22,863 nucleotides of DNA. It comes from a virus. Both the position numbers and the translations under genes were made by a program. Below, piece by piece: positions 1 through 22,863 of this stretch. The notes beneath the pieces were generated by a model, which worked only from the letters and a program-made list of their open reading frames with translations, ran no database searches and was not told the DNA's origin. Position 1 is the first letter of the stretch. Each line of letters opens with the position of its first letter. The stretch covers positions 1 through 22,863 of IMG/VR virus record IMGVR_UViG_3300045541_000061; one strand, given 5' to 3'.

Positions 1-159
1 ATTTGTGTATGGAGATTTGCCAAAATAAAGATACTTCCAGTAAGAGAGAAGAATATTCTTTTCATTAAACGCTCTATCAAGAACTATTTGCAATTGTGAT
101 GGAGTGCCATCATTCCTCAGGCAAATCTTGCCATCCCTCAAGTCTTGTATCAAGCTCAT
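1..159 (-). CDS. Unknown protein, C-terminus beyond window (partial)
   Basis: The minus-strand frame stays open from an ATG at 157-159 to the window edge, giving 53 visible residues beginning MSLIQDLRDGKICLRNDGTP and ending inside the frame. Its start overlaps the stop of the upstream minus-strand gene as ATGA, the coupling used throughout this window, which supports it as a real gene. No domain is recognised. The visible part is mixed charged and hydrophobic with no signal peptide or membrane segment. It would be the second gene of a small leftward operon diverging from the early plus-strand genes. The length and function of the complete protein cannot be judged from here. Confidence 0.6.
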   Translation of the reverse strand, partial: MSLIQDLRDGKICLRNDGTPSQLQIVLDRAFNEKNILLSYWKYLYFGKSPYTN

Positions 160-344
160 CTCCAATTCTTTTTAGCGGTTGTCAATGCTTCTTTTTCCGT
201 TTCCTCCACCCCTGAATCAAAGGTGAATCCATCCCAAAACCAATAAGCATATCCGCCCATGGCCTTGCATACGCCTATCGAGTCTTTTGGATAAGCGTTG
301 TTTATAATAATCTGTTGCGCCTGTACGCCTGTGAATACCTGCAT
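156..344 (-). CDS. Small unknown protein, 62 aa
   Basis: This is the first gene of the leftward operon. The product is 62 aa and aromatic-rich in the middle (GGYAYWFWDGFTF), with a basic C-terminus. I do not recognise a family. It is preceded on the minus strand by a good Bacteroidota promoter (TAGATTTG at 375-368) and coupled by ATGA to the next minus-strand gene, which supports expression. Small proteins of this kind are common in phage early or lysogeny-control regions, but no HTH is visible and no role can be assigned. The start is the only ATG near the promoter. Confidence 0.6.
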   Translation of the reverse strand: MQVFTGVQAQQIIINNAYPKDSIGVCKAMGGYAYWFWDGFTFDSGVEETEKEALTTAKKNWR

Positions 345-367
345 AGCTGTTGTGTTTTTGTTCGGAT

Positions 368-394
368 CAAATCTAAAAAAATTATTTGATTCAA
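368..394 (-). promoter_or_regulatory. Leftward promoter, Bacteroidota type
   Basis: On the minus strand, TTG (394-392) is followed after 16 bases by TAGATTTG (375-368). This matches the TAnnTTTG -7 consensus of Bacteroidota sigma factors. The gene starting at 344 lies 23 bases downstream. The site overlaps the rightward promoter region, so the two may interfere or share an operator. Confidence 0.55.
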
Positions 395-419
395 TAAAAA
401 AAATGAATAAATATTTTTG
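385..419 (+). promoter_or_regulatory. Rightward early promoter, Bacteroidota type
   Basis: TTTG (385-388) and TATTTTTG (412-419) fit the TTTG / TAnnTTTG pattern with a 23-base spacer, the long end of the accepted range. The region is very AT-rich. The first plus-strand gene begins at 471 after an AT-rich leader. It faces the leftward promoter, which makes 345-470 the divergent control region of the window. Confidence 0.45.
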
Positions 420-470
420 ATTCTAATTTTTTTCTAAGAAATTTGGGAAACAATTAAACGCAAACAATCT

Positions 471-677
471 ATGAAAACATTCAGAAAAGTACACATGACA
501 ATGGAGCGAGCCGGAGGTTACGGACATTACTTTGTCCGGGCTTTTTACAAAGGCAAAGCCATCAAGGTTCTAACCACCGACAGTGAGCTATGGGACAGTT
601 TTAATGATTCCGAGTGCAAAAATCACCGGGATGCGCTTCGCCAGGCTTACAATTTAATCGCTTCAAGCAATGGGTAA
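471..677 (+). CDS. Small unknown early protein, 68 aa
   Basis: First gene of the rightward early operon, with an ATG behind an A-rich leader and no Shine-Dalgarno sequence, as is usual for Bacteroidota. The 68-aa product contains GYGHYFVRAFYKGK and a basic C-terminal half (NHRDALRQAYNLIA) that looks helical. The pattern of short beta strands followed by a helix resembles many small phage proteins that act on host processes or bind nucleic acid, but that is only an impression. No family is recognised. It overlaps the next gene by 8 bases, consistent with cotranslation. Confidence 0.65.
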   Translation: MKTFRKVHMTMERAGGYGHYFVRAFYKGKAIKVLTTDSELWDSFNDSECKNHRDALRQAYNLIASSNG

Positions 678-948
678 GCGGTTTAATAACTCGGAAACTT
701 ACCTCAATCAGGAAATTTCATTTACCTATGAAGGACAAGAAATGACTTGGTATGGTGACTACCAAGTTAGACAGTATGGCGAAGAATCGGACTGGGAATA
801 TCCTGGAGACTGCGAAACGGAAATAGAAATTCTATACACCGATAGAATCGAGGTATGGAATGAAAACCTACAAGAGTGGGTAATAATCAATGAGGAAAAT
901 CTGTCAATCATTATGGCAGTTGAATTGGAAATCGAAAAATCACTATGA
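670..948 (+). CDS. Unknown acidic protein, 92 aa
   Basis: The 92-aa product is strongly acidic and rich in Trp and Tyr (TWYGDYQVRQYGEESDWEYP). No known domain is seen. The acidic, aromatic composition recalls DNA-mimic or inhibitor proteins of phages, but this is inference from composition only. It overlaps the gene before it by 8 bases. Its stop overlaps the ERF gene start as ATGA, so it is probably cotranslated with the recombination gene. Confidence 0.65.
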   Translation: MGKRFNNSETYLNQEISFTYEGQEMTWYGDYQVRQYGEESDWEYPGDCETEIEILYTDRIEVWNENLQEWVIINEENLSIIMAVELEIEKSL

Positions 949-1502
949 CAATGGAAAAATCAGCAACAATAACAAACCTAACCAAGGGACTAGCCAAGTT
1001 TCATTCCTTGGTCGGAAAGATCAGTAAGGATTCCAAGAATCCGTTTTTCAAATCTTCCTACGCAAGCCTTCCACACATCCTGACTGAAATCAGCGATCCT
1101 TTGGAGCAGGCCGGGCTAGTCATTACCCAATTCCCGAACGAAGGAGGGTTAACTACCATGCTTATTCATGCGGAATCGGGGGAGTACATATCAGCTACAT
1201 ATACGCTTCAGGTAGTGAAGCAGAATGATCCACAGGCTCAAGGCTCGGCGATCAGCTATGCAAGGCGTTATGCCATAACCAGCATACTAAACCTAGCCAT
1301 TGCTGACGATGATGCCGAGATTGCTACAAAACCGACAAGGCAGGCACAAGCGGAGGACAACCGCCCCTGGTTGAATAAGGCTGATTTTGACAAAGCGCAG
1401 GAATACCTTCGCAACGGTGGAAAGATGGAAGTGATACAGGGCAAGTACCGGATAAGCAAAGAAATGATGGAAAATCTAAACCAAGTAATCAAACATTTTT
1501 AA
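945..1502 (+). CDS. erf: ERF family single-strand annealing recombinase
   Basis: ERF superfamily proteins anneal complementary single strands during phage recombination and genome circularisation. The 185-aa product shows the family pattern. It has an N-terminal stretch of the kind FHSLVGKISKDSKNPFFKSS near residues 18-37, then PLEQAGLVITQF. The diagnostic GSAISYARRYAITSILNLAI, followed by ADDDAE, lies near residues 98-124. The C-terminal third is a divergent, probably helical tail. Length is normal for the family. Two ATGs (945 and 951) could serve; 945 forms the ATGA overlap with the upstream gene and is preferred. Its likely partners here are the SSB-like protein at 9474, the VRR-NUC nuclease at 9031 and the DEAH helicase at 7593. 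Confidence 0.92.
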   Translation: MTMEKSATITNLTKGLAKFHSLVGKISKDSKNPFFKSSYASLPHILTEISDPLEQAGLVITQFPNEGGLTTMLIHAESGEYISATYTLQVVKQNDPQAQGSAISYARRYAITSILNLAIADDDAEIATKPTRQAQAEDNRPWLNKADFDKAQEYLRNGGKMEVIQGKYRISKEMMENLNQVIKHF

Positions 1503-1505
1503 GTC

Positions 1506-1625
1506 ATGTCCATAATTAGAAACAGAATATTAAAAAAAGCTGGACTCAAAACTAAAGGTCAAAAAAGAAAAGCTAGACGCATTGTAAAAAAAATTGCAAA
1601 ATGCAATAGGATGTATTTTATTTAG
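1506..1625 (+). CDS. Very basic small protein, 39 aa
   Basis: A 39-codon ORF starts four bases after the ERF stop and reads MSIIRNRILKKAGLKTKGQK followed by a further basic helix and YFI at the end. Fifteen of 39 residues are Lys or Arg, so it would bind nucleic acid or acidic proteins if made. No family is recognised. Position and spacing favour a real gene, but the A-rich sequence could give such a peptide by chance. The 49 bases between its stop and the Gp157 gene are AT-rich and otherwise empty. Confidence 0.45.
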   Translation: MSIIRNRILKKAGLKTKGQKRKARRIVKKIAKCNRMYFI

Positions 1626-1674
1626 CATTCCATTATCAATTACAACCATTTTTTATTATTCAATCAGAAAAACT

Positions 1675-2157
1675 ATGAATCTCTACAACCTAACAACGGA
1701 GGCGAAGATGATCGCCTCCTTACTCGAAACAGAAGAACTCACTCCCGAACTGGAGGGGATGCTGGTAATCAACCAGCAGGAACTTACTCAAAAGTCGATT
1801 GACTATGCAAAGGTGATCCGAAACAAAGAGGCTGACTCGGATGCAATCGAAGTCGAGATCAAGCGATTGAAAGCTATGAAAGATGCAAATGACCGAGTGA
1901 TTGACCGCATGAAGCAGGTTGTAAAAGATGCTATGCTGGCTTCAGGAATCGACAAGATAGAATCAAGCCTTTTTAAGCTATCTCTAAGGCGTTCTGAATC
2001 CGTGGAGGTAGTCAATATAGATCAATTGCCCGAAAGTCTTGTAGTGGTCAAGAAAACCGTATCACCGGACAAGGTAAAGATCAAAGAGCAAATTAAGAAT
2101 GGCATCCCGGTAGAGGGTGCTGTAATAGTGGAGAATTTTAACCTGACAATCAAATGA
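1675..2157 (+). CDS. Gp157-like phage protein
   Basis: The 160-aa product matches the layout of the siphovirus Gp157 family, first known from Streptococcus thermophilus phage. It has an N-terminal MNLYNLTTEA start, a long coiled coil of about residues 35-95 (EVEIKRLKAMKDANDRVIDR within it), then a conserved beta region with LFKLSLRRSESVEVV and the C-terminal IPVEGAVIVENFNLTIK. The frame is open further upstream from 1594, but residues before this Met are hydrophobic translation of AT-rich spacer, so 1675 is chosen. Family members usually sit next to ERF/RecT and SSB genes in recombination modules, as here. The molecular role is not established. Confidence 0.85.
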   Translation: MNLYNLTTEAKMIASLLETEELTPELEGMLVINQQELTQKSIDYAKVIRNKEADSDAIEVEIKRLKAMKDANDRVIDRMKQVVKDAMLASGIDKIESSLFKLSLRRSESVEVVNIDQLPESLVVVKKTVSPDKVKIKEQIKNGIPVEGAVIVENFNLTIK

Positions 2158-2354
2158 TAAATTACCAAATCAAGGAAGGTCAACTAGAGTTGCTCTTCCA
2201 CATTGACGAAAAAGGGAACCTGATTATAAACGCCAACGGTCAGGAAGCCGAGATTAACCATCTGACAGCGGTTGAATTGATGGACATTCTTTCAAGAAAG
2301 CTGTACGAACACCAGGCAAACAATGAATCATTAATCAAACGGATATTCTCATGA
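2154..2354 (+). CDS. Small unknown protein, 66 aa
   Basis: The ATG overlaps the Gp157 stop as ATGA, and its own stop overlaps the next start the same way. The 66-aa product begins with beta-like segments (LELLFHIDEKGNLIINANGQ) followed by a helix (AVELMDILSRKLYEHQ). No family is recognised. The tight coupling on both sides makes it very likely real and cotranslated with the recombination-associated genes. Confidence 0.7.
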   Translation: MINYQIKEGQLELLFHIDEKGNLIINANGQEAEINHLTAVELMDILSRKLYEHQANNESLIKRIFS

Positions 2355-2686
2355 AATTCACAGACAAACAATTAGACATAATCAAACAAATGTACACGGA
2401 TGGATTAAGTCAAAACGAGATGGCAGAGGCTACCGGGTTAAAGCGTACACAGGTGTACCACATCATTTACAAGAAGTTAAGGTTACATGACCAAACCCCA
2501 AGGCAGGAGGTTAGGAATAGTCCTAAAAACGAGGTTACACCCTATGTTGTCAGTAGGATCATTACCCTTACCAACTGGGGATACCATTGCAAAGAGATAG
2601 CCGAAGACCAAGGCGTCCACTTAGCAGAGGTTCGCCGGGTAATCCAAGAGGCGGAAAATTTGGGCAGGATTCAAAAAAAAGTTTAG
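2351..2686 (+). CDS. Protein with two helix-turn-helix segments
   Basis: The 111-aa product carries two HTH-like repeats. The first is near residues 5-42 (LSQNEMAEATGLKRTQVYHI at its core) and the second near residues 66-100 (GYHCKEIAEDQGVHLAEVRR at its core). Both resemble resolvase/sigma-70-region-4 type HTH folds that bind DNA. A tandem arrangement on a small protein suggests recognition of a two-part site. It could be a transcription factor for the phage or a terminase-like DNA-binding protein, but distance from the terminase genes makes the former more likely. It starts by ATGA coupling. The operon may end here: 60 AT-rich bases follow before the next gene. Confidence 0.7.
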   Translation: MKFTDKQLDIIKQMYTDGLSQNEMAEATGLKRTQVYHIIYKKLRLHDQTPRQEVRNSPKNEVTPYVVSRIITLTNWGYHCKEIAEDQGVHLAEVRRVIQEAENLGRIQKKV

Positions 2687-2746
2687 AAATATTTTGGAAT
2701 CTAATAAAAAACTTAGATATTTGAATCAACAAAACAACACAACATC

Positions 2747-2941
2747 ATGTCAACATTCTCAACATTCACGACAATCAGTGTTAGACCTAATTACAGCGAA
2801 AGAACTTTCACTATTAAGACTAGTGAAGGTTCAAAATACAGGACCACCAAAATGAACAAGGCTGAGTTTGAATCATCCCTTTACAACACCGGTAATGACT
2901 GGAATCAATTTTTAAAATCAAATGACTACTACAGATTATGA
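2747..2941 (+). CDS. Small unknown protein, 64 aa
   Basis: The 64-aa product is rich in Thr and Ser (MSTFSTFTTISVRP), with a predicted beta N-terminal half and a helical C-terminus. Its composition is unlike the charged proteins around it. The leader carries TTAGATATTTG at 2711-2721, close to but not exactly the TAnnTTTG motif, so a promoter here is possible. Its stop is ATGA-coupled to a 29-aa membrane peptide. No family is recognised. Confidence 0.6.
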   Translation: MSTFSTFTTISVRPNYSERTFTIKTSEGSKYRTTKMNKAEFESSLYNTGNDWNQFLKSNDYYRL

Positions 2942-3027
2942 AACTACTACTCAAAATCGCTTACACAATCCTAGCCTTTTCGCCAATCTTCGCTTTGGGC
3001 TACCTACTTGGTCTTAAACTAATCTAA
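2938..3027 (+). CDS. 29-aa single-pass membrane peptide
   Basis: A 29-codon ORF begins at the ATGA overlap and encodes a peptide starting MKLLLKIAYTILAFSPIFA and ending LLGLKLI. Almost the whole chain is hydrophobic with Lys at both ends, fitting one membrane span. ATGA coupling to the previous gene argues that it is translated. Phages encode such peptides for lysis timing, superinfection exclusion or membrane stress, but nothing here tells which. Confidence 0.5.
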   Translation: MKLLLKIAYTILAFSPIFALGYLLGLKLI

Positions 3028-3039
3028 ACAAACAAACAC

Positions 3040-3327
3040 ATGAAAATCACAGTAAACCAATTAATTGAGAAAACTTTAGAATTGCCAAAATACTTCAAGT
3101 CAGGCAATGAGCGTTTTTACATGATCCTGGACGAGAAAACTTTGCTATACGTCAAAGATTTTTCCAAAGATGATGAACACTTGGAAATTTACCCATTAAT
3201 TGAACAGGGTAAAATCAGCTACTATGCGGACTTTTGGGCTAAGTATGGTATTGAGGCTATTACTGAGCAAGAATTTAAAGATGCCTTCATCCGAGTTTCT
3301 TTGCGACTAGAGGAAAAAATGAACTAA
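3040..3327 (+). CDS. Unknown protein, 95 aa
   Basis: The 95-aa acidic product starts behind a typical A/C-rich Bacteroidota leader and begins MKITVNQLIEKTLELPKYFK. It has a mix of helices and short beta segments (ISYYADFWAKYGIEAITEQE). No domain is recognised. It ends one base before the start of the next small gene, so the two are probably cotranslated. Confidence 0.65.
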   Translation: MKITVNQLIEKTLELPKYFKSGNERFYMILDEKTLLYVKDFSKDDEHLEIYPLIEQGKISYYADFWAKYGIEAITEQEFKDAFIRVSLRLEEKMN

Positions 3328-3328
3328 A

Positions 3329-3508
3329 ATGACTTACCGAAATTGCATTATAATTCCCGATCCAGTCAGAGGTGAGATGTACACTTGGCAACATCCTGAC
3401 CGAGTGGATTACGATTTTGAAACAGGTGATATTTGGTCGGGATGGGGATCAAGTGTTGAGGAATGTATTGCTCAAATTGACTTTTGGTATGAAAGAACTA
3501 AAGGTTAA
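3329..3508 (+). CDS. Small unknown protein, 59 aa
   Basis: This 59-codon gene starts one base after the previous stop. The product includes MTYRNCIIIPDPVRGEMY and a Trp-rich end (IWSGWGSSVEECIAQIDFWY). Amino-acid composition is balanced and protein-like. The overlapping frame from 3372 reads as a basic, low-quality sequence, so this frame is chosen. The GWGSSVEECI...F pattern resembles short proteins seen in other phage early regions that modify or sense small substrates, but no family can be named. Confidence 0.6.
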   Translation: MTYRNCIIIPDPVRGEMYTWQHPDRVDYDFETGDIWSGWGSSVEECIAQIDFWYERTKG

Positions 3509-3512
3509 CTCG

Positions 3513-3647
3513 ATGAAGTTTTGGAACATGGACAGGCTTAACCATCAGGTTAGGCTTGCCATGATCCGGTATGGATGCAAAACCGGACACTACGAGATAG
3601 GATATAGGTATGAGATTGATGGGACCATTAAATTGATATTGAGATGA
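3513..3647 (+). CDS. Small unknown protein, 44 aa
   Basis: The start at 3513 lies four bases after the previous stop. The open frame extends upstream to 3372, but that part overlaps the better gene at 3329-3508 in another frame and is taken as a shadow. The 44-aa product is basic at the start (MKFWNMDRLNHQVRLAMIRY) and ends with beta-like residues (YRYEIDGTIKLILR). Its stop is ATGA-coupled to the next gene. No family is recognised. Confidence 0.5.
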   Translation: MKFWNMDRLNHQVRLAMIRYGCKTGHYEIGYRYEIDGTIKLILR

Positions 3648-3895
3648 CTGAAATAGAAATTAAAAAAGAAAAGGTTTATCTGAAATTAACTGACAAATAT
3701 GCTGGCCAGTCAAATGTTAATCAGTATGATGCTGAAATTATACATGAAGAAAATTTTGAGAAATTTAAAAGTAGAGGTTTTGAAGATTTCAAGGATTTTG
3801 TTCAAAGTAGTAGAAAAACTATAAGAATAATAGAAATTACTGATATTCCTGTTACAGTCAAAATTTTTCCAACTGTAGAAATTACTGAATTATGA
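3644..3895 (+). CDS. Unknown protein, 83 aa
   Basis: The 83-aa product starts and ends in ATGA overlaps. The first half is charged (MTEIEIKKEKVYLKLTDKYA), the middle contains a likely helix (FEKFKSRGFEDFKDFVQSS), and the C-terminus is a beta-type repeat of Ile/Val/Thr (IEITDIPVTVKIFPTVEITE). It is visibly more AT-rich than its neighbours, a possible sign of later acquisition. No domain or function is recognised. Confidence 0.65.
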   Translation: MTEIEIKKEKVYLKLTDKYAGQSNVNQYDAEIIHEENFEKFKSRGFEDFKDFVQSSRKTIRIIEITDIPVTVKIFPTVEITEL

Positions 3896-4296
3896 CCAAC
3901 GAACAAATCAGATCAGAACTAGCATACCGGATGACTCAGAAGTATCTGATCTATCTAGCGCTACAGGAGATCATGCTGGACAACTATGAGGACGTTCCAT
4001 TTTTGAAAGATTTTAATCTTGACTTGTTGACCAAACACAGGAATATGGTTTCTTCGCTGAAACGCAATGCATCCAAGGCTTTCAGGTTTATGCAAAACTA
4101 CGATCAAGGAGAAGTCACAATCAAACAGTTCCATTCCTTTGTCAAGGTCTTTGAGGCATTGCACACGGCAATTGACCAAGGAGGGGACAGGTATGCGAGG
4201 TTGTTGGATGACTTGGAAAAAGTATTGATTTTGCATGGGTTTAAGGAACCCGATGGGACTGAATTCACCAGCCCGATTGAAAGACCCGGTCAGTAG
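3892..4296 (+). CDS. Unknown helical protein, 134 aa
   Basis: The 134-aa product is mostly helical (QKYLIYLALQEIMLDNYEDV; FHSFVKVFEALHTAIDQGGD). It starts by ATGA coupling and is the last gene before a strong terminator; its TAG stop lies in the loop of that hairpin. No catalytic motif, HTH or membrane segment is visible. Position at the end of the early operon is consistent with an accessory replication factor, but that is inference only. Confidence 0.65.
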   Translation: MTNEQIRSELAYRMTQKYLIYLALQEIMLDNYEDVPFLKDFNLDLLTKHRNMVSSLKRNASKAFRFMQNYDQGEVTIKQFHSFVKVFEALHTAIDQGGDRYARLLDDLEKVLILHGFKEPDGTEFTSPIERPGQ

Positions 4297-4308
4297 ATCG
4301 GGTTTTTT
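4281..4308 (+). terminator. Rho-independent terminator of the early operon
   Basis: An 8-bp stem, ACCCGGTC (4284-4291) with GATCGGGT (4296-4303) and one G-U pair, has a 4-base loop and is followed by a run of T at 4303-4308. A-T pairs extend the base of the stem. The stop codon of the preceding gene (4294-4296) falls in the loop, so a ribosome finishing that gene would cover the hairpin. A new promoter follows at once. Confidence 0.85.
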
Positions 4309-4312
4309 AAAG

Positions 4313-4342
4313 TTGTTTTTGTTATATTTTTCTATAACTTTG
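4313..4342 (+). promoter_or_regulatory. Promoter of the replication operon
   Basis: TTG (4313-4315) is separated by 19 bases from TAACTTTG (4335-4342), a full Bacteroidota promoter match. The ATG of the HTH gene follows after only four bases, so the transcript is expected to start at or very near the start codon. It sits directly after the terminator of the early operon. Confidence 0.65.
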
Positions 4343-4346
4343 GGTT

Positions 4347-4505
4347 ATGGATGAACAATTGAAAAACAGAATTAAAGAGTCAGGGTACAAAAACAAGTAC
4401 CTAGCCGAGCAGTTAGGAATAACACCTAATTTTTTATCAATGTGCAAGTCTGGCAAAAGACGAATGTCAGATGAAAAAATTAACAGCTTAAAAAAATTGC
4501 TATGA
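4347..4505 (+). CDS. Small Cro/C1-type HTH DNA-binding protein, 52 aa
   Basis: The 52-aa product has one HTH of the lambda-repressor/Cro class, with a core of KNKYLAEQLGITPNFLSMCK near residues 15-34 followed by SGKRRMSDEKINSLKKLL. In such folds the second helix (QLGI turn) and the recognition helix (TPNFLSMC) bind operator DNA. The gene follows its promoter by only four bases and its stop overlaps the primase-helicase start as ATGA. It is therefore likely an autoregulator of the replication operon. It could instead act as an origin-binding accessory factor. At 52 aa it is barely more than the DNA-binding domain, so it probably acts as a dimer without a separate oligomerisation domain. Confidence 0.75.
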   Translation: MDEQLKNRIKESGYKNKYLAEQLGITPNFLSMCKSGKRRMSDEKINSLKKLL

Positions 4506-6709
4506 AAATATCAGTTTACCCGGAGGGCTTTTGGTCTCAAAAGCTCGGAAAATTCGTCCCTTCTACAAAACCTTCAGAAAGCATAGATATTCCTGAATAT
4601 GTTTATAGAATTAAAAATAGGCACTGGGAAGATGCTGTAATTAATGTACGATCTGGCCGTTGGCAAAAAGTTCAGGCTCCAGGAATAACTCCATCAGGAA
4701 TTTTTGAATACAGAAATGTTAAAGGGTTAGTAGCTCATTCCGGGATACTTGCCATTGATATTGATGCAAAAGACAATCCTGAAGTTAGTATAGATCAGAT
4801 TGCAGCAGATCCTTATGTCATGGTGTTTCACGAATCAATTTCTGGAAATGGGGGCTATGTTGCATTTATTAAGATTGATCCGGAAAGGCACTTAGATGCT
4901 TTTTTTGGATTGGAGAAATATTTTGCCAATGAGTACAAAGTGATAATTGATGATTCTTGCAAGGATGTTTCAAGATTTCGTTTTGTGTCTTTTGATGAAA
5001 ATATTTATCACAACCCAAACAGTAAAGTTTTTAAAAAGTACATTCCAAAGAAAAAAGCAGTACAGCAAAAAACATACATTCACACCGGTGACGATATGGA
5101 TTTTATTCTGCAACAAATAAAGGATAGAGGATTGAATATTTGCGAGGATTATGCTGACTGGGTTAAAGTAGGGATGGGTTTTGCAAATTCACTTGGAGAA
5201 TCTGGAAGGGATAAGTTTCACTTTATATCTGGATTTTCAACAAAATACACCGATATTGAAACAGATAAAGCCTACGATGGATTTTTAAAACGAAAGCGAA
5301 ATGATAATTCCATTGCTTCATTTTTCTACCTATGCCAAAATCAAGGCATTAAGATAAAGACTGCCAAAACCGAACAGATTGAAAGAATAGCTAAACTTCG
5401 TAGAAAATCTGCTGAGAAAAATGGTTCATTAAAAGATCCAAGGCAAGGTGCCATTAATACGCTAGAATTGTCCGGTATAAAAAAGGAGGAATCTGAAAAA
5501 ATCATTGACCAAGTCATGGCTATGCCTGACCATGAGATTGAAAATGAAAAAAGTGATGACTTAATTTCAGATCTAAAGGCTTTTTTGACTGAGTTTAAAA
5601 TGGAATTTAATGAAATTACAAGGCACATTGAAATAAATGGAAAAATACTTGATGACCGGGCATACAATTCAATCTACATTAAGGCAAAGGAGGTAGTATC
5701 TGACAAAGTAACCAAAGATTTACTTTTTTCAATTATGGAATCAGAGTTTACTCCGGAGTACAATCCGTTTGAGAAATTTTTTAAAAAAAATAAGCATTTA
5801 AAGCCTGAGGGGTTAATAAATGAGCTGACTTCGTGCATTGAATACAAGGCAGAACTGGATGACGCGCACGTTAATAATTACCTTGATGTATTTCTAAAAA
5901 AATGGCTTTTATCAGTTGTTGCCTCAATGCACGGCACCCATTCAGTAATGGTTTTGGTTTTAACTGGTGGTCAAAATTTAGGGAAAACAAAATTTTTCCG
6001 AGGCTTACTTCCGGAAGAACTTCAACCATATTATGCCGAATCAAAGCTGGATGGAAAGCCTGAAGATGACCATGCTTTGATGTGCAAAAAACTCATAATA
6101 ATGGATGATGAGTTTGGAGGCAAAAGTAAGCAGGAGGCTAAAAAGCTAAAAGATTTGACTGCAAAGGATAAGTTCAGCATCAGAAAGCCATACGGGAAAT
6201 TTCACGAAGATTTAAAGAGGCTGGCAGTCCTTTGCGGAACCTCGAATGAAGAAGAAGTAATAAATGATCCAACAGGAAACAGAAGGGTTATCCCGGTAAA
6301 TGTCCTTTCAATTGATTGGGAGAGATATGATTTTATAGACAAGACTGCATTATGGATGGAGCTGTATTGGCTTTGGAAAGAAATTGGAGAAAACTGGATG
6401 CTGACTAAAGAGGAAATTAGGTTCCTGAACTTGATTACCAAGGGTAATGAAGCCCCAAGTATTGAAGCTGAAGCTATTCAAATGTTTTTTGACTTGCCAT
6501 CAAAAGGAGGCATAAGAACATTTATGACTAATACCGAAATTCTTAATTATATCGAAACTCGAACAAGATTGAAGGTAAGCCCGCACAAGTTAGGTGTTAA
6601 CTTAAAAAACCTTGGTTTTGAGAAAAAACCTAAGAAAATGGATGGGGTGGTAAAAATATGCTATGAAGTCATTTTAAAAGGTTCAACCTCGGAAAATGCA
6701 AGTTTTTGA
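4502..6709 (+). CDS. Primase-helicase: VirE_N primase, PriCT-2, VapE helicase
   Basis: This 735-aa protein is the likely replication initiator. Residues 1 to about 185 resemble the BT4734/VirE_N domain, a primase-polymerase-like fold, with the acidic motif AIDIDAKDN (84-92), SISGNGGYVAF (112-122) and a basic SRFRFVS (157-163). Residues about 198-285 look like a PriCT-2 primase C-terminal domain. Residues about 460-610 form a VapE-type ATPase helicase: Walker A GGQNLGKTK (489-497), Walker B LIIMDDEF (531-538), and TSNEEEVINDPTGNRR (580-595), which supplies the sensor and arginine residues. The C-terminal part may be a winged helix. Primer synthesis and unwinding in one chain is common in phages and integrative elements of Bacteroidota. 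It is ATGA-coupled to the HTH gene and followed by an iteron-like region that may be its origin. Confidence 0.9.
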   Translation: MKISVYPEGFWSQKLGKFVPSTKPSESIDIPEYVYRIKNRHWEDAVINVRSGRWQKVQAPGITPSGIFEYRNVKGLVAHSGILAIDIDAKDNPEVSIDQIAADPYVMVFHESISGNGGYVAFIKIDPERHLDAFFGLEKYFANEYKVIIDDSCKDVSRFRFVSFDENIYHNPNSKVFKKYIPKKKAVQQKTYIHTGDDMDFILQQIKDRGLNICEDYADWVKVGMGFANSLGESGRDKFHFISGFSTKYTDIETDKAYDGFLKRKRNDNSIASFFYLCQNQGIKIKTAKTEQIERIAKLRRKSAEKNGSLKDPRQGAINTLELSGIKKEESEKIIDQVMAMPDHEIENEKSDDLISDLKAFLTEFKMEFNEITRHIEINGKILDDRAYNSIYIKAKEVVSDKVTKDLLFSIMESEFTPEYNPFEKFFKKNKHLKPEGLINELTSCIEYKAELDDAHVNNYLDVFLKKWLLSVVASMHGTHSVMVLVLTGGQNLGKTKFFRGLLPEELQPYYAESKLDGKPEDDHALMCKKLIIMDDEFGGKSKQEAKKLKDLTAKDKFSIRKPYGKFHEDLKRLAVLCGTSNEEEVINDPTGNRRVIPVNVLSIDWERYDFIDKTALWMELYWLWKEIGENWMLTKEEIRFLNLITKGNEAPSIEAEAIQMFFDLPSKGGIRTFMTNTEILNYIETRTRLKVSPHKLGVNLKNLGFEKKPKKMDGVVKICYEVILKGSTSENASF

Positions 6710-6731
6710 AAATCAAATATTTAAAAATTGC

Positions 6732-6857
6732 AGGTTGTAGGTTGTAGGTAGTTGCACCACTTTTCTAAACTTTAATAGAATACGAATTTTATTTTCTCAT
6801 TTACTAATTCAATTCCTTATACTTCTATACTCATATTATACATACAACCTACAACCT
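6732..6857. repeat. Inverted GGTTGTA repeats, candidate replication origin
   Basis: AGGTTGTAGGTTGT at 6732-6745 (direct copies of GGTTGTA, continuing into GGT) is matched in reverse complement by ACAACCTACAACCT at 6844-6857. The 98 bases between the arms are extremely AT-rich. A further copy of GGTTGTAGGTTT starts at 6903. Iterons flanking an AT-rich segment just downstream of the initiator gene are typical of an origin, though an intergenic regulatory site is also possible. The stretch 6710-7116 holds no convincing gene; it contains these repeats, the tandem 11-mers and the leader of the HNH gene. Confidence 0.6.
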
Positions 6858-6922
6858 ATAAGGGAAAAAGGGCTTATAGATGCAATGGAAGCCGTTTTTG
6901 GCGGTTGTAGGTTTATTTTAAA

Positions 6923-6944
6923 AAGGTGAAACCAAGGTGAAACC
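6923..6944 (+). repeat. Two adjacent exact 11-bp iterons
   Basis: AAGGTGAAACC occurs at 6923-6933 and again at 6934-6944 with no gap, and a partial AAACC follows at 6949-6953. The 11-base period places both copies on one face of the helix, as for binding of an initiator or of the small HTH protein at 4347. Together with the GGTTGTA repeats upstream it supports an origin or operator here. Confidence 0.6.
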
Positions 6945-6994
6945 TATTAAACCTAAATGGCTATGAAAATTTATAAATTGATAAATAAATTTTG

Positions 6995-7075
6995 TATCTT
7001 TAAGCATTGATTCAGGTCTGACAATATTGAATCATAAAGTATTAGCCTTTTCTAATGACGTTGAGAAGTCAGACC
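6995..7075 (+). promoter_or_regulatory. Promoter and hairpin leader of first HNH gene
   Basis: TATCTTTA (6995-7002), a near match to TAnnTTTG, is followed by TTCA and an 8-bp perfect inverted repeat, GGTCTGAC (7015-7022) with GTCAGACC (7068-7075), around a 45-base loop. The same arrangement with different stem bases precedes the second HNH gene (11154-11228). Shared bases outside the stem include TCA before it, AATCAT in the loop, and after it CCC, CG, TTGA and TGG in order. This looks like one RNA element present twice. Confidence 0.55.
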
Positions 7076-7116
7076 CTCGATTGATTTGGAAAAGGCAATT
7101 TTATTTTATACAAATC

Positions 7117-7596
7117 ATGAAAGAAATTTGGAAAACCATTGAAAACTATGAGGGACTTTATGAAGTGTCAACACTAGGAAGAGTAAAGAGCTTTAAACTT
7201 GGAAAAGAAGCAATTTTAAACCCAAGTAAAAATAGCAAAGGGTATTTAGTAATTAACCTTCATAAAGATGGTAAAAGAAAAACATTCAATTTACACAAGT
7301 TAGTTGCAGTAGCTTTTCTCAGCCATTCTCCATGCGGTATGAGATTAGTTGTTGATCACATAAACAATGATAAGCAAGATAATAGAGCTGAAAATTTGCA
7401 ATTGATTTCAAATCAAGAAAATACCTCAAAAGATAGAAAAAAATGGATTCAATCTAACAAATATTTTGGTATAAGCTGTAATGCAAAAACAAAAAAATGG
7501 AAAGCTGAAATACTTTTAAATGGAAAATTACATTACATAGGTCTTTATAAATCAGAAATTGAAGCTAATGAAGCCTATTTAAAAAAATTGCCATGA
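7117..7596 (+). CDS. NUMOD4-HNH-AP2 homing-type endonuclease
   Basis: The 159-aa product has three parts. A NUMOD4 DNA-binding motif covers residues 3-25 (IWKTIENYEGLYEVSTLGRV). An HNH nuclease core follows (VVDHINNDKQDNRAENLQLI, residues 78-97), with H81 as the expected first catalytic His. An AP2-like DNA-binding domain is at residues about 114-156 (YFGISCNAKTKKWKAEILLN and onward). Such freestanding enzymes cut at specific sites and spread by copying themselves into uncut alleles. The frame is open further upstream from 7027, but that extension runs through the hairpin leader, and NUMOD4 begins directly after this Met. The gene is more AT-rich than its neighbours, a sign of transfer, yet its stop is ATGA-coupled to the helicase. 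Confidence 0.88.
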   Translation: MKEIWKTIENYEGLYEVSTLGRVKSFKLGKEAILNPSKNSKGYLVINLHKDGKRKTFNLHKLVAVAFLSHSPCGMRLVVDHINNDKQDNRAENLQLISNQENTSKDRKKWIQSNKYFGISCNAKTKKWKAEILLNGKLHYIGLYKSEIEANEAYLKKLP

Positions 7597-9029
7597 TACA
7601 ACTAAGACCATATCAAATTGAAGCAGTTGAAAAAACTAGGCAAATGATTTTAGCTGGGAAAAAGCGATTTGTCTTTTGCAGTCCAACCGGATCAGGAAAG
7701 ACTTTCACATTCTCATTTATTGTCAAGTCAGCATTGGAAAGAGGAAAGCGAGTATTAATTCTAACTCATAGGATTGAATTGCTTACCCAAGCCGGAGGGT
7801 CATTAAATGAACTCGGGATAAATCCTGTTAAAATCGAGGCTGGGAAAAAGATTGGTTATTTCTCAAGTCAGATTTACACGGCAATGATTGAAACTATTTC
7901 AAGGCGTATGGATAAACTTGAGTACATAAATTTTGTCCAGTCACTTGACCTAATAATTATTGACGAAGCACATTTTGGAAACTTCGACAAGTTCTTTTCT
8001 CAAATAGACAAAAAAACGGTAGTAATAGGTTTTACTGCCACTCCACACCGGGAGAAAAACCAAAAATCATTGGATGAATTTTATGAAGGTTTGGTGGAGG
8101 TAATTTCAATTCCGGATTTGATTGAAAAAGGATATCTAGCAAAACCAATTAGCTATGGTGTAAATTTAGATTTTTCTTCAGTTGCAATGAAGGGTAATGA
8201 TTACGATTCTGATTCTTTGGGTAGTTTTATGACCGCTTCGAAGGTTTATGAAGGTGTAATTGAAAACTACAAGAAAATTTGCCCTGAAACTAAGGCTATT
8301 GCTTTTTGCCCAAACATCAAAAGCTCAATTAAACTTAAAGATGAATTGATTGAAGCTGGATTAAATGCTAGGCACTTAGATGCAGGGTTTTCTAAAAAAG
8401 AAAGGGAGCAAACTTTGGTTTGGTTTAAGAATACACAGGATGCAATTCTTTGCAATGTCGGGATTCTTACTACTGGGTTTGACGAACCAACTATTCAAAC
8501 AATAATTCTTTACCGGGCTACAAAATCGCTTCCTTTATTTTTGCAAATGGTTGGGAGGGGATCTAGGGTTATACCGGGTAAAAAAGATAGCTTTACCATT
8601 TTGGATTTTGGAAACAATATCAATGAACATGACTTTTGGGAGGCCGAAAGGGAATGGAGCCTAAAAAAGAAAAAGAAAAAACAAGGTGCTGCACCGGTTA
8701 AAGAATGTAAAGATTGCGGAGCCTTATTGCCTGCTAGCGTTATGCTTTGTCCACACTGCGGATTTGAATTTCCAAGACCTGAAAAGCAAAAAGAAAAATC
8801 AGAAATAGCTTTTCTTCAGCTATTAAGCAAAAAGGAAGTTATGAAAAGGGCTAATAAATCAAGCCTTGAGCAAAAAGCAGAAATGGCAAAAGCAAAATTG
8901 ATTAGTCCTTATTGGGTCTTGCATCAATTGAAAGATCGGGATGAGGCTTTGGAATTTGTTAAGTTGATGGGATATAAAAAAGGATGGGTATTTATGAACA
9001 AGGATAGATTTAAAGTTTTACAGGATTGA
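7593..9029 (+). CDS. DEAH-box superfamily 2 helicase with zinc ribbon
   Basis: The 478-aa protein is an ATP-dependent helicase of the ResIII/SF2 type. The Q-motif region RPYQIEAV is near residue 5, Walker A SPTGSGKT at 30-37, DEAH at 124-127 and motif III TAT at 148-150. Motif V includes GILTTGFDEP (290-299) and motif VI QMVGRGSR (318-325). A four-Cys zinc ribbon follows (C372, C375, C386, C389), then a charged helical tail. Related phage helicases remodel forks or drive strand exchange and are often encoded beside primase and VRR-NUC genes. Its start overlaps the HNH stop as ATGA, and the VRR-NUC gene starts one base after its stop, so the three probably form one translation unit. Confidence 0.92.
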   Translation: MIQLRPYQIEAVEKTRQMILAGKKRFVFCSPTGSGKTFTFSFIVKSALERGKRVLILTHRIELLTQAGGSLNELGINPVKIEAGKKIGYFSSQIYTAMIETISRRMDKLEYINFVQSLDLIIIDEAHFGNFDKFFSQIDKKTVVIGFTATPHREKNQKSLDEFYEGLVEVISIPDLIEKGYLAKPISYGVNLDFSSVAMKGNDYDSDSLGSFMTASKVYEGVIENYKKICPETKAIAFCPNIKSSIKLKDELIEAGLNARHLDAGFSKKEREQTLVWFKNTQDAILCNVGILTTGFDEPTIQTIILYRATKSLPLFLQMVGRGSRVIPGKKDSFTILDFGNNINEHDFWEAEREWSLKKKKKKQGAAPVKECKDCGALLPASVMLCPHCGFEFPRPEKQKEKSEIAFLQLLSKKEVMKRANKSSLEQKAEMAKAKLISPYWVLHQLKDRDEALEFVKLMGYKKGWVFMNKDRFKVLQD

Positions 9030-9030
9030 G

Positions 9031-9372
9031 ATGACAGAGGATAAATTACAATCGGATTGCTATCAGTGGTTTCATAGCGCATACCCGGATCTTAGGGGAT
9101 TGCTTTGCTACAATCTAAACAACTCACGCAATAAAATCCGGGCAATGATGGACAAAGGTATGGGGTTGCAAAAAGGAAGATCCGATTTGGTATTTTACTA
9201 TGCAGGCCGGGCTTACATGATTGAAATAAAAACCGAGAATGGTAAGCAAACACCGGAGCAAAAAAAATGGCAGGAAATTGTAGAAAAAAATAGGTTTGAA
9301 TACACTATTTGCAAGACACTGGAAGAATTTCAGGAAATTATTAAAAGAATTTTATTAGATTTGAAGAAATGA
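9031..9372 (+). CDS. VRR-NUC domain nuclease
   Basis: The 113-aa product is a stand-alone VRR-NUC domain, a PD-(D/E)XK-fold nuclease also found in FAN1 and in many phages. The family signature is clear: GLQKGRSDLVF (45-55) with D52, then MIEIKTENGKQTPEQKKW (63-80) with E65 and K67 as the E-x-K pair. It is predicted to cut branched DNA, probably Holliday or fork structures, alongside the helicase encoded just upstream. Length is typical for a minimal member. It starts one base after the helicase stop and overlaps the next small ORF as ATGA. Confidence 0.92.
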   Translation: MTEDKLQSDCYQWFHSAYPDLRGLLCYNLNNSRNKIRAMMDKGMGLQKGRSDLVFYYAGRAYMIEIKTENGKQTPEQKKWQEIVEKNRFEYTICKTLEEFQEIIKRILLDLKK

Positions 9373-9455
9373 ATTACACAACACCACAGCCGATTCTTGA
9401 CCACATCCAGCTTGAGCGGATCAAGGCGGTTTATATTGGTCGAAACAAATTTTAA
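9369..9455 (+). CDS. 28-aa unknown peptide
   Basis: A 28-codon ORF starts in the ATGA overlap with the VRR-NUC gene and reads MNYTTPQPILDHIQLERIKA and then VYIGRNKF. The composition is that of a folded or helical peptide rather than random sequence, and it ends 18 bases before the SSB-like gene. No family is recognised. Translation is suggested only by the coupling. Confidence 0.4.
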   Translation: MNYTTPQPILDHIQLERIKAVYIGRNKF

Positions 9456-9473
9456 ACAATACAATACAACACA

Positions 9474-9755
9474 ATGGAAAACAAAATCACATACTGCGGA
9501 TCAGGCAAGACCCAGCAGGGAAAGTACGGCGAATTTTTCAAGGTCAGCATCTGTCTTTCAGACCTTCCAAAGGAATTCATCACCGAAGCGAAGAACGGGA
9601 AAAAGTACATTAACCTGACAATCAACAGGAAACAACAGCCTGACCAGTACGGGAAAGACCTGTCAGTTCAAGTTGATACATGGAAGCCCGAACCAAAGCA
9701 GGAACCAGCACCGGCACCTACACCAGTAGAGGATCATTCAGAATTGCCCTTCTAA
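9474..9755 (+). CDS. SSB-like single-stranded DNA-binding protein
   Basis: The 93-aa product has a beta-rich N-terminal body (ITYCGSGKTQQGKYGEFFKV; KYINLTINRKQQPDQYGKDL), a Pro/Ala/Glu linker at about residues 73-84 and ends DHSELPF. Bacterial and phage SSBs share exactly this plan: an OB fold, a flexible linker and an acidic tip ending in a hydrophobic Pro-Phe that recruits repair and replication proteins. It is shorter than typical SSB (about 150 aa or more), so it may be a minimal or divergent form. The leader is A/C-rich (aacaatacaacaca) like other strongly expressed Bacteroidota genes. Context with ERF, helicase and VRR-NUC fits. Confidence 0.7.
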   Translation: MENKITYCGSGKTQQGKYGEFFKVSICLSDLPKEFITEAKNGKKYINLTINRKQQPDQYGKDLSVQVDTWKPEPKQEPAPAPTPVEDHSELPF

Positions 9756-9946
9756 TGGAAAAGAAACACCTATTCCGGCTAGTGGTCTTATTCGGGTCAC
9801 TAGCATGGCTTGCACTATTGGAGGTTAAGGTAGGCTTTGCCTGGGGATGTTGGATGGTTATTATCCAGTCATTCTTTAGCCTAGCCTACCACTACTGCAA
9901 GGATGAAAAAAAAGATAAGTACAATCATTCTAATTTTCTAAATTGA
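9755..9946 (+). CDS. Small membrane protein, 63 aa
   Basis: The gene starts in a TAATG overlap with the SSB-like gene. The frame is open further upstream from 9680, but that part overlaps the SSB-like gene and is rejected. The product begins MEKKHLFRLVVLFGSLAWLA, followed by a second hydrophobic stretch (FAWGCWMVIIQSFFSLAYHY), giving two likely membrane spans, and ends with a hydrophilic Lys/Asp/Asn tail. No family is recognised. It could be a host-membrane effector, but its operon partners give no clear hint. Confidence 0.6.
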   Translation: MEKKHLFRLVVLFGSLAWLALLEVKVGFAWGCWMVIIQSFFSLAYHYCKDEKKDKYNHSNFLN

Positions 9947-9969
9947 TTCAAATAAATATCTTACATTTG
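9943..9969 (+). promoter_or_regulatory. Promoter of the XRE regulator gene
   Basis: TTG (9943-9945), 16 bases, then TACATTTG (9962-9969), a full TAnnTTTG match. The ATG of the regulator follows after four bases, the same distance as at the HTH gene at 4347, so the mRNA is probably leaderless. The -33 element lies over the stop codon of the membrane protein gene. Confidence 0.6.
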
Positions 9970-9973
9970 AAAC

Positions 9974-10195
9974 ATGGGAATACTAGAAGGACATTTCATT
10001 AAGGAAAAACGCAAGGAATTGGGGTTAACTCAATTGCAATTGGCTGAAGAGCTAAAGATCAGCCATGCTCCGATATATCATTTGGAGAATGGAAAAGAAT
10101 CTATTAGCCTTGGTAAATTGCGTAAGATTGCAGATCGTTTAGACTTGGAGGTTATAATCAGGGACAAGAATGGCAAAGCAATTACCGAAGGATAA
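9974..10195 (+). CDS. XRE-family transcriptional regulator
   Basis: The 73-aa product is a single lambda-repressor-like HTH_3 domain with short flanks. IKEKRKELGLTQLQLAEELK leads into ISHAPIYHLENGKESISLGK and then IADRLDLEV. The pattern LTQxxLAxxLxIS...I.xxExGK is diagnostic for XRE proteins that bind operator DNA as dimers. Length matches phage Cro-like or HigA/antitoxin-like proteins. It has its own promoter and is followed by an overlapping unknown gene rather than an evident toxin. Most likely it is a phage regulator controlling itself and the genes after it; an antitoxin role is a weaker alternative. Confidence 0.85.
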   Translation: MGILEGHFIKEKRKELGLTQLQLAEELKISHAPIYHLENGKESISLGKLRKIADRLDLEVIIRDKNGKAITEG

Positions 10196-10421
10196 GCCTG
10201 ATTATTCGCTTGCCATCCGGTACATGAGAAGAGACGGAAAATGGTCAGAATGGATTAATAAAGGCTATGGTAAGTTCCTGACTATCGAGGTGGTTCAACT
10301 TCAGATGAGAATGCTTGCCTCTGCTTATCCGAATCATGAGAAGCAAATCGAGTTCAAATGGAATGGTAAGCTGTGTGATTTTAATGGAAAGGAAACGGGG
10401 AAATTGATTGAATTGAAATAA
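10170..10421 (+). CDS. Unknown protein, 83 aa
   Basis: The 83-aa basic product begins MAKQLPKDKPDYSLAIRYMR and contains a beta-helix-beta mix (GKFLTIEVVQLQMRMLASAY). It overlaps the XRE gene by 26 bases. A later start at the Met near 10223 would remove the overlap but also residues that look part of the fold. No family is recognised. Pairing of a small XRE gene with an overlapping basic partner could suggest a toxin-antitoxin pair, but nothing in its sequence resembles a known toxin. It is the last protein gene before the long structured RNA region. Confidence 0.6.
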   Translation: MAKQLPKDKPDYSLAIRYMRRDGKWSEWINKGYGKFLTIEVVQLQMRMLASAYPNHEKQIEFKWNGKLCDFNGKETGKLIELK

Positions 10422-10424
10422 TCC

Positions 10425-10566
10425 AGCCGAATACGAACAGCAATGTGTCGGCTATCGCTAGAGAACATTGCAGCACTGCCAGGGGTGCGATGTTCGGGAT
10501 AGGCGCGATTGGTGCTAGTGCAAAGCCTGTGAGGAGACTCCTGATTGCATCCAGCTTGGAAACTGG
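10425..10566 (+). ncRNA. Structured non-coding region with four hairpins
   Basis: This stretch is visibly more GC-rich than its surroundings and has no plausible ORF. It folds into consecutive hairpins. AGCCGA (10425-10430) pairs with TCGGCT (10448-10453). A 10-bp stem of GAACATTGCA (10463-10472) with TGCGATGTTC (10486-10495) contains one G-U pair. TGCAA (10519-10523) pairs with TTGCA (10545-10549), enclosing AGGA/TCCT. CCAG (10551-10554) pairs with CTGG (10563-10566). The G-U pair hints at RNA rather than a DNA site. It leads directly into the tRNA-like elements. Alternatives are a packaging (pac/cos) site, since terminase genes follow, or part of a large phage RNA of the GOLLD/ROOL kind, which often lie beside tRNA genes. 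Confidence 0.45.
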
Positions 10567-10581
10567 ACTGGGTTAAATTTA
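10556..10581 (+). promoter_or_regulatory. Possible promoter of the tRNA-like region
   Basis: TTG (10556-10558), 15 bases, then TAAATTTA (10574-10581), a near match to TAnnTTTG. The first tRNA-like element begins 27 bases downstream. The last base differs from consensus and the spacer is short, so this is weak. Confidence 0.25.
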
Positions 10582-10608
10582 CATGGGGACAAATTTTCCC
10601 TACGAAAT

Positions 10609-10700
10609 AGTCAGGTGGTGGAATTGGTAGACGTATTAACTCCTTGCGATAATTTCAGAAACGAGAAAAGATTTACAGGTTCGAATCCTGTCCTCGACTC
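10609..10700 (+). tRNA. Class II tRNA-like element 1, abnormal
   Basis: The D arm (GTG, then GAATTGGTAGA, then CGT) and a perfect T arm (ACAGG, TTCGAAT, CCTGT at 10675-10691) are those of a leucine-type tRNA. The acceptor AGTCAGG (10609-10615) would pair completely with CCTGACT, but the 3' strand reads CCTCGACT, with one extra C at 10695. The anticodon stem TTAAC/GATAA (10636-10640, 10648-10652) has an A-A mismatch. Its 7-base loop TCCTTGC has C instead of U at position 33 and would give anticodon CUU, which does not suit a class II tRNA. The variable region is long (10653-10674) with a TTTC/GAAA stem. CCA is not encoded. It is either a decayed tRNA-Leu or Ser-like gene, or a tRNA mimic with another role. 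Confidence 0.55.
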
Positions 10701-10738
10701 AGAAGGTGCCAACCCCGAAACATGGAAAGACAAAGTTG

Positions 10739-10895
10739 GTGACAGCACGGAAAGACGGCAGATCATTAAGCATTTTCCCCTGCATGTGGAATGGATGAAA
10801 GTAATCAGGTAGATTCTCCCCAAAACTAGTGAGGTAATGAGAGGCAAAACAATTGTCTGACACTAGCAAAATCGTGACAGCTCGGAAAGACGGCA
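10739..10895 (+). repeat. 22-bp direct repeat pair, one mismatch
   Basis: The 22-base sequence at 10739-10760 (starting GTGACAGCAC, ending GACGGCA) returns at 10874-10895 with one change (A10747 to T10882). Its core GGAAAGAC also occurs at 10724-10731. The second copy ends five bases before the second tRNA-like element; the first lies 39 bases after the first tRNA-like element. CTAGTG (10826-10831) and CACTAG (10861-10866) can form a hairpin between them. The repeats suggest a processing signal or a duplicated RNA module. Confidence 0.6.
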
Positions 10896-10900
10896 TAATT

Positions 10901-11017
10901 GAAGGAGTGGCGGAATTGATAGACGCGTAACATAGTTATATGCTTGTTTTAAACGCATTAGGGATGTTAGATGGACATAGTGTCCTGTGAATACAGGTTT
11001 GAATCCTGTCTCCTTCA
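10901..11017 (+). tRNA. Class II tRNA-like element 2, enlarged anticodon arm
   Basis: The acceptor stem is perfect (GAAGGAG 10901-10907 with CTCCTTC 11010-11016), discriminator A11017, D stem GCG/CGC, and T stem ACAGG/CCTGT. The D loop has GA instead of G18-G19 and the T loop has T instead of C56, so the usual G19-C56 elbow pair becomes A19-U56, a compensatory change that suggests selection for the tRNA fold. TAACAT (10928-10933) pairs with ATGTTA (10964-10969) exactly where the anticodon stem belongs, but it encloses 30 bases instead of 7. Inside, TGCTT/ACGCA (one mismatch) frames a second 7-base loop GTTTTAA that has U33 and A37 and would read UUU. The variable arm carries GGACA-TAG-TGTCC. 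CCA is not encoded. A small intron or insertion is an alternative reading. Confidence 0.6.
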
Positions 11018-11048
11018 CAGTCATAGGATTATTGGGTTTTTGTTAGGA

Positions 11049-11078
11049 AAAGGTCTAGGTTTTGCCTAGACTTTTTTT
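11049..11078 (+). terminator. Terminator after the tRNA-like region
   Basis: GTCTAGG (11053-11059) pairs with CCTAGAC (11065-11071) around loop TTTTG, followed by seven T (11072-11078); upstream A residues extend the stem against the T run. The T run continues directly into TATCTTTG (11078-11085), a promoter -7 motif. Confidence 0.85.
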
Positions 11079-11120
11079 ATCTTTGAAAGTCATAGTTTGG
11101 ATTCATAAGGGTTATTTGGG

Positions 11121-11150
11121 AAAAGTCTAGCTTTTGGTTAGACTTTTTTT
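11121..11150 (+). terminator. Second copy of the terminator
   Basis: GTCTAGC (11125-11131) pairs with GTTAGAC (11137-11143), with one G-U pair, around the same TTTTG loop and followed by seven T. It lies exactly 72 bases after the first copy and the flanks are similar, so the unit arose by tandem duplication. The G-U pair shows the stem has been kept in RNA despite drift. Confidence 0.8.
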
Positions 11151-11161
11151 ATTTATCTTTG
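11133..11161 (+). promoter_or_regulatory. Promoter of the second HNH gene
   Basis: TTTG (11133-11136), 17 bases, then TATCTTTG (11154-11161), a perfect Bacteroidota match. The TTTG element is formed by the loop of the terminator, so terminator and promoter overlap. Transcription would begin at about 11167, right at the base of the leader hairpin. Confidence 0.6.
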
Positions 11162-11169
11162 TTTTGTCA

Positions 11170-11228
11170 GGTAGCAGTGACAATCATGAAATCAAAAACC
11201 AAATGCCTCATGGATACGGTCTGCTACC
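11170..11228 (+). promoter_or_regulatory. Hairpin leader of second HNH gene
   Basis: GGTAGCAG (11170-11177) pairs perfectly with CTGCTACC (11221-11228) around a 43-base loop; inside, CATGA/TCATG can form a second stem. The element matches the leader of the first HNH gene in position, outer GGT/ACC pairs, loop AATCAT and 3' flank (CG, TTGA, TGG, TTTTATTT), but the five inner stem pairs differ on both sides. The ATG follows after 24 bases. Confidence 0.6.
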
Positions 11229-11252
11229 CGTTGAAGTGGGGCGGTTTTATTT

Positions 11253-11786
11253 ATGGAAGTTTGGAAAGATGTAATTGGCTATGAAGGATACTATCAGGTA
11301 TCAAATCTAGGCAGAATTAAAAGCCTTGAAAGAAAAAGAATAGGATTGAAAGATCAAAAAATTAGGATTTACAAAGAATTGATCTTAAAACAGAAATTAA
11401 ACATTCACGGTTATTTTGAAGTTTGTTTATACTTAAAAAATAGTTCAAAATACCATAAATCTCATAGGATTATTTGCCAAGCATTTTTGCCAAACCCTGA
11501 AAATAAACCTCAAGTCAATCATAAAAATGGAGTAAAAACAGACAATAGGCTTGAAAATTTAGAATGGGCAACTTCTTCTGAAAATACAAAGCATTCTTTT
11601 GATAATGGTTTTCAAAAACCATCTTTAGGAGAAAAAAATGGGCATTCAATCTTAAATGAAAAAGATGTTTTAATGATTAGATCAGGTCAATTAAAAATGA
11701 CTCAAAGACAAATGGCTTCATTTTTTAATGTGAAACCTTCGACAATCAATTGCATAATTAAAAGAAGAAATTGGAAACATATTTAA
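11253..11786 (+). CDS. NUMOD4-HNH endonuclease with C-terminal HTH
   Basis: The 177-aa product has a NUMOD4 motif at residues 3-24 (VWKDVIGYEGYYQVSNLGRI). The HNH core is at 86-106 (VNHKNGVKTDNRLENLEWAT from V88), with H90 as the expected catalytic His. A C-terminal HTH spans about 132-173 (MTQRQMASFFNVKPSTINCI at its core) and probably reads the target site. This is a freestanding homing-type endonuclease. Its place just before the small terminase subunit also recalls HNH proteins needed for cos cleavage in HK97-like phages, but those lack NUMOD4, so homing is preferred. The gene is clearly more AT-rich than the terminase genes and carries its own promoter and hairpin leader. Confidence 0.9.
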   Translation: MEVWKDVIGYEGYYQVSNLGRIKSLERKRIGLKDQKIRIYKELILKQKLNIHGYFEVCLYLKNSSKYHKSHRIICQAFLPNPENKPQVNHKNGVKTDNRLENLEWATSSENTKHSFDNGFQKPSLGEKNGHSILNEKDVLMIRSGQLKMTQRQMASFFNVKPSTINCIIKRRNWKHI

Positions 11787-11797
11787 TCATATATTTA
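11771..11797 (+). promoter_or_regulatory. Possible promoter of the terminase operon
   Basis: TTG (11771-11773), 16 bases, then TATATTTA (11790-11797), one base from TAnnTTTG. The terminase small subunit ATG follows after four bases, repeating the spacing seen at 4347 and 9974. It overlaps the end of the HNH gene. Confidence 0.45.
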
Positions 11798-11801
11798 CAG
11801 C

Positions 11802-12206
11802 ATGAGTGCTGGGAGACCAAAAGCAGTATTTGATTTACCTGAAGGTTGGTATAATGATGTGCTAAACCTGTATTCTGAAGGGGCTTCAGATGTTGAAGTA
11901 AAGGCTTTGATTTATCAATGGAGAAAATCATTTTCCAATGATCTTTGGGATCGATGGATTGAAGAAGAAGAACAATTTTCGGAAACCATAAAAATAGGTA
12001 AGTTACTTTCAGAGGCTTGGTGGAATAAAGCAGGTAGAAAAAATCTATCAAACAAAGACTTTTCATACACAGGGTGGTACATGAATATGAAAAATCGTTT
12101 TGGATGGACTGACAAAGTAGCTAACGACCATACAAGTAAGGGAGAGCCTATAAATATTATTTCTTTAGGATATGGGACACCTCCAACTGATTCCGAAACA
12201 GAATAA
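11802..12206 (+). CDS. terS: Terminase small subunit
   Basis: The 134-aa product begins MSAGRPKAVFDLPEGWYNDV, continues with an HTH-like region (YSEGASDVEVKALIYQWRKS), and has the conserved block FSYTGWYMNMKNRFGWTDKV near residues 87-106. That block is characteristic of a group of phage DNA-packaging small subunits. This subunit recognises the packaging site and regulates the large subunit. It overlaps the large subunit gene by 35 bases. A pac or cos site would be expected near this gene or in the structured region upstream. The C-terminal tail (about 20 residues, Thr/Ser/Pro-rich) is likely disordered and contacts the large subunit. Confidence 0.85.
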   Translation: MSAGRPKAVFDLPEGWYNDVLNLYSEGASDVEVKALIYQWRKSFSNDLWDRWIEEEEQFSETIKIGKLLSEAWWNKAGRKNLSNKDFSYTGWYMNMKNRFGWTDKVANDHTSKGEPINIISLGYGTPPTDSETE

Positions 12207-13482
12207 AGCAGTCTATTATCTAAAAGACAACAAAACCGAGGAAATCATTTATGGCGGGGCTGCGGGTGGTGGAAAGTCCGCATTAGGATGTCTTTGGCTT
12301 ATTGAACAATGCCAAACTTACCCTGGGAGTAGGTGGTTGATGGGAAGGGCTAAGCTGAAAACTTTAAAAGAAACGACTTTAAATACTTTTTTTGAGCTAG
12401 CATCAAAACTTAAGATTTCAGATCAATTTACTTTCAATGCCCAACAAGGCATAATCTATTGGGAGAACGGATCAGAAATTATTCTAAAGGATTTATTTCT
12501 TTACCCATCAGATCCTGAATTTGACCAGCTTGGATCTTTGGAAATTACAGGGGCTTTTGTCGATGAAGTTAGCCAAATTGTATATAAAGCTTGGCAGATT
12601 GTTAAGTCAAGAATTAGGTACAAGCTGAATGATTTTGGGTTAAGACCAAAGATTCTTGGAAGCTGCAACCCTACTAAAAAATGGGTTTATAAGGAATTTT
12701 ATAAACCATTTAAGGAAAGGACAATTAGAAAGGATAGGGCGTTTATCCAGGCACTTCCAACGGATAATACATACCTGCCTGAATCTTATTTGCAGTCACT
12801 TTTAAGTCTTGATGAAACAAGCAAACAAAGACTTTATTACGGGAACTGGGAGTTTGACGATGATCCGGCTAAGTTGATAAATTACGAATCTATTCTTGAT
12901 CTTTGGCGGAATGAATACGTTGCAGATGGTCAAAAATACATTACTGCTGACGTTGCTAGGTTTGGTTCTGACAAGGGTGTTTTGATGATTTGGTCAGGTT
13001 ATAGAGTCTTGGATGTAATTACCTTGGATCATTCATCCGTTACCAATACAGCGCAAAAGATAAAGGATTTGGCTAACTTGCATCAAGTACCGAATAAAAA
13101 CATAATTGCGGATGAGGATGGAGTAGGTGGAGGCGTGGTTGATATTGTTGGGTGCAAAGGATTTGTAAACGGCTCAAAGGCTTTGGATGAGGAAAGGAAA
13201 GCAGTTCAATATGCTAACCTGAAAACTCAATGCTATTTTAAACTTGCCGAAAAAATAAATAACGGTGAAATATACTTGACAAAACCGTTTTCTGAAATAT
13301 CGGAAAAACTAATACAGGAATTGGAGCAAGTCAAACGGGATAAGATAGATCAGGATGGGAAACTAATTCTTATGAGCAAGGAAAAGGTAAAAGAATCTAT
13401 AGGTAGATCTCCGGACTTTTCGGACGCAATGATGATGCGAATTTGGTTTGATCTCGGAGTAAAATTTAACTTCTCAATATGA
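12172..13482 (+). CDS. terL: Terminase large subunit
   Basis: The 436-aa protein has the ATPase-nuclease layout of the packaging motor. Walker A GGAAGGGKS is at 28-36 and Walker B FVDE at 129-132, with E132 as the catalytic Glu. The coupling motif SCNPT is at 164-168. The RNase H-like nuclease has acidic residues in ITADVARFG (D260), IIADEDGVGG (D314/D316) and DFSDAMM (D418). It pumps DNA into the prohead and cuts it at unit ends. The length and single-Met start inside the small subunit gene are normal. Its stop is ATGA-coupled to a small membrane protein gene. Confidence 0.95.
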   Translation: MGHLQLIPKQNKAVYYLKDNKTEEIIYGGAAGGGKSALGCLWLIEQCQTYPGSRWLMGRAKLKTLKETTLNTFFELASKLKISDQFTFNAQQGIIYWENGSEIILKDLFLYPSDPEFDQLGSLEITGAFVDEVSQIVYKAWQIVKSRIRYKLNDFGLRPKILGSCNPTKKWVYKEFYKPFKERTIRKDRAFIQALPTDNTYLPESYLQSLLSLDETSKQRLYYGNWEFDDDPAKLINYESILDLWRNEYVADGQKYITADVARFGSDKGVLMIWSGYRVLDVITLDHSSVTNTAQKIKDLANLHQVPNKNIIADEDGVGGGVVDIVGCKGFVNGSKALDEERKAVQYANLKTQCYFKLAEKINNGEIYLTKPFSEISEKLIQELEQVKRDKIDQDGKLILMSKEKVKESIGRSPDFSDAMMMRIWFDLGVKFNFSI

Positions 13483-13640
13483 AACGACACTTATTATTCA
13501 TCCTTGGAAGCCTATTGGCAATCTACTTGCTGACCTCATTTATTTGCTTGTCATTGAATCCTTTTGCATGGCATTGGGTGGCTAGGTTCTTTTTTCTTGG
13601 AGTGTATGGAGCCTTGTTAACAGCGGTCTATCAGCGATAA
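13479..13640 (+). CDS. Small membrane protein, 53 aa
   Basis: A 53-codon ORF begins in the ATGA overlap with the terminase gene. It encodes MKRHLLFILGSLLAIYLLTS, then a short turn with NPFAWHWVARFF and a second hydrophobic stretch ending YQR. Two membrane spans with basic ends are likely. A membrane protein between terminase and portal is unusual. The terminase coupling means it would be made late. It may be a lysis or superinfection factor, but no family is recognised. The 49 bases after it are AT-rich with no clear feature. Confidence 0.6.
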   Translation: MKRHLLFILGSLLAIYLLTSFICLSLNPFAWHWVARFFFLGVYGALLTAVYQR

Positions 13641-13689
13641 TTTTTGAAATGATTGATAATTACTTACTTTTATTTCCAAAAGTGATGAA

Positions 13690-15060
13690 ATGATACTGAA
13701 GGCTATACGGGAATACCTTACACCTCAATCGGAACCTGAGGGAAAGAACCTGCTCAATGAAATAGTTTACCCTTACTTCAATTCGGCAGGAATATTGGTT
13801 TGGTACGATGGCACCAACCAAACCTTTGTCGATGAGGGATACCGAGGGAATGCGGTGATTTATTCCATCATTCGAAAGATTGCCGACAAATCTAAGACCT
13901 GCCCTGTTTCGGTGTTCAAGAACAATTCTCGTGAATCCAAATACCGATCAGCGAAGTATTCGAGAAAAGACCTCAATAGGGCGCAGGCAGGAATTTACAG
14001 GACAAAGGAACTTATTGAAGTTCCTGAATCCGATCCAGTGTATAGGCTCTTACAGAAACCAAATCCTCAGCAAACTTGGAGCGAGTTGTTGAATGATATT
14101 AGCACGTGGTTCAATACTTCCGGCGAAGCGTTCATTTATGGCTACTCCCCATCCGAAGGGCTTAACAAGGGGAAGTTTAAAGAATTGTATGTTCTTCCTG
14201 CCAACTATGTCGAGTTGGTGATGGGTGGCATGATGCAACCTGTTAAAGGATATAAATTGGCAATCGGGAACCAAACGATAGAAATCCCGGCATCCGATGT
14301 TTTGCACATCAAACAGTCTAACCTTAGCTGGGATCTTAACGGTAAACAGTTAAGGGGAATGTCCCCTCTTTTGCCGGGGTTGAAAACCATGCAGGGGAAT
14401 ACATATTCGGTACAGGCAAAGACTAACGCCTATCTCAATCAGGGTGCAAAAGGTATTATTTCTCCCAATGTTCAGAATCCTGAATTTTGGCCAACACCTG
14501 AGCAGAGGCAACTAATTGACCAACGAGTTGATGAACGTATTAACGGCAATGCAAACATAAACCGAGTCATTGCATCTTCTTTACCTTTGAGATACGATGC
14601 TATTGGATTATCTCCGGTAGCCTTGGATATTATCAATTCTCAGAATATGGACTTGCAGACACTTTGCGGTCTGTGGGGTGTGAACCCCGTTCTTTTCCAG
14701 TCGAACGCTACCTACTCGAATGTCGAACACGCCCAAAAAGCCTTGGTGACTGACGTGGTGATGCCACAACTGCAATTATTCGAGGAAAAGCTAACCGAAT
14801 GGATAGGGTCACGGTACGGGATGGATTACGTGGTGGATTTTGACACTTCCTCTTATGCGGAATTGCAACCCGATGTAAAGCTGATTTTTGACACCTTCGG
14901 GAAAAGCCCGGCTATAACTTTCAATGAACTTAGAACAATGGTAGGATTTGACGTTTCCAAATCCGAAGGCATGGACAATCACTGGGTGAACCAAGGCTTA
15001 ATCCCGATGAATGAGGCATTGGGAGCTGGAGGTACTGACTTTGTCGATTTTCAGCAATAA
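13690..15060 (+). CDS. Phage portal protein, HK97 type
   Basis: The 456-aa product resembles HK97-family portals, which form the dodecameric ring at the capsid vertex through which DNA passes. Typical segments are the early GYRGNAVIYSIIRKIADKSK (about residues 51-70), QTWSELLNDISTWFNTSGEA in the stem-clip region, and LYVLPANYVELVMGG. A long central helix region follows, with VEHAQKALVTDVVMPQLQLF near residue 348 and NELRTMVGFDVSKSEGMDNH near the end. Length is normal. It ends in a TAATG overlap with the head morphogenesis gene. The sequence is more GC-rich and codon-balanced than the early genes, typical of the structural core. Confidence 0.9.
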   Translation: MILKAIREYLTPQSEPEGKNLLNEIVYPYFNSAGILVWYDGTNQTFVDEGYRGNAVIYSIIRKIADKSKTCPVSVFKNNSRESKYRSAKYSRKDLNRAQAGIYRTKELIEVPESDPVYRLLQKPNPQQTWSELLNDISTWFNTSGEAFIYGYSPSEGLNKGKFKELYVLPANYVELVMGGMMQPVKGYKLAIGNQTIEIPASDVLHIKQSNLSWDLNGKQLRGMSPLLPGLKTMQGNTYSVQAKTNAYLNQGAKGIISPNVQNPEFWPTPEQRQLIDQRVDERINGNANINRVIASSLPLRYDAIGLSPVALDIINSQNMDLQTLCGLWGVNPVLFQSNATYSNVEHAQKALVTDVVMPQLQLFEEKLTEWIGSRYGMDYVVDFDTSSYAELQPDVKLIFDTFGKSPAITFNELRTMVGFDVSKSEGMDNHWVNQGLIPMNEALGAGGTDFVDFQQ

Positions 15061-16508
15061 TGGCAAAACTGAATCTTGCACAGATACGTAGGCAGAACGC
15101 TAATGCTCTGAAACAGTATGAGCGGTTCGGGGTAAAACTATTCACCAAGGCTTTAAAAGAGCAGGCTAAACAGTTTGATCCAAAAATTATGCAGGATGCT
15201 TACCTGGAGTTCTATACCAAAGTATTCGTTGATTCAGCAAAGAAAGAATACAATCGGATAAGGGTTCGGGAAAAAGTATTTAGCCCGAGTGATTTTTTTA
15301 TTTCCGTTTGGACGGCCTGGATTAAGGACTGGGTAATGAGTAACCTTGGCACGCTAATTTCTTCGGTAAATGAAACGACCTTAGCAAAGATTCAGGAAAT
15401 CTTAGCGATTGCAGTTGAGCAGGGTTTGAATCCTTTTGAAACTGCTAGGTTATTGCAAAGGGAAGTCGGATCGGTTACACGTGCGAGGGCTATAGCCCGA
15501 ACGGAATCAACCCGGGCGAACGCTATGGGAAAGGAAAGATCAGCTACGGAATGGGCGAACGAGACTGGACAAAACCTATATAAGATTTGGATATGGGGTG
15601 GCAGTCGTGAACCAAGGATACAGCATTTGGAAGCGCAGAACAAGCCGATTCCTAAGGATGAGTTCTTTCAGTTTACCAATCCGAACGGAGTGCGGGTCTT
15701 AATGCTTAAGCCGGGGGATTTGTCCGGTTGTGTATTTTTCAGACCGGTATGCGAGAAGAAATTATCCGGAGGCTTTTTGATATTTGCATATTATTTTTTT
15801 TCTGCTTTATATTTGCTTAAACGAATAAGCACTTATGCGATGTTGATAAAAGGATATAATGAGCAGTTAAGAGATGTTGATACCGAAAAAAGAACGGTAG
15901 CAGGATATTTCGCTGTGTTTGGAAATAGTGATTTGGATAATGATCTGATTGAGCGTGGAGCGTTTTCCAAGTCAATAAAAGAACGTGGCCCCGAAGGAAA
16001 ACAGCTCATTAAGTATCTTTTGGATCACGACAAAACAAAAGCAATCGGAAAACTTACCAAACTATCCGAAGATGAACGAGGTCTTTATTTTGAAGCAAAA
16101 ATAGGAACTCATACTTTGGGTAATGATTTTATCGAAATGCTTAAAAGCGAAATCATTAATCAAGCAAGTATAGGGTTTAAAACAATCAAAGAACAATATG
16201 ACCAAGTTATAAAAGCTAACCGTATAAAAGAGGTTATGCTTTATGAAGGTTCTTCCGTTACTTTTTTGGGAGCTAATCCCGAAGCAGGGAATACCTGGTT
16301 TAAAAGCATGGATGATGCTTTAGAGTATCTTGCCAAGATGGAAAAGTTTATCCATAACTCTTCGGCTACAGACGAAACCTTAAAAAAATTAGAAATACAG
16401 TTAAAATCACTTTTGTCACAATTGAAGCCGGCAAAGACCACTTCAGATGAAAAAGCCGATCAAAACAAAATCGAACTTAAACTTTCATTTGAATCGTGGA
16501 AAATTTAG
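15060..16508 (+). CDS. MuF head morphogenesis / prohead protease fusion ORF
   Basis: This 482-aa ORF joins two genes that are usually separate. Residues 1 to about 235 are a MuF/SPP1 gp7-like minor head protein, with EQGLNPFETARLLQREVGSV, RARAIARTESTRANAMGKER, and IWIWGGSREPRIQHLEAQNK then PGDLSG. Residues from M261 are a U35-type HK97 prohead protease with catalytic H323 (LLDHDKTKAIGK) and S370 (NQASIGFKT), and the typical GSSVTFLGANPEA end. The linker (about 236-260) reads as a hydrophobic stretch (LIFAYYFFSALYLLKR) but is simply T-rich DNA containing a perfect promoter at 15783-15815. The usual Cys-rich MuF end after PGDLSG is missing, hinting at a deletion or frameshift that fused the frames. 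The protease may be made alone from M261 (15840) as a 222-aa protein of normal size. Confidence 0.85.
   Translation: MAKLNLAQIRRQNANALKQYERFGVKLFTKALKEQAKQFDPKIMQDAYLEFYTKVFVDSAKKEYNRIRVREKVFSPSDFFISVWTAWIKDWVMSNLGTLISSVNETTLAKIQEILAIAVEQGLNPFETARLLQREVGSVTRARAIARTESTRANAMGKERSATEWANETGQNLYKIWIWGGSREPRIQHLEAQNKPIPKDEFFQFTNPNGVRVLMLKPGDLSGCVFFRPVCEKKLSGGFLIFAYYFFSALYLLKRISTYAMLIKGYNEQLRDVDTEKRTVAGYFAVFGNSDLDNDLIERGAFSKSIKERGPEGKQLIKYLLDHDKTKAIGKLTKLSEDERGLYFEAKIGTHTLGNDFIEMLKSEIINQASIGFKTIKEQYDQVIKANRIKEVMLYEGSSVTFLGANPEAGNTWFKSMDDALEYLAKMEKFIHNSSATDETLKKLEIQLKSLLSQLKPAKTTSDEKADQNKIELKLSFESWKI
15783..15815 (+). promoter_or_regulatory. Internal promoter for the prohead protease
   Basis: TTTG (15783-15786), 21 bases, then TATATTTG (15808-15815), a full Bacteroidota match. 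It lies in the T-rich joint of the fused ORF, 24 bases before the ATG at 15840 that begins the protease domain. It suggests the protease and capsid genes can be transcribed apart from the portal. Confidence 0.55.
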
Positions 16509-17770
16509 AACAAATCAAAGCCGACCTTCAGAAGTCTATTGACGAAGCAGGGGTCGCACTTAAGACCAAGGCTTCCAATGCGGAAGATTTGGCACAGAAG
16601 GCATTCGACAAAGCCGATGCCGTATTGAAATCATTGGAAGGAGTTCTTTCCAAGGAAGATGCTTCCAAGATGCAGGATCAGCTGGATAAATTGGATATTG
16701 CTATCCAAAAATCAGCGGTTGAAAAACAAGTAAATGAGGAATCTTTCAAAGATGCCTTTTTGAAGGCTTATGCACCTGTTCAGAAAGAAATCGAGCGCAT
16801 GAAGGCTGCTGGCGAGCGATTGAAAGCACCTATCACTTTTGAAATTCAAGAGAAGACTGTAGGAACTATCTCCTTGGCTTCTACTATTGCTAACGTAGCA
16901 TCTTCTTCTCAGGTAACCATCTCTGAGTTTACCGGGGTTGTTTCGCCTATCAGACAAAGACTGCTTACCTATCTTTCAAATGTATCAGTAGGGGCAATCG
17001 GTACTCAGTACGCTGTGTGGGTAGAAGAATACGATCAGCAAGGAACTCCAGTCTTTATTAATGAAGGCATTGAGAAGACCCAGCTAGATGTTCAGTACAA
17101 GGAACAGAGAGCCAAGGTAAATAAAATCGGGGTTCACATGAAAGTGACTACCGAGATGTTGGAAGATGCCGCTTACCTGTTCTCTTACATTCAGACCAAT
17201 GGTGTGAAGCGAGTTGAAACTGTTATTGAAAATCAGTTATTTACTGGTAACGGAACAGATCCGCAATTACAAGGTTTGATTGGTAAGGCTACTGCCTTCA
17301 CTGGTGGATCAATGGCTGGCAAGGTTGATGATGCTTCCAACTGGGATGTCATTCACGGAATCATTGCTCAGGTTAGAGCGGCTAACGGTGTTGTCAACGG
17401 TGTATTCGTTGAAACAGGACAATTCCATGTTATGCTATCGACCAAAGGTTCTGATAAGACTTACATCCTGCCTGCTGGTGTTGACTTTGACGCTCAAGGT
17501 AACTTAAATGCCTGGGGCGTAAGGATTATTCCTACCAATGCCTTGACTGGCACTTCTGCTGATTTCGTTGGTGGTGATTTGTCCGTAATCAATGTTCGTC
17601 TGAGAACAGGAATCCAAGTTGCAATCGGTGAGGCTGGTGATGACTTCATTGACAACTTGAAGACTGTGAGAATCGAGCAGAGATTGGTACAGTTCATTTC
17701 GGCGAACGATACTCCGGTATTGGTAAAAGGCACGTTCTCGGCTGCAAAAACTGTCCTAGAAACTACTTAA
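16496..17770 (+). CDS. Major capsid protein, HK97 fold
   Basis: The 424-aa product has the HK97 gp5 plan. The N-terminal helical, charged delta region of about 110 residues (AEDLAQKAFDKADAVLKSLE inside it) acts as scaffold and is removed by the prohead protease. The body follows with EFTGVVSPIRQRLLTYLSNV, the EEYDQQGTPVFINEG strand region, VTTEMLEDAAYLFSYIQTNG (spine helix) and a C-terminal beta region with VRIEQRLVQFISANDTPVLV. The start codon is GTG at 16496, overlapping the protease ORF by 13 bases; no other start fits before the delta region. A terminator follows, and capsid expression would be set apart from the sugar genes by it. Confidence 0.93.
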   Translation: MENLEQIKADLQKSIDEAGVALKTKASNAEDLAQKAFDKADAVLKSLEGVLSKEDASKMQDQLDKLDIAIQKSAVEKQVNEESFKDAFLKAYAPVQKEIERMKAAGERLKAPITFEIQEKTVGTISLASTIANVASSSQVTISEFTGVVSPIRQRLLTYLSNVSVGAIGTQYAVWVEEYDQQGTPVFINEGIEKTQLDVQYKEQRAKVNKIGVHMKVTTEMLEDAAYLFSYIQTNGVKRVETVIENQLFTGNGTDPQLQGLIGKATAFTGGSMAGKVDDASNWDVIHGIIAQVRAANGVVNGVFVETGQFHVMLSTKGSDKTYILPAGVDFDAQGNLNAWGVRIIPTNALTGTSADFVGGDLSVINVRLRTGIQVAIGEAGDDFIDNLKTVRIEQRLVQFISANDTPVLVKGTFSAAKTVLETT

Positions 17771-17799
17771 TAGCTGTTTGTTTGTGTTGTTTGTTTAGA

Positions 17800-17828
17800 A
17801 GCCCTGATTTATTTCAGGGCTTTTTTTT
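17800..17828 (+). terminator. Terminator after the capsid gene
   Basis: AGCCCTGA (17800-17807) pairs perfectly with TCAGGGCT (17814-17821) around a six-base loop and is followed by a run of eight T through 17828. It ends the structural unit and is followed at once by a promoter for the sugar cassette. Confidence 0.9.
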
Positions 17829-17841
17829 ATCATTTTTTTAT

Positions 17842-17849
17842 TAGATTTG
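17842..17849 (+). promoter_or_regulatory. Promoter of the sugar cassette
   Basis: TAGATTTG (17842-17849) matches TAnnTTTG and is followed by an A/C-rich leader of 19 bases to the ATG at 17869. No clear -33 TTG is seen because the upstream part is the terminator T run. ATTTGGGAAACAA (17845-17857) also occurs exactly at 441-453 before the early operon. Confidence 0.5.
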
Positions 17850-17868
17850 GGAAACAAACAAAACACAA

Positions 17869-19068
17869 ATGAAAACAGTAGTCGCTATCATTGTTTACAA
17901 TCGCTACGAGAATATTGAGCGATGGATTAAATGTTGGGAAAAGTGTGACCAAGCAGATGCGGAGTTAGTTGTAATTCAGAGTGTAGATCGAATAGCACCG
18001 ACACCGACTGAAAAGCTATGCGCTGAGAATGGAATCAAGTATTTTCCTAGGTTAAACAAAGGAATGGACATTGGGGCATTTTCCGAAGTTTGCCAGGGCA
18101 AGATCAAAAAGTTTCCGGAATTTGATCGCTTGCTTTGGATTACGGATGACACAATCCCAATGCATAAGGATTTTGTCAAACCATTTATTCAAGGCGAAGG
18201 ATTGAACTGCATGGAGATAGCCTCAACCAATGCACCGCTTCACGTTCGGACTACAGGTTTTTGCATTACCAAGGATATGGCTAACAGATTGGTATTCGGT
18301 AAGATTGAAACTAAGATGGATTGCTATGATTTTGAGCATAGAAGCAAAGACACATTAATGCTTCAGGTTGAAAGGATGGGATACCAGGTTAATCAGGTGG
18401 CACCGCTTCCAAGTTCACCGCTATGGGACACCGGAAACAGGTCGTATTTAAAAAGGATGGGCGAACACTTGAAAGAATTTAAAGAACCGCAATCGGATAA
18501 AGTAACGGTCATTTGCCCGATCTATAATAGCTATCCTTTTATAATTTCTTCGATGCTTGCCCAGACCCACCAAAATTGGGAGTTGATTTTAATTCATGAC
18601 GGAAAGAATGAAACAGGCTTGGCTAAGATTGTCAAGTCAATAGGCGACAATAGGATTAAGTATTCTGAAACTGATAAAAGATCAGGGAATTGGGGGCACA
18701 AAATAAGATCGGAGCAAATTGATAGGCTTGATGGTAACGGATTTGTTCTTATTACCAATGCCGATAATTACCATGTACCGAGTTACTTGGAAAAGATGCT
18801 ATCAGGATTTACTTCAGATAATGTAAAAGCTACTTACTGTTCAAAGATGGTTCATTCTTATATCCAATGGGGCGTTATTGATTGCCAACTGAAAAGAGGA
18901 TACATTGATTGTGCTGGGGTTGTTATTCGTAACGAAGTAGCGAAGCGAGTAGGTTGGAAAGATATTGAATCCCATTCTGCCGACTGGTTTTTCTTTAATC
19001 ACATTGCCCGGGCTTACGGGGCAAGTTCTTTTAAACGGGTGGAAGGCTGTTTGTTAATTCATAATTGA
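17869..19068 (+). CDS. Two-domain glycosyltransferase
   Basis: The 399-aa product contains two GT-A-like halves. Residues 1 to about 200 begin MKTVVAIIVYNRYENIERWI and hold an acidic metal/sugar-nucleotide motif DDT at 93-95 (LLWITDDTIPMHKDF). Residues about 205-399 are a clear family 2 glycosyltransferase: VTVICPIYNSYPFIISSMLA, then WELILIHDGKNE, and the equivalent DxD-type ITNADNYHVP. The enzyme would transfer one or two sugars from nucleotide donors. It is the first gene of a four-gene sugar cassette placed between capsid and connector genes. The target could be a virion protein or the host surface polysaccharide. No signal peptide or membrane segment is seen, so it acts in the cytoplasm. 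Confidence 0.88.
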   Translation: MKTVVAIIVYNRYENIERWIKCWEKCDQADAELVVIQSVDRIAPTPTEKLCAENGIKYFPRLNKGMDIGAFSEVCQGKIKKFPEFDRLLWITDDTIPMHKDFVKPFIQGEGLNCMEIASTNAPLHVRTTGFCITKDMANRLVFGKIETKMDCYDFEHRSKDTLMLQVERMGYQVNQVAPLPSSPLWDTGNRSYLKRMGEHLKEFKEPQSDKVTVICPIYNSYPFIISSMLAQTHQNWELILIHDGKNETGLAKIVKSIGDNRIKYSETDKRSGNWGHKIRSEQIDRLDGNGFVLITNADNYHVPSYLEKMLSGFTSDNVKATYCSKMVHSYIQWGVIDCQLKRGYIDCAGVVIRNEVAKRVGWKDIESHSADWFFFNHIARAYGASSFKRVEGCLLIHN

Positions 19069-19069
19069 G

Positions 19070-19789
19070 ATGGGAAAGATAATAGTTTTAGGTGGCACTG
19101 GCTTGCTTGGAAGTGAGCTTAAAAAGTTAGATCAGGATTTGATTTGTCTTGGGTCAAATGATTGTGATATTACCGAAAATTTCGACTTAGGATTACTTTT
19201 TAAAATTTATGACTTTGAAACAATAATCCTAGCCGCCGCCGAACTCACAACAGCACCAAATTTGGCATTAATAACTACCAATATAATCGGAGCTTCCAAT
19301 GTAGCAAGAGCTTGTTTGATTGCAGGAAAACGATTGATTTACATTTCATCCGATTACGTTTATCCCGGAACTTCGGGAAATTACAAGGAAACCGATCCAG
19401 TCTTGCCTGTCAATAATTATGCTTGGTCAAAATTGGGGGGCGAATGTGCTGTAAGAATGGTTCCAAATCACTTGATAATTAGGACTAGCTTCGGATCTTC
19501 GGAGTTTCCGCACGAATACGCCTACAATAATATGTGGACTTCAAAGGACCATGTTGATGTAATTGCACCAATGATCCTTGAAGCTTCCAAATCCGATCTT
19601 ACCGGAATAATCAATATTGGCACGGAAAAGAAAACGATGCTTGACTACGCAAGAAGGAGAAATCCAAACATTACAGGAAAACCGCTTACCGATAATACTT
19701 CACCAAGGGATTCATCATTAAACCTATCTAAATGGAAATCATTTCACAAAAGCATACTTCCTGCCGAGTCTGCGGACATGGAGAGTTAA
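19070..19789 (+). CDS. RmlD-like NDP-4-keto-sugar reductase/epimerase
   Basis: The 239-aa product is an extended short-chain dehydrogenase/reductase. The NAD(P)-binding GGTGLLG is at residues 8-14, the catalytic Ser region is ISSDYVYPG (92-100), and YAWSK gives the Y117-K121 pair. The similarity is closest in pattern to dTDP-4-dehydrorhamnose reductases. At 239 aa it is shorter than RmlD (about 290), and the substrate-binding C-terminal part looks reduced, so activity on a different sugar is possible. It would reduce the 4-keto group of a nucleotide sugar, perhaps after methylation by the next enzyme, whose gene overlaps its end by 58 bases. Confidence 0.82.
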   Translation: MGKIIVLGGTGLLGSELKKLDQDLICLGSNDCDITENFDLGLLFKIYDFETIILAAAELTTAPNLALITTNIIGASNVARACLIAGKRLIYISSDYVYPGTSGNYKETDPVLPVNNYAWSKLGGECAVRMVPNHLIIRTSFGSSEFPHEYAYNNMWTSKDHVDVIAPMILEASKSDLTGIINIGTEKKTMLDYARRRNPNITGKPLTDNTSPRDSSLNLSKWKSFHKSILPAESADMES

Positions 19790-20943
19790 AATCTTACCTT
19801 GACTTAGGAAAAATCCCTTTGGCAAACAATCTTTTTGACACTCAAGAAGAGGCTATTAATGCACCACGGCTTCCGCTAGTGGTTGCGTGGTGTGAAAATT
19901 GCGGACTTTCACAGCTTACAGAGGTGGTAAGCGGAATACAGCTTTTTAGTCATTATACATACAGGAGTTCTGTTAACAAAGGCTATGTGGATCATTGCCG
20001 AAAAATGGCATTGGAGTTGAAAGAAAAATATGGGTTGAAAAAAAATGCTTTTCACATTGATATAGCCGGGAATGATGGGACTTTGTTGAAGCAATTCCAA
20101 AATGAATTGAACCATTTTGTTTTAAACATTGACCCGGCGGAGAACCTTTGTAAAATTTCCCATAACAACGGAATCCCGGCTTTTTCTAAATTTTGGGGTT
20201 TTGAAGTAGCCAAACAATTTTATGGAACAGCCGACCTAATCACAGCTACCAATGTTTTCGCACACCTTGACAACGTAACCGAGTTCTTGGAAGCCTGCAA
20301 GATTGCTCTCAAGCCTGAGGGGGTCTTGGTTATCGAGAATCCTTATTGGATGGAAACGATGGAAGGATACCAATTCGATCAGGTGTACTTCGAACACATG
20401 AGTTATTGGTCGATCAAACCAATGATTGCTTTGTGCGAGAAAGTAGGGTTGCATCTTGTTGACTTATCCTATCATGACATCCATGGAGGAACGATGAGGT
20501 ATGAGATTAGGAAGCAGGAAGGCGAGAAAGAATTGACAGAAGCCTATGAATCAAACTATTGGAATAATCTATCCGATTATGAACAATGGTCAAGAAAAGT
20601 TTACTGGATGAAAGATCAAATCAGCCAAAATCTTACAGCTATTGCCAAGGGTAAGAAAGTATGCGCATTCGCCGCTTCAGCAAAGGGGAATACTTTGTTA
20701 AATTTTTGTGGAATCGGAACTGACTTAATCGAATTTATTGTAGATCAAACACCTGAGAAGATTGGAAAGTATTCACCAGGAACAGGGATTCCGATTGTTG
20801 GCTTTGAAAAAATTGTCGAGTTCAAACCTGATTACGTGCTTATTCTTTCTTGGAATTTCAAGGATGAAATCATTGCTAAACTTCGACCTGTGATTCCGAA
20901 TGCAAAGTATATTGTCCCAATTCCTAATTGGGAGGTGATATGA
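19732..20943 (+). CDS. Sugar C-methyltransferase, TylC3/TcaB9-like
   Basis: The 403-aa product has the three-part architecture of SAM-dependent deoxysugar C-methyltransferases. An N-terminal zinc-binding domain carries C11, C14 (CRVCG) and C54, C57 (WCENCG) with SYLDLGKIPLANN. The central Rossmann methyltransferase has HIDIAGNDGTLL (108-119). YFEHMSYWS supplies Y219 and H222, expected in the active site of this family. A C-terminal domain starts from HGGTMRYEI. These enzymes methylate the C-3 of dTDP-4-keto-6-deoxysugars in antibiotic and O-antigen pathways. Donor dTDP-4-keto-6-deoxyglucose is not made by genes seen here and would come from the host. The start lies inside the reductase gene; no later Met precedes the first Cys pair. 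Confidence 0.88.
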   Translation: MEIISQKHTSCRVCGHGELKSYLDLGKIPLANNLFDTQEEAINAPRLPLVVAWCENCGLSQLTEVVSGIQLFSHYTYRSSVNKGYVDHCRKMALELKEKYGLKKNAFHIDIAGNDGTLLKQFQNELNHFVLNIDPAENLCKISHNNGIPAFSKFWGFEVAKQFYGTADLITATNVFAHLDNVTEFLEACKIALKPEGVLVIENPYWMETMEGYQFDQVYFEHMSYWSIKPMIALCEKVGLHLVDLSYHDIHGGTMRYEIRKQEGEKELTEAYESNYWNNLSDYEQWSRKVYWMKDQISQNLTAIAKGKKVCAFAASAKGNTLLNFCGIGTDLIEFIVDQTPEKIGKYSPGTGIPIVGFEKIVEFKPDYVLILSWNFKDEIIAKLRPVIPNAKYIVPIPNWEVI

Positions 20944-21485
20944 TAATCTATTCCAACCCTTTCCGCTCGGACAAAAATATCGGCAAGGCGTATAACGATT
21001 TCATCAAGTGCCTAAACGTACCGGATGACACTTGGATAATTCTTCAGGATGGGGATATTACCTATCTGACCGATGACTGGGGAAAACGGATTGAAGATTC
21101 TTTAGCCTTAGATGGGGATAAGTTTGGACTAGTCGGGTGCCGAACCAATAGAATCAAACAGGCGTACCAACTACACCATGGAAAATTCAGCTTTGACACA
21201 GATATAAAAAATCACTATCAAATAGCTTTGACCTATAATGAAGTCGGGATAGGACCTATGTCACGTGGTGAAGTAATTGCAGGCTACTTTATGGCTTTCA
21301 GGAAATCAACCTGGAAGGCAGTCGGAGGATTTGTAGAAAAAAATATTGCCTGTGATGCTATATTTTGCGAGCAGGTGAAGGCTACTGGATTAAAGCTGGG
21401 GCAATTCAAAAACATGTATGTTTTCCATTGCTACAGAATTTGGAATGATACCGAGCCATGGAAGGATAAAAAACATTTGTTGTAA
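20940..21485 (+). CDS. Small GT-A glycosyltransferase
   Basis: The 181-aa product begins MIIYSNPFRSDKNIGKAYND and has WIILQDGDITYLTDDW with DGD at 37-39 as the metal-binding motif. Later, AGYFMAFRKSTWKAVGGFVE matches the acceptor-side loop common to family 2 and galactosyltransferase-like enzymes. It is shorter than most glycosyltransferases and lacks the usual first beta strand region, so it may be a compact form. A TTG start at 20928 is possible, but ATG at 20940 has a strong Shine-Dalgarno-like GGAGGTGAT directly before it and overlaps the methyltransferase stop as ATGA. It is probably the enzyme that adds a second or capping sugar. Confidence 0.8.
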   Translation: MIIYSNPFRSDKNIGKAYNDFIKCLNVPDDTWIILQDGDITYLTDDWGKRIEDSLALDGDKFGLVGCRTNRIKQAYQLHHGKFSFDTDIKNHYQIALTYNEVGIGPMSRGEVIAGYFMAFRKSTWKAVGGFVEKNIACDAIFCEQVKATGLKLGQFKNMYVFHCYRIWNDTEPWKDKKHLL

Positions 21486-21509
21486 ATTGAAAATTAGATA
21501 CCTTTAATC

Positions 21510-21650
21510 ATGATTAAGCTATTGACTGACTATCTGCACTTTCAGAAAGGCGAAGTGATAAACTTTGGACAAGAAAAGAATGCTGAGTTGGTTAGGAAGA
21601 ATTTAGCGATATGGGTAAAAATTCAAGACTTGAAATATGCCACCAAGTAA
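21510..21650 (+). CDS. Small virion-module protein, 46 aa
   Basis: A 46-codon ORF begins MIKLLTDYLHFQKGEVINFG and continues with QEKNAELVRKNLAIWVK. The pattern (short strand, KGEVI turn, then a helix with ELVxxxLA) resembles short proteins commonly encoded just before head-tail connectors in phages. It overlaps the connector gene by 14 bases. TACCTTTA (21499-21506), a weak -7-like motif, ends three bases before the ATG. Function is not known; a small capsid or connector accessory is likely from position. Confidence 0.6.
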   Translation: MIKLLTDYLHFQKGEVINFGQEKNAELVRKNLAIWVKIQDLKYATK

Positions 21651-22092
21651 ACTAAGAATAGAAATTGAGGAGCCATCCATCCAACCTGTTACGCTATCAG
21701 AGGCAAAGACGTGGCTTCAAATGTCACCGGATCAAACGGACTGGGACGATTTGATTAGTACATTGCTTTGGGCTTCGATTGATACGACCGAAAAGAATTC
21801 GGGACAATTGCTATCGGTTCGCAATGTAACGATTAGCAACAATCATAACAGCGAGAGAGTGTATCCTGTATTACCTTGGGTATCGGATGTTACAACGGAT
21901 GAAACCGAGGTAAAAAACTACGTTTATGAGGCTGGTTATTATAACGTGCCAATGACTTTAAAAGTAGCTGTTCTCCAGCGTGTTGCCACTGGGTTTGCAT
22001 ACAGGCAAAACGGGATATCCGAGGCGGTGAATCAGGCTATCAATCTTTCCATCACCAGCGAAATGAAATTCAGGGAGGATTTATGGGTATAA
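21637..22092 (+). CDS. Head-tail connector protein, gp6-like
   Basis: The 151-aa product matches the HK97 gp6/SPP1 gp15 type of connector that binds beneath the portal. PVTLSEAKTWLQMSPDQTDW (17-36), DDLISTLLWASIDTTEKNSG and a C-terminal region with NVPMTLKVAVLQRVATGFAY are the typical helices. The VTLxEAKxxL start after a short leader is diagnostic. It overlaps both neighbours by a few bases, which is usual in this module. Confidence 0.85.
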   Translation: MPPSKLRIEIEEPSIQPVTLSEAKTWLQMSPDQTDWDDLISTLLWASIDTTEKNSGQLLSVRNVTISNNHNSERVYPVLPWVSDVTTDETEVKNYVYEAGYYNVPMTLKVAVLQRVATGFAYRQNGISEAVNQAINLSITSEMKFREDLWV

Positions 22093-22448
22093 ATTTTGGG
22101 TCATACGATCAAAAAATAGTCTTTGGGAATTTTGGTTCGACAGATGACGGCTACGGGGGAACCGTTATAACTTGGACACCTGTATTAACAACATTTGCAC
22201 GAATAATGCAGGTTAGCGGAGGCAATCGGATTGAATCTTTGCAGATGACACTTCCAAGAACTTTCAAAATAGGAGTTCAATGGCGTTCTACTTTTCAGCC
22301 TGACGAGTCCATGCAAATCCTTTACCGTGGAGCTTATCACAAAATCAATTCAGTAGAATTGATGGAGGAGCGTATGACCAAAGAATATGTGATTACCATG
22401 ATTCGAGTTGGTAATGCAGACAATCCTAATTTTAACGAGTCAACCTAA
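22083..22448 (+). CDS. Head-tail adaptor, SPP1 gp16-like
   Basis: The 121-aa product begins with MGINFGSYDQKIVFGNFGST and has the family's beta-barrel pattern: DDGYGGTVITWTPVLTTFAR (about 21-40), then a hinge with IESLQMTLPRTFKIGVQWRS, MQILYRGAYHKINSVE and a final VITMIRV. Family members close the portal-connector channel and join head to tail. It overlaps the connector gene by 10 bases and ends in a TAATG overlap with the next gene. Confidence 0.85.
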   Translation: MGINFGSYDQKIVFGNFGSTDDGYGGTVITWTPVLTTFARIMQVSGGNRIESLQMTLPRTFKIGVQWRSTFQPDESMQILYRGAYHKINSVELMEERMTKEYVITMIRVGNADNPNFNEST

Positions 22449-22863
22449 TGGCTATCAGAATAAAAGGATTGGATGAGGCAATCAAGGCGCTTTCTGCCAA
22501 GGGAACAAAAGCGGTTCAAGCCATTGCGGACGAATTGGAGCAGACTGCAAAGGATATTGAAATCAATGCGGCTCAAGATGCGCCATCCTATGTGCCGGAA
22601 ATGCCTGATTTAAAATTGAACATCAATCAACGGATCAGATCAGAGCCTAGAGCGTTTTTCAAAGGTGAGGCTATTGCATGGGAAATCTTTGTTATAACCA
22701 ATCCTGACAATAGGATGGATGACTTCGATGGGTACATGGAATTCAATACAGGTCTTGAGGCTGCACAATTACTTGCAAGACCAGGTTATACCGATGAAAT
22801 CAGAAAGGCGGCGATGAAATACTTTAAAAATGGTAAAGGAACCCTATCAGGAAAACCTTACTT
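22448..22863 (+). CDS. HK97 gp10-like tail completion protein (partial)
   Basis: The frame opens at ATG 22448 in a TAATG overlap and stays open to the window end (138 codons seen). The start MAIRIKGLDEAIKALSAKGT followed by AVQAIADELEQTAKDIEINA and AAQDAPSYVPEMP is the layout of the HK97 gp10 family, which completes the tail terminus. The later part, with AWEIFVITNPDNRMDDFDGY and MEFNTGLEAAQLLARP, continues the fold. The C-terminus is missing. Order connector, adaptor, gp10-like is standard. Confidence 0.8.
   Translation, partial: MAIRIKGLDEAIKALSAKGTKAVQAIADELEQTAKDIEINAAQDAPSYVPEMPDLKLNINQRIRSEPRAFFKGEAIAWEIFVITNPDNRMDDFDGYMEFNTGLEAAQLLARPGYTDEIRKAAMKYFKNGKGTLSGKPY

Follow-up and report, generated by a model that had tools for sequence, protein, structure and literature searches.

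A tRNA-like RNA element in the long non-coding stretch of a 22.9-kb IMG/VR virus record (analysed over its full length and hereafter called the window) is not a decoding tRNA. It is probably a phage-encoded, non-decoding tRNA mimic that would be processed like a tRNA and in which the anticodon arm would be an exchangeable module with a scaffold or tether role. Our computations establish its fold, its conserved body, a leader hairpin at a preferred spacing, replacement of the arm at an orthologous locus, the lack of a usable anticodon, and the wide spread of such elements. RNase P and the CCA-adding enzyme touch the acceptor, T arm and elbow of a tRNA, but not its anticodon arm. Because the conserved parts are those contacted by RNase P, the CCA enzyme and other tRNA enzymes, while the changing part is needed only for decoding, the sequences make tRNA-like processing without decoding most likely.

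The usual explanations for the presence of tRNAs in phages are codon supply and evasion of tRNA nucleases. If our reading is correct, the tRNA fold also serves phages as a scaffold in tasks other than decoding, and standard tRNA finders hide or misname the non-decoding phage tRNAs concerned. The elements are small, and they are present in isolated phages too (e.g. Bacteroides phage BS-TP2).

Fold and surroundings of the element

The window, like the contigs with which we compared it, is a metagenomic fragment. Its genes run in the order primase, helicase, long non-coding stretch, HNH endonuclease, terminase, portal, head protease and major head protein. The non-coding stretch (10421 to ~11250) is unusually long and holds, in order, a repeat element, a Leu-type tRNA-like element, the leader hairpin in two copies, the tRNA mimic, and terminator-like hairpins (Table 1), of which the one at 11053–11078 would terminate a non-coding transcript. 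The first-pass annotation had considered that the element with its abnormal arm might belong to a larger phage RNA, and it does lie within a non-coding region that runs from 10421 to about 11078. Relatives in Bacteroides phages and Bacteroidota-like promoter words would point loosely to the host.

Table 1. Features of the non-coding stretch and of the tRNA-like element within it (window positions).
Feature	Position	Strand	Basis or remark
Structured non-coding repeat element, upstream	10422..10575	+	two copies in L061, one in L004
Second Leu-type tRNA-like element	10610..10699	+	Rfam tRNA 20.9 bits, under the cut-off of 29
Spacer GGTGCCAACCCCGAAACATGGAAAGACAAAGTTGG with CCAAC/GTTGG helix, immediately 5' of leader hairpin	10702..10739	+	also in L004 and L325
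Leader hairpin, copy two, TGACAGCACGGAAAGACGGCA	10740..10760	+	covariance model, 18.7 bits
Leader hairpin TGACAGCTCGGAAAGACGGCA	10875..10895	+	ends 5 nt 5' of acceptor
Probable non-decoding tRNA mimic, type II Leu-like body	10901..11017	+	direct reading, RNA fold, covariance model
Acceptor GAAGGAG/CTCCTTC	10901-10907 / 11010-11016	+	7/7 paired; direct reading
D arm; D stem GCG/CGC	10910-10926; 10910-10912 / 10924-10926	+	direct reading
A19; U56	10919; 11000	+	direct reading
Replaced anticodon arm: 6-bp stem TAACAT/ATGTTA + 30 nt enclosed	10928..10969 (stem 10928-10933 / 10964-10969)	+	
Variable arm GGACA-UAG-UGUCC	10973-10985	+	
T arm ACAGG-TTTGAAT-CCTGT	10993-11009	+	direct reading
Discriminator A	11017	+	direct reading
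Intrinsic-terminator-like hairpin GTCTAGG..CCTAGAC + T7	11053..11078	+	direct reading
NUMOD4/HNH endonuclease, nearest gene 3'	11253..11786	+	

The repeat element is about 150 nt long and closed by CCAG/CTGG. Its exact pattern was found in IMG/VR in two related contigs only (at 2480–2634 and 3004–3147 of L061 and at 2164–2324 of L004). The second tRNA-like element has intact D and T arms, pairs its acceptor with a bulged C, and is without a regular anticodon arm; relatives are located at 114–256 of L003, 1494–1601 of L061 and 976–1084 of L004, and the tRNA-Leu-like element of L003 contains a 23-nt hairpin within its D loop. The second copy of the leader hairpin is followed by a unit of ~110 nt that has no T arm.

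Direct reading of the main element agrees with the first-pass annotation on the intact acceptor (7/7), D and T stems and on an outer anticodon stem that encloses exactly 30 nt. That annotation overlooked, however, the type II Leu-like nature of the body and its variable arm. RNA folding of 10901–11017 yields a five-helix cloverleaf (-31.4 kcal/mol, z -2.06). The earlier suggestion that the G19-C56 elbow pair is replaced by A19-U56 was also correct. Because U56 occurs in only 2 of the 132 related elements, which we take to be the window element and its identical twin in L061, the substitution is a genuine, local change of the elbow pair. Together with the 7/7 acceptor and a covariance model match (described below), it supports the idea that the fold of this tRNA-like RNA is under selection. 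The identical copy is located at 4173–4289 of L061, where a near-identical 280-nt block (4013–4291) is too similar to the window for a covariation test; an exact-pattern scan of IMG/VR for the window element returned no additional copies.

The 7-bp acceptor and the D and T arms with their elbow are features that the element shares with canonical decoding tRNAs, whereas the canonical 5-bp anticodon stem and 7-nt loop are absent. ARAGORN did not call the element in the window. Rfam returned no match in the window at gathering score, RF00005 included, and the element was also missing from the matches at E ≤ 5. Within the enlarged arm, the first-pass annotation had proposed an inner stem capped by a regular 7-base anticodon loop reading UUU. 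A 4-bp inner stem (AUGC/GCAU, 10940–10943 / 10955–10958) is present and is the only firm part, but the regular loop did not hold: the minimum free energy structure has a 6-nt loop (GUUUUA) and a bulged C, the centroid structure has an 11-nt loop, and the arm folded alone reaches a z of just -0.85. Because the predicted inner stem is weak and the loop irregular, the proposed UUU-reading loop is not established.

Leader hairpins, constant bodies and changing arms

The leader hairpin has the consensus U-GACA-[4-5 bp]-GAAAGA-[4-5 bp]-A in 132 units, which we parsed with a home-made program keyed to TT[CT]RANY T loops. In these units, which were chosen partly by the features counted here, a T precedes the hairpin foot in 117, an A follows the stem in 100, and the hairpin is separated from the acceptor by 4–6 nt in 89. 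The stem itself varies (e.g. CTTG/CAAG in L091 and CCGG/CCGG in L105). The hairpin core GACAGCNCGGAAAGACGG was found in at least 120 IMG/VR stretches, with about 5 expected by our own estimate from the size of the collection, and in two scans 93 and at least 120 stretches had this core with the T-loop sequence GGTTCGANTCC at a set range of distances behind it. Such combinations also occur in bacterial genomes of many phyla; several pattern matches on bacterial contigs that were host tmRNA genes were set aside.

Among stretches picked by the hairpin core and T-loop sequence only, with no requirement for pairing, a perfect 7/7 acceptor directly follows the hairpin in 31 of 74 (3.6 expected) and 59 of 99 (3.0 expected) unique cases. 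The case for a conserved fold rests on this test, since pair counts on an alignment of 33 elements are high partly by construction, the elements having been selected for pairing. A covariance search was carried out with a model built from 33 trimmed other phage elements, excluding both the window and its close relatives; it matched the window at 10875–11019 with 47.3 bits (E = 1.8e-10). Across units, the acceptor, the D arm with its GG and the T arm are kept, and the region from D to T arm ranges from ~20 to 110 nt. ARAGORN does not accept 40 of the 83 strict tRNA-like elements that bear the hairpin, in contrast to 36 of 315 hairpin-less ones from those contigs. The hairpin is nevertheless not specific to odd elements, as it is also located 5' of ordinary tRNAs and of some ORFs.

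The contrast between body and arm is seen in 19 Leu-type elements, whose bodies, but not arms, were selected by sequence pattern: body identity averages 89 per cent, whereas arm identity (46 per cent) equals that of shuffled arms (46 per cent). Their arms are 22–109 nt long, and four of the elements are arranged in tandem in L325; at position 6535 of L238, the same body carries a Leu(AAG)-like loop. The clearest exchange of arms is seen at one orthologous locus immediately 3' of a DUF2303-type gene, where the upstream proteins are 86–100 per cent identical and the same hairpin is followed by three unrelated arms. One arm is found in L151, L185, L199, L248 and L256; another in L218 and L229, where the acceptor has changed in a compensatory manner from GGTATCG/CGATACC into GGTACCG/CGGTATC; and L179 carries the third, which is tRNA-sized. 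The isolate Bacteroides phage BS-TP2 carries this locus, with no tRNA annotated there. In this phage of Bacteroides salyersiae BG8 (L185), the element spans 1526–1633. The first-pass annotation had allowed that the window's arm might prove a local insertion or lack homologues with the same extension, yet many phages carry extended or replaced arms.

As a set, the arms fold no better than shuffled sequences (mean z -0.4), and their longest sense/antisense matches to their own contig (9.5/9.3) resemble those of shuffled arms (9.3/9.3), which gives no sign of guide-like arms. Given these results, a module function is demonstrated neither for the arms as a set nor for the arm in the window. The small arm in L066 (4 bp and 4 nt) indicates that an arm need not carry a payload.

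These observations delineate a large set of RNAs from many unrelated phages, with a leader hairpin, a conserved tRNA body and a freely changing anticodon/variable region. The set is apparently undescribed: in the open-access literature that we searched, no class of phage tRNA-like RNAs with an altered anticodon arm was found. More tentatively, these RNAs could form a widespread class in which a genome often encodes several constant tRNA scaffolds, each with a UGACA-hairpin(GAAAGA) leader and a hypervariable arm open to exchange, and which would act as a modular RNA system that binds factors of the host or the phage. The flanking genes (primase/helicase, RusA, terminase, ParB/methyltransferase, pyrophosphatase) include no constant partner.

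Several related elements depart from this layout. In a GC-rich, hairpin-led tRNA-like family (L193, L226, L250, L255, L257, L258 and L261), the anticodon arm is near normal and a variable arm of ~45 nt contains GCATCCGAAGG. A second T-arm-like sequence, GGTTCRANTCC, is present inside the enlarged arm at L003 323, L208 5187, L221 5337, L275 3296, L173 6848 and L386 2888.

Preferred reading and alternative explanations

Under the preferred reading, in which the element is a non-decoding mimic, the non-coding region would be transcribed as a single untranslated RNA. Host tRNA enzymes would recognize the tRNA body, with RNase P cutting just 3' of the leader hairpin, the 3' end being trimmed, and CCA being added by the CCA enzyme. 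The product would be a presumably stable, L-shaped RNA of ~117 nt, in which the anticodon arm would serve as an exchangeable protein- or RNA-binding module and not as a decoding part. This RNA might act as a scaffold or tether, with an architecture like that of YrlA Y RNAs.

Alternatively, the bodies could punctuate phage transcripts, acting as RNase P and RNase Z cut signals that separate them; the hairpin would then cap the upstream RNA at its 3' end, and the arms would drift freely because RNase P ignores them. Such a role would explain why only the parts that RNase P contacts are conserved, and it fits both the frequent position of the hairpin right after a stop codon (within 10 nt in about 20 of 123 cases; 2 nt after TAA in L151 and L179) and the mostly co-directional nearest long ORFs (78 of 105 upstream). 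We nonetheless regard it as unlikely: neutral drift would not yield the identical arms of L151 and L248, whose upstream proteins are 92.7 per cent identical, the arms often exceed the needed length, and there are multi-unit arrays without intervening genes (L227 and L325). Less likely still, the RNA may be a decoy or competitor that engages either a host defence directed at tRNAs or a tRNA-binding enzyme, recognition being through acceptor and elbow and the arm being altered to escape cleavage or sequestration. A constant body with a hypervariable arm would suit an arms race, and the tRNA-like domain of YrlA has been proposed as an anticodon-nuclease competitor (PMC7790460). No anticodon loop is conserved, however, which makes a classical anticodon-nuclease decoy unlikely, and no defence partner was found. 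We rejected the specific version raised in the first-pass annotation, a nuclease decoy with a UUU anticodon, since the relatives have the body in common but not an anticodon loop, and the 7-nt loop of the window is not stably formed.

Functionless decay or recombination of tRNA genes is quite improbable as a general account. Clearly broken copies do exist (the T loop at 2960–3000 of L004, and a hybrid with an ORF insert at 3552–3957 of L061), but elsewhere compensatory changes keep the acceptor, elbow and T arm while the arm alone changes, and both the A19-U56 exchange and the strong excess over chance argue against decay. The other suggestion of the first-pass annotation, a tRNA with a small intron (here, one that does not self-splice) in its anticodon arm, we consider highly improbable. 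The intron mode of ARAGORN accepts 37 of 43 enlarged elements, yet it also accepts 33.9 ± 1.5 after their arms are shuffled; removal of an insert thus restores a normal anticodon arm hardly more often than in shuffled arms. The anticodons so predicted are unrelated to the bodies (e.g. the L061 copy is called tRNA-Pro(AGG) in a Leu-like body), and Rfam reported no intron family in the window.

Comparison with Ro60-linked elements and other RNAs

A possible precedent for the arm as a protein module comes, by analogy, from L404 and L425, where hairpin-led elements adjoin Ro60-like genes. The gene directly 3' of the L404 element encodes a DUF2828/DUF7788 protein, assigned to a PHROG named RNA-binding, that resembles Ro-like proteins annotated in mycobacteriophages. 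In the flanks of 16 phage Ro60-like DUF2828 genes (L404, L425–L431, L433–L439), the word ACAGCAA occurs 38 times (2.5 expected), at 14 of the 16 loci and on the sense strand only. It lies inside the enlarged arm of the tRNA-like elements of L404, L425, L430 and L431, and L432 has the near variant ACTGCAA. We regard ACAGCAA as a candidate motif for Ro binding by phage Y RNAs. In a Listeria phage study, abundant unannotated RNAs upstream of a Ro-like gene were suggested to be Y RNAs (PMC12282133).

The window yielded no match to the Ro-like family PF11443, but the 22.9-kb record is a fragment and the control set was also without a match. ACAGCAA is absent from the window's arm, and its copy at 10437 is not conserved in L061. 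Because no Ro-like gene of the PF11443 type was found in the window and its arm has no Ro-linked motif, its likeness to the Ro60-linked elements is an analogy in architecture and not membership. YrlA and other bacterial Y RNAs (Rfam RF02553; Chen et al. 2014, as cited in PMC12282133 and PMC7790460) reportedly contain a tRNA-shaped domain that does not decode, and are said to occur in bacteria and mycobacteriophages. The window element resembles them in having a tRNA-shaped domain in a non-decoding RNA, as do the Ro60-adjacent phage elements with ACAGCAA in the arm; it differs in its complete acceptor stem and conserved leader hairpin, and in lacking the Ro-linked motif and any RF02553 match in the window.

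With phage tRNA-Leu genes, the window element shares body sequence, the type II variable arm and discriminator A73, but unlike them it has no usable anticodon arm and is missed by ARAGORN and Rfam. Phage tRNAs associated with theta ribozymes also adjoin a conserved small RNA element; theta ribozymes, however, are located at the 3' end of phage tRNAs and have an HDV fold (PMC10879173), whereas the 21-nt hairpin of the window is on the 5' side, and no HDV-like Rfam match was found. An HK022-type put antiterminator was likewise rejected as the identity of the leader hairpin, given no HK022 sequence match and a stem II of the wrong size (put ~37 nt); E. coli genomes had no match to a lambdoid-like hairpin locus, and no other Rfam family matched the hairpin or element.

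tmRNA (RF00023) is similar in combining a tRNA-like body with a large insert at the position of the anticodon arm, but the window element has no tag reading frame, no match to the pseudoknot model and no RF00023 match in Rfam. On other phage contigs, tmRNA genes matching RF00023 are situated near hairpin-led tRNAs (L087 636–1096, 61.8 bits; L099 124–509 on the minus strand, 110.5 bits). At 1747–1800 of L396, an actinobacterial tmRNA-like gene has three consecutive GAC-stem-GAAAGA hairpins in its pseudoknot region, and their word is that of the phage leader hairpin.
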